In this document: in pieces, positions 1-64,000 of the stretch | How positions within the stretch are numbered: the first letter of the stretch is position 1 | Layout of the letters: each line of letters opens with the position of its first letter | DNA from: Sinimarinibacterium sp. NLF-5-8 | Lineage (GTDB): Bacteria; Pseudomonadota; Gammaproteobacteria; Nevskiales; Nevskiaceae | NCBI RefSeq assembly: GCF_010092425.1 | Contig: NZ_CP048030.1 | Coordinates: forward strand, 124,001 to 188,000 | Direction of reading: 5' to 3' | Length of the DNA: 64,000 nucleotides | Position numbers and translations under genes: made by a program | Notes under the pieces: generated by a model | What the model was told of the DNA's origin: nothing | The model's database searches: none | Seen by the model: only the letters and a program-made list of their open reading frames with translations

Positions 1-108
1 GCCGAAGGCATTGCCGCTTATTGCGAGGCCGAGACGCACATGATGCAGTTGTCGGATGCGCTCAGCGCGGGTCTGATTGCGGCATTTCCGGCCAGGTTCA
101 CGCGCTGA
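1..108 (+). CDS. C-terminal end of an unidentified protein (5' end outside window)
   Basis: An open frame runs from the first base to a TGA at 106-108 and gives about 35 residues, including the stretch [16 protein letters not shown] and ending FPARFTR. I do not recognise the family from this tail. It is read as a real gene end because a strong terminator-like hairpin follows 18 bases later and the next gene, recQ, converges on it. The function cannot be told from this fragment. Confidence 0.5.
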
Positions 109-126
109 TTTTGACGCGCGCCAAAG

Positions 127-162
127 CAAAACAATGGCGGTCTGCGGGCTGCCATTGTTTTG
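127..162. terminator. Bidirectional intrinsic terminator between converging genes
   Basis: CAAAACAATGGC at 127-138 and GCCATTGTTTTG at 151-162 form a perfect 12-bp stem around a 12-base loop. The stem starts with an A-rich arm and ends with TTTTG, so it can work in both directions. It lies between the rightward gene ending at 108 and the leftward recQ stop at 171. Confidence 0.85.
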
Positions 163-170
163 TGCGCGCG

Positions 171-2015
171 CTATTGGCTGACGACGTAATCGTGAATCAG
201 GCCAATGAAATCATCGCTGTACAGTTCCAGCTTGCGCTCGCCAACGCCGGGGATGCGCGCAAAGTCATCCAGCGTTTGCGGCTTGTGCCGCACCATCGCG
301 CGCAGGCTGGCATCGGAAAACACCATATACGGCGCAATGCTGTGGGTTTCGGCCAGGTGTTTGCGCAGCATCCGCAGTTCTTCAAACAGCGCCTCATCAT
401 CTCCGCTGAGTTGTGACGGTGCCGTACGCTTGGACGGTTTGGGCTGGGCGATCGGTTCGACCACATGCACGCGCAGTTTTCCGCGCATGACCTCATGGCT
501 TTGCGGGTTCAGTGCCAGCGTTGGAAAGCCGTCTTGCGTTTCAGTAAGTAAGCCTTGATGCAGCAGAGAACGCAGGATGATGCGCCATTGCTCCACGGTT
601 AAATCTTTGCCAATGCCGTAAGTGCTCAGGTCGGTATGGCCGTTTTTGCGGATGCGCTCGGTGTTGGCACCGCGCAGCAGATCAATCACATACAACCCGC
701 CGTAGCCATAACCGGGGTTGCGCTGGCGCAGGCGCGCGATGCACGACAGCAGCTTTTGTGCGGCGATGGTGCGATCGGCCGACGGGCGCGGTTCGCAGCA
801 GTTGTCGCAGCGGCCACAGGGATCGCTGCGCTGTTCGCCAAAGTAACGCAGCTGAATGTTGCGACGGCACTCGCCCGACTCGGCGTAATCAATCACTTGA
901 CGCAGCTGTTGGCGCGCGACGCGCTGTTCTTCTTCCAGGGGTTCGCCGGTTTCGGGATGAATCTTTTTTTGGATCAGAAACTCAGCAGTGCGGATGTCGC
1001 CCAGAGCGTAATACAGCGTGCAGCGTGCGGGTTCGCCGTCGCGTCCGGCGCGGCCGGCTTCCTGGTAATAGCCTTCGATCGTCGATGGCAGGCCGTAGTG
1101 AATCACCCAGCGCACGTCGGGTTTGTTGATGCCCATGCCAAAGGCGTTGGTGGCAACGATGATTTGTGCATCGTCACGGATGTAGCGATCCTGGTGCTCA
1201 CGGCGGATGTTGGCGGCCAGACCGGCGTGATAGGGCAGGGCGTTGACGCCATCGGCTTGCAGGCGCTCCGCGAGTTCTTCTACGCCCTTGCGCGACAGGC
1301 AGTAAATGATCCCGGATTCACCGCCGCGCGCCTGGTTGAGCAGCTCGGCGTAAGTGTGTTTGTCCTTGCTGCGCACGGCGTAGTGCAGATTGCTGCGCTC
1401 AAAGCTGGCGACATGGGTAAACGCCTCGTGCAGCGCCAGTTGCTCGATGATGTCGCTGCGCACGCGCTCGGTGGCGGTGGCGGTAAATGCCCAGCACGGC
1501 AGGTGTTCAAAGCGCGCGCGCACGGCGGCGAGCTGACGGTATTCAGGGCGAAAATCATGCCCCCATTCAGAGACGCAATGCGCTTCGTCGATCACCAGCG
1601 CGGTCAGGCCGACTTGCTGATCCAGATCACGCAAAAAACCGTTTAAAAACTCCGGCAACAACAGCCGTTCAGGGGCGACGTACAGCAGCTTGACTTGCCC
1701 GCGCATCAAGGCCTGGCAGCGCTCGGCGGTTTGGCGGCCATCCAGCGTGGAGTTCAGAAAAGTGGCGGGGATGCCCATGGCATCCAGCAGGCGCACCTGA
1801 TCCTGCATCAGCGCAATCAGCGGCGATACCACCACGGTGACGCCGGGGCTGAGCACCGCGGGCAATTGAAAGCACAGTGATTTGCCGCCACCGGTGGGCA
1901 TGATCGCCAGCAGATCACGGCCTTCTAGCGCGGCTTCAACAATGCCTTGCTGGCCGGGGCGAAAGCGCTCAAACCCAAACTGGCGTTTGAGCGCGTCAAG
2001 GACCGATGGACTCAT
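171..2015 (-). CDS. recQ: ATP-dependent DNA helicase RecQ
   Basis: This is a 3'-5' superfamily 2 helicase acting in recombination and replication-fork repair. The 614-residue product matches the usual RecQ length of about 610. Walker A TGGGKS lies at residues 41-46 and DEAH at 143-146, followed by helicase motifs such as GRAGRDG. The RQC zinc cysteines are visible (CRRNIQLRYFG...CGRCDNCCEP). A C-terminal HRDC domain contains IPGVGERKLELY. The ATG at 2015 (MSPSVLDALKRQFGF) was chosen because the frame upstream of it is unlike RecQ and runs into accC. The gene lies just downstream of accC on the same strand. Confidence 0.97.
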   Translation of the reverse strand: MSPSVLDALKRQFGFERFRPGQQGIVEAALEGRDLLAIMPTGGGKSLCFQLPAVLSPGVTVVVSPLIALMQDQVRLLDAMGIPATFLNSTLDGRQTAERCQALMRGQVKLLYVAPERLLLPEFLNGFLRDLDQQVGLTALVIDEAHCVSEWGHDFRPEYRQLAAVRARFEHLPCWAFTATATERVRSDIIEQLALHEAFTHVASFERSNLHYAVRSKDKHTYAELLNQARGGESGIIYCLSRKGVEELAERLQADGVNALPYHAGLAANIRREHQDRYIRDDAQIIVATNAFGMGINKPDVRWVIHYGLPSTIEGYYQEAGRAGRDGEPARCTLYYALGDIRTAEFLIQKKIHPETGEPLEEEQRVARQQLRQVIDYAESGECRRNIQLRYFGEQRSDPCGRCDNCCEPRPSADRTIAAQKLLSCIARLRQRNPGYGYGGLYVIDLLRGANTERIRKNGHTDLSTYGIGKDLTVEQWRIILRSLLHQGLLTETQDGFPTLALNPQSHEVMRGKLRVHVVEPIAQPKPSKRTAPSQLSGDDEALFEELRMLRKHLAETHSIAPYMVFSDASLRAMVRHKPQTLDDFARIPGVGERKLELYSDDFIGLIHDYVVSQ

Positions 2016-2073
2016 GAATAGGCGCGCGCCAAAGCGGTTGCGAATACGCCATTGACAATGCCGCTCACGGTGC

Positions 2074-3441
2074 TCAGGCGTCCTCTTCCTGCGCCCAGGC
2101 TTCCAGCATTTTTTCGAGGTAGTGGATGTGATGAGTGCCCGCCGTGAACACTTCATCGCGCATGATGCGGCGGTGCAGTTCGTTGTTGGTGTTGATGCCT
2201 TCCACCACCATTTCGGCCAGTGCCTGTTGCAGGCGCGCGATCGCAGTGGCGCGATCTTCGCCCCAGGCGATGAGCTTGCCGATCATCGAATCGTAATGTG
2301 CCGGCACGCGGTAGCTGGTGTAGCAGTGTGAGTCCAGGCGAATGCCGGGGCCGCCGGGTGCGTGGTATTTGCGGATTTCGCCGGGGGAGGGGATGAACGT
2401 GCGCGGGTGTTCGGCGTTGATCCGGCATTCAATGGCATGGCCCTTGAACTGCACGTCTTCCTGCGTCAGGCGCAGCGGCTGACCGTCGGCAATCAAAATC
2501 ATCTCGCGGATCAGATCGGTGCTGGTGACCATTTCGGTGACCGGATGCTCGACCTGAATCCGGGTGTTCATTTCAATGAAATAGAACTGGCCGTTTTCAT
2601 ACAAAAACTCAAACGTGCCCGCGCCGCGATAGCCAATGCGCTTGCAGGCTTCCACGCACAGCGCGCCGATTTGTGCGCGCTGCTCGGCACTGATGCCCGG
2701 CGCCGGGGATTCTTCCACCACTTTCTGGTTGCGCCGCTGCATGGAGCAATCGCGCTCACCCAGATGAATCGCATGGCCTTGGCCATCGGCCAGCACCTGA
2801 AACTCGATATGGCGCGGGGTTTCCAGATACTTTTCCAAAAACACCGAGGCGTCCTTGAACGCACTCAACGCTTCGGTGCGCGCGATCTGGATTTTGCCAA
2901 TCAAATCAGCCGGGTCGCGCACCACTTGCATGCCGCGTCCGCCGCCGCCGGAGGCCGCCTTGATCAGCACCGGATAGCCGACTTGCTCGGCAACCGCCAG
3001 ACATTCGGCCTCATCCTCGGGCAGTACGCCGTCGGAGCCGGGCACGCAGGGCACGCCCGCGGCAATCATCTCGGCCTTGGCGTTGGTTTTTGAGCCCATC
3101 AGGCGGATGGTGTCGGACGTCGGGCCAATGAAGATGAAGCCGGATTTTTCCACCGATTCGGCAAAGTCGGCGTTTTCGGACAAAAAGCCATAGCCGGGGT
3201 GGATGGCGTCGGCCTGGGTGATTTCGGCGGCCGAGATGATCGCCGCCATGTTCAGATAGCTGCGGCCGGGCTGTGCCGGGCCGATGCAGACGGTTTCATC
3301 GGCAAAGGCCAGATGTTTGAGCTCGCTGTCGGCGGAGGAATACACCGCCACGGTTTTGATGCCCATTTCGCGGCAGCAGCGCAAAATGCGCAGGGCAATC
3401 TCGCCACGGTTGGCGATCAGCACTTTCTTGATTTGCTTCAT
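2074..3441 (-). CDS. accC: Acetyl-CoA carboxylase, biotin carboxylase subunit AccC
   Basis: AccC carboxylates the biotin on AccB with ATP and bicarbonate, the first half-reaction of malonyl-CoA synthesis for fatty acids. The 455-residue product begins [20 protein letters not shown], as is typical. It has the ATP-grasp glycine-rich loop (SGGGGRGM), the [12 protein letters not shown] stretch and the catalytic [14 protein letters not shown] segment. accB lies 14 bp upstream on the same strand, the standard accB-accC operon. The protein is about six residues longer than the E. coli enzyme at the C-terminus (EAWAQEEDA), which is unremarkable. Confidence 0.98.
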
Positions 3442-3455
3442 GGTGATCGCCGCGC

Positions 3456-3914
3456 TTATTCGATCACGAACATGGGTTGGTCAAACTCCACCGGGCTTTC
3501 GTTATCGACAAGAATCTCGACGACGACGCCAGCCTTGTCGGACTCGATCTGGTTGAGCATTTTCATCGCCTCGATGATGCACAGCGCTTGTCCGGCCTTG
3601 ACCGTCTGGCCGATTTCGACAAACGGCTTGGCACCCGGCGAGGGCGTGCGATAGAACGTGCCCACCATGGGCGCGCGCACCACATGGCGGTTGTCGCTGA
3701 CCGGGGCTGCCGGTGCCGCTGCTGGTGCGGCGGGCGCCGGAGCTGCTGCTGGCGCGGGGGCAACGGCAGGCGCCGCAACGTATTGAACCGGCGCCGCAGG
3801 CGCAGCAACGTGACGGCTGATGCGAACCGATTCTTCGCCTTCGCGGACCTCTAGTTCAGAAACGCCGCTTTGTTCGACGAGTTCAATCAGCGTTTTGATT
3901 TTGCGCAAATCCAT
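3456..3914 (-). CDS. accB: Biotin carboxyl carrier protein AccB
   Basis: AccB carries the biotin of acetyl-CoA carboxylase. The product is 152 residues. The N-terminus [17 protein letters not shown] is typical, followed by an Ala/Pro-rich flexible linker (about residues 37-72). The C-terminal biotinyl domain has the motif EAMKM with the biotinylated lysine at K118. It is followed closely by accC. aroQ lies 20 bp upstream in the same orientation, an order common in Gamma- and Betaproteobacteria. Confidence 0.98.
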
Positions 3915-3934
3915 GGGGCAGCCCTCCAGGGCTT

Positions 3935-4420
3935 TTATAAGCGTTGTGCTTGCATTTGTTGATGGGCGGCCATCAGCGCCAGCGGATAGCCATACGCGCC
4001 GCAGCCGACGATCACGCCGGCGGCAACGTCCGATAAATAGGAATGCCGACGAAACGCCTCGCGGGCGTGGACGTTGGACATGTGAACTTCGATGAATGGA
4101 ATCGCCACGCCGAGCAAGGCATCGCGCAGCGCAATACTGGTGTGGGTATAAGCGCCAGGATTGATCAGGATGAAGTCTGTGCCTTCGGTGCGCGCCTGGT
4201 GAATGCGATCGACCAATGCGCCTTCGTGGTTACTCTGAAAGCAGGTCAGCACATGCCCGAGCGCAAGCGCCTGCTGGCACAGATCGTTTTCGATCTGTGC
4301 CAGTGTCCGGGCACCGTAAACCTGCGGCTCACGGGTTCCGAGCAGATTCAGATTGGGGCCGTTGATCAGTAGCAGTTGGCTCAAGAGCGCACTCGGGTTG
4401 GCTAAGCGGTCATTCTGCAT
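3935..4420 (-). CDS. aroQ: Type II 3-dehydroquinate dehydratase AroQ
   Basis: This enzyme converts 3-dehydroquinate to 3-dehydroshikimate in the shikimate pathway. The product is 161 residues from the ATG at 4420; a TTG at 4441 would add seven. Family signatures are [18 protein letters not shown], the QSNHEG segment, NPGAYTHTS and [17 protein letters not shown], which carry the active-site Tyr, Arg, Asn and His residues. It lies upstream of accBC on the same strand, probably in one operon. Confidence 0.96.
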
Positions 4421-4527
4421 GAGACGCCGTAAAAATCTCAAGATGAACGCAAATGTGAGCAGGTTGTGTGGAAGATCGGATCAGATCGTCCGCGAGAGGC
4501 CGTTGATTGAGTGGGAAATTTTGATTG

Positions 4528-5046
4528 TCATTGCAGATGCGCCAGAATTTTCTGGTTGAGGACGTCGCGCGACATGCCGCCGAGAACGACCTCGGCAATC
4601 TTGCCCTGAGGGTCGATCAGGACGGTATACGGCAGTGCGCCACGCTCATTGCCGAGCGCCTGCATCGCCACATCGGCACCTGCAAAATCGGCCATCACCG
4701 GGTAATTGATGCCAAAGCGGGTGACGACGGGGGCAATCGCTTCTTCACTGTCCAGCGCCGGGCCGAGGATGCGCAGCCCCCGGGCTGCGTACTGGCTTTG
4801 TGCTTCGACCAGCAGCGGCAGTTCGTCCATGCACGGGGCGCACCACGACGCCCAGAAATTGATCAGTACCCATTGCCCCTGCATCTGCGACAGGGTGTGG
4901 GTTTGATCTTCGGTGTCGGTGAACGCCAGCGGTGGCGCGGCTTGGCCGATCAACGGGGGGTGTTCATGTTGCAGCCATTGATAGGCGGCAAAACCGGCTG
5001 CGCCCGCAATCAGGGCCAGTATCAGAAAAGTCAGCGCAGAACGCAT
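4528..5046 (-). CDS. TlpA-like membrane-anchored thiol:disulfide oxidoreductase
   Basis: A thioredoxin-fold protein predicted to face the periplasm. One N-terminal membrane segment (residues about 4-25) is followed by a TlpA/ResA/AhpC-type domain. The redox motif is WCAPC with cysteines at 69 and 72, preceded by LINFWAS. The cis-proline loop lies in GALPYTVLIDPQGKI. Such proteins reduce periplasmic disulfides, often for cytochrome c maturation or other redox partners; the actual partner cannot be told here. The gene lies between cutA and aroQ on the same strand, with a gap of about 107 bases before aroQ. Confidence 0.88.
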   Translation of the reverse strand: MRSALTFLILALIAGAAGFAAYQWLQHEHPPLIGQAAPPLAFTDTEDQTHTLSQMQGQWVLINFWASWCAPCMDELPLLVEAQSQYAARGLRILGPALDSEEAIAPVVTRFGINYPVMADFAGADVAMQALGNERGALPYTVLIDPQGKIAEVVLGGMSRDVLNQKILAHLQ

Positions 5047-5055
5047 GAGGCATCC

Positions 5056-5403
5056 TCATGGGGGGAGTGGGGATGAGGCCGCTGCAAGCCAGGCCAGATA
5101 AGGTGCATGACCTCGATCCAGGTCGATGGCGACGATCTCGGGGAGTTCATAGGGGTGCAGGGCCAACACAAGGTCACGCAGGGTAGCGAATTGATCGCGC
5201 GCGTGCTTGATCAGCAGCAATGATTCTTCGTCCCGGCATATCTGGCCTTGCCAGCGATAGATCGAGCGCATCTGCGGCACGATGTTCACGCACGCCGCGT
5301 GACCTGCGCTGACCAGATGGGTGGCAAGGGTTTCGGCATGATCGGCGGGACAGCTCACCAGTGCGAGAGCGGTGGCCGGGGGCGGCGCAGGGACAGTGTT
5401 CAT
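5056..5403 (-). CDS. cutA: CutA divalent-ion tolerance protein
   Basis: A small cytosolic trimeric CutA1-family protein, linked in E. coli to copper tolerance although its exact role is unclear. The 115-residue product has the family core: ACVNIVPQMRSIYRWQGQI, then LLLIKHARDQF, HPYELPEIVAIDL and YLAWL. It sits 9 bp upstream of the TlpA-like gene on the same strand. The cutA-thioredoxin pairing is common in proteobacteria. Confidence 0.95.
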   Translation of the reverse strand: MNTVPAPPPATALALVSCPADHAETLATHLVSAGHAACVNIVPQMRSIYRWQGQICRDEESLLLIKHARDQFATLRDLVLALHPYELPEIVAIDLDRGHAPYLAWLAAASSPLPP

Positions 5404-5448
5404 GCCGCCTATTGTGCCGCCAGAACAGGTTTTGGGGTCAGTGCCTGA

Positions 5449-5778
5449 TTACGATTTTTGCGTTGTTGTGACGCTGTTGCCTGGAACGTCGTCGGGCAAG
5501 GCGCGCGGGGGTGGCTGGATGTTTTTGACGGATCGGCGCGCAACGCCATAGGGCGGGTTTTGCAGGGTACAGCTCAGTTGCAGATCGGTTCCGGTATGTT
5601 GCGCGCAGAGCGCAGCAGGCGTGGTGGCAGTGGCGTTGGCAAGGCCTGGATCGGCATGGCTTTGGCTGCCGGACAACCATGCACCTGCCGCCATGCCACT
5701 GAAGATCAGCACCAGCGCCTGCAGGCGTTTGAGGCCGGTGCGTTGGGCAACCCAATGTTCGTCGTAGATGCGCAGCAT
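5449..5778 (-). CDS. Small predicted exported protein, family unknown
   Basis: A 109-residue frame starting with ATG at 5778 (MLRIYDEHWV). A hydrophobic stretch at about residues 22-37 resembles an uncleaved signal anchor or signal peptide and ends near SQSHA. The rest has two cysteines (C58, C70) in a context that could form a disulfide, and TLQNPPYGVARRSV. It ends 45 bases upstream of cutA on the same strand. I do not recognise it. Coding status rests on the signal-like segment and the otherwise empty space, so this is tentative. Confidence 0.4.
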   Translation of the reverse strand: MLRIYDEHWVAQRTGLKRLQALVLIFSGMAAGAWLSGSQSHADPGLANATATTPAALCAQHTGTDLQLSCTLQNPPYGVARRSVKNIQPPPRALPDDVPGNSVTTTQKS

Positions 5779-6000
5779 GGCAAAGCGGATGGCTGGAACG
5801 TTCGGATGGAGCGGGTCAGTGTAGAAGGGTTGGCACAGATGGCGCGACAAGGCTGACCAAAGGCCGGGTTTGTGTCGATGAGCGCGATTGCCGCCGGTGC
5901 CGGGCTTGTCGTGCCGGAAGGGGTGTGACAGGTGAAACCAGGCAAACAGTTCCGGACAAATCCGCATAATGCGCGCCGTTTTGGGGATTCGTGGATCATC

Positions 6001-7365
6001 ATGGGCGTATCGACAACCGTGGCACTGCGCAATGAAGTGGGGGCCAACCTCAAACTGGCGCTGCCAATCATGGTCACCCAATTTACGTTCATGGGCATGG
6101 CCACGGCCGATACGATGCTGGCCGGTCGCCACAGCGCCGACGCGCTGGCAGCGGTGGCGGTGGGCGCCAACATCTGGTTTTTGCTGCTGATCATGTTCAT
6201 GGGCACGCTGATGGCGTGCGCGCCGATCATTGCCCAGCGCGTCGGTGCGGGGCGGGATGCTGATGACACCGGAGTGTTTGTGCGCGGCGCGCTGCTGATT
6301 GCCGCCGCACTGGGAGTGGCGTGGATGCTGTTGATGCGCATCGTCCCCGGGCCGGTACTGGCGTGGCTGGAACTGGGCGAGCCAGCGCAGCAATACGCTT
6401 ATGACTACCTGATGGCTGCATCGTGGTCGGGTGTTCCGCTGTGTCTGTGCTTTGTCGCGCGCAACGCTGCCGAAGCCCATGGTCTGACGCAGGTGGCGCT
6501 GGTTTGCGGGGTGATCGGACTGATCACCAATGTGCTGGTGGCCTATGGCCTGCTGTTTGGGCACTGGGGACTTCCCGAACTGGGCCCTGAAGGGTGTGGC
6601 TGGGGCAGTACGGCCGCAGCGTTGGCGATGCTGCTGGCTTACGCCGCCCAGTTTGCACGCCTGCCAGCCTTGCGCGCGCTGCGCATTTTTCGGCGCGGCT
6701 GGCCGGTTTGGCAGACCGAGCTGCGCGAAGTGCTGCGACTGGGATTGCCGATTGCGATGATTCTTGCGGCGGAGTCCTGGCTGTTCAATGTGTGCGCGCT
6801 GTTGATGGCGCGCTTTGGTGCCGGCACCGTGGCGGCGCATCAGGTGGCGATCAACTTTGCCGGACTGTGCTTCATGGTGCCGCTGTCGATTGGCTTTGCC
6901 ACCACGGTGCGGGTTGGTTATGCCGCAGGGGCGCGGGATTTTTCCGCTGTGCGCCTGCGCGGGCAGACCGGCATGTTGATGGGCATGGTGTTTTCGCTGG
7001 TCAGCGCCAGCGTGATGGCGTTTTTTCCGGCATGGGTCGTCGGGCTGTATACCGATGATGTGCAAGTGCAGCGGATCGCTGTGCAGTTTTTGCTGTTTGC
7101 CGCATTGTTTCAGCTGTTTGACGGGATTCAGGCCACGGCCAACGGCGCCCTGCGCGGCGTCAAGGACACCAAAATGCCGATGCTGATCACGGTGACGGCG
7201 TACTGGCTGGTGGGATTGCCGCTGGCGGTGGGGCTGGCGTTTACCACCACACTGGCTGCGCGCGGCATCTGGGTGGGCTTTGTGGTGGCGCTGGCACTGG
7301 CGGCGCTGGGGCTGGGGCTGCGCTTCAGGCGTGTCGGCCAAAAATTTTCACGGGTGCCTCGATAA
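6001..7365 (+). CDS. MATE-family multidrug/cation antiporter (NorM-like)
   Basis: An inner-membrane exporter using a Na+ or H+ gradient to expel organic cations and drugs. The 454-residue protein is hydrophobic throughout, consistent with 12 membrane helices. It has MATE hallmarks: LALPIMVTQFTFMGMATADTM near the N-terminus, the second-half repeat RLGLPIAMILAAESW, and FQLFDGIQATANGALRG. The ATG at 6001 (MGVSTTVALRNEVG) fits family N-termini better than an in-frame ATG 69 bases upstream. It stands alone on the + strand between leftward genes. The substrate is unknown. Confidence 0.93.
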   Translation: MGVSTTVALRNEVGANLKLALPIMVTQFTFMGMATADTMLAGRHSADALAAVAVGANIWFLLLIMFMGTLMACAPIIAQRVGAGRDADDTGVFVRGALLIAAALGVAWMLLMRIVPGPVLAWLELGEPAQQYAYDYLMAASWSGVPLCLCFVARNAAEAHGLTQVALVCGVIGLITNVLVAYGLLFGHWGLPELGPEGCGWGSTAAALAMLLAYAAQFARLPALRALRIFRRGWPVWQTELREVLRLGLPIAMILAAESWLFNVCALLMARFGAGTVAAHQVAINFAGLCFMVPLSIGFATTVRVGYAAGARDFSAVRLRGQTGMLMGMVFSLVSASVMAFFPAWVVGLYTDDVQVQRIAVQFLLFAALFQLFDGIQATANGALRGVKDTKMPMLITVTAYWLVGLPLAVGLAFTTTLAARGIWVGFVVALALAALGLGLRFRRVGQKFSRVPR

Positions 7366-7436
7366 GCGCCAGACACGCAAACGGCGCATGGCCTGGACAA
7401 AGATGTTTTTGATCCTTGGCCGATGGCGCGCGCGGC

Positions 7437-8249
7437 TTAACCCGGCATCGGCAACCCAAAAAACCGCCGCGCCGTGCGCGCGCTCATATCCGCCACATAG
7501 CTTTCGGGCTGACCGCGCGCGTGGGCGATGGCCTTGACCACCCACGGCAAATACGCCGGTTCATTGCGGCGGCTGCTGGTCTTGGGCGCGGTGCGCGGCA
7601 GCAGATAGGGTGAATCGGTCTCGATCATCAGACGTTCATCGGGGACCATCGTCACCGCCTCGATCAAGTGCTTGCCACGGCGCTCATCGCAAATCCAGCC
7701 GGTGATGCCAATGTGACAATCCAGCGCCAGATAATCGGCCAGCGCCGCAGCGGTATCGGTAAAGCAATGCACCACCACCGCCGGCAACTGCGCGCGGTAT
7801 TCGCGCAGGATCGCCAGAAAATCGGCGTGGGCATCACGCTGGTGCAAAAACACCGGCTTGCGATGCTTCACGGCCAAATCCAGCTGCGCCGTAAACGCTT
7901 GCTGCTGCACCGCGCGCGGGGACAAATCCCGAAAATAATCCAGCCCGCATTCGCCTAAAGACACCACCTCCGGCGACTGCGCCAAGGCATCAATTTGCGT
8001 CGCCAGTGCCGCGCCCCAGGCGCTGGCGTAATGTGGATGCAGCCCCGCCGTAGCAAACAACTGCCCGCGATGCGTTGCCGCCATCTGCTGCGCCGCTTGG
8101 TTGGACGCAGCATCGCTGCCGGTGATCACCATTTGCATCACCCCAGCGTCGCGCGCGCGCGCCAGCACCGCATCCAGATCGGTGGCAAAACTGTCGTGAG
8201 CGAGGTTGACGCCAATATCCACCAGCGCCCAGGTGTGAGTTGTGTCCAT
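7437..8249 (-). CDS. tatD: TatD-family metal-dependent deoxyribonuclease
   Basis: A TIM-barrel hydrolase; E. coli TatD is a 3'-5' exonuclease acting on single-stranded DNA and RNA in oxidative-damage repair. The 270-residue product from the ATG at 8249 begins MDTTHTWALVDIGVNL, close to the DIGVNL start of true TatD. Further family segments are GECGLDYFRDLSPRAVQ, PVFLHQRDAH, HCFT and ETDSPYLLPR. A TTG four codons upstream is an alternative start. It converges on the MATE gene with a 71-base gap and no strong terminator. Confidence 0.93.
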   Translation of the reverse strand: MDTTHTWALVDIGVNLAHDSFATDLDAVLARARDAGVMQMVITGSDAASNQAAQQMAATHRGQLFATAGLHPHYASAWGAALATQIDALAQSPEVVSLGECGLDYFRDLSPRAVQQQAFTAQLDLAVKHRKPVFLHQRDAHADFLAILREYRAQLPAVVVHCFTDTAAALADYLALDCHIGITGWICDERRGKHLIEAVTMVPDERLMIETDSPYLLPRTAPKTSSRRNEPAYLPWVVKAIAHARGQPESYVADMSARTARRFFGLPMPG

Positions 8250-8320
8250 GTTGTGATTCAAGGCAAACGGCCGTGCGCGATTTGTAAGGGCGCAGGAGCA
8301 TAGCCCAAGAGTGGCTTGCC

Positions 8321-8355
8321 CCGGCCTTTGTCCGGCCTTTTGCCCCGCCTTTTGC
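8321..8355. repeat. Three imperfect 11-12 bp tandem repeats upstream of tatD
   Basis: CCGGCCTTTGT (8321-8331), CCGGCCTTTTGC (8332-8343) and CCCGCCTTTTGC (8344-8355) follow head to tail in the gap between the tatD start and the MmeI-like stop. No coding function is apparent. They could be a polymerase-slippage product or part of the tatD leader. Confidence 0.65.
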
Positions 8356-8463
8356 AGCCTCTGGCAAGGGGTATGGCAATGGGCGGCATGTAATCAGCCC
8401 GATCCAAAACCTCTGCCGCAGACCCCAGCAGGGGTGAGGCCATTTTAAAACACCCGCGCGCGC

Positions 8464-11181
8464 TTAGGCCGTGGCAAGGGCTTGGTAGCGCTCAAATAAA
8501 AACGCAACGCGCTCGGCATCGCTGCCAAATTTGGTTTTGCCGTAGGCCGCATCCACGCACTTATCCAGCGCTTGATGGGCTTTGAGCAGCGGCGGCGGCA
8601 TGGTCAGCGGGTCGTACAAATCGGCTAAAGATGCGTTGGCAAATTGCGCGCGCGCCTCCAGCACCGCCTGAGCAGCGGTTTCAATGGCGCTGCGCTGTTT
8701 GTCGCTGGGCGCGTCAGGCCAGGGGAAGTTGTTGTAGACGATCGCGGCGGAATAGCGGAAATCGCTTTTCAGCCGACCGCAGACCGCACGCACCCAAGCG
8801 TTGTGCATCGTGCTGGAGAGGATGCCGAAGTGGAAGAGCGTGGCGTCATAAACAGCAAGGCACAGGTTGCTGACAACCATTTCGGGGCTGCTAAATCCGA
8901 TGGGGACGAATTGGCGACGCTCCGACGACACACTTGGCACCACGATGTACGGAGCTTCAATGTGCGAGACAAACGCGAAAGTGGACGGGACTTCAGCAAG
9001 CTTGCGCGTCGCTGGGCGTTTACTCTCCAAGCGAAACTTGCGAACCGAGTTCAGTCGGTCAAGTACCAATTTGCTTTTACGGAATACGCTGGGAGGACAG
9101 TCTTTCAGCCACAGGCAGTAGCGCTCGCCCCCATTGATGAACTCCTCGGCACCAAGAAACAGCCGAACGTACGGTTGAAGTTCCGGGGTTTCGCGGCGAA
9201 GTTCGTCTGCTTCACTTGGCGTCATGAGTAAGTGGCCGCCGTCGATGGGTTGATTGCCGAAAGCAATCGTCGGCACATCACAAATCGGCTTGCCGCGCCG
9301 AGCCAGCACCACGTCGGAGGCATCGACCAGATAGGGGTTGATGTTGGCAGCGGCGACCGCATGCGGCTCGCCTTTAATATCTTCGTAGTCGTAGAGGGTT
9401 TTATTGGGCTCATCCTGTAAGCCAAAGCCAACGATGATGCAGTGCACGGCGGCAACGCCGCGCGCTTCGTTGCGCCAGCTAAAGGTGCGGTGGGCAAAGT
9501 GGATTTTGATGCCTTGCTGGAGCATCCAGCCCCAGAGCACGCCGACTTGCTCACCCTGGCAAATGGAGTTGGTGGAGACAAAAGCGCAGCGAATCGCGCG
9601 CGCGCCGTTGGCAGGCAGGGCGATGTAGCGCGCGGCTTTGACGTACCAGGCGGCAACAAAATCGAGCAGGCCAGCGCTGGGGATGCCGTCGAATACGGCT
9701 TGAGTGTCACTGCGCTGGGCATCGTTCATGTATTTGGCACCGACAAACGGCGGATTGCCCAGCACATGGCTGCACCGCTGGCGCGGTAATACGCTGTCCC
9801 AGTCCAGTGTCAGGGCGTTGCCGTGAACAATGTTGGCGCTGGCTTTGAGGGGGATGCGGGCAAAGTAGAGGCCAAACTCTTCGCTGACCTTGAGGTTCAT
9901 CTGGTGGTCAATCAGCCACAGGGCGACCTGGGCGATCTGGGCGGGAAACTCCTCGATCTCAATGCCGTAAAACTGATCCACGTCAATTTGGATGAGGCCG
10001 TGAACGTCGAGACTGAGCTGGCCGGAGGTGCGCGCGGCGCGCAGCACGTCCAGCTCTAACAGGCGCAGTTCGCGGTAGGTGATGACCAAAAAGTTGCCGC
10101 AGCCGCAGGCGGGGTCAAAAAAAGTGAGGCTGCGGAGCTTTTTGTGAAACTCAAAGAGTTTGTTTTTGTTGGTTTTGATCTTTTCAAACTCGGCGCGCAG
10201 TTCGTCCAAAAACAAAGGGTGGATGAGTTTTTGAATGTTTTTTTCAGAGGTGTAGTGCGCGCCCAGATTGCGGCGGGCGGTGCTGTCCATGATGGATTGA
10301 AACAGGGCACCAAAAATGGCCGGGGAGATGGGGCTCCAGTCCAGCGCGCAGCAGTCGAGCAGGGCATCACGCATTTTGCTGTCAAAGGCGGCGGTGTCGA
10401 TGCGTTCGGTAAACAGTTTGCCGTTGATGTAGGGGAATTGGTTGAGCTGTTCGTCGAGGTTTTTCAGGCGCGCGGGGGTGGGTTTGTTGAGCACTTGAAA
10501 AAGCTCATCGAGCTTGGCGGCCAGGTCGCTGCCGTCCTCGGCGGTGCGTTCGCGGATGTAGTCGGTGAACAGGCTGCGCTCAAAAATGCCGGTGTCCTCG
10601 GCAAACAGGCAAAACAACAGGCGGACAAGGTAAACCTGCAAAGCGTGGTTGGGGTAGCCAATGGCTTTGAGCTGGTCGTAAAGCCGTCCCATTTTTTCGG
10701 CGGCGCGGATGTTGACCGGGTCTTGATCTTGGTAAACGTGCGTCTGGTAGCCGGCTAAAAAGGCAAAGCGTTTGACCTCGCGGTGCAGTTCTTGCAGGGC
10801 AAACTCAAAGGCTTCGTCGGTTTCAAGGTCGTGAATCCGAAAGCGGGCAAAGTCGGAGACGATGATGTAGCGCGGCAGTTCGTTGTCTTTGAGGCCGGGG
10901 AAGTAGCCGCGCGCTTGTTGGTAGGCGCGATCGAGGTCTTTGCCACGCGATTTGTGCTCGATTAAAACAACGCCTTTCCACAGCAGGTCAATAAAACCGT
11001 CGCGGCCATCGAGTTTTTTGACTTTGCGCTCAAAGCTGGCAACGCGACGACGGCTGACGCCAAAGATATTGAAAAAGGCGTCCCAAAAACTTTTGGCGTC
11101 GGCATCTTCCGATTCGGCGTGCTGCCATTCGCGGCTGAAGGCCAGCGCGCGGTCTTTGATTTCGTTCCAACTCAGGGGCAT
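8464..11181 (-). CDS. MmeI-like type IIL restriction-modification enzyme (fused nuclease, methyltransferase and specificity domains)
   Basis: A 905-residue single-chain enzyme with MmeI architecture and near MmeI's length of 919. The N-terminal PD-(D/E)XK nuclease site is visible as D65-x9-E75-H-K77, spaced as in MmeI (D70-x9-E80-x-K82). A helical linker follows. Then comes a gamma-class N6-adenine methyltransferase with SAM motif I FDPACGCGNF (about residue 356) and catalytic motif NPPF (about residue 476). The C-terminal third should be the DNA-recognition domain. Such enzymes methylate one strand of their site and cut about 20 bases away, so no separate methylase gene is needed; none is nearby. 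The recognition sequence cannot be deduced. The frame is intact, so the enzyme is probably active. Confidence 0.9.
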   Translation of the reverse strand: MPLSWNEIKDRALAFSREWQHAESEDADAKSFWDAFFNIFGVSRRRVASFERKVKKLDGRDGFIDLLWKGVVLIEHKSRGKDLDRAYQQARGYFPGLKDNELPRYIIVSDFARFRIHDLETDEAFEFALQELHREVKRFAFLAGYQTHVYQDQDPVNIRAAEKMGRLYDQLKAIGYPNHALQVYLVRLLFCLFAEDTGIFERSLFTDYIRERTAEDGSDLAAKLDELFQVLNKPTPARLKNLDEQLNQFPYINGKLFTERIDTAAFDSKMRDALLDCCALDWSPISPAIFGALFQSIMDSTARRNLGAHYTSEKNIQKLIHPLFLDELRAEFEKIKTNKNKLFEFHKKLRSLTFFDPACGCGNFLVITYRELRLLELDVLRAARTSGQLSLDVHGLIQIDVDQFYGIEIEEFPAQIAQVALWLIDHQMNLKVSEEFGLYFARIPLKASANIVHGNALTLDWDSVLPRQRCSHVLGNPPFVGAKYMNDAQRSDTQAVFDGIPSAGLLDFVAAWYVKAARYIALPANGARAIRCAFVSTNSICQGEQVGVLWGWMLQQGIKIHFAHRTFSWRNEARGVAAVHCIIVGFGLQDEPNKTLYDYEDIKGEPHAVAAANINPYLVDASDVVLARRGKPICDVPTIAFGNQPIDGGHLLMTPSEADELRRETPELQPYVRLFLGAEEFINGGERYCLWLKDCPPSVFRKSKLVLDRLNSVRKFRLESKRPATRKLAEVPSTFAFVSHIEAPYIVVPSVSSERRQFVPIGFSSPEMVVSNLCLAVYDATLFHFGILSSTMHNAWVRAVCGRLKSDFRYSAAIVYNNFPWPDAPSDKQRSAIETAAQAVLEARAQFANASLADLYDPLTMPPPLLKAHQALDKCVDAAYGKTKFGSDAERVAFLFERYQALATA

Positions 11182-11265
11182 GGGCTTTGATTTTGATTGG
11201 GCGCATCAAAAGCGCGGGGGCTGAAGTCTGGGGGCAAAAAGAGGCTCAAAAAGCGCGCGCGGGGC

Positions 11266-13053
11266 TTAATTTAAACAGTCATGCGTCCAGATCACCTGCT
11301 GTTCGACGTGGGCGGGGTGCCCCGGCGGCGGGGTGTATTCGAGCATGTAAATCATTTTGAAGGTGCTCAGGCGCGCATCGCCGGTCTGGTTGGCATTCCA
11401 TTGGCGGCACAGATAGCGCCCGTAATACAGGCGGTTGCCGCTGTAGGCGGCTTGCCAGATGCGGGTGCGATAGGTGAGCCAGCGGATGTTGCCGTGGGTT
11501 TGGGAGTAGACCGCCGGTTTGTCCAGGCGGGCGGCGCCCGCGCGATCGGGATGGAGCACATCGACAGGGGTGCCGTCGATCTGTAGGCCGCTGATGGCAA
11601 GCCAGCCGTCCTCTTTGTCGGGGTGCGGTGCAAACATGTTCCAGTATTGGTCAATGCGCAGGGTTCTGAAAACAGGGGTGAGGGCGGCGTAGCTGGCCTG
11701 CGGTGGCATGCCGATGGTGTGCAGGTTCCAGATCAGCACCAGCGCCACCATCACGGCGGCGAGGCTGTTGCCGAGACGACCCAGAGTCCATTGGATCGTT
11801 CGCGCAGGCAGCAAAAATCCGCTGATGCGACCAAAGGTGCCGCGATGCCGGGCAACGAAGTCGTAAGCGATATTGCCGGGGCGGTCGAGCGCGCGCGCGC
11901 GCAGCAGCGGCCACAGCCAGAACCAGAGCGGCGAACGGCGAATCAGGATGGTGAAGGCCTGCCATTTGAGGTAGGCGCTGTCATCGCTGTCGATGACGAC
12001 CCAGGAGTAGTTGGCCTTCATCAGGGTATCCGCGCGCGGATTTTGCTGGGCGGGGGTGATCGGACTGTCGGGCAGGATCAGAAACTGTTGAAACAGACGG
12101 CAGGACTTGAGGCAAAAACCGCAGTCGATGTCGTAATAAATCTTGGGCGGCGCGGGTTGTTTGCGCAGATGGCGCGCGCGCAGGCCATCCCAGAACCAGC
12201 CGCCCAGAAACACCGTCAGCGATGCGAGGCTGACGTAGGGGAAATGCCCCAGTTCCAGACACAGCAAAAAACCGATGTGCATGGCCATGAACAGCAGCAT
12301 CAGCACCAGGCGGATGGGGCGCAGAAACAGGGGCGTGAACATCAGGACAGGCCCGAGCAGCTCCAGCCACCAGACAAAAAAGCTCAAGGCCTGGGTCAGC
12401 GCAAAAAACTGATTGAGCCAGGTGCCGAACGGCAAGACATGGCGATCCAGCGACAGGGCGTAATAAACGGCGCTGTAGTCGGGCACCCATTCGGGGCTGT
12501 GCTTGAGGATGGCGCTGTAAAAATAAACCGACATGACCTGCATCAGCAGGCCGACCGTGGCCCAGGACAGATGCAAATGGCGCTCGGGTGGCGGATTCTG
12601 GGCGATTGCGGCATCCACCGAAAAGCGCGCGCCCAGCGGCAAGAACATGGCCCAGAACAACAGGCAAGCAATGAGAATGTCGCCACCGATCAGCACCATG
12701 TAGTTTCGATTCAGCAGCGAAGCCCACAACACAAACGACAAAATCGTGACGCGGCGAGTGTGCCAGCCCAGCGTGAGCATGGCGGCCAGGACGGTTTGCA
12801 CACCGAGCAGGGCGTAAACAAACCAAGCGCTGCCGCTGATCAGATACAGCGACAGGCGCGGGCCGACATCGGAATCGAGCAGCCAACTGCGCGGCATCAC
12901 CCCGGCATCGGTATACAGGGCGCCGGCCTGGGTCAGTGCCAGCAGCAGGTTGCAAAACAGCACGCTGCCCAGAGCGACGCGGAACAGCGCCAGGGTACGA
13001 AGGTCAATGCCAAAAACTTCAGAAAGACGCGACCAGCGGGGTGAGGTTTGCAT
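11266..13053 (-). CDS. HTTM-domain membrane protein fused to a DCC (DUF393) thiol-disulfide domain
   Basis: A 595-residue membrane protein from the ATG at 13053; an ATG 12 codons upstream is an alternative. The N-terminal half has many hydrophobic helices and resembles the HTTM domain of vitamin K-dependent gamma-carboxylase relatives (FGIDLRTLALFRVALG, DSDVGPRLSLYL, GGDILIACLLFWAMFLPLG). At about residues 306-315 there is IYYDIDCGFCLKSC, the DCC signature of DUF393 proteins, followed by a globular segment and at least one further membrane helix. Two domains usually found as neighbours are thus in one chain. The function is unknown; a redox role at the membrane is inferred. It diverges from the alpha/beta-hydrolase gene. 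Confidence 0.8.
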   Translation of the reverse strand: MQTSPRWSRLSEVFGIDLRTLALFRVALGSVLFCNLLLALTQAGALYTDAGVMPRSWLLDSDVGPRLSLYLISGSAWFVYALLGVQTVLAAMLTLGWHTRRVTILSFVLWASLLNRNYMVLIGGDILIACLLFWAMFLPLGARFSVDAAIAQNPPPERHLHLSWATVGLLMQVMSVYFYSAILKHSPEWVPDYSAVYYALSLDRHVLPFGTWLNQFFALTQALSFFVWWLELLGPVLMFTPLFLRPIRLVLMLLFMAMHIGFLLCLELGHFPYVSLASLTVFLGGWFWDGLRARHLRKQPAPPKIYYDIDCGFCLKSCRLFQQFLILPDSPITPAQQNPRADTLMKANYSWVVIDSDDSAYLKWQAFTILIRRSPLWFWLWPLLRARALDRPGNIAYDFVARHRGTFGRISGFLLPARTIQWTLGRLGNSLAAVMVALVLIWNLHTIGMPPQASYAALTPVFRTLRIDQYWNMFAPHPDKEDGWLAISGLQIDGTPVDVLHPDRAGAARLDKPAVYSQTHGNIRWLTYRTRIWQAAYSGNRLYYGRYLCRQWNANQTGDARLSTFKMIYMLEYTPPPGHPAHVEQQVIWTHDCLN

Positions 13054-13145
13054 GTGTCGTTCAGGTGGTTGGATTGCAGGTTCAAGCATACGCAGCGCGC
13101 GCGCAAAAAGGGTAGGGTGCGCACACTTTGCATCACGAGGTTTTT

Positions 13146-13814
13146 ATGACTCTGTCCATTCCCGCGCCGGGCATCACGGCACCGCTGCTGATTGATGCGC
13201 CTTCGGGGCAGATCGAAGCGCTGTGGAGCGCGCCCCGGCAGTGCGCGCAGCCGCCGGCGGTGGCGGTGGTGTGCCATCCGCACCCGTTGCGTGGCGGCGC
13301 GATGACCAACAAGGTGACCTGGGCGCTGGCCAATGCTGCGCAAAAAGCAGGCATGCACGCGCTGCGCTTCAACTTCAGGGGCGTGGGCAAAAGCAGCGGC
13401 GAACACGCGCAAGGCATCGGCGAGACCGATGATGTGGTGTGGCTGGCGCAGTGGATGCAGGCGCAGGTGCCGGGCGCGCGCGTGGCGCTGATGGGGTTCT
13501 CATTCGGCGGCTGGGTCAGCATCCAGGCAGCCGCGCGCGTGCAGCCGTTTGTCCAGGTCAGTGTTGCGCCGCCGTTTTACAAATATGTGCCGGCGACAGC
13601 ACCACTGCCGCAGCGCCCATCGTGTCCGTGGATGGTGATTCATGGCGATGCCGATGAGATCGTCGATTTTGCCCAGACCCGGGCGGCCGTCGATCACTAT
13701 CAACCTGCGGTGGTATGGGTCACGGTGGAAGGCGCCGGGCACTTTTTTCATGGGCGGTTGACCGAGCTTGATCACCACATCGCCCCTTTTTTGCGCGCGC
13801 AGCTTTCGATTTAA
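13146..13814 (+). CDS. Alpha/beta-hydrolase of the small CocE/DUF-type esterase group
   Basis: A 222-residue soluble hydrolase. The nucleophile elbow is GFSFGG with the catalytic serine. The oxyanion-hole region is VCHPHPLRGGAMTNKV. The acid lies in HGDADEIVDF and the catalytic histidine in EGAGHFFHGR, so the triad is complete. The ATG at 13146 has a GAGG ribosome-binding site seven bases upstream. Relatives are poorly characterised esterases or thioesterases; the substrate cannot be assigned. It opens a rightward run of envelope genes. Confidence 0.88.
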   Translation: MTLSIPAPGITAPLLIDAPSGQIEALWSAPRQCAQPPAVAVVCHPHPLRGGAMTNKVTWALANAAQKAGMHALRFNFRGVGKSSGEHAQGIGETDDVVWLAQWMQAQVPGARVALMGFSFGGWVSIQAAARVQPFVQVSVAPPFYKYVPATAPLPQRPSCPWMVIHGDADEIVDFAQTRAAVDHYQPAVVWVTVEGAGHFFHGRLTELDHHIAPFLRAQLSI

Positions 13815-13881
13815 GCGCTTGTTCAGCGTGGCTTGCCTTACTATTCCCCTCTGTTTTTACAAATTGACCAACGAGGCTTTT

Positions 13882-14619
13882 ATGCGTTTTGCATGTGCAG
13901 CGGTGCTGATGGCAGGGATGAGTGCCTCGGCGTGGGCGGGTACGGAGTTGAACATTGCCTGCAATAACAGCGCAGGCGGCTGTCAATCGGTATTTGAATC
14001 GGCGACGCGCGACCTGACGGCCACCTTGAACTACAAGGCGCTGGAACCCGCCGAGGCCACCGGGCTGCTCGGCGTGGGCGTCGGCGCTTTTGCAACCTAT
14101 ACGCCGGTGCACGACAAAAATGCCTGGCGTGAACTCACCGGCAGCGATGTCGATTTTGTCGGCATGGCGGGTTTGCAGGCCACCAAGGGCTTGCCGTTCG
14201 GATTTGACGTCGGTGCGTTTTATACCTGGGTCCCGGACACCAGTGCCAAGGCTTTTGGTGCGCAGCTGCGCTATGCGATTCTGGAGGGCGGGGTGGCCAC
14301 GCCGGCGCTGGCGCTGCGCGGCGCATTCACGCGCACCAGCGGCATCGACGATTTTGATTTCACGACGCGCAGTGTCGATCTTTCGCTGTCCAAGGGGTTT
14401 GCAATGGTTACGCCCTATATCGGGGCGGGGTATGTCTGGGGCGTTGCCAAGCCGGGGGATGCGGTGGCCACAGCTGCCGGCCTGTCCAGGGCCAAGGCCG
14501 ACGAGGAGCGTTTTTTTCTGGGGGTGCGGCTGAGCATGCTGCTTCTGGAAGTGACGCCTGAGTTTGAGCGGGTGGGCAGCACCAATGCCTACAACCTGCG
14601 TCTCGGCATGTCGTTTTGA
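13882..14619 (+). CDS. Predicted outer-membrane beta-barrel protein
   Basis: The 245-residue product starts MRFACAAVLMAGMSASAWA, a clear signal peptide with cleavage after AWA. The mature part has alternating polar and hydrophobic residues (for example GVGVGAFATYTPV, FGAQLRYAILEGG, MVTPYIGAGYVWG) and ends NLRLGMSF, with the C-terminal phenylalanine used by BAM for barrel insertion. A GAGG site precedes the ATG. It may belong to the YfaZ-like barrels, which I cannot confirm. Two cysteines near the N-terminus (C11 and C18 of the mature protein) could pair. Confidence 0.75.
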   Translation: MRFACAAVLMAGMSASAWAGTELNIACNNSAGGCQSVFESATRDLTATLNYKALEPAEATGLLGVGVGAFATYTPVHDKNAWRELTGSDVDFVGMAGLQATKGLPFGFDVGAFYTWVPDTSAKAFGAQLRYAILEGGVATPALALRGAFTRTSGIDDFDFTTRSVDLSLSKGFAMVTPYIGAGYVWGVAKPGDAVATAAGLSRAKADEERFFLGVRLSMLLLEVTPEFERVGSTNAYNLRLGMSF

Positions 14620-14646
14620 GGTCGCCGCGTGTGACGGCGATTTGTC

Positions 14647-15117
14647 ATGTTTGAAAAAATCACCCAATGGCTGAGCACCGCGCCTGCGCCGGCAGACCCG
14701 GTGCAGGCGCGGCAGCTGGCAATGGCGGTGTTGCTGGTGGAGGTGGGCCGCGCCGATTTCGACTTTGACGCCGACGAGCGTGCGCAAATGCAGCGGTTGT
14801 TGATCGACGGCCTGCATCTGTCCCCGGAGGATGCGCGCGCGCTGCTCGATCAAGCGGTGGCCGAATCGGGTGCAGCGGTTTCATTGCACGGCTTCATCGC
14901 CACCCTGAATGCGCAATTGGATGCCGATGGCAAGCGCCGCCTGTTGCAGGCACTGTGGCAGGTGGCCTACGCCGACGGACAGTTGAGCCCCCAGGAAGAA
15001 GCGCGAATCCGGCAGCTGGCCGAATTGCTCTATGTCTCCGATGCTGATTTTGTGCGCACGCGATTGCGTATTGTGGCACAAGCCAGCGACAACATCACCA
15101 CTGCTTCGGCAGTCTGA
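14647..15117 (+). CDS. TerB-like helical protein
   Basis: A 156-residue protein of the TerB (tellurite resistance) superfamily, an all-helical fold with a conserved acidic pattern. The hallmark repeats are ADFDFDADERAQMQRLL and YADGQLSPQEEARIRQLAELLYV, the latter being the typical D-G-x-(L/I)-x-x-x-E-x motif. Stand-alone TerB-like proteins are of unknown function and do not by themselves imply tellurite resistance. It lies between the beta-barrel gene and DUF1134, suggesting a shared transcript. Confidence 0.85.
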   Translation: MFEKITQWLSTAPAPADPVQARQLAMAVLLVEVGRADFDFDADERAQMQRLLIDGLHLSPEDARALLDQAVAESGAAVSLHGFIATLNAQLDADGKRRLLQALWQVAYADGQLSPQEEARIRQLAELLYVSDADFVRTRLRIVAQASDNITTASAV

Positions 15118-15138
15118 ACGTCCAATCAGAGGTTTTTC

Positions 15139-15759
15139 ATGTTGATGTGCAAACTGTCGAAATACCGGAGCGCGCGCGCAGCGGTTGTTGCTGCTGCACT
15201 GCTGGTGACCGGATCTGGTGCTTCGGCGCAGGATGATGGCGATGATTCCACCCGCCAGCCCGTCACCCAGACCCGCAGCACTTATTCGGCCGATGAGGTG
15301 GCGCGCGAGGCCGCCAGTTTTTTTGGCGAAAACAGCGAAAGCCTGGCCAAGGCCATCGAGCGCACATTTTCCGATCAGGGTCGTCCCACTGCCTATATTT
15401 ACGGGACTGAAAGCGGCGGCGCCTTTGTCGTCGGATTGCGCTACGGCCAAGGCACGCTGCAATTCAAGGATGGGCGTCGCCAGCCGGTGTTCTGGCAAGG
15501 TCCCAGCCTGGGCTGGGACTTTGGCGGCAACACCGCCAAGGTTTTTACCCTGGTCTACAACCTCGATGAACCGGCGCCGCTGTTTCAGCGATACCCGGCC
15601 GTTGACGGCAGTCTGTATGTGGTGGCGGGCATCAGCATGAATTATCAACGCAATGCCGATGTGGTGCTGGCACCGATCCGCATGGGTGTGGGGCTGCGCG
15701 CCGGGGCGAGTCTGGGGTATATCCACTACACTTCGCAGCATTCGTGGATTCCGTTTTGA
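15139..15759 (+). CDS. DUF1134 (EipA-like) envelope protein
   Basis: A 206-residue exported protein. A signal peptide (residues about 1-31, ending GASAQ) is followed by a short acidic linker and the DUF1134 domain: YSADEVAREAASFFG, AYIYGTESGGAFVVGLRYGQG, WQGPSLGWDFGGN and a C-terminal glycine-rich GVGLRAGASLGYIHY. The Brucella and Caulobacter member EipA is a periplasmic envelope-integrity factor; a like role here is inferred. An AGAGG site precedes the ATG. It lies downstream of the TerB-like gene in the same direction. Confidence 0.88.
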   Translation: MLMCKLSKYRSARAAVVAAALLVTGSGASAQDDGDDSTRQPVTQTRSTYSADEVAREAASFFGENSESLAKAIERTFSDQGRPTAYIYGTESGGAFVVGLRYGQGTLQFKDGRRQPVFWQGPSLGWDFGGNTAKVFTLVYNLDEPAPLFQRYPAVDGSLYVVAGISMNYQRNADVVLAPIRMGVGLRAGASLGYIHYTSQHSWIPF

Positions 15760-15851
15760 GTTTTTGAGTGGAACTCGGTGGATGAATCCGGGTCTTTTTG
15801 AGCCGCATCAGCGGAAACATCGATTTTTTACTGTCAAGGAGTGCTGATCTG

Positions 15852-16583
15852 ATGAGTTGGAACGACAACATGCGGCCGGTGCCGGTGCGTGACCAGGCCG
15901 GTTATCAACCCGGTCTGGCGCGCCCGCAGGCATCGGTACTGGCCACCAACAAGGTGCTGCGCAATACCTACATGCTGCTGTCGATGACGTTGCTGTTCAG
16001 TGCGGCGATGGCAGGGGTTTCGATGTGGGTTGGTGCCCCCTATGGCGCGAGCCTGCTGTGCTCGCTGGTGGCGCTTGGCTTGCTGTGGTTTGTGGTGCCG
16101 CGCACCGCACAATCCGAAGCCGGCATCTGGGTGGTCTTTGCCGTTACCGGACTGCTCGGCTTTGGTCTGGGGCCGGTGCTGAACATGTATCTCAAGGGTT
16201 TTGCCAACGGCTCTCAGATTGTATTGATGGCGTTTGGCATGACCGGCACGATCTTCGTCGGCCTGTCTGCGTATGCGATCAAGACCCAGCGTGATTTCAG
16301 CTTTATGCGCGGCTTTTTGTTCACCGGCATCATGCTGGCGTTCGTGGCCAGCATCGGCATGTTGGTGGCCTCGTTTTTCGGGGTGTACTTTCAGCCGCTG
16401 GCGCTGGGGATCTCGGCGATGTTCTCGCTGCTGATGTGCGGGATGATCCTGTATCAGACCGGTGAGATCATCAACGGTGGCGAAACCAACTACATCCTGG
16501 CAACGGTTTCGCTGTATGTGGCCATCTACAACCTGTTTACCAGCCTGTTGCATCTGCTCGGGTTTGCCGCAGGCGAGGATTGA
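15852..16583 (+). CDS. Bax inhibitor-1 family membrane protein (YccA/YbhL-like)
   Basis: A 243-residue inner-membrane protein with seven predicted helices, beginning MSWNDNMRPVPVRDQAGY after a clear AAGGAG site. It has BI-1 features: NKVLRNTYMLLSMTLLFSA, FGMTGTIFVGLSAYAIKTQRDFS and the C-terminal TGEIINGGETNYILATVSLYVAIYNLFTSLL with an acidic pair. E. coli YccA modulates FtsH, and bacterial BsYetJ is a pH-sensitive calcium leak channel; which applies here is unknown. It ends at a strong terminator and faces rpoH. Confidence 0.92.
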   Translation: MSWNDNMRPVPVRDQAGYQPGLARPQASVLATNKVLRNTYMLLSMTLLFSAAMAGVSMWVGAPYGASLLCSLVALGLLWFVVPRTAQSEAGIWVVFAVTGLLGFGLGPVLNMYLKGFANGSQIVLMAFGMTGTIFVGLSAYAIKTQRDFSFMRGFLFTGIMLAFVASIGMLVASFFGVYFQPLALGISAMFSLLMCGMILYQTGEIINGGETNYILATVSLYVAIYNLFTSLLHLLGFAAGED

Positions 16584-16603
16584 TTCTCTGTTCTTGCCCC
16601 AAC

Positions 16604-16632
16604 AAAAACGCCCGCGAAAAGCGGGCGTTTTT
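16604..16632. terminator. Bidirectional intrinsic terminator between the BI-1 gene and rpoH
   Basis: AAAAACGCCCGC (16604-16615) pairs with GCGGGCGTTTTT (16621-16632) around the loop GAAAA, giving a perfect 12-bp stem with U-runs in both directions. It lies between the BI-1 stop at 16583 and the converging rpoH stop at 16685. Confidence 0.93.
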
Positions 16633-16684
16633 GTTTTTGCGTCATTGAAAAGCGCGCGGTGTCGCCGCCTCCGCAGACCGGTAC

Positions 16685-17554
16685 TCAGGCTTCGGCTTCG
16701 ATCGCCTTGCGCATTTTCTTCATGGCGGCGACTTCAATCTGGCGGATGCGTTCGGCCGAGACGCCGTACTCGTCTGCCAACTCCTGAAGGCCGGTTTTTT
16801 CCCCCTCGTGCAGCCAGCGCCGTTGCAGGATATCGCGTGAGCGCTGGTCGAGTGCATGCAGCGCCTGGAGCATCTGCGTTTCGCGCTGTTCCTGCCACTG
16901 GGTTTCTTCGACCTGGGCGATGCTGTCGTGTCCGTCGGCCAGATAATCCTCGGGCATGTAGGCATCGTCATCGTCGCCGGGCGAGGCGCTGAACGACACA
17001 TCGCCACCGCTCAGACGTGCTTCCATCTGAAACACTTCTTCGGGTTTGACGTTCAGATCGTCGGCAATCGCCTGCGCCTGTTCGGGGTTGAGCCAGCCCA
17101 GGCTTTTCTTGGATGAGCGCAGGTTGAAGAACAGCTTGCGCTGTGCCTTGGTGGTGGCAATCTTGACGATGCGCCAGTTCTTCAGCACAAATTCATGGAT
17201 TTCCGACTTGATCCAGTGCACGGCAAACGAGATCAGGCGCACGCCGACATTCGGATCAAAGCGCTTGACGGCCTTCATCAGGCCGATGTTGCCTTCCTGG
17301 ATCAGGTCGGCCAGCGGCAGGCCATAGCCGAGATAGCCGCGCGCAATGTGCACCACATGACGCAGATTGTGCAGAACCAGCTGCTGTGCTGCGCCCAGAT
17401 CCTGCTGGGTGTGAAGCTTTTCAGCCAGCTCTTTTTCTGCCTCGGCATCCAGCGCCGGGATTTGATTCACGCTGGCGATATAGGCATCCAGGCTGCCTGT
17501 CAGCGGCATCAGCGGCATGTTGTTGTGCAGGGTCACGGCAGTGGTTGTGGTCAT
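16685..17554 (-). CDS. rpoH: Heat-shock sigma factor RpoH (sigma-32)
   Basis: RpoH directs RNA polymerase to heat-shock promoters. The 289-residue product carries region 2 (GYLGYGLPLADLIQEGNIGLMKAVKRFDP), the RpoH box QRKLFFNLR, and region 4 with a helix-turn-helix (TGLQELADEYGVSAERIRQIEVAAMKKMR). The ATG at 17554 was chosen because GGGAG lies nine bases upstream and the predicted promoter would leave only a short leader; the ATG at 17575 would nearly coincide with the transcription start. A perfect CIRCE element covers the promoter, pointing to HrcA repression. The order rpoH-ftsX-ftsE-ftsY is conserved in many proteobacteria. Confidence 0.97.
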   Translation of the reverse strand: MTTTTAVTLHNNMPLMPLTGSLDAYIASVNQIPALDAEAEKELAEKLHTQQDLGAAQQLVLHNLRHVVHIARGYLGYGLPLADLIQEGNIGLMKAVKRFDPNVGVRLISFAVHWIKSEIHEFVLKNWRIVKIATTKAQRKLFFNLRSSKKSLGWLNPEQAQAIADDLNVKPEEVFQMEARLSGGDVSFSASPGDDDDAYMPEDYLADGHDSIAQVEETQWQEQRETQMLQALHALDQRSRDILQRRWLHEGEKTGLQELADEYGVSAERIRQIEVAAMKKMRKAIEAEA

Positions 17555-17578
17555 CTCAAGCATCTCCCATTTCATGCG

Positions 17579-17608
17579 ATATTAGCACTCGCGCAGTTGG
17601 AGTGCTAA
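17579..17608 (-). promoter_or_regulatory. Candidate rpoH promoter embedded in CIRCE
   Basis: On the minus strand TTAGCA (17603-17608) and TAATAT (17579-17584) are 18 bases apart and resemble -35 and -10 boxes of a vegetative promoter (4/6 and good). Start of transcription would fall about 15-20 bases before the ATG at 17554, just enough for the GGGAG site. Both boxes overlap the CIRCE repeat, so HrcA binding would block polymerase. The promoter is inferred, not proven. Confidence 0.5.
17582..17608. promoter_or_regulatory. CIRCE operator (HrcA binding site) upstream of rpoH
   Basis: TTAGCACTC (17582-17590), a 9-base spacer, and GAGTGCTAA (17600-17608) match the CIRCE consensus TTAGCACTC-N9-GAGTGCTAA at every defined position. 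CIRCE is the operator of the heat-sensitive repressor HrcA. It lies 28 bases upstream of the rpoH ATG at 17554. Confidence 0.95.
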
Positions 17609-17670
17609 AGCCGCAAAAAGTTCAGCCTTCTGCGCGCAAATCTGCATGGGGGGGCGTCGCGTGCGGCGGT

Positions 17671-18621
17671 TTAGCGTGGGGCGATCTGCATCAGGCGCCG
17701 CCAGACAGAGATCAGGGCGCCGGCCCAGCCGAGAATGATCCCGGCGAGGATCAGGGTCAGACCGTCGCCAAAGCCGAGGCCGCTGAGCTGATACTGGCTG
17801 TCATAGAGCTGGGCGAGATTGCTGGCGGGGCCGCGCAGCAGCAGCGTGCCGATACTGACCAGAATCCAGGCGAGGATGCCGCCGCCAAAGCCAAACCAGA
17901 AGCCGCTGTAGAGAAACGGGCGGCGAATGAAACTGTCGGGGGCGCCGATGAGCTTCATGACTTCGATTTCTTCGCGGCGGGCTTCGATATCCAGGCGAAT
18001 GGTGTTGCCGATGATCACCATCACCGACAGCGCCAGCAGCAGCGTGATGAAGCCCACCGCGCGATCGGCCATGGCGAGGATGGCGTACAGACGCTCCATC
18101 CATTGCTGGTCGAGCTTGGCCACATCAACTTCCGGCAGCCGTGACAGGCGTTCGAGCAGTTGCTGGACCTGTTGCTTTTCGGCGTTGCGTCCGGGGTTGA
18201 TGGCGATGACGGCGGGCAACGGGTTGTCCTGCAATACGTTCAGGGCTTCGCCAAAGCCGGAACGTTCGCGAAACTCGGCCAGGGACTGGTCGCGGGAAAT
18301 GTACTGGGTGCTGCCGACATTGGGATCGTTGCCGACCTCCCGGGCGAGAACCGCGCCGCGCTCGGCGCTGACCGTATCCTTGAGAAACAGGGAAATTTGC
18401 AGGCTGTCCTGCCACGAATAACCGATGGTGGAGAGATTGCGAACGGCAACGTACAGCGCCGCAGGCATGGCCAGGGAAATGCCGATCACCAGTGCCGTCA
18501 GGCTGGCGGCCACCGGCGTGCGGGTGAGCTTGCCCAGGGAAAACAGCAGGACGCGCAGATGTTCCTGCCCCCAGCGGGCCAGCAGATTGGGGCGTTCCAG
18601 CCCGATTTCAACCAAGGCCAT
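17671..18621 (-). CDS. ftsX: Cell-division protein FtsX
   Basis: The membrane subunit of the FtsEX complex, which couples ATP hydrolysis to septal peptidoglycan hydrolase activation. The 316-residue protein has one membrane helix at about residues 35-60, a large periplasmic loop (DPNVGSTQYISRDQSLAEFRERSG), then three helices near the C-terminus with the conserved RLDIEARREEIEVMKLIGAPDSFIRRPFLY segment. The start overlaps the ftsE end by 14 bases, so the two are translationally coupled. Confidence 0.96.
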   Translation of the reverse strand: MALVEIGLERPNLLARWGQEHLRVLLFSLGKLTRTPVAASLTALVIGISLAMPAALYVAVRNLSTIGYSWQDSLQISLFLKDTVSAERGAVLAREVGNDPNVGSTQYISRDQSLAEFRERSGFGEALNVLQDNPLPAVIAINPGRNAEKQQVQQLLERLSRLPEVDVAKLDQQWMERLYAILAMADRAVGFITLLLALSVMVIIGNTIRLDIEARREEIEVMKLIGAPDSFIRRPFLYSGFWFGFGGGILAWILVSIGTLLLRGPASNLAQLYDSQYQLSGLGFGDGLTLILAGIILGWAGALISVWRRLMQIAPR

Positions 18622-19357
18622 GAAAAGGCTCCCCGGCCAGCGTCATCCCCAGGGCGGAAGCCGCCGTGGGGCGTTTATCGGTGATCTGGCCGTTTTCGAG
18701 GTGGATGATGCGATGAGGCAAGGCCTGCACCAGGTCAATGGCGTGGGTGGCGATCAGGATGGTGACGCCGTGATCGTTGAAGCGCTGGAAGTTGCGCATG
18801 ATGTCCATCGCCATTTCCGGGTCGAGGTTGCCGGTTGGCTCATCGGCAAGGATCAATGCCGGTTTGGTGACGATTGCGCGCGCGATGCCGACACGCTGCT
18901 GTTCGCCGCCCGACAGGGTCAGCGGCAGCGCGCGTTCGCGGCTGAGCAGGCCGACGGTGTCCAGCGCGCCGCGCACCCGGCGGCCAATATCGCTGTAGGC
19001 GTAGCCGCGAATCACCAGCGGCAGGGCGACGTTGTCGAACACCGTGCGGTCGTTGAGCAAATTGAAGTTTTGAAACACCAGGCCGATTTTTTGCCGGAAC
19101 TCGGGAATCTTGCGTGGCTTGAGCGTGGCCAGGTTTTGTCCCATCACGGTCAGGGAGCCACGGCTGCTGCGTGACAGTGCGGCAATCAGGCGCAGCAAAG
19201 TGGTCTTGCCGGCGCCGCTGGGGCCGGTGATGTAGAGCATCTCACCCTGTCCGACCGAAAAGCTGATGCTGGCCAGCGCGTCGCGGCCATTTTCATAGCG
19301 GTAGCCGACACGGTCGAAGCGGATCAGCTCGGGCATGTCGCGGTCGATCAGGCTCAT
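18608..19357 (-). CDS. ftsE: Cell-division ATPase FtsE
   Basis: The ABC-type ATPase partner of FtsX. Walker A is GPSGAGKTT, the signature [14 protein letters not shown], and Walker [13 protein letters not shown] with the downstream H-loop ILIATHAID. From the ATG at 19357 the protein is 249 residues; the ATG at 19336 ([12 protein letters not shown]) matches usual FtsE starts and would give 242. Both exceed the typical 222 because of a C-terminal tail ([18 protein letters not shown]). ftsY lies 34 bases upstream on the same strand. Confidence 0.96.
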
Positions 19358-19391
19358 GTCGCAGCTCGATGAGAAGGGTGAACAGTCGCCA

Positions 19392-20315
19392 TTATTCGCC
19401 AATCAGCGCATCGACATACGCTTCGGCGTCAAACGGCTGTAAATCATCGACCCCTTCGCCGATGCCGATAAAGCGCACCGGCAGCGACAGGCGGCGGGCA
19501 ATGGCCAGCAAAATGCCGCCCTTGGCGGTGCCATCGAGTTTGGTGATGGCGATCCCGGTCAGGCCAATGGCTTCGTGGAACTGCACTGCCTGTACCAGCG
19601 CGTTGCCGCCGGTGGTGGCATCGACGACCAGCAACACCTCATGCGGGGCATAGGCATCGTGTTTTTGCAGAACACGCTTGATCTTGCGCAGTTCTTCCAT
19701 CAGGTGATTCTGCGTATGCAGGCGGCCGGCAGTATCGGCAATGACCATGTCGATGCCGCGCGATTTGGCCGATTGCACGGCGTCAAAGATCACACTGGCC
19801 GAATCCGCGCCTTCGCCCTGCGCCAGGATCGGCACACCCGCGCGCTCAGACCAGGTTTTGAGCTGTTCGGTGGCGGCCGCGCGAAAGGTATCGCCTGCCG
19901 CCAGCAATACGCTTTTGCCTTCTTTTTTGTAGCGCAGTGCCAGCTTGCCGATGGTGGTGGTTTTGCCCACGCCGTTGACGCCGGCAACAAACAAAATATA
20001 GGGGCGGATGAAGTCGGGGATTTTCAGAGGCTGGGCGATCGGCGCCAGCAAGCCGAGCAAGGATTTTTTCAGCACCGCGCGCAGTTGCCTGGGGTTTTTG
20101 ATGCGTCCGGCACCGACCTCGGCGCGGATCATCTCCATCAGCCAGGTGGTGACTTCGACGCCGGCATCGGCGGTGAGCAAACGGGTTTCGAGTTCATCGA
20201 GCGCCTCTTCGGTGAGCACATCGTTTTTGAAAAACGTGCTGATGTCGCGCGTCAGCCACGAGTCGCCCTTGTTCAGGCGTGCGCGCAGCTTTGAAAATCC
20301 ACCGGGTTCAGACAT
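19392..20315 (-). CDS. ftsY: Signal recognition particle receptor FtsY
   Basis: The SRP-GTPase that docks ribosome-nascent-chain-SRP complexes at the membrane. The 307-residue protein has the N domain and the NG GTPase motifs: G1 GVNGVGKTT, the DTFRAAATEQL insertion, G3 DTAGRLHT and G4 TKLDGTAKGG. It starts [17 protein letters not shown], lacking the long acidic A domain of E. coli FtsY, as in many bacteria. The first eight bases overlap the end of the DedA fusion gene, linking it translationally to the upstream operon. Confidence 0.97.
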   Translation of the reverse strand: MSEPGGFSKLRARLNKGDSWLTRDISTFFKNDVLTEEALDELETRLLTADAGVEVTTWLMEMIRAEVGAGRIKNPRQLRAVLKKSLLGLLAPIAQPLKIPDFIRPYILFVAGVNGVGKTTTIGKLALRYKKEGKSVLLAAGDTFRAAATEQLKTWSERAGVPILAQGEGADSASVIFDAVQSAKSRGIDMVIADTAGRLHTQNHLMEELRKIKRVLQKHDAYAPHEVLLVVDATTGGNALVQAVQFHEAIGLTGIAITKLDGTAKGGILLAIARRLSLPVRFIGIGEGVDDLQPFDAEAYVDALIGE

Positions 20316-22289
20316 GCGGTTCCAGGGCCTCTTGAGATTCAGGATCAAACCACAGCAGCCAGGCATCGCCATGGCGCTGGTAATGAACGTTGGACAGCGT
20401 ATCCAGCAGCGGTTTGAGCGGCGGGCGCAGCGTATCGGTGACCGGATAGTTGAGGATGCGGTAAAAACTGCGCGCGCGCTGGGCGCTGATGCTGCCCACC
20501 CATACCGGAGTGCCGGTTTGCAGATGGTAACCGGAACCCCACAGCCGGATCAGATACTGATGCCGCTGATCGACTGACAGGCGCAAGCTCAGTGCCGGAT
20601 GTTGTCCGGCATGAACCTGCGGCAGGATCGGCAGATCGGCCGTGCTCAGATCGTTGCTGAGCCAGTGCAGGGCGGTCTGGCTGCTGAGTTCAATCGGGGG
20701 CTGCCAGCCGGCGGCTTGCAGGGCATTGCGGATCTGCGCCAGATCGCCGGCCCATTGCAGTTGCAGGGGCTGTTTGGGACGGCCTGCACTGTCGCGGCGC
20801 TGGATCGGCAGGGTGCGCCAGGCACCGCTGCGCCAGGCATCTGCCGACATCGTCGCGCGCGCGGGGGTGGGTTCGCCCAGCGGCTGCGGATGCCAGCTCA
20901 GGCTCACGGTCAGCACCGCCACGGCAGCGGTCGGCAGCAGGATCGGCAGAATCGGCAGTGCCTCCGGACGATGGCGGCGATAGCCGATGCCCAGTAATGA
21001 CGCCCACAGCGAGGCGACGGCAAGGGTGAACAGTGCCAGCGAAAACCATTGCGTGCCCACATACAGATGCGCCAGCGCCAGCAGCGACAAAACCACCGCA
21101 CTGGTGCCATACAGCAGTGCGCGCACCAGCGTGCCGCAGGCGGGCGCCAGCAGCACCGGCAGAAAGGCGTAGATCACGCTGGCCAGAATCAGGTCGCTGG
21201 TGTTGTGTCCGGGCGGCTGGGGCAGGTCAAAATATTGATACGGCGCAGGCAGGGTGGGGATGGTATGCAGCCCCAGCGACAGCAGGCCGCCAAAGCCCAG
21301 CGCGGCCAGCCAGTGCGCACTGGCGCGGCGCTTGCGCAGCAGGATCAGCATGGCGAACGTCGTTGCCGCCACCGGGGCATACACCGTCCAGCTCCCCAGC
21401 AGCAGCCATGCCTGTGCGGCGAACTGCCCCCACGGGGTATCCCAGTCGCGCAGGGCCTGAAAAATCCCGGCATCCAGTGCCGAAGGGTAGGGGTGCAATC
21501 CCGGGCCTGCGACCAGATACAGCCAGATGGCGCTGATGGCCAGCAGGATCAGCGCAAATACCGCCAGGGCGGGGGTTTCCGGCTGTCCGGAATCGGTCAG
21601 CATCGTGCCAAAGCGCCCCAGGCGGCGGTAGCGGCGGCTCCATTGCAGCACGCGCACGATCCACGGCTCGGCCGAGCGTTGCAGGCGGCGCGCGATGCGC
21701 AGGGTCAGCCACACCGAAAGCCAGACGATGGCCACCACCGCCAGCAGCAGCATCGCCAGCCGGCTGGCCACTTCTGCCGCCAGTCCCAGTGAGGCGCCAA
21801 ACACCACGCCGGGCATGATGTAGGCAAACGCCCACGCTACGGCAGCGATGCTGTCGGCGAGCAGAAACACGATGACGTTCTGCCGGGAAGCGCCCGCCAG
21901 TGCAGGAGTCAGCGAACGCATCGGCCCCAGAAAACGCGCCAGCATGATGCCCTGCACGCCATAGCGCTCAAAAAACTTGCGGCTGTTTTCGATTGCGGTG
22001 GGGTAGCGCGCGAGGTATTTGTTGGCAAACAGGCTTTCGCCATAGTGACGCCCCAGCCAAAAGCTGAATCCGTCACCGGCCAGTGCGCCGGCAGCGGCAA
22101 TGCCAATGGCCTGCCACAGCCCCACCCCATCGAGAGTGATCAGCGCGCCGATGGCAAACAGCACGATCGAGGCCGGGACGAGTGCGCCGAGCAGAAAGAT
22201 GGCGTCGAACATCGACGCCAGAAACAGCACGATCAGCGACAGGCCGGGGTGTGCATTGACCCAATCCAGAAAATGCTGGATGGCGTCGG

Positions 22290-22293
<4 letters not shown>
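20308..22293 (-). CDS. DedA/VTT - PAP2-like - LssY C-terminal fusion protein
   Basis: A 661-residue multi-domain membrane protein starting with GTG. Residues about 1-200 are a DedA/VTT domain ([37 protein letters not shown]), a family linked to undecaprenyl-phosphate or lipid flipping. Residues about 230-450 form a PAP2-like helical bundle. Its motif 2 is PPGHN (about residue 358), but the motif 3 position reads [12 protein letters not shown] instead of SR-x5-H-x3-D, so the catalytic Arg, His and Asp are absent and phosphatase activity is doubtful. The C-terminal 200 residues resemble the LssY C-terminal domain ([15 protein letters not shown]). Its start overlaps hemL by 4 bp and its end overlaps ftsY. 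Confidence 0.85.
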
Positions 22294-23588
<1,295 letters not shown>

Positions 23589-23669
23589 GGCGCTTCAAAT
23601 CCTGTAAAGCCCACGCCAGTGCGCAGACTTTGTCCGTGGGGTGAATGAGTAACGGGCGATTGTACGCAA

Positions 23670-24296
23670 TCAATCCATCGTCAGGGCAGTGCAGTACGCG
23701 GCTGCGGCCGCGCGCGCATCGGCGGCCTCGAACACGCCGGCCACCACTGCAATCCAGTCGGCACCGGCCTGTACCACTTGTGCCGCATTGTCGGGGGTGA
23801 TGCCGCCAATCGCGCAGATCGGCAGCCGGGGCCAGCGCGCGCGCGCGCGGCGCAGCGTTGCCAGATCGGCAGGCGGGGCATCAGGCTTGGTGGTGGAGGC
23901 AAAAAAGCGGCCAAAGGCGATGTAGCTGGCACCGCCATCCACCGCCGCCTGCGCGCGCGCCAGATCGTTGCCGCAGGTCACGCCGATGATCGCGTCTGCC
24001 CCCAGCAGCGCGCGCGCGCGCGCCAGGCTGGCATCGGTCTGTCCGACATGCACGCCGTCGGCGCCGATGGCCTGGGCGAGTACGGGATCGTCGTTGATGA
24101 TGAGCCGGGCCCCTGCGGCGTGGCAGCACCGCAGCAGCGCGCGCGCCAGTGCAGGGCGTTGCGCCGGCGGATTCCACTTGTCGCGGTACTGGATCAGCCG
24201 CGCACCGCCGTCCACTGCGGCGCTCACGGCGTGGTACAGGCGCGCGCGATCCTGAACCAGCGCCTGCGAGGTGATGGCGTAAAGCAGGCGGCTCAT
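23670..24296 (-). CDS. thiE: Thiamine-phosphate synthase ThiE
   Basis: ThiE joins HMP pyrophosphate and the thiazole phosphate to thiamine monophosphate. The 208-residue TIM-barrel enzyme shows LIQYRDKWN, LIINDDPVLAQAIGADGVHVGQTD, the DIIGVTCGN-like loop and FGRFFASTTKP, with GGITPDNAAQVVQAGADWIAV near the C-terminus. Its ATG overlaps the thiD stop by 4 bp, so the two are translationally coupled. No TPP riboswitch-like sequence was found upstream of the pair. Confidence 0.96.
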   Translation of the reverse strand: MSRLLYAITSQALVQDRARLYHAVSAAVDGGARLIQYRDKWNPPAQRPALARALLRCCHAAGARLIINDDPVLAQAIGADGVHVGQTDASLARARALLGADAIIGVTCGNDLARAQAAVDGGASYIAFGRFFASTTKPDAPPADLATLRRARARWPRLPICAIGGITPDNAAQVVQAGADWIAVVAGVFEAADARAAAAAYCTALTMD

Positions 24297-25096
24297 GCGC
24301 GCGCGATGCGTCCGGGAATGGCGCGACCCTTGCCGATGGTCAGCGCGCGCGCCAGCGCCGCCTGGACCGCGCGCTGGGCGTTTTCAACCGCGTCAGGCAG
24401 GGCATCACCGAGGGCGACGCGCGCGGCCAGCGTCGAGGCCAGCGTGCAGCCGGCACCGTGAAAACCCAGCGCCACGCGCGGCCAGTGATAGCGGTTGACC
24501 GGCAGGTCGATGCGGTGCCAACTGTTTTCAACGATTTCGGTGGGTTCATCGCCGCCGGTGACCAGAACGCTTTGGCATCCCTGCGCCAGCAGCGCGCGCG
24601 CAGCGGCATCCAGATCCGGGGCGTCGGGCACCAGCAGCCGGGCTTCGGCGGCGTTGGGTGTGATGATGCTGGCGCGTGGCAGCAGCGCGTGCATCAGTGC
24701 GGCTGCGGTCTGATCCCCCGCCAGCGTGCCGCCGCCGCCTGCGCGCAGAACCGGATCGAGAATCACCGGCACTTGCAGGCGGTCGATGGTGCGCGCGATC
24801 ACCGACACCTGACGGGCATCGCCGATCACCCCGATCTTGATCGCGTCGATGTGGCAATCATCGAGCAGCACCTCCAGTTGCTCGGCAAACAGATCGACGG
24901 CAATCGGCACCACGCGCTGCACGTTCTGGCTGTTTTGCACGGTCAGGGCGGTGATCACGCCCAGCGCGTGGGCGCCTTGCGCGGCAATGGCCTCGATGTC
25001 CGCCTGGATCCCGGCGCCGCCACTGGGATCGTGGCCGGATAAACACAGCACTTGCGGACGGCGTGCGGTCGGTTGTGACAGATGGGCGGTATTCAT
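24293..25096 (-). CDS. thiD: Hydroxymethylpyrimidine/phosphomethylpyrimidine kinase ThiD
   Basis: ThiD phosphorylates HMP and HMP-phosphate in thiamine synthesis. From the ATG at 25096 (MNTAHLSQ) the protein is 267 residues. Ribokinase-fold motifs are LSGHDPSGGAGIQADIEA at the N-terminus, ITPNAAEARLL in the middle and FHGAGCTLASTLAARVALG with the catalytic GAGC region near the C-terminus. It is the first gene of a chain thiD-thiE-hemL-DedA fusion-ftsY-ftsE-ftsX. Confidence 0.97.
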   Translation of the reverse strand: MNTAHLSQPTARRPQVLCLSGHDPSGGAGIQADIEAIAAQGAHALGVITALTVQNSQNVQRVVPIAVDLFAEQLEVLLDDCHIDAIKIGVIGDARQVSVIARTIDRLQVPVILDPVLRAGGGGTLAGDQTAAALMHALLPRASIITPNAAEARLLVPDAPDLDAAARALLAQGCQSVLVTGGDEPTEIVENSWHRIDLPVNRYHWPRVALGFHGAGCTLASTLAARVALGDALPDAVENAQRAVQAALARALTIGKGRAIPGRIARA

Positions 25097-25421
25097 GAGA
25101 CTCCGGAAACTTGCATTGGAAGGGGCTTTTGTGGTTGTCGTTGGCCAGTTGTACACAACGCCAGAGCGTGGCAACTGCCTGCCCCGGGCGGGTCTGGCAA
25201 ATTCCGGGGGCAGTGGCGATTGTCCTTCAAGATGTTGATTTTAAAGGAATGCGGCAAATGGTCAGAAACTGCCCCAAGCGTACAAATCCATTGCTGGCGA
25301 GGCTTTGCGATATTTATGCCGGGGGTTGTACACAAAGTTATCCACAGAAGATGTGGGCAAGTCGATTTTTTCCTTTGTTGACGGGTGTTTGGGAGGTAAA
25401 GCTGAGAAGCTGTATGGCGAT
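25097..25421. other. Gene-free region between mtgA and thiD with repeats and a DnaA-box sequence
   Basis: I see no coding frame with family features in these 325 bases. The 10-mer TTGTACACAA occurs twice in the same orientation, at 25149-25158 and 25326-25335. The second copy is followed by TTATCCACA (25338-25346), the consensus DnaA box. The thiD promoter should lie here on the minus strand but I could not pick one with confidence. No TPP-riboswitch core was recognised. Confidence 0.5.
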
Positions 25422-26537
25422 TCAGCGGCGTGGGTGGGTCTGGCCCAGGTCCAGCGGCTGATCGTCGTCGATCGCGCGCGGTGCGTTGGCACCGCCATCG
25501 GCGCCGCCAAGAGCCTCGGTCTGAACACTGGCCGGTGGAGCTGTGGGGGTCTGTTCGTCGGCGGGCGCGGGTTCATCATCGGGCAGTGGTTCGGGATCGT
25601 CGCCCGCCACAGCGGTTTGCGGATGCATCTGGCGCAGAATCCAGGCCGCGCGCGACTGCACATAGCCGCTGGGGGCATTGGCGCTGAAACGCCGTGGACT
25701 GGGCAAAACGGCGGCCAGTTGTGCGGCTTGCTGCTCGTTCAGCTCGGCGGCGGTGACCCCAAAAAAGCTGCGTGCGGCGGCCTCCACGCCGTACACGCCG
25801 GCGCCGAATTCGGCAATGTTCAGATACATCTCCAGAATCCGTTGCTTGGGCCACAGGGTTTCGATGGCCAGCGTCAGCCCGGCCTCCAGCCCCTTGCGCA
25901 GATAGCCCCCGCCTGACCACAGAAACAGATTCTTGGCGGTTTGCTGACTGATCGTGGAAGCCCCGCGTGGGCGCTCGCGGTGGCGGTTGTCGTCAATGGC
26001 CTGTTTGATCGCCTCGGTGTCAAAGCCGTGATGGCGATAAAACTTCTGGTCCTCGGCGGCAATCACCGCCTGCGCCATCGCCGGGGCGATACGGCTTTGC
26101 GGAACCCACAGATATTTCACCGGCTGTACCGGGCTGTTGACCATGAACGCGGTCAACGGCGGCGGCACCCAGCGCAGCAGGACGATCAGGCCGATCAGAA
26201 AAGCCAGCAGGGTCAGCAGAACCCAGATGAGGACGCCGAACCATGAACCGGATGCAGCAGCCTTGGTTTTTGGGGGAGGTGCGGCCTGGGGGGAGGTCAC
26301 TGGCGTGCGTCGTGGTGCCTGGATGGGCGCCACCTGCGGCTGCGGATCGGGCGCCGCAGGCGCAGGCGGTGCAGCATGCCCCAGCGTTGGCGGCTGGCGG
26401 CTGGCGGCGGGTGTTGTGCCCTGCCGCTGCCGGGCAGGTGCGCTCAGCCCCGCAGCCGGGGAGGGGGGGGCGGGAGGCGCTGCCGCCGCAGCGGACGTGG
26501 TGTTGGCATGAAGCGTGGGGGATTTGCGCTCGGTCAT
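25422..26537 (-). CDS. mtgA: Monofunctional peptidoglycan glycosyltransferase MtgA
   Basis: A GT51 enzyme polymerising lipid II into glycan chains at the membrane. The 371-residue product begins [15 protein letters not shown] and has an Ala/Pro-rich N-terminal cytoplasmic tail of about 100 residues, a membrane helix (about 103-125), then the GT51 motifs [30 protein letters not shown] and [15 protein letters not shown]. Typical MtgA is about 240 residues, so both tails are unusual: the C-terminus adds about 65 acidic and Pro-rich residues. The start overlaps the TRIC gene by 4 bp. Confidence 0.93.
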
Positions 26538-27160
26538 TTTGGATTGGGCAAGGTGAAAACGGGGAGGGACAGATTCCAGACGATGGCCGCCAGCCGCAGC
26601 AAGGCGATGATCGCCATGCCGATGAGTGTGGGCAGCGGACGGGGCAGACCCAGGTGTTGCAGCAGAACATAGGCGCTGGCACCGGCGATCACGGCAGTGG
26701 CGTAAATATTGCCCCGACGCAGGATCATCGGGATCTCGGCGCACAGCACATCGCGCAGCACGCCGCCAAAGGCGCCGGTGATGGTGCCCATGATCACGGC
26801 AATGAGCCCGCCATAGCCACTGAGTTCGGCAATCCGGGTGCCGGAGATGCCAAACAGTGCCAGTCCCAGCGCATCGGCAACCAGCAGCGCCTTGTCGGGC
26901 GGGCGCCGGTAGCGGGTATAAACCACGGTGACCAGTGCGGCGATGAAAATGGTGATCAGAAAATCAGGCTGGGCGATCCAGAATACGGTGCGATCCAGCA
27001 ACAGGTCGCGCAGGGTGCCGCCGCCGATGGCGGTGACGGTGGCAATGACCAGCACCCCGAGCAGGTCCAGCGATTTATGGCCGGCACTGAGCGCGCCGGA
27101 GATGGCAAATACCGCCACTCCGGCCAGGTCCAGCCATAACAGCAGCGTGACGGTATTCAT
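26534..27160 (-). CDS. TRIC-type cation channel (UPF0126, YicG-like)
   Basis: A 208-residue inner-membrane protein with seven predicted helices and the duplicated glycine-rich motif of prokaryotic TRIC channels: [18 protein letters not shown] in the first half and [20 protein letters not shown] in the second. Bacterial members conduct monovalent cations as trimers. It lies between metF and mtgA on the same strand and overlaps mtgA by 4 bp. Confidence 0.93.
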
Positions 27161-27175
27161 GGGCTCAGGCGTGCA

Positions 27176-28033
27176 TCAGATCGGCATTGGCAGACCCAGG
27201 TGCTGCCACAGGCGTAAGGTCGGCTCGGCTTGATTGAGGGTGTAGAAATGCAGCCCCGGCGCGCCGCCGTCGAGCAGGGTCCGGCACAGGCGCGCAACCA
27301 CTTCGAGCCCAAAATCCTGCAATGAGGCCTTGTCGTCCTGATATTGCTCCAGCCGCAGCCGTATCCAGCGTGGAATATCGGCGCCGCAGGCCGCCGAAAA
27401 GCGGATCAACTGGGCGTGATTGGTGATGGGCATGATCCCGGCGATCAGCGGGATGCCGATCCGCGCGCGCGCGCAGCGTTCGGCAAAGTCAAAATAAGCA
27501 TCGGCATTGTAAAAATACTGGGTGACCGCGCCGCTTGCGCCGGCTTCAACCTTGCGCTGGAACGCGGCAAAGTCAGCCGCCGGTGACAGCGCCTGGGGGT
27601 GTACCTCGGGATAGGCGGCCACTTCCAGGGCAAAGTGATCGCCATGCTGCTCACGGATGAACGACACCAGCTCGTTGGCATAGCGCAATTCGCCGGGCGC
27701 TTCGCTGCTCATCGATGTGGCCGGCAAGTCACCGCGCAGGGCGACGATGCGGCGGATGCCGCTGTCGCGGTAGCGTTGCAACAGTTCGGCGATGTGGGTG
27801 CGGGTGGAGCCGATGCAGGTCAAATGCGGCGCCGCTTCGATGCCGGTCTGCTGCGCCACCCGCATGACGGTGCCGTAAGTGCCGTCCTGTTCCGAGCCAC
27901 CGGCACCATAGGTGACACTGAAAAACGACGGCCTGACGTGCGCCAGGCGCGCGATCACCTCCGGCAGTTTGTCCACCCCTGCCGGTGTACGGGGCGGGAA
28001 CAATTCAAACGAAAATGTCACGGAATCAGCCAT
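27176..28033 (-). CDS. metF: 5,10-methylenetetrahydrofolate reductase MetF
   Basis: A flavoprotein reducing 5,10-methylene-THF to 5-methyl-THF for methionine synthesis. The 285-residue TIM-barrel protein from the ATG at 28033 (MADSVTFSFELFPPRTPAG) has FFSVTYGAGGSEQDGT, HLTCIGSTRTHIAELL and RIVALRGDLP. An in-frame ATG 28 codons upstream lacks family similarity. The TRIC gene follows after 15 bases. No methionine-type riboswitch was recognised upstream. Confidence 0.97.
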   Translation of the reverse strand: MADSVTFSFELFPPRTPAGVDKLPEVIARLAHVRPSFFSVTYGAGGSEQDGTYGTVMRVAQQTGIEAAPHLTCIGSTRTHIAELLQRYRDSGIRRIVALRGDLPATSMSSEAPGELRYANELVSFIREQHGDHFALEVAAYPEVHPQALSPAADFAAFQRKVEAGASGAVTQYFYNADAYFDFAERCARARIGIPLIAGIMPITNHAQLIRFSAACGADIPRWIRLRLEQYQDDKASLQDFGLEVVARLCRTLLDGGAPGLHFYTLNQAEPTLRLWQHLGLPMPI

Positions 28034-28111
28034 GGCAGCGCACAACGTCAAGTCAAAAGGGGCGCCATTGTCGCCGATTGCGGGGGTTGCAGCCTGTAAA
28101 AAATGCGGACA

Positions 28112-28139
28112 ACACAAAACGCACCGCAGGGGCGGTGCG
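28112..28139 (-). terminator. Intrinsic terminator after the monooxygenase gene
   Basis: CGCACCGC (28120-28127) and GCGGTGCG (28132-28139) form an 8-bp stem with a 4-base loop. Read on the minus strand the stem is followed by TTTTGTGTT. It sits 23 bases beyond the monooxygenase stop at 28163 and just before metF. Confidence 0.8.
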
Positions 28140-28162
28140 CTTTGTGGCGTCGCGAGCCGTAT

Positions 28163-29653
28163 TTAAGCGGCGCGGCGGATCGGCGTGACGCGGCTGCCTG
28201 CGGCGACGGTTTCCAGGTGCTGCGGATCGTCGATGGCGGTGTGCAGCATCATCTTTTTATCCTCCTGGTAGTTATGGCGCACAAACCACGGATAGGCCTT
28301 GCCCTGGCGCGGCAGAATCGCTTTGGCGCGCTGCACATAACCGGCGTTGAGCATGTCCAGAATGCTTTCCGGCAGTTGCTGGTTGCGGGTATCGCGCGGC
28401 GTGACCGCTGCCAGGCCGCGATCGTCCATGTATTTGAGCAGGCGGCAAATGTAGAGGCTGGTCATGTCGGCCTTCATCGTCCATGACAGGTTGATGTAGC
28501 CCAGAATCCACGCAAAGTTGGGCAGATCCTGCATCAGCACGCTCTTGTAGAGCATTTTTTCGCCGGCGTTGTAGGCCGCGCCGTCCACGCTCACGGCCAT
28601 GCCGCCGAGCGTCTGCAGCGACAGGCCGGTGGCGGTGATGATGATGTCGGCATCCAGATGCTTACCTGATTTGAGGGCGATTCCCGTTGGCGTGAAATGG
28701 TCGATGTGATCGGTCACCACCTCGGCCTTGCCGCCTTTGATAGCGGTATAAAGATTGGCGTCCGGCACCGCGCACAGGCGTTGCTCCCAGGGGCCGTATT
28801 TGGGGCTGAAATCCTTGGCGCTGTAATGCTTGCCGAGCAGATAACGCGCCTGACCCTCAAACACCTGACGCATGACTTTGGGAAAACGGCGACACAGTTT
28901 GTAAGTGGCTTGCCAGAGTTCTTCATTGCGTTTGCGCGCAATCGAAAAGCTCCAGCCGTCGGGCAGCACCCGATCCAGCAGCTCGGTCATCTTGTCCCAG
29001 CCGGGCAGCGAGAAAATGTAAGTGGGGGAGCGTTGCAGCATTGTGACTTTGGCCGCTTTGTCGGCCATTGACGGCACCAGCGTCACCGCCGTTGCGCCGC
29101 TGCCGATGACCACGACTTTCTTGCCGCTGTAATCCAGTTCTTCCGGCCATTGCTGCGGGTGGATGATCTGGCCTTTGAAGTTTTCCTCGCCCTCAAAGTG
29201 CGGGCGATAGCCATGATCATAGTTGTAATAACCTTGGGCGCTGACGACAAAGCGCGCCTGGTAGTGGCGCGTTTCGCCACTGGCTTCGTCGGTTGCGGTG
29301 ACCGTCCACAGCTGGGTTTTGCTGTCCCAATCGGCGGCGGTGCAGTGCAGGCCGTATTCAATGCGGTCGTGAATGCCAAAGGTGCCGGCGGTGTCGCCCA
29401 GATAGTTTCGGATGCTGGTGCCGTCGGCCAGCGTGCGGTAATCGCGCCACGGCTTGAACTGATAGCCATAGGTGAACATGTCCGAGTCCGAACGCACACC
29501 TGGATAGCGGAACAGATCCCAGGTGCCGCCAATGCGCGCGCGCCGCTCCAGAATCAAAAACGACTTGTCGGGATGCTCCTGCGTCAGACGGCAGGCCATG
29601 CCGACGCCGGAAACCCCGGCACCCAAAATCAAGACATCCAAGGGCTGGTTCAT
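28163..29653 (-). CDS. Baeyer-Villiger-type flavin monooxygenase (EthA-like)
   Basis: A 496-residue FAD/NADPH monooxygenase starting MNQPLDVLILGAG. The FAD Rossmann motif GAGVSG is at the N-terminus, the Baeyer-Villiger fingerprint F-x-G-x3-H-x3-W is present as FKGQIIHPQQW, and the NADPH site is VVVIGSGATA. Such enzymes insert oxygen into ketones or oxidise sulfur/nitrogen substrates; the substrate is unknown. An AraC regulator diverges from it and is the likely controller. Confidence 0.92.
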   Translation of the reverse strand: MNQPLDVLILGAGVSGVGMACRLTQEHPDKSFLILERRARIGGTWDLFRYPGVRSDSDMFTYGYQFKPWRDYRTLADGTSIRNYLGDTAGTFGIHDRIEYGLHCTAADWDSKTQLWTVTATDEASGETRHYQARFVVSAQGYYNYDHGYRPHFEGEENFKGQIIHPQQWPEELDYSGKKVVVIGSGATAVTLVPSMADKAAKVTMLQRSPTYIFSLPGWDKMTELLDRVLPDGWSFSIARKRNEELWQATYKLCRRFPKVMRQVFEGQARYLLGKHYSAKDFSPKYGPWEQRLCAVPDANLYTAIKGGKAEVVTDHIDHFTPTGIALKSGKHLDADIIITATGLSLQTLGGMAVSVDGAAYNAGEKMLYKSVLMQDLPNFAWILGYINLSWTMKADMTSLYICRLLKYMDDRGLAAVTPRDTRNQQLPESILDMLNAGYVQRAKAILPRQGKAYPWFVRHNYQEDKKMMLHTAIDDPQHLETVAAGSRVTPIRRAA

Positions 29654-29754
29654 TTGCGTTCTCCTCGCAGTTGACAAGATTGTCTATCGCCATGGTGCGA
29701 CAGTTTGTGTTGTAATGATTGACTATTGAACACATTTAATTTGCATTTTACGAC

Positions 29755-30762
29755 ATGCCAAGCTTGATTCGAGCGGGTGGCTTGCGCGGAATTGCCGATT
29801 TTTTGCGCGATTGCGGCGTGGCCATCGAACCGTTGCTGGATCGTGTCCAGATTCCCCGGCAGGCTCTGGAAGACGAGGAGCTGCGAGTTTCCCTGTTGGC
29901 CTGCTGCGATCTTCTGGAACGCGTCGCCGTCCAGCTGCAATGTGCAGATCTGGGTTTGCAGATTGCGCAGCGGCAGAGCATCGAGATTCTGGGGCCGCTG
30001 GCAATTGCCATGCAAAACGCAGCCACGGTTGGCGAGGCGATGCAGGTGGCCAGCCGCTTTTTGCATATCCACAGCTCGGGCATGCGGGTCACCGTCCACG
30101 AAAACGTTCCACAGCCGGGCTGGTCGAGCCTGCGCTTTGTGCTGATGACGCCCAGCTGGTTACCGCGTCGGCACATGCTGGAGCTGTGCCTGGCCGATCT
30201 GCATCATTTTTTAGTGTTTTTGGGGCAGGGCATGCCGGCGCAGCAGCAGGTCAGCCTGTCCCATGCCCGGGGCGCGCCAATGGCGCGTTATGTCCAGGCC
30301 TTTGGCTGCGCGGTCGAGTTTGAGGCCCTGCATACACAAATCAGCGTTCCGACGACGTTTTTACACAAAAGCATTCACGGCTCGGTGGACGCCCTGCACC
30401 GCATCAGCCTGGACTATCTGCGCCTGGCCTATGCCGGCGGGGCTCAGACCGCGCGTGAGCAGGTCGAGGAGATTCTGCGGCGTGCCTTGTCCAGTACCCG
30501 CGGCAAGCTGGATGTGGTTGCCAGACTGCTGGGGCAGCATCCGCGCACCCTGCAACGTCGGCTTGAGCAGGAAGGCGCCGTTTTTACCGGACTGGTCGAT
30601 GCCGCGCGCCGCGATCAGGCACTGCGCTGGCTCACCGAGTCGGATGTGCCGATTGCGCACGTTGCCGAGATCATTGGCCTGTCCGATCAGGCCGTGCTCA
30701 CCCGCAGCTGCAAGCGCTGGTTTGGGCAAACGCCCAAGCAAGTGCGGATGCAGGGCGGGTGA
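29755..30762 (+). CDS. AraC-family transcriptional regulator (OruR/Arabinose_bd type)
   Basis: A 335-residue regulator. The N-terminal ligand domain (IRAGGLRGIADFLRDCGVAI...LEILGPLAIAMQNAATVGEA) is the Arabinose_bd type found in regulators of hydrocarbon and hydroxylated-substrate catabolism. The C-terminal DNA-binding domain has two helix-turn-helix units (LDVVARLLGQHPRTLQRRLEQEG and IAHVAEIIGLSDQAVLTRSCKRWFG). The 101-base divergent gap to the monooxygenase gene should hold its operator; I saw no obvious palindrome there. Confidence 0.92.
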   Translation: MPSLIRAGGLRGIADFLRDCGVAIEPLLDRVQIPRQALEDEELRVSLLACCDLLERVAVQLQCADLGLQIAQRQSIEILGPLAIAMQNAATVGEAMQVASRFLHIHSSGMRVTVHENVPQPGWSSLRFVLMTPSWLPRRHMLELCLADLHHFLVFLGQGMPAQQQVSLSHARGAPMARYVQAFGCAVEFEALHTQISVPTTFLHKSIHGSVDALHRISLDYLRLAYAGGAQTAREQVEEILRRALSSTRGKLDVVARLLGQHPRTLQRRLEQEGAVFTGLVDAARRDQALRWLTESDVPIAHVAEIIGLSDQAVLTRSCKRWFGQTPKQVRMQGG

Positions 30763-30799
30763 GCGGCTTTTGGCAAGAAACCGGCGGAGCTGAAACGGC

Positions 30800-31813
30800 T
30801 CAGGCGCCCCAGAGGTGCTGCCCATACTTCCAGTAGCCGTGTACGTTGTTCAGGCGGGCGTCCTGATCCGCCGGCTGCGGCAGCACTTCGCCTTCGATCA
30901 GGGGTGACAGGTAAGGCTCCAGCAGCGCGCCGCCGCCACCGCTGATGATGATCGCGTCGATATCCCAGTCGTCGGCCCACAGGCGGTTGACTTCCTGGGC
31001 GATGCGTGAGGCCAGTTGCTGAAAGGCGCTTTGCACGATGCCGGTTAAATCGTAGCGCTTGCCTTTGATCTTGATCGTGCCTTTGGAGACGCCGTCGTAA
31101 AGGCGATACAGCTCCACATTGACGCCGCTTTTTTCTTGCAGAACCTGGGCGATGGCGGCGTAGGCGGTGGAAATGCCGTTGTCGGAAGACTGGCTGCCGC
31201 GCTCCGAATAGCGGGTTTTGTCGCTGACGGTGTAGTCGGCGGTGCGAAAGCCAATGTCGATGATGCCGATCTTTTCATGAATGAAACGCTGGCTGGTGGG
31301 TTTGCCGACTTCGTTCAGCAGCAGGTTGAACATCGTGCCAAACGGCTGCGGCACCACGCGCACCCGTTCGATATGGATGATTTTTTCGTCGCGCTCCAGG
31401 CTCCCCGGCTTGAACAGCGTGACGCTGTGGCGGTTTTGCAAAAGCGTGGTCAGCGCATCCTTGTATTTGCGGAAAAAACTGATCGGCAGGCCGGTGACCA
31501 GTCGGACCGGGTCGCCGCTGTCCACCATCGGCACCAGTGCCGCCAGCGCCAGTGTTTTGGCGTATTGGGTCAAAAACTGGTTTTGATCAAGGGTAAAGCC
31601 GCGGCTGCGCGATTGCTGCTCGGCCAGTTCGCCAACAAAAAATGACTGCCCGCCCAGGCCGATGTGGCGCGGAAACTGGGGCTGTCCCGGCAACAGGCTG
31701 TCGCCAAACTGGGCTTCGTTGGCGTCGCCGACGATGGATTTGAAGATTTGTGACTGCTTGCCGTCGGTGGCCTTGGTGTAGCCGAAGCCGATATCGGCGG
31801 CCAGAATTTTCAT
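30800..31813 (-). CDS. ParM/StbA-like bacterial actin
   Basis: A 337-residue actin-fold ATPase of the ParM/StbA group. The phosphate-1 motif is ADIGFGYTKATDG at the N-terminus, the phosphate-2 motif is IIDIGFRTADYTV, and the adenosine motif is IISGGGGALLEPYL near residue 290. ParM-family proteins normally form filaments that separate plasmids together with a DNA-binding partner ParR and a centromere parC. Neither partner is visible here, and the neighbours are an AraC regulator and the DUF484-xerC pair. Its role on the chromosome, or an origin in an old plasmid or prophage, is unknown. Confidence 0.85.
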   Translation of the reverse strand: MKILAADIGFGYTKATDGKQSQIFKSIVGDANEAQFGDSLLPGQPQFPRHIGLGGQSFFVGELAEQQSRSRGFTLDQNQFLTQYAKTLALAALVPMVDSGDPVRLVTGLPISFFRKYKDALTTLLQNRHSVTLFKPGSLERDEKIIHIERVRVVPQPFGTMFNLLLNEVGKPTSQRFIHEKIGIIDIGFRTADYTVSDKTRYSERGSQSSDNGISTAYAAIAQVLQEKSGVNVELYRLYDGVSKGTIKIKGKRYDLTGIVQSAFQQLASRIAQEVNRLWADDWDIDAIIISGGGGALLEPYLSPLIEGEVLPQPADQDARLNNVHGYWKYGQHLWGA

Positions 31814-31965
31814 GTGTTGATTTCCCTGACGATGGTGTGTGGACGAGTGTTGAGTTTTCTATCACAGATCATCGGCCAATATCACCGCCGATGGCGTTGC
31901 CGTCATTGGCGGTGCACTCGCTTTTTGGGCGCAAAATGATAGGCTCAGCAGCCATGAATGGTTCA

Positions 31966-31990
31966 AGGCCGCGTGATTGGCGCGCGGCCT
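31966..31990 (+). terminator. Terminator-like hairpin in the leader of DUF484-xerC
   Basis: AGGCCGCG (31966-31973) pairs with CGCGGCCT (31983-31990) around nine bases and is followed by GTTTTG, a weak U-run. It lies 29 bases before the DUF484 start at 32020. It could terminate stray rightward transcription or attenuate the operon; the U-run is poor. Confidence 0.35.
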
Positions 31991-32019
31991 GTTTTGATTG
32001 CACACGAGCGACACACGAC

Positions 32020-32724
32020 ATGGTCGAAAACACCGCACAAAAAGAATCAGGCCAGACCCATCGGCTCAATGAGCGTGAAATCGTGACCTACCTCAAGGCG
32101 CATCCCGATTTTCTGCTGCGCCATCCCGATCTTCTGGAAACCATCGAGCTGCGCCACAAGACCGGCTCGGCGATTTCGCTGATTGAAAAGCAGGTGGACA
32201 TCCTGCGGGTCAAGAATCAGCGGCTCGATGACCGCATGCAGCGCATGCTCAGCGCCGCGCGCGATAACGAAACCCGCACGCAGAACGTGCATCGGCTGGC
32301 GCGCACGCTGATCCGCGCGCCGTCGATGGCGGCGGCCATGGCCGGGCTGGGCAAATGTCTGCGCGAAGACTTTGGCATCGATGAAGTGTTTGTCGGCGTC
32401 AGCGGCGCGCAGTTCAAGCGCCACGATATTGAAGGCATCGTGCCGATCGAGTCCGATGGTCGCCTCGCGCGCGCGTATGAAAACTTTTTCCGCACCCGCC
32501 TGATCGAATGTGGCCCGCTCGGTGAAGCGCAGGCCAGGCTGCTGTTTCCCAAAGCCAGCCAGCCGGTGCTCTGCGCCGCCGTGGTGCCGCTGGAAAAAGA
32601 AAAAAGCCTGGGGATGCTGGCGCTGGGCAGTTACGACGCCAAACGCTTTACGCCGGGGCAGGGCAAGCTGTTTTTGGAGCTGACCGCCGATCTGGTTTCT
32701 GCCGCCGTGCGCGCGCGCCTGTAA
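32020..32724 (+). CDS. DUF484 family protein
   Basis: A 234-residue GAF-like protein, commonly encoded next to xerC (and dapF) in proteobacteria. The opening LNEREIVTYLKAHPDFLLRHPDLLETIELRHKTGSAISLIEKQV is diagnostic, followed by a coiled-coil stretch (LRVKNQRLDDRMQRMLSAARDNETRT) and a GAF-type C-terminal half. Its function is unknown. The ATG at 32020 matches the family N-terminus. xerC follows after 12 bases. dapF is absent upstream, where the ParM-like gene stands instead. Confidence 0.93.
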   Translation: MVENTAQKESGQTHRLNEREIVTYLKAHPDFLLRHPDLLETIELRHKTGSAISLIEKQVDILRVKNQRLDDRMQRMLSAARDNETRTQNVHRLARTLIRAPSMAAAMAGLGKCLREDFGIDEVFVGVSGAQFKRHDIEGIVPIESDGRLARAYENFFRTRLIECGPLGEAQARLLFPKASQPVLCAAVVPLEKEKSLGMLALGSYDAKRFTPGQGKLFLELTADLVSAAVRARL

Positions 32725-32736
32725 TGGCCTGCTGTG

Positions 32737-33684
32737 ATGAACCTGGCAGCGCTGGCGCAGGACTATGTGCAGTACTTGCGCGCGCACAAGCGCTATGCCG
32801 AAAACACCTGCATTGCCAGCGCCCAGGATCTGCGCCGATTCGCTGATTATTGCGCGCGCGCGCGCATTGATGATCTGCAAGCCATTGATCTGCATCTGAT
32901 TCGCGCGTTTATTGCCGCCCAGCACCGTGACGGCTTGCAACCCGCCAGCTTGCAGCGTGTGCTCTCCACCTTGCGCGGCTTTTTCAAACATCAGATTCAC
33001 CAGGGGCGATTAGAGGCCAATCCTGCGCAAAGCGTGCGCGCGCCCAAATTGCAGCGGCGCTTGCCGGGGGTGATTTCTGCCCCCGATCTGACTGAGGCGC
33101 TGGATCGCAGCCAGGCCGATGAGCCGGATGAATTGCGCGCGCGCGATCAAGCCATGGTGGAGCTGTTTTATTCCTGCGGCCTGCGTTTGGCCGAGTTGCA
33201 CGGCTTGGACGTGGACGATGTGCAAGGGCGGGATCACACCACCATCACCGGCAAAGGCAGCCGTCAGCGCGTGGTGATGATTGGCGGCGCGGCGCAGCGC
33301 GCGGTGGCGGCATGGCTTGCCGTGCGCGGCGCCCATGCCAAAGCCGACGAACCCGCGCTTTTGGTGTCCACCCGTGGCGCGCGGCTGTCGCGCAGCGCCA
33401 TTGGCGTGCGCCTCAAGCTCTGGGCGCGGCGCGCGCAACTGGACGTGCCGATTCATCCGCACCGGCTGCGGCATAGTTTTGCCACCCATGTGCTGGAATC
33501 CAGCGGCGATTTGCGCGCGGTGCAAGAGCTTTTGGGGCATGCGCATCTGACCACCACGCAGATTTACACCCATCTGGATTGGCAGCGGCTGGCCAAGGTC
33601 TATGACGACGCCCACCCGCGCGCGCACCGTGCGGCGCAAGCGCCGATGACGCCGCCGGCGCCGCCAGCGGATGCGACGGACTGA
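32737..33684 (+). CDS. xerC: Tyrosine recombinase XerC
   Basis: XerC with XerD resolves chromosome dimers at dif. The 315-residue protein has a SAM-like N-terminal core-binding domain (YVQYLRAHKRYAENTCIASAQDL) and the catalytic residues: R in SCGLRLAELHGL, K in ITGKGSRQR, H-x-x-R in HPHRLRHSFATHVLESSGDLR, H in LGHAHLTTTQIYTH and the nucleophile Tyr in TQIYTHLDW. A GTG directly upstream of the ATG is an alternative start. It ends 11 bases from the converging ABC-F gene. Confidence 0.96.
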   Translation: MNLAALAQDYVQYLRAHKRYAENTCIASAQDLRRFADYCARARIDDLQAIDLHLIRAFIAAQHRDGLQPASLQRVLSTLRGFFKHQIHQGRLEANPAQSVRAPKLQRRLPGVISAPDLTEALDRSQADEPDELRARDQAMVELFYSCGLRLAELHGLDVDDVQGRDHTTITGKGSRQRVVMIGGAAQRAVAAWLAVRGAHAKADEPALLVSTRGARLSRSAIGVRLKLWARRAQLDVPIHPHRLRHSFATHVLESSGDLRAVQELLGHAHLTTTQIYTHLDWQRLAKVYDDAHPRAHRAAQAPMTPPAPPADATD

Positions 33685-33694
33685 AGCAAGCTGA

Positions 33695-35590
33695 TCAAGC
33701 GTCCGCCTGAATCGCCTCGATTTGCTCCGATGCGCTGAGCCACTGTTCTTCCAGGCCTTCCAACTGCGCGCGCAGCTCGGTTTGCTGCTTGCCCAGCGTC
33801 GCCATTTGGTCGGGCGCGGTGCGCTGGTAAAAATCTTCGGCATGAAATTGAGCGTCGATTTTGTCCAGCTCTTTTTGCAGCTTGGCCATTTGCGTATCCA
33901 GCTTTTTAACCGCATCACGCAACGGCTTTAAGCGCTCGCGCTGGCTGGCGGCATCGTGCTTGCGCGCGTGCGCCTGGCTGGCCGCGCGCGAAGGCGCCGG
34001 GGTGCTGGCGTCGCCTTTGGCGAGCAACTGCGCGTAATCCTGCAAATCGCCGTCAAACGGCGTGCAACTGCCTTGGTGCACCAGCCAGAATTGATCGGTG
34101 GTGGCGTTGAGCAAATGCCGATCGTGCGAGACCAGCACCACCGCGCCGCCGTATTCTGCCAGCGCCATTTCCAGCGCGTGACGCATGTCCAAATCCAAGT
34201 GATTGGTCGGCTCGTCCAGCAGCAGCAAATTGGGCTTGCGCCACACCACCAGCGCCAGTGCCAGCCGCGCTTTTTCGCCGCCGGAAAACGGCGCAACCGT
34301 TTCATAAACCCGATCACCGCGAAAGTTGAAGCCGCCTAGAAAGTCGCGCAGTTGTTGCTCGGTGGCATTGCCGCCATCGGCCGCATCAATCCGGCGCAGG
34401 TGCAGCAGCGGCGTGGCGTTCATGTCCAGGTGTTCAACCTGATGCTGGGCAAAGTAGCCAATGCGCAAATCCGGCGCGCGCATCACCTCGCCGGTCAGCG
34501 CCGCCAATTCCCCGGCCAGCGTGCGCACCAGCGTGGATTTACCCGCGCCGTTGGCGCCCAAAAGTCCGATGCGATCGCCCGGCGCGATGTGGAGTTTTAA
34601 GCCGCCGAGCACGGTTTTGCCGGGATAACCCACGCTGGCTTTGTCAAAGCGGATCAGCGGTGCGGGGAGTTTGTCCGGCACTGGAAATTGAAACGAAAAC
34701 GCCGAATCCCAGTGGGCAGGGGCAATCAGCTCCATGCGCTCCAGCGCCTTGACCCGGCTCTGCGCCTGCCGCGCCTTGGTGGCCTTGGCTTTGAAACGAT
34801 CAATAAAGCTTTGCAAATGCGCGATCTGCGCCTGCTGCTGGGTGTAGGCCGAGGCTTGCAGCCGCAGCTTTTCCGCGCGCTGGCGTTCAAATTGCGAATA
34901 GTTGCCGGTGTAGAGCGTGGCAGTGCTGGCTTCCAGGTGCAGCGTGTGATCGGTCACGGCGTCCAGAAACTCACGGTCGTGCGAAATCATCAGCAGCGTG
35001 CCGGGGTAGCCCAGCAGCCAGTTTTGCAGCCAGATCACCGTGTCCAGATCCAGGTGGTTGGTGGGCTCGTCCAGCAGCAGCAAATCAGAACGGCACATCA
35101 GCGCCTTGGCCAGGTTCAGGCGCATCCGCCAGCCACCGGAAAAACTCGCCACCGGCTGTGCTTGCTCGGCGCTGCCAAAGCCCAGACCATGCAGCAATCG
35201 GGCCGCGCGCGCGTTGGCAGCGTAGGCGTCGATCTGGTTCAAACGCTCGTGCAGCACGCCAATCTTTAACGCATCGTGGGCGGCTTCTGCCGCAGCCAGC
35301 GCGCGCTGCAACTGGCGCAGTTCTGCGTCCCCATCGAGTACAAACGCCAGCGCCTCGTCGGGCAAAGCCGGGGTTTCCTGCGCCACGCTGGCAATGGTGA
35401 GGTGCCTGGGCACGCTGATATCGCCGCTATCTGCGCTCAAATCGCCCAGAAAAGCGGAAAAAAGCGATGATTTTCCAGTGCCATTGCGGCCCACGACACC
35501 CACTCGCCAACCGGCATGCAGGGTAAAAGTGGTGTTTTCAAGCAGCGCGCGCGCGCCACGGCGCAGAGTTGCGCGATTCAGGCTGATCAT
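33695..35590 (-). CDS. ABC-F family ATPase (YheS-like)
   Basis: A soluble protein with two ABC domains and no membrane segment, of the group that acts on ribosomes. Domain 1 has GRNGTGKSS and SFSGGWRMRLNLAKAL with LLLLDEPTNHLD; domain 2 has GANGAGKST and SGGEKARLALALVVW with the same Walker B. The linker between them is charged (RFKAKATKARQAQSRVKALERME). A C-terminal coiled coil (KLDTQMAKLQKELDKIDAQ) is typical of Uup/YheS. The 631-residue length matches YheS. Confidence 0.94.
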   Translation of the reverse strand: MISLNRATLRRGARALLENTTFTLHAGWRVGVVGRNGTGKSSLFSAFLGDLSADSGDISVPRHLTIASVAQETPALPDEALAFVLDGDAELRQLQRALAAAEAAHDALKIGVLHERLNQIDAYAANARAARLLHGLGFGSAEQAQPVASFSGGWRMRLNLAKALMCRSDLLLLDEPTNHLDLDTVIWLQNWLLGYPGTLLMISHDREFLDAVTDHTLHLEASTATLYTGNYSQFERQRAEKLRLQASAYTQQQAQIAHLQSFIDRFKAKATKARQAQSRVKALERMELIAPAHWDSAFSFQFPVPDKLPAPLIRFDKASVGYPGKTVLGGLKLHIAPGDRIGLLGANGAGKSTLVRTLAGELAALTGEVMRAPDLRIGYFAQHQVEHLDMNATPLLHLRRIDAADGGNATEQQLRDFLGGFNFRGDRVYETVAPFSGGEKARLALALVVWRKPNLLLLDEPTNHLDLDMRHALEMALAEYGGAVVLVSHDRHLLNATTDQFWLVHQGSCTPFDGDLQDYAQLLAKGDASTPAPSRAASQAHARKHDAASQRERLKPLRDAVKKLDTQMAKLQKELDKIDAQFHAEDFYQRTAPDQMATLGKQQTELRAQLEGLEEQWLSASEQIEAIQADA

Positions 35591-35647
35591 CACGCTATTT
35601 TAGCCGCCTATACTGGCCGTTACCGCCAATGCACGAGGAGGGGCGCC

Positions 35648-36079
35648 ATGCTGCCGCGCTTTGTTTTATTGCTGAGCTACACCGGGTTGATTCCGTTTTT
35701 GATCGGCCCGGCGTGGATGACGCTTGCGCCCGCCAGCGTGCCGCCGTGGCTGGATCATGTGTGGGTTGCCTATGTGGCGATGATCGCGGCGTTCATGGCG
35801 GGCACGTTCTGGGGCTTTGCCATGCCCGCTTCCGAAGGGCCGGCGGGGCAGATTGGCATTGTGATCGCCACCGTGCTGATGCTCGCCACCTGGGGCGCTT
35901 CCACCCTGCCGCTGCGGGGTGCGCTGATCGGGCTGGCGCTGGTGTTTGCGTTGCAACTGCTGGCGGATTTCTGGCGTGAGCGCACGCTGGGCGAAGTCGA
36001 GGGTTATTTCAGACTGCGCGCGATTCTGACCGTGGGCGCCTGTGTCTCGATTGCGTGGCGGTGGATGCTCGGCGGTTAG
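35648..36079 (+). CDS. DUF3429 membrane protein
   Basis: A 143-residue inner-membrane protein with about four or five helices, starting MLPRFVLLLSYTGLIPFLIG. Conserved features of DUF3429 are the WVAYVAMIAAFMAGTFWG segment and the closing YFRLRAILTVGACVSIAWRWML. The function is unknown. Its last four bases overlap the end of the converging bcsC gene. Confidence 0.85.
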   Translation: MLPRFVLLLSYTGLIPFLIGPAWMTLAPASVPPWLDHVWVAYVAMIAAFMAGTFWGFAMPASEGPAGQIGIVIATVLMLATWGASTLPLRGALIGLALVFALQLLADFWRERTLGEVEGYFRLRAILTVGACVSIAWRWMLGG

Positions 36080-39000
36080 CGCAGCGTTGCATACGGCACC
36101 AGCGGCTCCACCGGCAGCGGCAGGTTGCCTTGCCACGGTTGCAGCCAGTAGCGCAGGTATAGCGTGGCGGTGCTGGGGGCGTAGTCGGGGCTGCGTTGGT
36201 AGGCGAGTTGGCCGCCGAGTGTCCAGTGATCGGTGAGGCGGTGTTCGAGGCCACCTTGCAGTGACCAGCCAAAACTATGGCTGCGTCCGCCGCTTTGGGT
36301 CAGATTGCCGCGCACGAGCGCGAATTGTGCGGGGTCGGCCTGCGCGCCGAGTACGCGTTGCAACACGTCGGTGGGATACAGCGCGCTGTCATCGGAGCGT
36401 GAAGTTGACCAGCCGATGCTGCCTTGCACGTCCCATGACCAGTCTGCGGTGCGGCGTGACCAGCGCAGCGGCACGCCGAGCGAGGCGTACTGTTGCGGGC
36501 TGTAGTAGCCGCCGTGGCCGAGTGTGTATTGCCCCAAGTTTTTCTGGTGCCACCACAGCATCGCGGTGGCACCGATGCGCACTTGTTCGTTGGCGCGTTC
36601 CAGCAGGCGCACATACACGCCGCTCATCAGGCGCGTGCGGCGGTTGTCCGGCACCACGTCGCCCAGCAGCCAATGGTGTTGCAGCAGCGCCCACACGCCG
36701 CTGCGTTCGCCGCGATCACGGCTGAGATTCAGGCTGATCCCGTTGGCGGTCACGCCGCCGAACCGCGCGCCGCTGGCCGGGTCTTGCGCGCCTGCGTAGG
36801 ACAACAGGGTGCTGTCCATCGGTCGGCGTGATGCGGTGACGGTATAGCCCCAATCCGCCCAACGGCTGCGATACGCCGCGCCGCCCAGCCAGTTGTCCAG
36901 CGTAAAACCCAGCGGACTGTGGCCGAGATCGAACGCCCATTGCGCGTCACGCCAGCCCACCGCCAGCGTGGTGCCTTGCGCGCGTGCGTGTTCGGGCAGG
37001 CAGCCTGCGGGTTGCGGCGCGCTGGCGCCCAACGCCTGCCATTGCAGTGCGCAACTGCCAAAGCTGGCGCGATGCAGACCGTCGGGATCGGCGGCGAAGC
37101 GTCCGGCATCGAGTTCCACCTGTTCGATGCGCGCCCAGCCGCGTCCCGTGCCGAGTGGCGTCGTCAATGGCGTGCTGGCATCGAGCATCGTCACCGCGCG
37201 GGTCAGGGCGGAGACGCCGGACGTGGTGCTGTCGTTGCGCCAGCCGTATTGATGCGCGGCTTCGATGATCGTGCTGCGTGCGTGGTAGAGCGCGTCCACG
37301 TCGCTGCGCAGGCTGCGGGTCAACCAGTCGGTGTCGTCCTGCGCGCGCGTGGCGGCGGTCAGTGCGGCGTGATTGTGTGGTTCGGCGGTGAGTTGTCTGT
37401 TGAAGGCCATCGCCTGCGCGTAGCTGTCCAGTGCTTCATCCCACTGGCCGCGCTGCACCGCCAGCCGCGCGGTGTCGCGCAAGGTCAGCACGTCGCCGGG
37501 CGCGTCGCGGTTGAGTGCTGCATACGTTTGCGCGGCGTGCTCCGTGTTGCCGACGGCCAGATGCGCGTGTGCGAGGCGGCGGCGCAGATACAGTTGATCG
37601 GCCTGCGGTTGTGGCGGTGCATCGGCCAGCCAGTGGCGTGCGGCGTCGGTCTGGCCGTCCTCGATCAACAGTTCGATCACGCCCAGCCGCGCGGCGGTGT
37701 TGTCGGGTTCGCGCGCCAGCACTTGTTCATAGAGCGCCAGCGCGCGGGCGGGATCGTCGCGTTCCCGCGCCCATTCGGCCACGGTCAGATCGGCGTCGGC
37801 GCGTTGCAAGCCCAGCAACAGGGCTTCGGCTTCCTGCGTGCGGCCTTGCGCGTGCAAGGCCTGCGCGTGTCCACGCGCGCGTGTCTGCGTGAGGCGTTCG
37901 GCCAGTTGCTGCATCGCCTCGGTTTGCTGTTCTGGCGCGACGGCTTGCAGCACGGTCAACGCCTGCGCGTCGTCGTCGATGGACGCCAAATACAGCGCGT
38001 AGGCGTAGCGGGTGGATGGATCGTCGGCATGGCTTTGAAAAAACGCGGCGAATCCGGCGTCGGCAGTTTGCGCATCGCCTTGTGCGCGCTGCGCGTGCGC
38101 CACCCGCCATGCCGTCCACGGTGCATCGGGTTGCAGGGCGTGGAGACGTTGCAACAGGGTCAGCAGCGCCGCGCCATCGCCGCGTTGTTCGGCGTCATCG
38201 GCCTGCGCGTTGAGGCGGTCGGTTTCCAAGCTGTCGATCAACCCTTGCAACTGCGCGCGCCGTGCCTGCGGCAGTCCGTCGAGCAAGGCTTGCGCGCGTT
38301 CCGGTTGTTGTTCGCGGTACAGCGCCACCAGTCCGCGTATGGCGCTGTTGCTGTCGGGATCGACCGCGCGTGCGCGTTCAAACAGGGCTTGTGCCTGATC
38401 GTTGCGGCCTTGCGCCAGCGCCAGTTGCGCGAGTCCGATCAACGGCTCGGCGGCGGCGGGTTTGACGCGCCGCGCCTGTTCATACAACGCGGTGGCGCGC
38501 GCTGCGTCCTGTGCGGTTACCGCTTGTTCGGCGTCACTGAGCAGCGCCCAGAAGCGGCTGTTGCGGATCAGGCTTTGCCATTTGTCGGCTAAAAATGCGT
38601 GCTGTTCGGTGCGCGCGGCTTCGGTAAACGCGGCCAGCGCGGCGGCGTGGTTGCCGGAGCGCGAGTGTGCGTAACCCAGATCGCCATGCAGCGCGGCTTC
38701 TTGTGGGTAGCGGGTCAGCGCGTAGCGGAATTGTGTGATCGCCTCGGCATTGCGCCCCTGTGCCAACAGCGTTGCGCCGTACAGCCGCGCGCGCCATGCC
38801 GGATCGGCCATTTGCTGTTGCTGCGCGTGCAGGGCTTCGCGGCCTTTGCTGTACAGCGGGGTGCCCATGTAACGCTGCAAAAACCGTTGCCAACCCGCCA
38901 CGCTGCGTGCGGTGACGGGCTGCGCGTTCCAGTAATCGAACTCACGCTGCGCTGCGCCCGCGCGTGCATACGGGTCTTGCGCCAGTTGTCCGAGCATCGC

Positions 39001-39828
39001 CAGCGCCTCGGCATTGCGGTTTTCGGCAAACAGCAAACCCACCAGCGTTTGCCGCAACTGGCTGTTGTCGGGTGCGCGTTGATCCAACGCCTGCAATTGG
39101 CGAATCGCTTCCGGGCGTTGGCGCGGCAGTTCGGCGCGGGCGCTCCAATACGTCAGCGCCAGCGTGAACGTGGGCGGATCGTTGCCGAACAATTGCTCAA
39201 AGGTCGCCACCGCTTCGGCGTGGCGTCCGGCGGTTTGCAGCAGCAGGGCTTGTTGCAATTGCGCCTGATCGGCGCCTTGCAAGCGCATCAATACCGCTGC
39301 GCGGCGTGCCTGACGCTGCGCATTCGGCGCGGCGTGCAGGTGTGCCAGCGTTTGTTCGGCGGCGGCGATGTCTTTGCGCCGCAGGGCTTGTTGCAACTGC
39401 GCGTATTGCACGTCGGGATCGTCTGCGGCGAGGCGTGCCAGCCGCAGCAAGGCACTGTCGATCAACGCCTCGTTGTGGGTTGCTTCGCCGATCCACACCT
39501 GATGCAGCAACCACTGTTGCGGCGCGACGGGGGCGGCGTCGGTGGGGCGCGGATCGGCTTGCCAAGCGGGCGCGTCGTGGCTGTCGTCCTGCGCAAAGTT
39601 GGGGATGCGTGCGGTTGCTGGGCGCGGCGACAGCGTGGCGCTGAACTGCAAATGCAGCGGCGCGGGCGGCGGCGGTTCGGGGACGGACACCGCAGGCACT
39701 GTTGCCACCGTTGGCGGCGGCGTCAGCGTCAGTGACGGCTGTAACGCTGGTGCGGCACCGCCGTGCAGTGCCAATGCCAGCGCGGTGAGACGCAGCGGTA
39801 TCTTCAAGGCGGACATGCCTGTGCCCAT
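36076..39828 (-). CDS. bcsC: Cellulose synthase outer-membrane subunit BcsC
   Basis: The export partner: a periplasmic TPR scaffold plus an outer-membrane barrel through which the glucan leaves. The 1250-residue protein starts with a signal peptide (LPLRLTALALALHGGAAPA region), has about 900 residues of repeated TPR-like helices rich in ALALYEQ/ALAMLGQ patterns, and a C-terminal BCSC_C barrel of about 300 residues ending LPVEPLVPYATLR. An ATG at 39816 is an equally good start. It is the last gene of the operon and its start overlaps bcsZ. Confidence 0.95.
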   Translation of the reverse strand: MGTGMSALKIPLRLTALALALHGGAAPALQPSLTLTPPPTVATVPAVSVPEPPPPAPLHLQFSATLSPRPATARIPNFAQDDSHDAPAWQADPRPTDAAPVAPQQWLLHQVWIGEATHNEALIDSALLRLARLAADDPDVQYAQLQQALRRKDIAAAEQTLAHLHAAPNAQRQARRAAVLMRLQGADQAQLQQALLLQTAGRHAEAVATFEQLFGNDPPTFTLALTYWSARAELPRQRPEAIRQLQALDQRAPDNSQLRQTLVGLLFAENRNAEALAMLGQLAQDPYARAGAAQREFDYWNAQPVTARSVAGWQRFLQRYMGTPLYSKGREALHAQQQQMADPAWRARLYGATLLAQGRNAEAITQFRYALTRYPQEAALHGDLGYAHSRSGNHAAALAAFTEAARTEQHAFLADKWQSLIRNSRFWALLSDAEQAVTAQDAARATALYEQARRVKPAAAEPLIGLAQLALAQGRNDQAQALFERARAVDPDSNSAIRGLVALYREQQPERAQALLDGLPQARRAQLQGLIDSLETDRLNAQADDAEQRGDGAALLTLLQRLHALQPDAPWTAWRVAHAQRAQGDAQTADAGFAAFFQSHADDPSTRYAYALYLASIDDDAQALTVLQAVAPEQQTEAMQQLAERLTQTRARGHAQALHAQGRTQEAEALLLGLQRADADLTVAEWARERDDPARALALYEQVLAREPDNTAARLGVIELLIEDGQTDAARHWLADAPPQPQADQLYLRRRLAHAHLAVGNTEHAAQTYAALNRDAPGDVLTLRDTARLAVQRGQWDEALDSYAQAMAFNRQLTAEPHNHAALTAATRAQDDTDWLTRSLRSDVDALYHARSTIIEAAHQYGWRNDSTTSGVSALTRAVTMLDASTPLTTPLGTGRGWARIEQVELDAGRFAADPDGLHRASFGSCALQWQALGASAPQPAGCLPEHARAQGTTLAVGWRDAQWAFDLGHSPLGFTLDNWLGGAAYRSRWADWGYTVTASRRPMDSTLLSYAGAQDPASGARFGGVTANGISLNLSRDRGERSGVWALLQHHWLLGDVVPDNRRTRLMSGVYVRLLERANEQVRIGATAMLWWHQKNLGQYTLGHGGYYSPQQYASLGVPLRWSRRTADWSWDVQGSIGWSTSRSDDSALYPTDVLQRVLGAQADPAQFALVRGNLTQSGGRSHSFGWSLQGGLEHRLTDHWTLGGQLAYQRSPDYAPSTATLYLRYWLQPWQGNLPLPVEPLVPYATLR

Positions 39829-40916
39829 GCCGGTTGCAGGTTGCCATTGGCGGCAAAGCGATAGCGTCCCTGATCCCAGCCGTGTCCAAACAGCGTCAGC
39901 ACTTGCGCGTAATAGGCGTTGGCGTCGGCGGGATGCTGGTGCAGATGCGCGCGTTGCGCGGCGAGGGCGTCATCTTGTTGCGTGGCCGCCAGCAGCGGCA
40001 GCAGTGCCGCCGCAAAGCCGCTGGACGGTGTGCCGCTCACGCTGCCGGTCTGCGTGTCGATTTTTTCCGGCACCCGTCCCAATGCGGCGACCTTGGCGGC
40101 CATCGGCGCGAGGCGCTGTTGCAGCGCGGCGCGTCCCGGCGCGTCCGCCGCCATCATGCCGATCCATAGATAGCTGCGGATGGCGTCATAACTGCCGAGC
40201 AGGCCGGTTTGCGCATCCGGCTTCCAGCCGTCTTGCCAACTGCGCAGCCGCCAATCGGGGACGAAGCCTTGCGGTGCGGCGTCGATCAGCGCGCGTTGGG
40301 TGTCGTGATCCACCTGCGCCCACAGCGCGTCCACCTGCGCAAAGCGCGCAAACAACTGCGGCACGCTGTAACTGGGATTGATGCGCGTGCCGGTGGGGTT
40401 GATGAAGCCCAGCCGCCCCGGCAGCAGCACCAGCCCCACGTCCGGCATCCACAGCAGTGACTCGGCGGCGCTGCGCCACAGCAGGCGTTCGGCCAGCCGC
40501 GTGTAGTCGGGTTGATCCCACAAGCGCCCCGCTTCCAGCAGCGCGTAGGCGATCCACAGGTCGGCGTCGCTGGCGTTGTTGGCGTCGAGTATTTGCCAAC
40601 GATGGTCATCGCTGCGCCCCCACAGCCACGCGGGGAGGCGCGCGCCAAGATCGCCGCCCGCGAGGTTGTTGTGCGTCCAGCGCAGCAGGCGCGCAAAGGT
40701 GGCGCGATCATTCGCCACCAGCGCAAAAAACAGCGCGTAGGACTGACCTTCTGACGTGGTGATGCTGCGCGGCGATGACGCATCAATGACGCGGCCATCG
40801 GCGCTGACCATCTGCGTCTTGAACGCCTCCCATGCCGGCCACGCACAGTCACGCACCGCCGCCGTGCAGGCCGACGAGGTGAGTGCCAACAACAGTGCCA
40901 GCAGGGCGTGACGCAT
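39804..40916 (-). CDS. bcsZ: Periplasmic endoglucanase BcsZ (GH8)
   Basis: A glycoside hydrolase family 8 cellulase required for normal cellulose output in enteric bacteria. The 370-residue protein has a signal peptide (residues 1-20). The general acid is E56 in TTSEGQSYALFFAL and the base D244 in LLGSYDAIRSYLW, one residue off E. coli BcsZ (E55, D243). The length matches the family. It lies between bcsB and bcsC, as in E. coli. Confidence 0.96.
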   Translation of the reverse strand: MRHALLALLLALTSSACTAAVRDCAWPAWEAFKTQMVSADGRVIDASSPRSITTSEGQSYALFFALVANDRATFARLLRWTHNNLAGGDLGARLPAWLWGRSDDHRWQILDANNASDADLWIAYALLEAGRLWDQPDYTRLAERLLWRSAAESLLWMPDVGLVLLPGRLGFINPTGTRINPSYSVPQLFARFAQVDALWAQVDHDTQRALIDAAPQGFVPDWRLRSWQDGWKPDAQTGLLGSYDAIRSYLWIGMMAADAPGRAALQQRLAPMAAKVAALGRVPEKIDTQTGSVSGTPSSGFAAALLPLLAATQQDDALAAQRAHLHQHPADANAYYAQVLTLFGHGWDQGRYRFAANGNLQPAWAQACPP

Positions 40917-40919
40917 GGA

Positions 40920-43241
40920 TCAGTTCGGCTCCGCCAGCCGCCGCCGTGCCACCCAGCGCAGGCCGCGCCACAGCAAAAACGCCACCAGCAACACGCATAG
41001 CGTACTGAGCAAGGCCAGCAGGATCGGGTGCTGCGCCAGATTGAAGTACAGCCACAACCACCACGGTAGCTTACCAACGTAATACGGCTCACCGACGCGC
41101 TGACTGTCTACCCCGCTGCTGCGGATCAGCACCACCGATCCAGCCATTGCCGCGCGCTTGCCCACGTCACGCAGGGCATCGCGCAGCAACTGGTAATCGG
41201 CATCGGTGCTGGCGAGCATCATGATGACGCTGCGCTGGTTGTCGAACGGCGAGGCCATGCCGACGATGGCGGCCATCGGCGCGCTGGCCGCAACGTCGGT
41301 GCGCAGGTCGGGATCGGTGGATTCCGGCAGGTAGCGCGTGCGCGGTTGGTTGGGTTTGAAGCTGCGCGTGGATTGACGCAGCCAGTCGTGGGCGTGCGTC
41401 AGCACCAGATTTGCATCGGCATTGCTGCGCAGTTCAGCGGGCATCTCACCCATCACCAGCAGGTCGGCTCGTGCGGTTTTGGCCTGCGCCCAATCATCGG
41501 TCAGCCGTAGGCGATGGCTGGGATACCCACTGGCCGCGCCAATGCCGCCCAGCGTTTGCAATAAGGTGCTGAGGCCGCGCGCGCTCAAGGTGCTGGGTAC
41601 GATCACCAGCGTTTCCGATGAATCCGCCATCCGCGTGTACGGAAAGCCGCTGTGGATGAACGCAGCCAGATCGGGCATCTGCAAAAAGTGCGGAAAACCG
41701 GACATGTCCAGCGTCGATTCGGCGTCGATCAGCGCGCGTTGATCGACCGGCAAATGGGTTTCGCAGTAGCCGATGCGGCTGCTGTTGATGAGGCCGGTGT
41801 AGCTGAAGTCAAAACGCAGTTCGTTGAGCGCGCCGACCTTGAGCGCGGGCACCAGCACTTTATCGACGTTGGTGCGCAGATCGGCGGGCAACATGCTGAG
41901 CAGGAAACTTTTGGTTTCTTCGTTGCTGCGCGCGCGCGTGCGCAGCGGCAGGCTGTCCAGATACAGGCCGTTGAGGTTGATGTTGAGGTTGGAATCACCA
42001 TGATCGCCGGGGCGCGTGTAGCGATATTGCAGGCGCATCGGCACGGCGGTGTTGCGCCACACGAACAGATCGGGCGGCAGGTTGAACGCCAGCTTGATCG
42101 GCCCCGGTTGCTGCCCCAGCGCCTGCAATTGTTCGGGGTAGTCGATCAGTTCACCAAACTGCACCGCGCGGTCGGTGGGAATCCAGTTGGGCGCGTCATA
42201 CGGCACGCGCGGTGTCAGTGGATCAAATTGTTTAACGGTGACTTGCGTGCCGCGAAACAGCTTGCCGCCGCTGGCCAATGCCTGTGCGGCCACGCGCAAA
42301 TCGGTGCCATCGCGCCCCAGAATCAACAGCACTTTGGAATACGCATCGTCGGGCGATGGGATCAGCGCCGCAGTGGGCGCGTCTACCAGCGGAAAGCGTT
42401 CCAGATCGGTCAAAAAACTGTAGCGCTGCGCGTTGGTGGCCCACATCACCAGATAACGCGGCGCGTCGTCTGCCTTGCGCGACGGCAGCGCGCCGTAAGT
42501 GACCGGAAACTGCGCGCCGCGCCATTGCGACAGGCCGCCGAAGTACGACGCCAGAATCCCCGCAGCGGTTTGCGTGGTCAGATCGGGTTGCGGCTCAAAC
42601 ACCATCGGCACGCGCGTCGGCGTGCGGCTGGCGGCGTCAAAAAACGGTGCGGGGAACCACGCCAGATCGTTGTCCAGCGCCAAAAATTGCTCATCGAGCG
42701 TGAACAGGCTGGCGCTCGACAGGTTGACCCAGATGCTGGTGTGCGCGGGGTTTTCGCACAGTTCGTTGTAGTGGCCGACCAGTTCGATGCGCAGGCGGTT
42801 GAAGTCGCCGATCAACGCAGGCGTCAGTGCCAGCGTGCGCTGGACTTGTGTGCCGAGATCGTCCTTGTTGATGACCAGCACGTTCATCAGCACGTCGTTC
42901 AGATACACGCGCAGTTGCGACAAACCCGGCAGCAGCGCGGGCGAGGGCGTGAACGTCAGTTGCAGCGCGGCGTGGGTGGTGATGCGATCCTTGCGCACGC
43001 CAAATTCCATCTGTGCCTTGGCGTTGTCGCCGGTCAGCAGAATGTCGCCGGTTTGCCCCAGATCCTTGAAGCTGAACGCATCGCGGATCACCGGCGCGGG
43101 TGGCGAGAGTTGCAGCGCCAGGCCGTCTGCCGGTGCTTGCGGCAGCGTCGCTGCCGAGGCGTGAGCGCCCAACAGGCACAGCGCGCTGATCAGCGCGCGC
43201 CGCAGGGTGGTGAACAGCAGGGGCAAGGCAACAGCAGTCAT
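40920..43241 (-). CDS. bcsB: Cellulose synthase periplasmic subunit BcsB
   Basis: BcsB is anchored by a C-terminal helix and guides the glucan through the periplasm. The 773-residue product starts with a signal peptide (MTAVALPLLFTTLRRALISALCL region), has alternating carbohydrate-binding and flavodoxin-like domains (SFKDLGQTGDILLTGDN, FPLVDAPTAALIPSPDDAYSK), and ends with a membrane helix (HPILLALLSTLCVLLVAFLLW). The ATG at 43241 overlaps bcsA by 4 bp and gives a clear signal peptide, so it was preferred over a start 76 codons upstream. Confidence 0.95.
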   Translation of the reverse strand: MTAVALPLLFTTLRRALISALCLLGAHASAATLPQAPADGLALQLSPPAPVIRDAFSFKDLGQTGDILLTGDNAKAQMEFGVRKDRITTHAALQLTFTPSPALLPGLSQLRVYLNDVLMNVLVINKDDLGTQVQRTLALTPALIGDFNRLRIELVGHYNELCENPAHTSIWVNLSSASLFTLDEQFLALDNDLAWFPAPFFDAASRTPTRVPMVFEPQPDLTTQTAAGILASYFGGLSQWRGAQFPVTYGALPSRKADDAPRYLVMWATNAQRYSFLTDLERFPLVDAPTAALIPSPDDAYSKVLLILGRDGTDLRVAAQALASGGKLFRGTQVTVKQFDPLTPRVPYDAPNWIPTDRAVQFGELIDYPEQLQALGQQPGPIKLAFNLPPDLFVWRNTAVPMRLQYRYTRPGDHGDSNLNINLNGLYLDSLPLRTRARSNEETKSFLLSMLPADLRTNVDKVLVPALKVGALNELRFDFSYTGLINSSRIGYCETHLPVDQRALIDAESTLDMSGFPHFLQMPDLAAFIHSGFPYTRMADSSETLVIVPSTLSARGLSTLLQTLGGIGAASGYPSHRLRLTDDWAQAKTARADLLVMGEMPAELRSNADANLVLTHAHDWLRQSTRSFKPNQPRTRYLPESTDPDLRTDVAASAPMAAIVGMASPFDNQRSVIMMLASTDADYQLLRDALRDVGKRAAMAGSVVLIRSSGVDSQRVGEPYYVGKLPWWLWLYFNLAQHPILLALLSTLCVLLVAFLLWRGLRWVARRRLAEPN

Positions 43242-45757
43242 GGCGAAATCCCGGAAAGCGAAGGGGGACGGGGGCGCAGCTGAGCCAGCCAGCGCAGTGG
43301 GGCAATGCCTGCGCGCAGCAGCCAGCGCAGGCGGTGGGGGGCGTACTTGATGACTCGCTGATACCCATGCAGGCCGGTGTGCAGAACATCCCACAGATCG
43401 TGGCTGACGCCGTGTCGGGGGCTGCTGCGATGCCAGCGCAACCAGGCATCGGCACGGGCAAACGTGCATTGCACATAGTCCACGCGCTGTTGCTGGGTCA
43501 TTGGCTCGAATTCGATGCCGATGGTCGAGCCTGCGCGGTATCGCACCTGGCCTTCAAAAATGTATTCGGCATGCCCGCGTTGCAGCGCCACCCCCAGGCG
43601 GCTGTTGGCGGTCAATGGCAGATCGGGGCTGATGTTCAGGCCAATGCCGGCCGAGGAATAGTCATTGACCGTGGCCGGAAACAGACGACCATCGGGCAGC
43701 ACCAGCGTGGCGGGCAGGGGCGTCGCAACGCGGTGCGCCTTGCGCACCTGATGAGCTTCTGCGGCCACGGCGACGGCACTGCCGATGATCAGCAGGTTGT
43801 ACAGCGTCCACAGCATGCTGACGACGACGGTGCCCATTTCTGCCTGAGGCCCGTCAATGAGACGCCAGATACCGGCGGCCAGTCCGGCGACGTTCAGTGC
43901 TGCCAGCAGCAGATAGGGGGACGCCACCCGCCAGTCAAAGCGATCCCGCGCCTGCAAGCCGCCCTTGTCGGTGACGTTGAACTTGCCGCGTTTGGGCGCA
44001 AGCAGTGCCACCGTGGTCGGCAGGGCGATGTACCACGCCAGCACGGTCTCATACACCTCGCCCCAGAACGGCACGCGGCTGGCCCCCTGCGCGCGCTGGT
44101 TGGTCAGTGCCGAATGCACCATATGCGGCAGCACATACAACACCAGCAGTCCGGCGGGCGCGTAGATCACATACGCGTGCAGCAGCAAAAACGCCAGCGG
44201 CGCGGTGAGAAAGACGATGCGCGGAATCCCGGCCATGAAATGCAGCATCGCGTTGCCGTAACAGAGCCGCTGCATCAGCGTCAGCCCCTTGCCCAGAAAC
44301 GGATTGTCGGTACGGAAAATCTGCGCCATGCCGCGCGCCCAGCGGATGCGCTGGTTGACGTGCGCGGCCAAACTGTCCGTTGCCAGCCCTGCGGCCTGCG
44401 GGATTTTGAGATACGCCGAGCGCCAGCCCAGCCGGTGCATTTTGAGCGCGGTGTGCGCGTCCTCGGTGACGGTATCCACTGCAAATCCGCCAATCGACTC
44501 GATGGCCGTGCGCCGCAGCACCGCGCAGGAGCCGCAGAAAAACGCCGCGTTCCACAAATCGTTTCCGGCCTGGACGACGTGATAGAACAGCTCGCCTTCG
44601 TTGGGCGTTTTGCGAAACGTGCCGAGGTTGCGCTCGAACGGATCGGCAGAAAAGAAATGGTGCGGCGTCTGCACCAGCGCCAGTTTCGGATCACGCAGAA
44701 ACCAGCCGGTGGTGACTTGCAGAAACGAGCGCGTCGGCAGGTGATCGCAGTCAAAAATGGCGATCAGCTCGCCGTGCGTTTGCGTCAGTGCGTGATTGAG
44801 ATTGCCTGCCTTGGCGTGATTATTGTCGGGGCGGATGAGGTAGCCGACGCCGGCCTCGGCGGCAAACTGGCGAAATGCCTCACGGCGTCCGTCGTCGAGG
44901 ATGTAAATACGCAGTTTTTCCGGTGGCCAGTCCATGCCCATTGCGGCGTAGACGGTGTTGGCAACCACCGACATCGGCTCATTGTAGGTGGGAATGTAGA
45001 CATCCACCGTTGGCCATGCGTGCCAGTCGGTGGGCAATTGCTGCACCGGGCGCTTGAGCGGATACGCCGATTGTGCGTAACCCAGCACCAGAATCAGCCA
45101 TGAGTAGGTTTCGGCCAGCAGCAGCGTCATCCCCAGCGCCAGATCGAGCGTGCTGCCCCAGTTGAGCGTGGAGGTGTAGCGCCACCACAGATAGCGCGTG
45201 GACACCAGCAGCGACAGAACCATCAACACCACCACCGCCAGTGAACCGGCACCGCGACGCACCCATAGCGCCACGCCCAACAGCATCAGCGAAAAAATCG
45301 CCTGCGCGGTGTAGCTGAACGGTTGGGTGACACAGAGGACGATCAGCGCCAGTGTCGTCACGCCGCAGACGCCATATAGCAGCGCGCGCGCGCGTTTGCT
45401 GAGGCGACGCAGCCAGCGCCCGCTTTGGGTCAGATCGGTGCTTTGGGTGGCGACGCTGGACATGCGATCCAGCCGATCCAGCGCCGCGTCCAGACGGCGG
45501 CGCAGCGTGCGCGCCGCACGCTTGAGGCCATCCACCTGCGGCGGTGGTGCCGGGCGCGTGAACAGCAGCCACAACGCCTGGGTCACATAGCCGAGGACAT
45601 CGAGCACGGTTTGCGGGCGTCCCTGACGGGTTTGCGGAAACAGCCGCTCGCGATCGGCGATCAGGGCCTGCCATGTTGGCGATTCCAGGCGCAGAAAGAC
45701 CCAGGCCAGCGTCGCCATGCTGTGCCAGAACCAGGTGGGTTTGCGCGAGGAATTCAT
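43238..45757 (-). CDS. bcsA: Cellulose synthase catalytic subunit BcsA
   Basis: A processive GT2 enzyme making beta-1,4-glucan from UDP-glucose at the inner membrane. In the 839-residue product the catalytic motifs are intact: DDG at 288-290, DCD at 336-338, FFCGS at 407-410, TED at 431-433 and QRIRW at 469-473. A C-terminal PilZ domain has R-x3-R (R672, R676) and D-x-S-x2-G (D699-G704), so c-di-GMP activation is expected. The ATG at 45757 overlaps bcsQ by 4 bp. An N-terminal region of about 120 residues precedes the first helix. Confidence 0.97.
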   Translation of the reverse strand: MNSSRKPTWFWHSMATLAWVFLRLESPTWQALIADRERLFPQTRQGRPQTVLDVLGYVTQALWLLFTRPAPPPQVDGLKRAARTLRRRLDAALDRLDRMSSVATQSTDLTQSGRWLRRLSKRARALLYGVCGVTTLALIVLCVTQPFSYTAQAIFSLMLLGVALWVRRGAGSLAVVVLMVLSLLVSTRYLWWRYTSTLNWGSTLDLALGMTLLLAETYSWLILVLGYAQSAYPLKRPVQQLPTDWHAWPTVDVYIPTYNEPMSVVANTVYAAMGMDWPPEKLRIYILDDGRREAFRQFAAEAGVGYLIRPDNNHAKAGNLNHALTQTHGELIAIFDCDHLPTRSFLQVTTGWFLRDPKLALVQTPHHFFSADPFERNLGTFRKTPNEGELFYHVVQAGNDLWNAAFFCGSCAVLRRTAIESIGGFAVDTVTEDAHTALKMHRLGWRSAYLKIPQAAGLATDSLAAHVNQRIRWARGMAQIFRTDNPFLGKGLTLMQRLCYGNAMLHFMAGIPRIVFLTAPLAFLLLHAYVIYAPAGLLVLYVLPHMVHSALTNQRAQGASRVPFWGEVYETVLAWYIALPTTVALLAPKRGKFNVTDKGGLQARDRFDWRVASPYLLLAALNVAGLAAGIWRLIDGPQAEMGTVVVSMLWTLYNLLIIGSAVAVAAEAHQVRKAHRVATPLPATLVLPDGRLFPATVNDYSSAGIGLNISPDLPLTANSRLGVALQRGHAEYIFEGQVRYRAGSTIGIEFEPMTQQQRVDYVQCTFARADAWLRWHRSSPRHGVSHDLWDVLHTGLHGYQRVIKYAPHRLRWLLRAGIAPLRWLAQLRPRPPSLSGISP

Positions 45758-46479
45758 GGCGGCGTCGCCCGCTGCGACAGACACCATGTGGCCAGCGCCG
45801 TCATGTCCACCGCGGCCTGACTGTCGGGCGCGTAGTGACCCACCGGCATTTTTGAGGCCAGTGCCTCGGGGAACGCAGCCCCTGCATGAATCTTGACCGG
45901 TGCCAGCCGCAGGGTGTCCTGTCTGATCCACAGCCAGTGCAGGTCGCGCTGCAACGCCTGCGCCGGGTTGTAGCGGTTGAGCAGGTAGTGCGGCTGTGCG
46001 CGCGCGTCGCGTTGCAGCTGCAAGTGACTGACGGGTTCGGCTTCCAGCAGGCACAGATGTAAATCCGCCAGTGCAGCCAGTTCCTGCGACAGCACGCCGT
46101 GGCGCGGGGTGTCGATGACCACCCAGTCAAACGTCGCTGCGGCGGTTGCCAGCATTCGCGCCCAGCGGCTGCGGTGCTGGTGCAAGGCGTGTTCCAGCGT
46201 CGATAAATCGCTGCGTGCAATCTCCCCGTGCGGTAACAGGACCAGTTGATCATTGATGTGCCATAACAGTGAAGACCAGCGTTGTCCCGCCAGCACCTGT
46301 CGGGCCCAGCCACCGGATTCGGACAGTGCCAGGTTGAAGTGCAAACGCAGCAGGTTGTCGATGCAGGCGTCGATGACCAGAACGCGCTGACCCAGTTGCT
46401 GCAAGGCATAGGCAAGGCCGGCGCTGACGCTGGTGCAGCCGACACCACCGCGCAATCCCTGGACGACGATCATGCTCAT
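45754..46479 (-). CDS. bcsQ: Cellulose biosynthesis MinD/ParA-like ATPase BcsQ
   Basis: A SIMIBI-class protein needed for polar localisation and assembly of the cellulose machinery. The 241-residue product begins MSMIVVQGLRGGVGCTSVSAGLAYALQQLG. The P-loop reads RGGVGCT where ParA proteins have KGGVGKT; E. coli BcsQ also deviates here, so this is a family trait. Further ParA-like features are VLVIDACIDNLLRLHFNL and FDWVVIDTPRHG. It overlaps bcsR and bcsA by 4 bp each. Confidence 0.93.
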   Translation of the reverse strand: MSMIVVQGLRGGVGCTSVSAGLAYALQQLGQRVLVIDACIDNLLRLHFNLALSESGGWARQVLAGQRWSSLLWHINDQLVLLPHGEIARSDLSTLEHALHQHRSRWARMLATAAATFDWVVIDTPRHGVLSQELAALADLHLCLLEAEPVSHLQLQRDARAQPHYLLNRYNPAQALQRDLHWLWIRQDTLRLAPVKIHAGAAFPEALASKMPVGHYAPDSQAAVDMTALATWCLSQRATPP

Positions 46480-46670
46480 GGGGTGGGCTCTTGCCGGGGC
46501 AGGAGTTGCGCGATTTCAGCCAGCAGCGGCCAGCGCTGCAGGGCAGCGATGCGTTCACGCTCTCCGGCAAAATCCACATATTGCCAATCCGGTTGTTCCA
46601 GCATCGCCTTGAGCGCGCTGATGTCGTTGTCATCGGACACGGGCGTCGGTGGTCTGGGCGCATCGCTCAT
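46476..46670 (-). CDS. bcsR: Cellulose biosynthesis protein BcsR
   Basis: A 64-residue protein from the ATG at 46670, which forms an ATGA overlap with the bcsG stop. The family core is visible: DDNDISALKAMLEQPDWQYVD, then an E-R-x2-ALQRWPLLAEIAQLL segment that matches the ARWPLLAE end of YhjR. In E. coli BcsR binds BcsQ and takes part in regulating the synthase. A GTG further upstream is less likely. Confidence 0.85.
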   Translation of the reverse strand: MSDAPRPPTPVSDDNDISALKAMLEQPDWQYVDFAGERERIAALQRWPLLAEIAQLLPRQEPTP

Positions 46671-48364
46671 CGGGGATACGCCTGCCACGCGCTTTGGGGG
46701 TTGAGACGGATGTAGGCCTCTTGTCCTTGCTGGACGACCATCACACTGCCGTTTTCAGCGACCCACAGCGGCAGTGTCGGCAGGTCGGCGAGCAGGGGTT
46801 GCCACTGGAACTCCTGCCCGGCTTCCAGGCTGCGCTGTGCCGCGAGGCGCGCGATCAGTTCCGAGATCGCCAGATAACTGCTGGGCTGGGTGATATGCCG
46901 GGGTGCGTCGTTCTGTGCGTGACCCCAGCCGATCAGCTTGATGCCTGCGGGCACATGTGTGGTCGCCGGGCTGGGGATGTCGCGCATCCCGGTGATCTGC
47001 ATCCGGTCGCCGCGCAGGTTGTAGCCGTGTTCTGGCACGAGTACCACCAGCGTGCGCCGTCCGCTGCGTTCCAGCGTGTCGAAAAACGATTCCAGATTGT
47101 CGAGCAGGGTTTGTGCGCGTGAACGGTAATCGGCGTTCCTGCTGCCGCCACCTGCAAGCCGGTAGCGATTGCCGTCGTGCAGCGAAATACTGTCGTAGAA
47201 CAGCGCCACGCGCGGTTGATCCTGCTGGAGCCGCAGCGCCCACCATTGCTGCAACACATGGGCATCGTTCCACAACGGTTTGCCGTCAAACGTGCTCATC
47301 GTCGGCGCGGCGGTGAACCGGTTTTCGGGGATCGTCATATTCGGCAGCCCCTGTGCCAGCAGCGCATCCAGATAGCCGTCGAAGTCGTCCAGATTGTTCA
47401 ACTGCAACTGCACGTCAAAACCCAGATGCGCCAGGTTTTTGAACAGGTAGCAGTCCTCATCGGTGTTTTGATAGAGCTGGGTGTTGGGGGGTTGGCCACA
47501 ACTGGCGCGCAAGGTGCGGATGCTGGCCGGGCCGCTGTAGGCGGTGGCGGTGTTGAACTGATCAAACAGCACGTCCATGCGCTTGAACAGCGGATGATCC
47601 TGCAAGCCTGCCATCGTCAGATCGTCCCACGACAGCGAGCAGATTTGCAGCATCAGGATGTCAAATGGCGGCGCGCCTTCGGGCGGCGGTTGAAACCGGG
47701 TCTTTTGTGCGGCCTGTTGCTCAAAGAAGTGTGCGACCTGCTGATCCAGGGTTGCCGGATCAAGTAACGGGACGGCTTGTGTGGGGAGCTGTGCTGCTGC
47801 CGTAACGGTAGTTGCGCTGGCCGCAGGCTGTTGTGCCTGCGTTTGCACCTGTGGCCACAGCGGGGCAATGACCATCCAGCTCAATCCTGCCAGCGTGAAT
47901 GTGGTCAGCCGCAGCCACTGCGACAGAAACCACAGCAGTACACCGGCCACGAACAGGCTCCCGAGCAGATCCCAGTTGATGAAGCGTCCACCCAAAGTCA
48001 GCAGGTAATCGAACGAGAACGCCTGCAGTGCGTCGCGTTGTTCCAGCAGGCGGGCGATGGGCGGAAACCAGGTGTCTTTGATCAGCAAGGCGATGCCGAG
48101 CGGGATTGCGATCAGCGTGCGCAGCCGCTCGACCCCGCGCAACGTTGCCCCGCGCAGCAACGCGGGCAGCGGCAGTAGCAGCAGAGCGGCAAACGCCAGG
48201 TTCAGCAGAAGATGGAAGTTCAGGTGGCCGCTGAGAGCCAGAGCCAGCTTGCCGAGAAAGTAGTAATTCCATGCGCCCAGCCCACCCCAGGCCACCCATT
48301 GCGGCGGTCGTGGCGTGCGGGCAGGGCGACGCGATGGCCGTGCGGGGCGGCTAGCGTGCGGCAT
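46667..48364 (-). CDS. bcsG: Cellulose phosphoethanolamine transferase BcsG
   Basis: BcsG adds phosphoethanolamine to the glucan in the periplasm. The 565-residue protein has several N-terminal helices (about residues 25-170), an Ala/Thr-rich linker and a soluble alkaline-phosphatase-fold domain. The residues known from E. coli align closely: C242, Y276-S277 (the nucleophile) in TAYSGPASIRTL, H396 in SLHDGNR and E445-H446 in VPEHGYNLRGDRMQ. The operon is therefore predicted to make decorated cellulose. Confidence 0.95.
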   Translation of the reverse strand: MPHASRPARPSRRPARTPRPPQWVAWGGLGAWNYYFLGKLALALSGHLNFHLLLNLAFAALLLLPLPALLRGATLRGVERLRTLIAIPLGIALLIKDTWFPPIARLLEQRDALQAFSFDYLLTLGGRFINWDLLGSLFVAGVLLWFLSQWLRLTTFTLAGLSWMVIAPLWPQVQTQAQQPAASATTVTAAAQLPTQAVPLLDPATLDQQVAHFFEQQAAQKTRFQPPPEGAPPFDILMLQICSLSWDDLTMAGLQDHPLFKRMDVLFDQFNTATAYSGPASIRTLRASCGQPPNTQLYQNTDEDCYLFKNLAHLGFDVQLQLNNLDDFDGYLDALLAQGLPNMTIPENRFTAAPTMSTFDGKPLWNDAHVLQQWWALRLQQDQPRVALFYDSISLHDGNRYRLAGGGSRNADYRSRAQTLLDNLESFFDTLERSGRRTLVVLVPEHGYNLRGDRMQITGMRDIPSPATTHVPAGIKLIGWGHAQNDAPRHITQPSSYLAISELIARLAAQRSLEAGQEFQWQPLLADLPTLPLWVAENGSVMVVQQGQEAYIRLNPQSAWQAYPR

Positions 48365-48415
48365 CGTTCGTCGTCAGGCAGTGGGTTGCCAGGTGCTGGC
48401 GAAATGCGCCTGGGG

Positions 48416-49372
48416 TCATGGCGTGTGGTTGTAGCGCAAGGGGCGCAGCGGCGGCCTGTCTGGGGGCTGTCGCGGCGCTTTTGCACAATGGGGGGGTACG
48501 CTGGCGGCGGAATCGGCGTCTGAGGCGCTTGGGCGGCGGAACAGGCGCGGTGGCAGATCTTGCAGGTGGCTGATCTGGCGGCAGTCAACGAACAGATCCT
48601 GCCAGGGCAGGCGGCAAAGCCCGAGCAGGCAGGCGGTGGTCAGATCGGGGGTGCGGTCGAACAAAAACAGGTATACGTCGCGCGTTGTGGCGCAAGCGAA
48701 CACGCCCTGGCGTTCAAAGCGCATTTGTTGCAGGCAGTGTTCGGCCGTCAGCACCCCGCGTGGACGCAAGCGCAGGCAGGTGTGAGCTGCGGCATCCGCG
48801 CGGCTGAAAATCTGTGCAACGGCGGCGCGAAAGACGTTGGGCTCGACCCGGCCACAGTACGGTGGCGGGCGCAGGCGGTGCAGCAGCGTGGCGAAGTCTT
48901 CATCCGGCAGGTGGATTTGCCAGGTTTGTGCCGTGGTCACCGCGAGCAGTTCACAAATCTGCGGCAGCGGCAGTGCCTGGGGCAACAACAGTGCTGCGCC
49001 ACAGCTGCTCAGCAGGCGGCGCTGAAATTCACCGATGGTGGCGCTGATCCGCAGGATGATCTTGAGCCGCCCTTTGCAGCGGTATTGCAGGGCATGCAGT
49101 TGTGCTGCCAGAGGTTCTGCGCCTGCCGCATGGGTGAGCAGCAAAAGCACACTGGCGTGGGGTGTTTGGGTGGCGTGGGCGCAGAGGTCGTCCCAGTGAT
49201 CGAATGCGTGCCAATGTTCAGAAGGCAGGGGTAGCCCGTCGAGTGCGCTGCGCTGGATCAGAACCGGGTGCTGGCGGAATACGGCAGGCGCAGGCGCAGC
49301 GTCGTCGGTGCTTGTGGGGTCAACCGATTGGGTGGGAATTGCGGCACGAGAGTGTCTGGAGAACCAGCGCAT
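48416..49372 (-). CDS. bcsE: BcsE-like cellulose regulator, short form
   Basis: First gene of the operon, 318 residues from the ATG at 49372 (a TTG seven codons upstream is possible). The middle part, LKIILRISATIGEFQRRLLSSCGAALLLPQALPLPQI, resembles the BcsE core that precedes and includes its degenerate GGDEF (GIL) domain. E. coli BcsE has 523 residues and binds c-di-GMP through an RxGD motif; no RxGD occurs in this protein. It may be an N-terminally short or diverged BcsE that signals differently. Assignment rests on this partial similarity and on operon position. Confidence 0.65.
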   Translation of the reverse strand: MRWFSRHSRAAIPTQSVDPTSTDDAAPAPAVFRQHPVLIQRSALDGLPLPSEHWHAFDHWDDLCAHATQTPHASVLLLLTHAAGAEPLAAQLHALQYRCKGRLKIILRISATIGEFQRRLLSSCGAALLLPQALPLPQICELLAVTTAQTWQIHLPDEDFATLLHRLRPPPYCGRVEPNVFRAAVAQIFSRADAAAHTCLRLRPRGVLTAEHCLQQMRFERQGVFACATTRDVYLFLFDRTPDLTTACLLGLCRLPWQDLFVDCRQISHLQDLPPRLFRRPSASDADSAASVPPHCAKAPRQPPDRPPLRPLRYNHTP

Positions 49373-49959
49373 GGGCAGTACTTGCTTTGTCAATTGTCAG
49401 AACGTGGGCGCACTGTGGTAAGGGGCGTATTGGCCTGAGGCCTTGGAGCTGATCCAAACAGGGCTATTGTAGTGAAAACCATGACGTTGGATGGGTAACG
49501 ATGTGAAACGACGTCAAAACGTTCCATCCTTCCAAGGCGGTGAGCGGCGAAGTGTAAGCGGGCGTGTGGTGCAAAGATTTCAGATTCTTGTAAGGAATAA
49601 CAGGATCTGGCGATATTCACCGTCGTGTGATTGTGTTGTATGGCTCCGTGTTCCGATCAGGCGCACATTTTCCAAGGACTGCAAAACACCTCTGGCGATC
49701 CCTGTGCCGCTTCATTTCGGGCGACAATAGCGCGCTGCTTTATTGCGGCGCCTCAATTCTTCGGGAATGTTTTGCCATGCTGCTGATGATCGATAACTAC
49801 GATTAGCGTCTACTGAAGGCCATTGACTTCCAAGGTGTAAACGTAAGTTGTTGATTATGAACTGTTGATCGTCTGCTGCTGTCTGCTCCCTGCTAGACCG
49901 ATCCACTGCAAAAGTGTATAATGGTGTGTATAACGACTCGACGGGAGGGCGTTATACAC
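49373..49959. other. Gene-free region: bcs promoter side and chromosome-ICE junction
   Basis: These 587 bases are visibly richer in A and T than the flanks. The few short frames lack family features or signal sequences, so I call no gene. It should hold the leftward bcs operon promoter and, further right, the int promoter and the ICE attachment site. No tRNA gene, the usual target of P4-type integrases, was seen. The exact att core cannot be set because the other end of the ICE is outside the window. Confidence 0.6.
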
Positions 49960-49960
49960 A
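49925..49960 (+). promoter_or_regulatory. Perfect 11-bp inverted repeat enclosing the integrase ribosome-binding site
   Basis: TGTGTATAACG (49925-49935) and CGTTATACACA (49950-49960) are exact inverted copies around ACTCGACGGGAGGG, which holds the GGGAGGG ribosome-binding site. The last base is the A of the integrase ATG. GTGTATAA also occurs at 49914-49921, 12 bases before its copy in the left arm. In DNA this looks like an operator; in RNA it would fold with the binding site in the loop and the start codon on the stem. Confidence 0.8.
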
Positions 49961-51228
49961 TGGCACTCAACCTTCTTACAGTACGCAAGATCGAAGCGGC
50001 GCAACCTGGCCCCCGTGCCTATCTGCTCAGGGACGGCGGTAGCCTGTACGTGCGCGTCCAGGTCAATGGAAGCAAGCTCTGGTGGTATCGATACCGCCTT
50101 GGGAAGACTCCCCACAACTACTCGATCGGTCCCTTCCCCAAGGTGTCCTTGGAGGCTGCGCGCAAGGAACGCGATTGGGCGCGTGCGCTGGTCCGCGAAG
50201 GTCGTGATCCGATCCTGGAGAAGCGGGTAAAGATCGCCAATCAGGTCGAGCAGAACGAGTACACGTTTGAAGAGGTCGCCCGCAGATGGATGGCGAGCAA
50301 TGTGCAGTGGGGCGAAGGGTACGCGGATCAAGTCAAGACCGTTCTCGAAAAGGACGTGTTTCCCGAGATTGGCAAGCTGCCGTTCGGTGCCATCAGGGCT
50401 TCTCACCTGCGTCCCATCATTCAACGTGTGGTTGAGCGCGGCGCCCCAACCGTTGCGATCTTGATCCGGCAGTGGTTCGGTCAGATCTTCGGATATGCGT
50501 CGGGTGAAGGGCTCTGTGACAACGACCCATCCGCCTTGCTGAAGCGATCGGTCAAGCGCCCGAGAGTTCGGCATCATCCACCGCTGACGTGGCAGGAGAT
50601 TCCCGCCTTCTTGAACGGTGTGGACGATGCGGGCTATCGGGCCACCGTTATTGCGTTGCGGTTGATGGCTTTGACCTACGTCCGCACGGCCGAACTGCGC
50701 AAGGCGCACTGGTCCGAGTTCGATCTGGACAGTGCGTTGTGGACGGTTCCTGCGGGGCGCATGAAGATGCGCGATCCTCACATCGTGCCACTCTCGAAAC
50801 AGGCGATTGCGCTCTTGAAGGAGCTGCACACGCTGACGGGTGGTGGCAAGGTTCTGTTTCCCAGCTATCGGAAGCCAGGGGAGACGATCTCAGCCACAAC
50901 GCTCAACAAGGTGTTGGAGCGCATGGGTTATGGCGGACGGTTTTCCTCGCACGGCTTCCGCTCAACTGCCACTACGCTGCTTGGTCTGTTGAGCTATCCC
51001 GAGAACCGAGTCGATCTGCAACTGGCCCACTCGAAGCGGAAGAAAGATTCGTCGCGCGCACCCTACGACCACACCAAGTACATCTCATCGCGGAAGATCA
51101 TCATGCAGGATTGGGCGGACATCCTCGATGCGCTGGCCCGTGGCGATTCGATGAGCGAGGTCATGGAAACCTTCGGGCCGCTGTCGAAGCGGCGCAGGGC
51201 CTTGCTGCGGGTCATCGAGCGGGAGTGA
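49960..51228 (+). CDS. int: P4-type tyrosine integrase
   Basis: Site-specific recombinase that should integrate and excise the ICE. The 422-residue protein starts MALNLLTVRKIEAAQPGPRAYLLRDGGSLYVRV, with an N-terminal arm-binding DUF4102 domain, a core-binding domain (FEEVARRWMASNVQWGEGYADQVK) and the catalytic domain. Active residues are R in YVRTAELRKAHW, H-x-x-R in SHGFRSTATTLLG, LAHSKR, and the nucleophile Tyr in DHTKYISSRK. The ATG at 49960 was chosen because GGGAGGG lies just upstream; an ATG 13 codons earlier falls inside the inverted repeat. Confidence 0.95.
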   Translation: MALNLLTVRKIEAAQPGPRAYLLRDGGSLYVRVQVNGSKLWWYRYRLGKTPHNYSIGPFPKVSLEAARKERDWARALVREGRDPILEKRVKIANQVEQNEYTFEEVARRWMASNVQWGEGYADQVKTVLEKDVFPEIGKLPFGAIRASHLRPIIQRVVERGAPTVAILIRQWFGQIFGYASGEGLCDNDPSALLKRSVKRPRVRHHPPLTWQEIPAFLNGVDDAGYRATVIALRLMALTYVRTAELRKAHWSEFDLDSALWTVPAGRMKMRDPHIVPLSKQAIALLKELHTLTGGGKVLFPSYRKPGETISATTLNKVLERMGYGGRFSSHGFRSTATTLLGLLSYPENRVDLQLAHSKRKKDSSRAPYDHTKYISSRKIIMQDWADILDALARGDSMSEVMETFGPLSKRRRALLRVIERE

Positions 51229-51251
51229 GGTGAGTGCCGGGCGGAGGCTGC

Positions 51252-51884
51252 TCAGGACATTGAGCGGGCGCGTCGAAGAAAGCCCTCTTGAGGCGCTGTC
51301 AGGGAAGCATCGGGTCGAATCAGGTAGGCGGTCACGATCATCGGTGCGCTCGCCAACGGCCGCAGAGCGATGCCCTGGCATTGATACCCGGCAAGCCTCT
51401 TGGATGGGGCCACAGCAATTCCGTACCCCGCTGCGACCATTGTCATGGCGACCTCGAACGTACTGACGGCTTCTTCGCGGTTCCACAGTTCGTTCTCGAA
51501 CGCGCTCTGTGCGACCGTGCGCCACGATGCTTCGGCGGTTGATTGCGCATAGATCAGCGGCTGTTTGAGCGCTTCCTGGCAGGGTACTTCGCGGTAGGCC
51601 AGCAAGTGGGATCGCTTTGCCACAGCGACGGCCAGGGTGTCGTGCCACAGCGGTTCGCAAACCCAGCCCGGCCACTCCCGATGGGTGGTGGACAACGCGA
51701 AGTCGAAGCCATTGTCAGGTCGTTCCTGTTGTTGTCCGGTGGCCGCTGTACCGATCAGAACGGCCATGGTTTCCGGTTCTTCGGCGCGCTGTATGGCGAG
51801 CACGTCGGCGAGTTGGGGAGGAACCCAATCGCCGAGGACTGCCAGACGGATTTCAGTGGAGACGTCGATCGATCTCACGTGCAA
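51252..51884 (-). CDS. Stand-alone LysR-type substrate-binding domain protein
   Basis: A 210-residue protein matching only the effector-binding half of LysR regulators: EIRLAVLGDWVPPQLADVLAIQRAEEPETMAVLI, then DFALSTTHREWPGWVCEPLWHD, and a C-terminal VAAGYGIAVAPSKRLAGY. There is no helix-turn-helix: an in-frame stop lies directly upstream and the space beyond belongs to the XRE gene. The start is TTG or the nearby GTG at 51878. It may be an ICE-specific sensor or a degraded regulator. It diverges from the XRE gene. Confidence 0.75.
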   Translation of the reverse strand: MHVRSIDVSTEIRLAVLGDWVPPQLADVLAIQRAEEPETMAVLIGTAATGQQQERPDNGFDFALSTTHREWPGWVCEPLWHDTLAVAVAKRSHLLAYREVPCQEALKQPLIYAQSTAEASWRTVAQSAFENELWNREEAVSTFEVAMTMVAAGYGIAVAPSKRLAGYQCQGIALRPLASAPMIVTAYLIRPDASLTAPQEGFLRRARSMS

Positions 51885-51907
51885 CTTCCGAAGGCGCTAA
51901 AGCATGG

Positions 51908-51932
51908 AAACTTAATCGAATGAGTTAAGTTT
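51908..51932. promoter_or_regulatory. Inverted repeat in the LysR-like/XRE divergent region
   Basis: AAACTTAA (51908-51915) and TTAAGTTT (51925-51932) are perfect inverted copies with a 9-base spacer. The repeat is AT-rich and lies between the two divergent gene starts (51884 and 51973), a typical place for an operator of the XRE protein. Confidence 0.6.
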
Positions 51933-51972
51933 AACGTGGTTTATATCGTGGCGCTGATCGACGCTTTTGGCA

Positions 51973-52278
51973 ATGCAAAAGCGATCGATTCAACGCGGCC
52001 GACCAGCCGGGACAACTACATACGAAGCGGAACCAGCGATCGCGTTTGGGGCGGTGGTGCGGGAGGAAAGAACGAACCAGGGGATCGCACAGGAAACGCT
52101 GGCCCACCTGGCCGGGATCGAGCGGTCGCACATGGGCAAGATCGAACGGGGCGAGCACGTACCCACGCTTCCCCTGATCCTCAAGATCGCCCGCGCCCTG
52201 AAATGCAGCTCTGCCCACCTGATGGCTGCGATGGAAACCAAGCTGGCCGAACTCGACCCACCCAAGCGCGGCAACTGA
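51973..52278 (+). CDS. XRE-family transcriptional regulator
   Basis: A 101-residue DNA-binding protein from the ATG at 51973; a TTG two codons upstream is possible. After a basic N-terminal tail (MQKRSIQRGRPAGTTTYE) comes a Cro/C1-type helix-turn-helix: FGAVVREERTNQGIAQETLAHLAGIERSHMGKIERGEHVPTLP in family terms, with the typical S/R-x-x-x-K-I-E-R-G turn. It ends 19 bases from the converging relaxase gene. It probably controls its own divergent region and perhaps int or transfer genes; that is inference. Confidence 0.9.
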   Translation: MQKRSIQRGRPAGTTTYEAEPAIAFGAVVREERTNQGIAQETLAHLAGIERSHMGKIERGEHVPTLPLILKIARALKCSSAHLMAAMETKLAELDPPKRGN

Positions 52279-52296
52279 GGGCGCGGTCATCGCATC

Positions 52297-54144
52297 CTAT
52301 TCCTGTTCGCCGTCGTTCTTGGCCCGAAGCGCCGAGTCGTCGCGCTTTGCCTCGGTGTTGGCGAGGCGCAGATAGGGGTTGTCCGGGGGTGTTTCATGGA
52401 ACAGCGAATCGGCGCTGGTCAGTAGGTATCCGTGCAGCCGTCTGGACTTGCGCGGTCCCGTCACCTCGCAGTTCCAGATGTTCAGCCCGCTGGCCTGCTT
52501 GCGGTGCAAGCCCAGCTTCTCGAACTTTTTCTGCATCCACTGCCATTCCGGCAACTTGTCCTGCTTGGCCAGCGGGCTGATCTGCGGGTGTTCCTGCGCA
52601 TAGCGCTGGAACACGCCGGGACTGACGAGATACGCCGTGCCAGCCACGGTATGCACCAGTGCCTTGGCGTCGTTGATGATGAGCTTGCGGGTCTGGATGC
52701 TCTGACGCAGCCACGCGAGGAAATGAGCACCGGATGGATCGGAGCCGCTTTGGTGTACCGCTTGGACCGGCGTGGCGTCGGCAGGTCTGTCGTCCAGCAA
52801 CGATGCGGGTTCGGGTTTCACGAGAGGTTGAAGCGGCGTAGCCGGGATGGTGGACGCGGGGGAGTCAAGCAGTTCCAGCAGTTCCGCGACGCTGCTGTCC
52901 GCAGTCACTGGTGCGGCGGATTCGGTGGGCGCCAGGACGGATTCCCCTCTTTCCACGTCGATAGCCTCGGATGCTGTTGCCTGCGCCGCCGGTTCCTCCG
53001 ACTCCACCTGCACGGTGCCCACGAAGGCCGCCGGGCGGTCGGCTGCTTCCCAAATCATCGCCGGGGACAGTTTCAGGAAGGTGAAGCTGTGCGACCAGCC
53101 GGCATCGCTCGTGACTGTGGCTTTCCAGATCGCCTTGCCGTCCGGCGTGGCCAAGGCGATGCCATGGTCCTGAAGCACGTTGAACACCGCCGTGTTACTG
53201 GCCGGGATGCCATCGATGCCCTGCGATAGCAGATGCGCCCGCAGCCTGTCGGAGACGGTCTTGCTCACCAGCCAGAGCGCGTCCTGGGTCAGCCAGCCGT
53301 CCGAAGCCTGGGGCTGGTTCAGCTTGAATTCCTCCTTGAGCAGATAGCGCAGGCCGTCGAGCAGCTTGCGTTGCAGCGCGTGCTTGGGTGCGGCCAGCGC
53401 TTTGTTCGGGTCGCCGCCGAGTTCGTGGGCGACCGAAGCCTGGTCGGCCTGCACGACTAACTCGCCAAGCGTGCCGGCATGCTCATACTGGCCGGCCAGG
53501 ACGTACAACAGTGAGGTCCACAGATCGGTGAAGCTGCTGAGCCAGTCGAGGATCTCGCGGTCCAGCAGTCGGGTGTACAGCAGTCCGGTGGCGGCACCGT
53601 GCAGCCGATACTCGCGGTCCTTGCGGTAGCGGAAGCGATACGGCCGCTGCAACGGGCCATGCCAGGGATGCCAGAGAGTGCCATCGGCATATTCGACATG
53701 CAGATCGACAGCGATCTTGCCGATGTCGTGCAGCAGCGCCGCATAGGCGGTGCCAGCGGTCCAGGCTTCGGCCTGGGCCGCCTGCGCTTCCGGCGTGACG
53801 CCGGCGGGCAGCAGATGCGACTGTCGCAGCTTCAATGCGTAAGCCACGATCTCCAGGCCGTGATCCAGCATGCCGCCCGGATAGGCGTGATGGTGACTCT
53901 CGGAGGCGGGGAACTGCTGCACCAGCTCGGCGTAGCGCTCCAGGGGCGTCAGATACAGCGCGGCGAACTGTTTGCGCGACAGCGAGGTCCGTTGCCAGAT
54001 GTGTTCCAGCAGCTTCCGCCGGCGCGGCGTCGCCAGCAGCGAGGCAGCCGACTCCGGCCGGGTCAGCCCTTGGGGCATCGCTATGGAGGCGGTGGGCGGA
54101 GTGCCGGCGGTTGGTACCCTTTTGCGTTGGAACAGCGAGAACAT
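52297..54144 (-). CDS. traI: MobH-family relaxase (TraI_2 / HD type)
   Basis: The relaxase that nicks oriT and leads the transferred strand. The 615-residue product from the ATG at 54144 starts MFSLFQRKRVPTAG. The N-terminal TraI_2 domain has SESHHHAYPGGMLDHGLEIVAYAL and the HD motif ALLHDIGKIAVDLHVEY, the metal site of MobH relaxases. A low-complexity acidic linker (about residues 380-500) leads to a C-terminal TraI_2_C-type winged helix (FLAWLRQSIQTRKLIINDAKALVHTV). The frame stays open for 52 codons upstream, but that part is Lys/Gly-rich and unlike the family. Confidence 0.92.
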   Translation of the reverse strand: MFSLFQRKRVPTAGTPPTASIAMPQGLTRPESAASLLATPRRRKLLEHIWQRTSLSRKQFAALYLTPLERYAELVQQFPASESHHHAYPGGMLDHGLEIVAYALKLRQSHLLPAGVTPEAQAAQAEAWTAGTAYAALLHDIGKIAVDLHVEYADGTLWHPWHGPLQRPYRFRYRKDREYRLHGAATGLLYTRLLDREILDWLSSFTDLWTSLLYVLAGQYEHAGTLGELVVQADQASVAHELGGDPNKALAAPKHALQRKLLDGLRYLLKEEFKLNQPQASDGWLTQDALWLVSKTVSDRLRAHLLSQGIDGIPASNTAVFNVLQDHGIALATPDGKAIWKATVTSDAGWSHSFTFLKLSPAMIWEAADRPAAFVGTVQVESEEPAAQATASEAIDVERGESVLAPTESAAPVTADSSVAELLELLDSPASTIPATPLQPLVKPEPASLLDDRPADATPVQAVHQSGSDPSGAHFLAWLRQSIQTRKLIINDAKALVHTVAGTAYLVSPGVFQRYAQEHPQISPLAKQDKLPEWQWMQKKFEKLGLHRKQASGLNIWNCEVTGPRKSRRLHGYLLTSADSLFHETPPDNPYLRLANTEAKRDDSALRAKNDGEQE

Positions 54145-54486
54145 GACGACACCGGAGTAACGGGCTGGTGGGGGAGCCTTTTGGCCTTTTCGGGTAGGGC
54201 CTTTCCCCTTGACCCCGTTCCCTTGCCCCTTCCCAGCCCTTTTGGCCTTTATGGAAGCCTTTGGGTATAGGGCAACCCGTGGGTATCCAGCCACAGACAA
54301 ACGGGTTCTGGCCCATGCCGCTTTGAAAGCGGAAGGCAGCCTGTGTCCTGCTTACGATGTGCCTTTCCGCAGTGGGATGGAGCACAGCTTATGCAGCAGC
54401 ACGACGCACCAAAGGGTTCCTGGATTGACAAGGTAAGGAAATTTCCTTACTATCAAAGCATGAGGATCAAAGACAGGAGCCCGACC
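54145..54486. other. Divergent non-coding region between relaxase and prlF; oriT candidate
   Basis: These 342 bases hold the relaxase leader and the prlF promoter. On the minus strand there are repeated AAGGG/AAAAGG tracts between 54170 and 54260, including two copies of CCTTTTGGCCTTT on the plus strand (54177-54189, 54238-54250). TGGGTAT occurs twice near 54262-54285. CCGCTTT-G-AAAGCGG forms a hairpin at 54318-54332. The closeness to the relaxase gene makes this a place to look for oriT, but no nick consensus is recognised. Confidence 0.4.
54425..54453 (+). promoter_or_regulatory. prlF-yhaV promoter with a palindromic operator in the spacer
   Basis: TTGACA (54425-54430) and TACTAT (54448-54453) are 17 bases apart, a near-ideal sigma-70 promoter. 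The palindrome GTAAGGAAATTTCCTTAC (54433-54450) is perfect over 18 bases and fills the spacer and part of the -10 box. Autorepression by the AbrB-type antitoxin or toxin-antitoxin complex would fit; it is inferred. Confidence 0.85.
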
Positions 54487-54804
54487 ATGCCCGGCATCCA
54501 CGAACTCGCCACACTCACGTCCAAGGGACAGATCACGTTGCCCAAGTCCATCCGGCAGGCGCTGGGTGTGACCACCGGCGGCAAGGTGGCCTTCGAGCTA
54601 CGCGGCGGCGAAGTCGTCGTCACCCGCGCCGAGGCCGAGCACGAAGACCCGGCGATCAGCGCCTTCCTGGGCCTGCTGGAAGCGGACATCCGCAGCGGCA
54701 GGAACGTCGGAGCGCTGCCGGTGGAACTCGCCCAGGCCATGCTCGCCAACATGGGCCACGCCTCAGACCTCGATGAAGACATCGAGGGAGAAGTGGCACT
54801 TTGA
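54487..54804 (+). CDS. prlF: PrlF/SohA-type antitoxin
   Basis: A 105-residue antitoxin with an AbrB/SpoVT-type swapped-hairpin DNA-binding domain: LATLTSKGQITLPKSIRQALGVTTGGKVAFELRGGEVVV. The C-terminal half (DPAISAFLGLLEADIRSGRNVGALP) matches PrlF and should bind the toxin. The ATG at 54487 matches the family N-terminus. Its stop overlaps the toxin start (TGATG), giving translational coupling. Confidence 0.94.
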   Translation: MPGIHELATLTSKGQITLPKSIRQALGVTTGGKVAFELRGGEVVVTRAEAEHEDPAISAFLGLLEADIRSGRNVGALPVELAQAMLANMGHASDLDEDIEGEVAL

Positions 54805-55268
54805 TGCAGCGCCACGGATGGGTGCTGCTGTTCCATGAGTGCATCGTGGAGCAGCTTCAGAAGCTGCACGCGGCGGCCGGACGCGCCGAGCGCAACGATC
54901 CGAAGGGCTTTGAGCGCAACGCCAACGTCAAGCTGTTTCGTGCGTTGAGCCAGTTGATCCTGGAGACGGTGCCGAGCGATCCGGCACGGGACGAATACCG
55001 CCAGGGTAATACCCTTGGGCCAGCCTATCGGCACTGGCGGCGCGCGAAGGTCGGACGGCGGTTTCGCTTGTTCTTTCGCTACGACTCCAAGGCGAAGACC
55101 ATCGTGTTCGCCTGGGTCAACGATGAGCAGACGCTGCGGTCGGCGGGCAGCAAGTCCGACCCCTACGCCATGTTCGAGAAGATGCTCGAACGAGGGAATC
55201 CGCCGGACGATTGGGACAGCCTGGTTGCCGCGAGCAGGTCTGATTGGTCCACACAGGAGAAGCGATAA
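54804..55268 (+). CDS. yhaV: YhaV-type ribonuclease toxin
   Basis: A 154-residue RelE-superfamily mRNA-cleaving toxin neutralised by PrlF. Diagnostic segments are GWVLLFHECIVEQLQKL, the FERNANVKLFRALSQLI helix, YRQGNTLGPAYRHWRRAKVGRRFRLFFRYDS and FAWVNDEQTLRSAGSKSDPY. The frame is intact. In an ICE core such a pair would favour retention of the element. Confidence 0.95.
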   Translation: MQRHGWVLLFHECIVEQLQKLHAAAGRAERNDPKGFERNANVKLFRALSQLILETVPSDPARDEYRQGNTLGPAYRHWRRAKVGRRFRLFFRYDSKAKTIVFAWVNDEQTLRSAGSKSDPYAMFEKMLERGNPPDDWDSLVAASRSDWSTQEKR

Positions 55269-55291
55269 ATCCTCCGCATGAGGTAACAGTG

Positions 55292-55651
55292 ATGAACGCG
55301 ACGCCCCGTACCACAAAAGCAGAACGCGCCGGCAGATGGCTCGGCCGTGCGTGGCGTGGCCTTGCACGGCAAGAGGCCCGTGCCATCCAATGGCTGGGGG
55401 GCAAGGGACTGCCGGCCGGCGTAGCACGGCTGCTGTTCTGGATCGTGAAACTCGTCGTGTTCGGCGTGCTGCTGTACGCAGCGTTCTGGCTGGCCCTGCT
55501 GATCGCGTTCGCGCTGATCGCAGCCTGGCTTGTGCGCAATGCCGACCTGGATGAAGAAAAGCAGCCTGAACTCAGGGATGGCCACTCGGGCATTGGCTGG
55601 TACAACAAAGATGACTTGCGGATCGACATGGGTGATCCAGACGATCCGTAG
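55292..55651 (+). CDS. DUF3742 ICE-associated membrane protein
   Basis: A 119-residue protein starting MNATPRTTKAERAGRWLGRAWRG. A basic amphipathic N-terminus is followed by one or two membrane helices (about residues 45-80) and an acidic tail ending GWYNKDDLRIDMGDPDDP, a sequence typical of DUF3742 proteins of GI-type ICEs. Function unknown. It follows yhaV by 23 bases and converges on the TraG gene. Confidence 0.85.
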   Translation: MNATPRTTKAERAGRWLGRAWRGLARQEARAIQWLGGKGLPAGVARLLFWIVKLVVFGVLLYAAFWLALLIAFALIAAWLVRNADLDEEKQPELRDGHSGIGWYNKDDLRIDMGDPDDP

Positions 55652-55682
55652 CGCTCCCGTACTTCGCACCAGCACGTTCCTT

Positions 55683-57203
55683 CTACTTCGCGGCTCCCTT
55701 AGTTGCAGCCGCCATCGCGATACGTGAGCCGCTACCACCGGCCGACTTCGCATCCATGGAGCCGGTGGCCAGTCCGCCAACAATACCGCCCGTTTTGATT
55801 CCTGCCCAAGTCAAGGCGATTACCCAAAATCCGGGCAGGATGATGAACATCATCGCCATCGCGAAGTTCAGCAACATATCGCCGAATGCGTTGTTCAACC
55901 CCATCAGCGGATTGAAATTGCTGTGCGGGGAATGCCAGCCGTAGAGCGCGTTGAGGATCGTGCTGTCGATCCAGCGGGCGAGCTGGAACCAGAAATCGAC
56001 GAAGAACAGCGCGAACTGCACGGCGGTCACCGTGACCACCGTCCGCAAATCGTAGGTGCCGAAGATCAGCACCAGAGGAATGCAGATGACCATCGCCATC
56101 TTCAGGAACGACAGGATCATGGGCAGCGCCTGGCGCACCACGTCCATGGCCGGAAACATCCCGATCGATCCCACCGTCAGCCCCAGGTCCGACACGGCGC
56201 GGGTCGCGACATTGGGCAGCGTCATGCCGATCTGCCCACCGTAGTCGGTGTAGACATGCCCCTGGTTCATGACCTGGTGCCGTGGTGAGGCAATGGCGCG
56301 AATCACGGAATCATCGGCCTGGGCCTGGCTCAGAAAGCCGGCCCACTGGCCGAGCCGGGACAGCAGGCTCGGATCGACCTGGGCCAGCAGCCGGTCACGC
56401 AGTCCGTCGCCGCTGTCCAGCCACCATTGCCGACAACTCGGATAACCGCCACCGCTGGATACTTCGGCGAGGCCGGCGTCGCGCGCATCGTCATAGGGCC
56501 AGGCGTCGCGTGGTCCGCGCGAGCGATACGTATCGTAGAAGCCGGCCGTGTCCAGGAAGAAGCGCGAACCGATCCAGGTCACGTCGTTCATCTGCTCCTC
56601 GCTGAGTGTCGGCCGGCTCATGAACAGCCTGGCGCGGGCCGGCCCGTAGCAGTCGTGCGTGAAGTCGGCGACTTCCTGGGCCAGCACCGGGTCGGCGATG
56701 CGCGTGCTGTCGATCTCCATGCGCATCTGCCGCAGGTCCGTGCCGCAGGGGATCGCCGCCACGGCGGCGCCGGTGACGGCCTTGGACAGCGAGTGCATGA
56801 AGAACCACCAGACTGGCACATGGGCACTCTGGTTGTTGATCGTCGTGAACGAAGCGGACCAGTTCGTTTCCGAGGGCAGCGGCACATTGACCTGGCATTG
56901 GGTCGAGCGCGTGCGATCGAACTGGATGGTGCTCAGGTCAAGGGGAATGAAGGGAATGCCGGCGAACATGATGACCACGATCGCCACCCACACGCGGTTC
57001 TCGATGCGCATGGACGAGAGCACGCCCTTGTTGCCTTCGTCCGCGCCTTCCGCACGGGCCTTGAGCCATTCCTGCACGACGATGGCGAGGAACGGCAGCG
57101 CGAAGATGCCGCTGGCCACCAGCACATTCCAGATGCCGTTGTTGATGATCCAGGCAACCAGTGTCAGGTAATACTCAAGATAGTCCGTGGTGTAGAGGGT
57201 CAT
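55683..57203 (-). CDS. traG: TraG N-terminal-domain conjugal transfer protein
   Basis: A 506-residue inner-membrane protein of the mating-pair apparatus. Two or three helices lie in the first 90 residues (YLEYYLTLVAWIINNGIWNVLVASGIF), then a large periplasmic part with cysteines, then four helices after about residue 350 (LPMILSFLKMAMVICIPLVLIFG, FFVDFWFQLARWID, FAMAMMFIILPGFWVIAL). This is the TraG_N arrangement. It ends with a short basic tail. The small membrane gene lies 18 bases upstream. Confidence 0.9.
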   Translation of the reverse strand: MTLYTTDYLEYYLTLVAWIINNGIWNVLVASGIFALPFLAIVVQEWLKARAEGADEGNKGVLSSMRIENRVWVAIVVIMFAGIPFIPLDLSTIQFDRTRSTQCQVNVPLPSETNWSASFTTINNQSAHVPVWWFFMHSLSKAVTGAAVAAIPCGTDLRQMRMEIDSTRIADPVLAQEVADFTHDCYGPARARLFMSRPTLSEEQMNDVTWIGSRFFLDTAGFYDTYRSRGPRDAWPYDDARDAGLAEVSSGGGYPSCRQWWLDSGDGLRDRLLAQVDPSLLSRLGQWAGFLSQAQADDSVIRAIASPRHQVMNQGHVYTDYGGQIGMTLPNVATRAVSDLGLTVGSIGMFPAMDVVRQALPMILSFLKMAMVICIPLVLIFGTYDLRTVVTVTAVQFALFFVDFWFQLARWIDSTILNALYGWHSPHSNFNPLMGLNNAFGDMLLNFAMAMMFIILPGFWVIALTWAGIKTGGIVGGLATGSMDAKSAGGSGSRIAMAAATKGAAK

Positions 57204-57221
57204 GGTCGTCGTCCCGCATTG

Positions 57222-57566
57222 CTACGGTTGTCGCAGCAGCGCGCTGATTTCGAGCAGCACGATGGCGGCGACGGCGCCGACCTCCGCGCGCAGCAGGCGC
57301 TGATGCGCTTCGCGGGATGCGTCGCGCTCCCGGAGTCGGCGACGCATCCATATCCACCCGTAGGCCGTCGCGCCATACAGGCACAGCCGCCAAACGAGGA
57401 AGTAGCCGGCATGCTCGTCCAGCCACCGACTCCAGGTGTCCGCATCACCGACGAGGCGAATGCCGACGAGGTTGACGGCCACGGCGACGAACACGATCAG
57501 CGCAATCCATCCCAGTGTGCGTCCGAGTTGCCGGTTGAACAGCCACTTCCGCAGCCCGATCCTCAT
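57222..57566 (-). CDS. Small ICE membrane protein, unknown function
   Basis: A 114-residue protein with three predicted helices (GRTLGWIALIVFVAVAVNLVG, YFLVWRLCLYGATAYGWIW, VGAVAAIVLLEISALL) separated by basic loops. The ATG overlaps the stop of the TIGR03755 gene by 4 bp, so it is translationally coupled. It sits in the place where GI-type ICEs carry a small membrane protein between the TIGR03755 and TraG genes. I cannot assign a function. Confidence 0.8.
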   Translation of the reverse strand: MRIGLRKWLFNRQLGRTLGWIALIVFVAVAVNLVGIRLVGDADTWSRWLDEHAGYFLVWRLCLYGATAYGWIWMRRRLRERDASREAHQRLLRAEVGAVAAIVLLEISALLRQP

Positions 57567-58975
57567 GGCGGATTGCCGGGGTTCTGCGGCCGCTGGATGG
57601 CGTCGAGGCGATCGCGCTCGGTGTCGCCCTGGTAGATGCCGCGCGAGCCGGCGCTGCGCGTACCGTGCCGCTGGATGATCGCCATCGGCGAATTCGCCGC
57701 CAGTTCGCGCCGCAGGTCCAGTTCGGTCTTGAGGTTGTTGATCTCCTGTTCCAGCAGACCGCTTTCGTGGGCGATGGCACCCTGCGCGAGCTGGTTGGCC
57801 GCGACGTTGGGCTCCTTGCGGCCGGCGAGCAGCGTCCGCTGCAACAGCAGGGCCTTCTCCAGCACGCTGGCCAACGCGACTTCGGAAGCCAGACGCCGCG
57901 CGAGCACATCCTGGTCCGGTTCGTCGCGCAGCGCCTCGATGACGCCGCGCGTAATCGGCAGTGAAGTGCTGCCGGCCGCTTCCAGGTTCTCGAACGTGGT
58001 CGCGCTGGCACCCGTCACCAGATCCCGCAGCGCCTCCAGCCTGGTCTCGTACTCTTCCTGAATCAGGGGCGTCAGGCCGACGCCGGCGGTGGCCTGGGTC
58101 TTGAGGCAGCCATCGCAGGTCCGGTGCTCTTGCTCGCCCAGCACGCGGGTTGCCCAATCGGTGGCGGCTTCGGGAGAAGGCCAGGTCTGGCAGCTCAGGC
58201 GATTGCCGCAGGTGATGCTGTCGATCGGCGCGGTATCGGTCGCGCCGCGGCCGTTGAGCAGGTTGTAGCCGGCGCGGGTCACGTCGCTGACCACGCGGAT
58301 GGGATTCTGTCCGGCGCCGCCGGCATTGCTGCCGCCGACCCAGGGCACACCGTCGTTGCCGCGACTGGTTTCGGCCTGTTCGATGGCCGATACGGCATCG
58401 GTGCTGGCCACGGCCTGTTTGAGCGCCATGCCTTCGGCCAACTGATCCCAACCGAGCTGACCGCCCGCCGCGTCGGCCATGCGGTTGGCGATCGCGCGGC
58501 AGGTGAGCTTGCTGCGGTCGAAATCGAGCCGTGCCTGCAAGATGCCGTTGGTCAGCAGGTTGTACAAACCGGGATCGGCGCGCTGGATGATGAGTGCCGG
58601 CAGCGACGCCACGGCCGCCGTGGCGTTCTGGATCACCTGGCTCATGATCGTCTGGAAGCCATTGGTGATGCCGTTGAGCTGGTTCTGCAGCGTGGTGGTG
58701 ATGCTCATGTCGCCGCAGATCAGGTTGCTGTTCCAGCCGATGCCGACACCGAGGTGCTGCATCTGGCCGACCGGCCCCATCGACACCGCCCGGCCGCCAC
58801 CGATGCTGTACAGCACGTCATCGCCGATGACGCTGCCGCGATGATGCACGCCGTAATCATTGACGCTGGTCTGCGCCCACAGCGGGTTGCTCATCGCGGC
58901 CAGGATGCCGGCAAACAGGATGCTGCGCGCCAGCCGCGTCATGGTGAAAGGATGTGAATGCGAGGACATGCTCAT
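57563..58975 (-). CDS. ICE conjugation protein, TIGR03755 (PFL_4711) family
   Basis: A 470-residue exported protein. The signal peptide (TRLARSILFAGILAAMSNPLWAQ) is followed by SVNDYGVHHRGSVIGDDVLYSIGGG and GIGWNSNLICGDMSITTTLQNQLNG. Cysteines at several points (NLICGDM, KLTCRAI, CGNRLSCQTW, CDGCLK) suggest disulfides. A coiled-coil-like C-terminus (LLEQEINNLKTELDLRRELAAN) follows. It is TraH-like in position and is part of the mating apparatus; the exact role is unknown. ATG at 58975 chosen over an upstream GTG. Confidence 0.88.
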   Translation of the reverse strand: MSMSSHSHPFTMTRLARSILFAGILAAMSNPLWAQTSVNDYGVHHRGSVIGDDVLYSIGGGRAVSMGPVGQMQHLGVGIGWNSNLICGDMSITTTLQNQLNGITNGFQTIMSQVIQNATAAVASLPALIIQRADPGLYNLLTNGILQARLDFDRSKLTCRAIANRMADAAGGQLGWDQLAEGMALKQAVASTDAVSAIEQAETSRGNDGVPWVGGSNAGGAGQNPIRVVSDVTRAGYNLLNGRGATDTAPIDSITCGNRLSCQTWPSPEAATDWATRVLGEQEHRTCDGCLKTQATAGVGLTPLIQEEYETRLEALRDLVTGASATTFENLEAAGSTSLPITRGVIEALRDEPDQDVLARRLASEVALASVLEKALLLQRTLLAGRKEPNVAANQLAQGAIAHESGLLEQEINNLKTELDLRRELAANSPMAIIQRHGTRSAGSRGIYQGDTERDRLDAIQRPQNPGNPP

Positions 58976-58985
58976 GGGCCGCACC

Positions 58986-59924
58986 TCAGTTGAAATCCGT
59001 GCTGCCCAGGAACACCTGTCCGCGCCGCTGGCAGCAGGAGTACGGGCGCCACAGTGCCCAAGCGTAGTCGCCTTGTTGCGCCTGGATGCGGGCGTTGTTG
59101 TGCGGGAAGACCGCGCAGGAAGATGACAACCGAGGCGTCAATTCCTGCCACTTTCCCGTGGAGGCATCGCTTTCCACCAAGGCACCTGCGGGCCAGTAGC
59201 CCGCGCTCGCATTGGCAAGCAGCGGCTGATAGACATGGACCTGGCCGCGCCGGGTCACGATGTCGCCGGCACGCTGGGCGACGACGGCGGCCGCCTTGTA
59301 GTCGTCCACGTGATGCAGGAAACCACCGCGCGGATAGACGTTGCCCCAGAGATTCAGGCCGGTGCGCGTGCCGATTTCGCGCATCCCAGGGATCAGTGCC
59401 TCGGGGTACACGGACTCGGGGATGTTGTAGCGCCAGGCCACGGTATCGAGCGTGCTCAGCAGGTACGGCATGAACGCCGTGCCCGCACCGGCGCAGGAGT
59501 AACCCAACTGGCTGACGAACTCGCTGAAGATGGTGGCGCCTGGATGCCCGATCACGTCGGCGTTCTTGAACTTCGCCAGGTTGTTCTCGTGTTCTTCGTT
59601 CGTCGTGCCGTCGCCGCCACCTTGAGCGGTGGGATTCGGCATGCTCATCGCCCGCACTTCCACCCAGGGGTTCTCGCCGGTGTTCGAGTAGCTCGACACG
59701 ACGGCATCGGGAATGTAGTGCTGCACCTTGACCGAGGTGCGCACCGTACAGCCGGTGAGTGTGCAGTACAGCCAATAGCAAATGCCCTGCACGCGATAGG
59801 ACAGGCAATCGGGCGACAGCACCGAGCCGGTGATGGTGGCGGTGTTGAGTGCGAAGGCGGAAGCGGCGGTGCCCAGCAGGACGGACGCCATGCCGGTGCG
59901 CCATGCGCGGCGGGATAGCTTCAT
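58986..59924 (-). CDS. traU: ICE conjugation protein, TIGR03756 (PFL_4710, TraU-like) family
   Basis: A 312-residue exported protein starting with a signal peptide (AWRTGMASVLLGTAASAFA). Cysteine pairs typical of the TraU-like family are visible: DCLSYRVQGICYWLYCTLTGC, then SYSNTG and NPWVEVRAMS, and near the end SSSCAVFPHNN and PYSCCQRRGQVFLG. Proper folding should need a periplasmic disulfide system, which fits the DsbA-like gene upstream. The start overlaps the TIGR03757 stop by 4 bp. Confidence 0.9.
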   Translation of the reverse strand: MKLSRRAWRTGMASVLLGTAASAFALNTATITGSVLSPDCLSYRVQGICYWLYCTLTGCTVRTSVKVQHYIPDAVVSSYSNTGENPWVEVRAMSMPNPTAQGGGDGTTNEEHENNLAKFKNADVIGHPGATIFSEFVSQLGYSCAGAGTAFMPYLLSTLDTVAWRYNIPESVYPEALIPGMREIGTRTGLNLWGNVYPRGGFLHHVDDYKAAAVVAQRAGDIVTRRGQVHVYQPLLANASAGYWPAGALVESDASTGKWQELTPRLSSSCAVFPHNNARIQAQQGDYAWALWRPYSCCQRRGQVFLGSTDFN

Positions 59925-60379
59925 GGCTGCGCCCTCCGGTATTCCTCGATGCGCGCCAGCGCGCGCGACACGTCGGTTTCGCCGTAGACGACGTAGCGCC
60001 GATCGACGACCACGGCGGGAATCCTGGTGACGCCTAGGCTCCAGGCATCGGTCACGCCCTGGTAGGCGTCGGCCAGGCGTCGCTGGAGCGGTGCGCCGCC
60101 ATCGTGCAGCCGCTGCCGGACGATCGCGGCCGCCTGTGCCGGGTCGGCGGGAAGGTTTGCGGCCAGCTCCGCCTCGATGCGGGCCGGCGCGTCCAGCTCG
60201 ACGACGTGGATACCGGCGGGCACCTCTACGGCGTGGTGCCGGTCGGTGAATACCCGGACGTCCGCCGCTGCGGCGTGGGCCATCGCGGCTGCGGCCATTG
60301 CCAGCATGCACGAAGCCAGCGTTGGGCGGCAGCGCAGCCGGTGTCGTTGTGTCTCGACGTGTTCAGAGTGTGGGTACAT
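59921..60379 (-). CDS. ICE conjugation protein, TIGR03757 (PFL_4709) family
   Basis: A 152-residue exported protein. A signal peptide (LASCMLAMAAAAMAHAAA) is followed by the thioredoxin-like DUF1525 domain: VRVFTDRHHAVEVPAGIHVVELDAPA, LADAYQGVTDAWSLGVTRIPAVVVDRRYVVYGETDVSRALARI. It lacks a CxxC, so it is probably structural, not redox. It starts the TIGR03757-03756-03755 chain, all joined by short overlaps. Confidence 0.9.
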   Translation of the reverse strand: MYPHSEHVETQRHRLRCRPTLASCMLAMAAAAMAHAAAADVRVFTDRHHAVEVPAGIHVVELDAPARIEAELAANLPADPAQAAAIVRQRLHDGGAPLQRRLADAYQGVTDAWSLGVTRIPAVVVDRRYVVYGETDVSRALARIEEYRRAQP

Positions 60380-60488
60380 GGGGTGGCTCCCATTGGGTCG
60401 ATACTCGCGCTAGTCGATCCCATCGGGCAGATGGACACCATCAAGAAAGGGAACTGTCCCGCGACCGCTTTCATCCGACCCGAACACG

Positions 60489-60516
60489 AAAAAAGAGGCG
60501 CCTGGTGGGGCGCCTC
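60489..60516 (-). terminator. Intrinsic terminator after the RadC-like gene
   Basis: GAGGCGCC (60495-60502) and GGCGCCTC (60509-60516) form an 8-bp stem around six bases. On the minus strand it is followed by six U residues (A-run at 60489-60494). It lies just beyond the RadC-like stop at 60522 and separates that gene from the TIGR03757 operon. Confidence 0.9.
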
Positions 60517-60521
60517 AAGGA

Positions 60522-61022
60522 CTACAGCAAGCCGGCTTCCGCGAAGGAAAAAGGCGTTCCTTCACCGACGATGAAATGGTCCAGAACACGAACGTCCACC
60601 AATTCGAGAACCGATTTCAATCGGGTCGTGATTGCCTTGTCGGCATGGCTCGGCTCGGTCACGCCCGAAGGGTGATTGTGGGCAAAGATGACCGCGCTGC
60701 AATTGTGCTCGATCGCCCGCTTGAGGACCGCGCGGGGATACACACTGGCGCCATCGATGGTGCCGTGGAACATCGGCTCGAAAGCGATCACGCGGTGCTG
60801 CGAGTCGAGAAACACGACGGCAAAGACTTCCAGTGCTTCGCTGGCGAGTTTCAGCCATAGATATTCTCGCACGCTGGCCGGGCTGGTTAGCTCGGTACCG
60901 TGTTTGAATAGACGTTCCTCCAGCACACCGATGGCTTGCCGGATCAACGGATCTTCGTGGATGCTCGCGTACCGGACGAGCGCTGATGATGCACCGTCGG
61001 CGACGGTATCGGACGGATTCAT
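60522..61022 (-). CDS. radC: RadC-like JAB-domain protein of the ICE
   Basis: A 166-residue protein with only the JAB/MPN domain of RadC; the chromosomal form usually has an added helix-hairpin-helix. The metal-site motif is HNHPSGVTEPSHAD, preceded by the family E-V-F-A-V-V-F-L-D-S-Q-H stretch. The ATG at 61022 has an ideal AAGGAGG site six bases upstream, deciding the start. ICE-borne copies are common; their function is unproven. It has its own terminator and a structured leader. Confidence 0.93.
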   Translation of the reverse strand: MNPSDTVADGASSALVRYASIHEDPLIRQAIGVLEERLFKHGTELTSPASVREYLWLKLASEALEVFAVVFLDSQHRVIAFEPMFHGTIDGASVYPRAVLKRAIEHNCSAVIFAHNHPSGVTEPSHADKAITTRLKSVLELVDVRVLDHFIVGEGTPFSFAEAGLL

Positions 61023-61045
61023 GGGAACCTCCTTGATAGATGAAA

Positions 61046-61081
61046 CGGGGGTTCCCGTCCCCGTGTGGGGGTGAGACCCCC
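61046..61081 (-). promoter_or_regulatory. GC-rich structured leader of the RadC-like gene
   Basis: Two stems lie between 24 and 60 bases upstream of the ATG: GGGGGT (61067-61072) pairs with ACCCCC (61076-61081) over three bases, and CGGGG (61046-61050) pairs with CCCCG (61059-61063). They could form alternative structures because the G and C tracts are interchangeable. A regulatory role is inferred. Confidence 0.4.
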
Positions 61082-61225
61082 GTGGGACGTGATGATGAAA
61101 GCCCGGAATCGGGCCTGGATGATTGGCATCCTCCATCGAAGACGACGGACGTTCGCGCGTGGGATGCGGTGCGAACTGGAACGATCAACGCGGTCGGAAC
61201 CGCGCCGCAGCCTTGAAGATCGCGG

Positions 61226-61975
61226 CTACCTGGGCATGTCGCTGACGTTGTCAGCAGGCATCTCGGGTATCTCGGGCAAGGTTTCGGTCATCGCCGGCTC
61301 ATCGCCCGATGACGTCAGCAGATCAATGGCCGACAGCAAGGCATCGCCTTCGACGGCACCCGGCAGCAGCAATGCCTGGCCGGTGCGGTTGTCGATTACG
61401 CGCAGCATCGGGGTCGCGGTGATGCCGGCCAGCGCGGCTTCCTTGGCCTGTGCCCGGATCACGGCGTCGGGCCGTGCGCTGGCCAGGCACTCGTGCAGCT
61501 CGGGCGTCGCGCCGGACGGCTGGATGCCGGGCGGCAGGCCCCGACCGCTGCCGTGGGTATGCTGGTAAATCCAGGCGACGGTGTTCCAGAACGCTTCCCG
61601 CCCGCCGGTTTCCCCCGCGCATTCCGCCAGGCGTGCCGATTGCGTGGCGGCTGGTTCGTGCATCGGCAGCGGCAGATGGTGCCATTGCCAGTTCACGTCG
61701 GGATTGGCGTCGATCCAGCGCTTCAGCACAGGAAAGTAGGCTTGGCAGTACGGGCATTCCAGATCGGCGTACTCGATCAGCGTGAACCGCGCGTCGATGC
61801 GACCGTAGCGCCACGGCGGGCCTGCCGACGCGGCAGCCTCGGCGGATGCCGGATCTCCAGTGTGTGGGCTGCGTCCAAGCGACCAGGCCAGCAGCACGAG
61901 CAGCACCGCGATCCCGGCCAGCATCGGTCCCAGGTAACGTCGTGGCGTGTGGGTAAGAAGGCTTGGCGCGCGCAT
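61226..61975 (-). CDS. DsbA/DsbG-like membrane-anchored thiol oxidoreductase
   Basis: A 249-residue protein with one N-terminal helix (LGPMLAGIAVLLVLLAWSLG) and a periplasmic thioredoxin domain of the DsbA family. The redox motif is C-P-Y-C in IEYADLECPYCQAYFPVL, and the cis-proline loop is ITATPMLRVI. It likely forms or isomerises disulfides in the cysteine-rich TraU-like and TIGR03755 proteins encoded downstream; that link is inference. It lies 12 bases downstream of the ATPase gene. Confidence 0.88.
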   Translation of the reverse strand: MRAPSLLTHTPRRYLGPMLAGIAVLLVLLAWSLGRSPHTGDPASAEAAASAGPPWRYGRIDARFTLIEYADLECPYCQAYFPVLKRWIDANPDVNWQWHHLPLPMHEPAATQSARLAECAGETGGREAFWNTVAWIYQHTHGSGRGLPPGIQPSGATPELHECLASARPDAVIRAQAKEAALAGITATPMLRVIDNRTGQALLLPGAVEGDALLSAIDLLTSSGDEPAMTETLPEIPEMPADNVSDMPR

Positions 61976-61987
61976 GATCTTTCCGCC

Positions 61988-64000
61988 TCAACCGAGGGCG
62001 TCGAGCGGCAATGGCTCGATGCCGCGAGCCCGGTCGATTTTCTCCGCGACCTTGAAGGCGGCCTCAAGCTCCCCGATGCCGTATTGCCGCATCAACTGAT
62101 AGCGCTCGGCCTTCTCCTCGGGCTCAGTCATCGCCATGGCCAGGTAGAGACTCGGCGGCACGGCGCGGAACAGGACTTCCATCGACTTCGACAGGATCAC
62201 GCCTTCGCTGAATTTGCCGGACTCCTTGCGCGCCGACAGCATCAGCGCCTTCTGCGCCGGATTGAGTTCGCGGAAGCGCGCGACCTTCTCCACTTCGTCG
62301 GGCGGCATCGACAGGCAGATCCACCACTCGATCATCGACAGCATCGGTTCAGCGGCCTTGGGCAGATCGTCCAGGTTCTGCGTTGCCAGCCAGAACCAGG
62401 CGCCGAGCTTGCGCCACATCTTGGTGATCTTGACGACGTAAGGGGCGAGCAATGGATTGCGGGTGATGATGTGACCCTCGTCGGTGACGTTGACGATGGG
62501 GCGCCCCAGGAATTGATCCCGCTCGGCGATGTTGTTGACAGTGTTGATGAGCGAGATGTAGGCGATGGAAAGCTGCGCGTTGTAGCCCTCGCGTGCGAAG
62601 GTCGCCAGATCGACGATGGTGATGTCGGCCTCCGGCCATGGCGTGCCGGGTCGGTTGAACATTTCGCCATCCAGTCCCTGGCAAAACATATCCATCGCGT
62701 CCGCCATTTCCAGCAGGCGAGCGCGCCGGGCTTCGGGCAGCGCGGAATCGCTGGCGCGCTCGCGCAGGGCGTCGCGCACGTCCTCGGTCAGCACCGTGCG
62801 CTTCTCCGGCGCACAGCGATGCGCCGCGTCGAGAATGCACTGGCGGATCAGGCTGCGATCGGCGCGGGTCATGCGCGCTTCTTCCTTGTCCTCGCCGCCG
62901 GTAATCATCAGGCGGGCGGTGATCTCCAACTCGCCGAGCACGTCGCGCTGTTCATCGCTTTCGCTCGATGCGTCTTCGGGTTCCTGTTCCTCGTCCAGGG
63001 CATCGGCGTCCAGCGTCCGCACCTGGCTGGGCGTATCGACCAGACGCCACGCATCGGCGAAAGGCGCGAGGCTCACCCCGGCGCCGGGCGCGAGCTTCAC
63101 CCGATGCACCGTCAGGCCAAGGCGCTGGGCGAATTCGCCAAACAGACCGAAGCTGTTCCCCGCCTCGACGATGAACAGCCGGGGCCGGTAGATCGCGACG
63201 AGCTGGTTGAGGATGTTGTTGAGCGTGGCCGATTTGCCCGAGCCGGTCGGGCCGAACAGAAACAGGTGGGCATTCATCTGCCGGTCGCGCCGGTTGAGCG
63301 GGTCGAAGGCGACGGTGCCGCCACCGCGATTGAAGAAGGTGATGCCGGGGTTCCCGGTGCCCTGATTGCGCCCCCACACGGGCGCGAGATTCGCCGCGTG
63401 CTGCGCGAACATGAGCTGGGTGTACCACTGGCGTCGATCCCTGGCCGGGTCATAGAAGCAGGGAAGCCAGCGCAGGTAACTGTTGAGCGGCGCGACCTCA
63501 TCCTCCTCGCGCACGGGCAGGAGGCCGGCGTTGAGCATGACATTGGCGAGTTGCAGGCCGCGCGCATCGAGTTCGGCCATGTCGCGCCCGCGCAGGTAGA
63601 AGGCCAGCGCGCCACGGTAGAGCTTGTGCGAACTGCCGATCAGCGAACGTGCCTGCTGCACGTCCTGCCGGGCCTGCTCGGACGCCAGCGTTTCGCCGAC
63701 CGCTTTCTTGCCCAGGTAGTTCAGATGCGCTTCCAGTGCGTCCTGCGGCGTGGCGACGAGGGTGAGACACATCACAGTGTCCTCGGGCATCTGGTCGAAC
63801 AGCGCGTTGCAGGCATCGCCGCCTTTGCGCGTTTCCCCGGTCAGATGTCCGGTTGCCGGCGGCGTGCGCAGCCGGTCGAGCACCATGACCCGATGCGGCA
63901 TGTTGTCGAAGAACCAGATGCCGTTCGCCACGTCGGAGCGTGGCTGGCCGAAGAACAGCCGTTGCGAGAAGTCCGTGCCGCTGGCGAGTTCGACGTCGCC
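61988..64000 (-). CDS. traC: Conjugative transfer ATPase, VirB4/TraC type (TIGR03744, PFL_4706 family), 5' end outside window
   Basis: About 670 residues of a type IV secretion ATPase that powers mating-pair assembly. Reading continues to the window edge, so the start lies outside. Walker A is FGPTGSGKSATLNNIL (about residue 253 of the visible part) and Walker B-like VNVTDEGHIIT follows about 230 residues later. Flanking segments (FFNRGGGTVAFDPLNRRD, RFREWN-like ARFRELNPAQKALML) match this family. Its C-terminus is followed by the DsbA-like gene. Confidence 0.93.
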   Translation of the reverse strand, partial: GDVELASGTDFSQRLFFGQPRSDVANGIWFFDNMPHRVMVLDRLRTPPATGHLTGETRKGGDACNALFDQMPEDTVMCLTLVATPQDALEAHLNYLGKKAVGETLASEQARQDVQQARSLIGSSHKLYRGALAFYLRGRDMAELDARGLQLANVMLNAGLLPVREEDEVAPLNSYLRWLPCFYDPARDRRQWYTQLMFAQHAANLAPVWGRNQGTGNPGITFFNRGGGTVAFDPLNRRDRQMNAHLFLFGPTGSGKSATLNNILNQLVAIYRPRLFIVEAGNSFGLFGEFAQRLGLTVHRVKLAPGAGVSLAPFADAWRLVDTPSQVRTLDADALDEEQEPEDASSESDEQRDVLGELEITARLMITGGEDKEEARMTRADRSLIRQCILDAAHRCAPEKRTVLTEDVRDALRERASDSALPEARRARLLEMADAMDMFCQGLDGEMFNRPGTPWPEADITIVDLATFAREGYNAQLSIAYISLINTVNNIAERDQFLGRPIVNVTDEGHIITRNPLLAPYVVKITKMWRKLGAWFWLATQNLDDLPKAAEPMLSMIEWWICLSMPPDEVEKVARFRELNPAQKALMLSARKESGKFSEGVILSKSMEVLFRAVPPSLYLAMAMTEPEEKAERYQLMRQYGIGELEAAFKVAEKIDRARGIEPLPLDALG

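Follow-up and report, generated by a model that had tools for sequence, protein, structure and literature searches.

A predicted HrcA operator fused with a sigma-E-type promoter before rpoH in Sinimarinibacterium and related Gammaproteobacteria

Accounts of the bacterial heat-shock response usually treat the sigma-32 and HrcA systems as two distinct strategies. In enteric bacteria, rpoH, which encodes sigma-32, is controlled after transcription, and the rpoH gene of E. coli has a sigma-E promoter, P3. In other bacteria, HrcA is kept folded by GroEL; on heating, unfolded proteins take up GroEL, and HrcA becomes inactive. A 2003 study by Permina and Gelfand, which by its title reportedly covers the HrcA regulons of beta-, gamma- and epsilon-proteobacteria, may already list rpoH. 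For Geobacter sulfurreducens, a computational analysis from 2004 predicted CIRCE, the HrcA operator, before rpoH (PMC545781), in line with the remark in the initial annotation of the DNA studied here that such sites have been predicted in some proteobacteria. Specifically, a perfect TTAGCACTC-N9-GAGTGCTAA lies there at -51 from the start, in a genome with hrcA, just as at the present locus; G. sulfurreducens belongs to the delta-proteobacteria, however, and the passages of the paper that describe the site name no sigma-E promoter there (PMC545781).

The new analysis of a 64-kb stretch of Sinimarinibacterium sp. NLF-5-8 DNA (the window) and of its relatives suggests, with a probability of roughly 0.78, that the HrcA operator of rpoH is fused with the rpoH promoter, and that an HrcA block released by heat would join cytosolic signals, through HrcA, with envelope signals, through sigma-E. 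The operator is ordinary in kind: its HrcA part modestly extends the published prediction, and what is newer is the fusion with the sigma-E-type promoter. In the open-licence literature, judged mostly from listings, no account of a sigma-E promoter within CIRCE was found; subscription papers may have one.

The window contains a minus-strand row of the genes ftsY, ftsE, ftsX and rpoH, in which the following features surround the operator:

16685 to 17554, minus strand: rpoH, sigma-32, 289 amino acids from a conserved ATG at 17554 (profile match and genus alignment)
17564 to 17568, minus strand: likely ribosome-binding site GGGAG, kept in the genus alignment
17582 to 17608, minus strand: CIRCE, the predicted HrcA operator, with 18 of 18 defined bases, kept across the genus
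17671 to 18621, minus strand: ftsX, the upstream neighbour on the same strand as rpoH, from which read-through into rpoH is possible

The identity of rpoH follows from the TIGR02392 equivalog profile (393.8 bits against a cut-off of 323.1), and the nearest named RpoH, from a Nevskiaceae MAG, is 73% identical. The longest rpoH frame starts at 17575; since the genus alignment keeps GGGAG and the ATG at 17554, not the ATG at 17575, the start is placed at 17554, which leaves 27 bases between it and CIRCE. A pattern search confirms the perfect operator that the initial annotation had reported: TTAGCACTC-N9-GAGTGCTAA stands at 17582-17608 with 0 mismatches, and the slightly wider range given originally, 17579-17608, consists of CIRCE and the three bases that complete a TAATAT motif. 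At up to three mismatches, this is the single CIRCE match in the window, and none of 100 shuffled versions contained a match. At this threshold, two sites are found in the whole genome (3.2 Mb, 98% complete), the rpoH site with 0 mismatches and a groESL site with 2 (Cpn10 confirmed), and the reversed pattern has no match in it.

The genome also encodes both regulators. The hrcA gene, which the initial annotation had proposed to look for and whose absence would have counted against its proposal, is present and full-length (PF01628, E 6.9e-61; TIGR00331, 319.6 bits against a cut-off of 197.2), with grpE after it; the genome search at up to three mismatches found no CIRCE before hrcA itself. An rpoE gene scores above the TIGR02939 cut-off (288.1 against 236.15 bits) and adjoins rseA (PF03872, above cut-off).

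Comparison with relatives, another check suggested at the outset, speaks for the site. Within the genus, all 11 genomes have CIRCE before rpoH with no more than one mismatch, and the alignment keeps its arms while the spacer and most flanking bases vary. Among the best 80 RpoH loci of a species-level collection, CIRCE was found in 50, and in perfect form in 31, when up to three mismatches were allowed within 600 bases upstream and one locus almost without upstream sequence (L070) was scored as a miss. Loci titled Vibrio, Aeromonas, Haemophilus, Shewanella or enteric genera had no CIRCE upstream of rpoH at up to three mismatches.

At the level of the class, meaning Gammaproteobacteria in the broad sense including Burkholderiales, as taken from named relatives, 114 genomes were surveyed, one per family, and the 104 with a clear RpoH were used; the ten left out either gave no RpoH match or a best match no stronger than about 1e-60, and seven of them have hrcA. 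CIRCE stands before rpoH, again at up to three mismatches, in 70 of the 76 families with hrcA versus 4 of the 28 without it (Fisher p 4e-14, with families treated as independent), and the closest reversed pattern at these loci has 4 mismatches. An RpoH tree of 60 proteins chosen from the 104, including all 28 without hrcA, implies at least 13 changes of each trait, hrcA and CIRCE, but has only one independent pair on well-supported branches. Among the six families with hrcA but without CIRCE at rpoH, one (G107) has an intact right arm, but its left arm is weaker and its spacer shorter by one base; another (G044) still has an intact right arm. One of the four families with the reverse combination (G091) has a perfect CIRCE before groESL as well, so hrcA may be missing from that assembly.

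Because the arms are kept in the genus while the spacer varies, and because CIRCE is rare without hrcA, selection appears to act on CIRCE. As judged from these comparisons, CIRCE at rpoH would be a conserved circuit and not the oddity of a single genome, usually present and close to a rule among hrcA-bearing members of the class; the initial view that the arrangement is unusual and follows no general rule finds no support in the count of 70 of 76 families. That HrcA sits above RpoH, as first proposed, gains support from the same co-occurrence. HrcA control of rpoH is very likely, given that hrcA is full-length, that the operator covers the promoter region and that the two occur together across families.

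The promoter most closely tied to the operator appears to be of the sigma-E type, with two predicted elements in the window:

17618 to 17624, minus strand: sigma-E-type -35 element TGAACTT, a block in the genus alignment whose GAAC is in register at 51 of 74 rpoH sites of the class
17597 to 17601, minus strand: sigma-E-type -10 element TCCAA, spaced 16 bases from the -35, with CIRCE bases 8-9 as its TC

In the genus alignment, a conserved GGAACTT-like block, which we take to be the -35 of sigma-E-type promoters, begins 16 bases 5' of CIRCE. The window reads TGAACTT-N16-TCCAA, with 6 of the 7 bases of GGAACTT. At a 16-base spacer, a TCNNA -10 falls on CIRCE bases 8-9 and the first spacer bases, and the sigma-E-type promoter at rpoH looks like one whose -10 starts inside the HrcA operator. 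Lelliottia and Kluyvera have GGAACTT-N16-TCTGA before rpoH, so the site in the window resembles the enteric sigma-E promoter in -35, spacing and TCNNA; by contrast, the rpoH upstream regions of these two genera are without CIRCE at up to three mismatches.

Across the class, GAAC lies 14 to 16 bases before CIRCE at 51 of 74 rpoH sites versus 1 of 35 controls among the matches listed (p 1e-11). These controls are CIRCE sites before groESL (25) or hrcA (10) among the matches listed, not a random draw, and one of 36 loci (L212) was left out as it could not be assigned; GAAC in the rpoH register occurs at 0 of the 25 groESL and 1 of the 10 hrcA sites among the matches listed. Chance placement of GAAC was ruled out by its frequency further upstream (20 of 3700 positions), and a sigma-E/CIRCE fusion at any CIRCE by the single control case, an hrcA site. 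CIRCE leaves the fifth position of the -10 free. Of the 51 rpoH sites that have the -35, 48 carry an A at this position, as do 9 of the 23 rpoH sites lacking the -35 and 5 of the 35 controls among the matches listed.

The strongest evidence comes from a shift of register. The 80-locus survey and the class genomes together give 124 rpoH sites (species in both would count twice; L006, with 5 mismatches, was left out), and at 7 of these GAAC lies 11 or 12 bases before CIRCE, about 4 bases closer. In these loci (G101, L075 and those titled Diaphorobacter, L057; Curvibacter, L061; Variovorax, L072; Acidovorax, L073; and Hydrogenophaga, L082), TCNNA is found deeper in the spacer, not at the CIRCE edge, and in all 7 its distance from the -35 is 16 or 17 bases. 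Among all 10 off-register GAAC, 7 are accompanied by TCNNA; when CIRCE segments were swapped at random, this count averaged 0.58, and none of 2000 trials reached 7. With TCNNA kept at its spacing, the -35 and -10 move together. Sigma-E is not the whole story, since 22 of the 74 class rpoH CIRCE sites have GAAC in neither register. Around the host's own rpoE, the three best sigma-E-like matches per strand include none directly before rpoE, and as the window -35 is one base off, GGAACTT may not be the host's own consensus.

The groESL and hrcA CIRCE sites of the class share the operator sequence and presumably the same HrcA. At the groESL sites among the matches listed, mostly a CTTGA-type block is followed by TATTA or similar just 5' of CIRCE, an order that places CIRCE after the groESL promoter and not over its -10, unlike at rpoH. 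Of 369 class genomes, 122 contain the exact composite GAAC-N10-12-TTRGCACTC-N9-GAGTGCTAA. In a phylum sample of 299 genomes, 5 contain it; these 5 all belong to the 87 genomes of the same class as the window, and 0 of the 212 others have it. When 35 composite loci were checked, 33 lay just 5' of rpoH and in its orientation; of the other two, one precedes groESL and the other a Clp_N-domain gene. In this last locus (L336, G072:C8:47854-47895), the full sigma-E/CIRCE composite precedes a gene that is ClpB-like by eye, and rpoH in the same genome is without CIRCE, as if the target had changed.

A second promoter may overlap the other end of the operator:

17579 to 17587, minus strand: possible sigma-70 extended -10 TGC-TAATAT at the right arm of CIRCE, with a weak -35 TTAGCA at 17603-17608

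The initial annotation had placed the best -35/-10 pair inside CIRCE. This pair, TTAGCA-N18-TAATAT, is present and the bases that follow CIRCE are conserved, but it is weak, matching the sigma-70 consensus at 8 of 12 positions and staying under the scanner threshold (a sigma-70 promoter scan of 17500-17800 returned 0 sites), and the sigma-E-type promoter had been missed. The second and third bases that follow CIRCE are AT in 52 of 74 rpoH sites versus 3 of 35 controls among the matches listed, and also in 16 of the 22 rpoH sites with GAAC in neither register. Since this AT completes TGC-TAANAT and is conserved at rpoH, the right arm plausibly carries an extended -10 of the sigma-70 type. HrcA might then repress just a sigma-70 promoter built by both CIRCE arms (TTRGCA-N18-TAANAT), with GAAC incidental or part of another element. 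Of the 74 rpoH sites, 22 depart from CIRCE at base 3 of the left arm and 2 at the partner of this base in the right arm, as expected if the right arm serves as a -10; the excess fits a G-U pair in an RNA hairpin equally well, however, and does not decide. A sigma-70 promoter by itself would leave both the GAAC register and the joint movement of GAAC and TCNNA unexplained, and we consider this reading unlikely.

The G-U pair points to another possibility, in which the palindrome works chiefly at the RNA level, as a hairpin in the rpoH leader for mRNA stability or temperature sensing, and not as a DNA operator. The common base 3 change would keep the pair while the rare partner change would break it, and transcripts read through from ftsX would include the hairpin. 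Such a hairpin leaves unaccounted for why the palindrome is rare in families without hrcA. Moreover, a transcript whose start is set by the sigma-E -10 would, by the spacing, begin within the palindrome and not include both arms, and an Rfam scan of 16600-18700 at a lax threshold gave 13 matches, each under its gathering score and none over the CIRCE site. This reading is highly improbable. Equally slim is the chance that the operator is a leftover of little effect, with rpoH driven by read-through from ftsX, which lies 5' of it on the same strand with no terminator-like site found within 17500-17800 and could carry much of rpoH expression, and controlled post-transcriptionally as in enteric bacteria, since a leftover fits poorly with arms kept throughout the genus amid varying spacer and flanks and with the scarcity of CIRCE where hrcA is absent.

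The data are most compatible with the fusion of HrcA operator and rpoH promoter. In this model, HrcA bound to CIRCE would overlie the two -10 regions and keep rpoH low. Upon heating, HrcA activity would be lost and rpoH released; free sigma-E would raise rpoH further under envelope stress, once HrcA is off or low. RpoH and the loss of HrcA would then both act on groESL. What the analysis shows directly are the sequences, the genes, conservation, the co-occurrence with hrcA and the joint movement of -35 and -10; where transcription starts, that HrcA binds and represses, and that heat lifts the repression are inferred. If HrcA represses rpoH in most class members that have both, the two systems would form one cascade, in which GroEL capacity sets the amount of sigma-32 through HrcA, beside the control of sigma-32 activity by DnaK. 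The composite promoter further predicts that the same bases serve the repressor and sigma-E.

The composite also offers a possible route by which the enteric sigma-E promoter of rpoH originated. A sigma-E-like match of 9 or 10 out of 10 positions is found in 41 of the 74 class genomes with CIRCE and in 6 of the 30 without, compared with 4 of 104 upstream sequences when reversed; the other 24 genomes without CIRCE have no strong sigma-E match. In one genome without an hrcA match (G077), rpoH is preceded by TGAACTT-N16-TCTTA; a TTGGCACTC resembling the left arm spans the edge of this -10, and CIRCE is absent at up to three mismatches, a single case that fits the loss of CIRCE after the loss of hrcA. 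A broader proposal, which we hold tentatively and rate at a little under even odds, is that hrcA-bearing members of the class possess an rpoH gate, with the sigma-E -10 written into the HrcA operator, that joins envelope stress with cytosolic chaperonin shortage. The enteric sigma-E promoter would then be a remnant after hrcA loss, and the textbook circuit reduced, not ancestral.

The second CIRCE of the host genome, before groESL (L002 1501-1527, that is 63523-63549), carries two altered bases in one half (TTAGCAGCC) that are identical in 11 of 11 genus genomes, and groES lies 3' of it in the 7 genus genomes checked. Repression by HrcA may be looser at groESL than at rpoH, or another factor may use the altered half. 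In Xanthomonas, Luteimonas and Lysobacteraceae (L006, L007 and L015) and in G020, the left CIRCE arm upstream of rpoH is altered toward GCAGTC, and the right arm reads GACTGC in L006 and L015; the altered arms of the Xanthomonas/Luteimonas/Lysobacteraceae lineage may reflect a changed HrcA specificity. Another rpoH upstream region (L151, from G018) has a degenerate CIRCE-like palindrome immediately 5' of a perfect CIRCE. Finally, at several loci of the 80-locus survey (L026, L045, L052, L053, L022, L080 and others), CIRCE stands 130 to 270 bases before the matched rpoH frame, far more than in the window and enough to allow a long leader.
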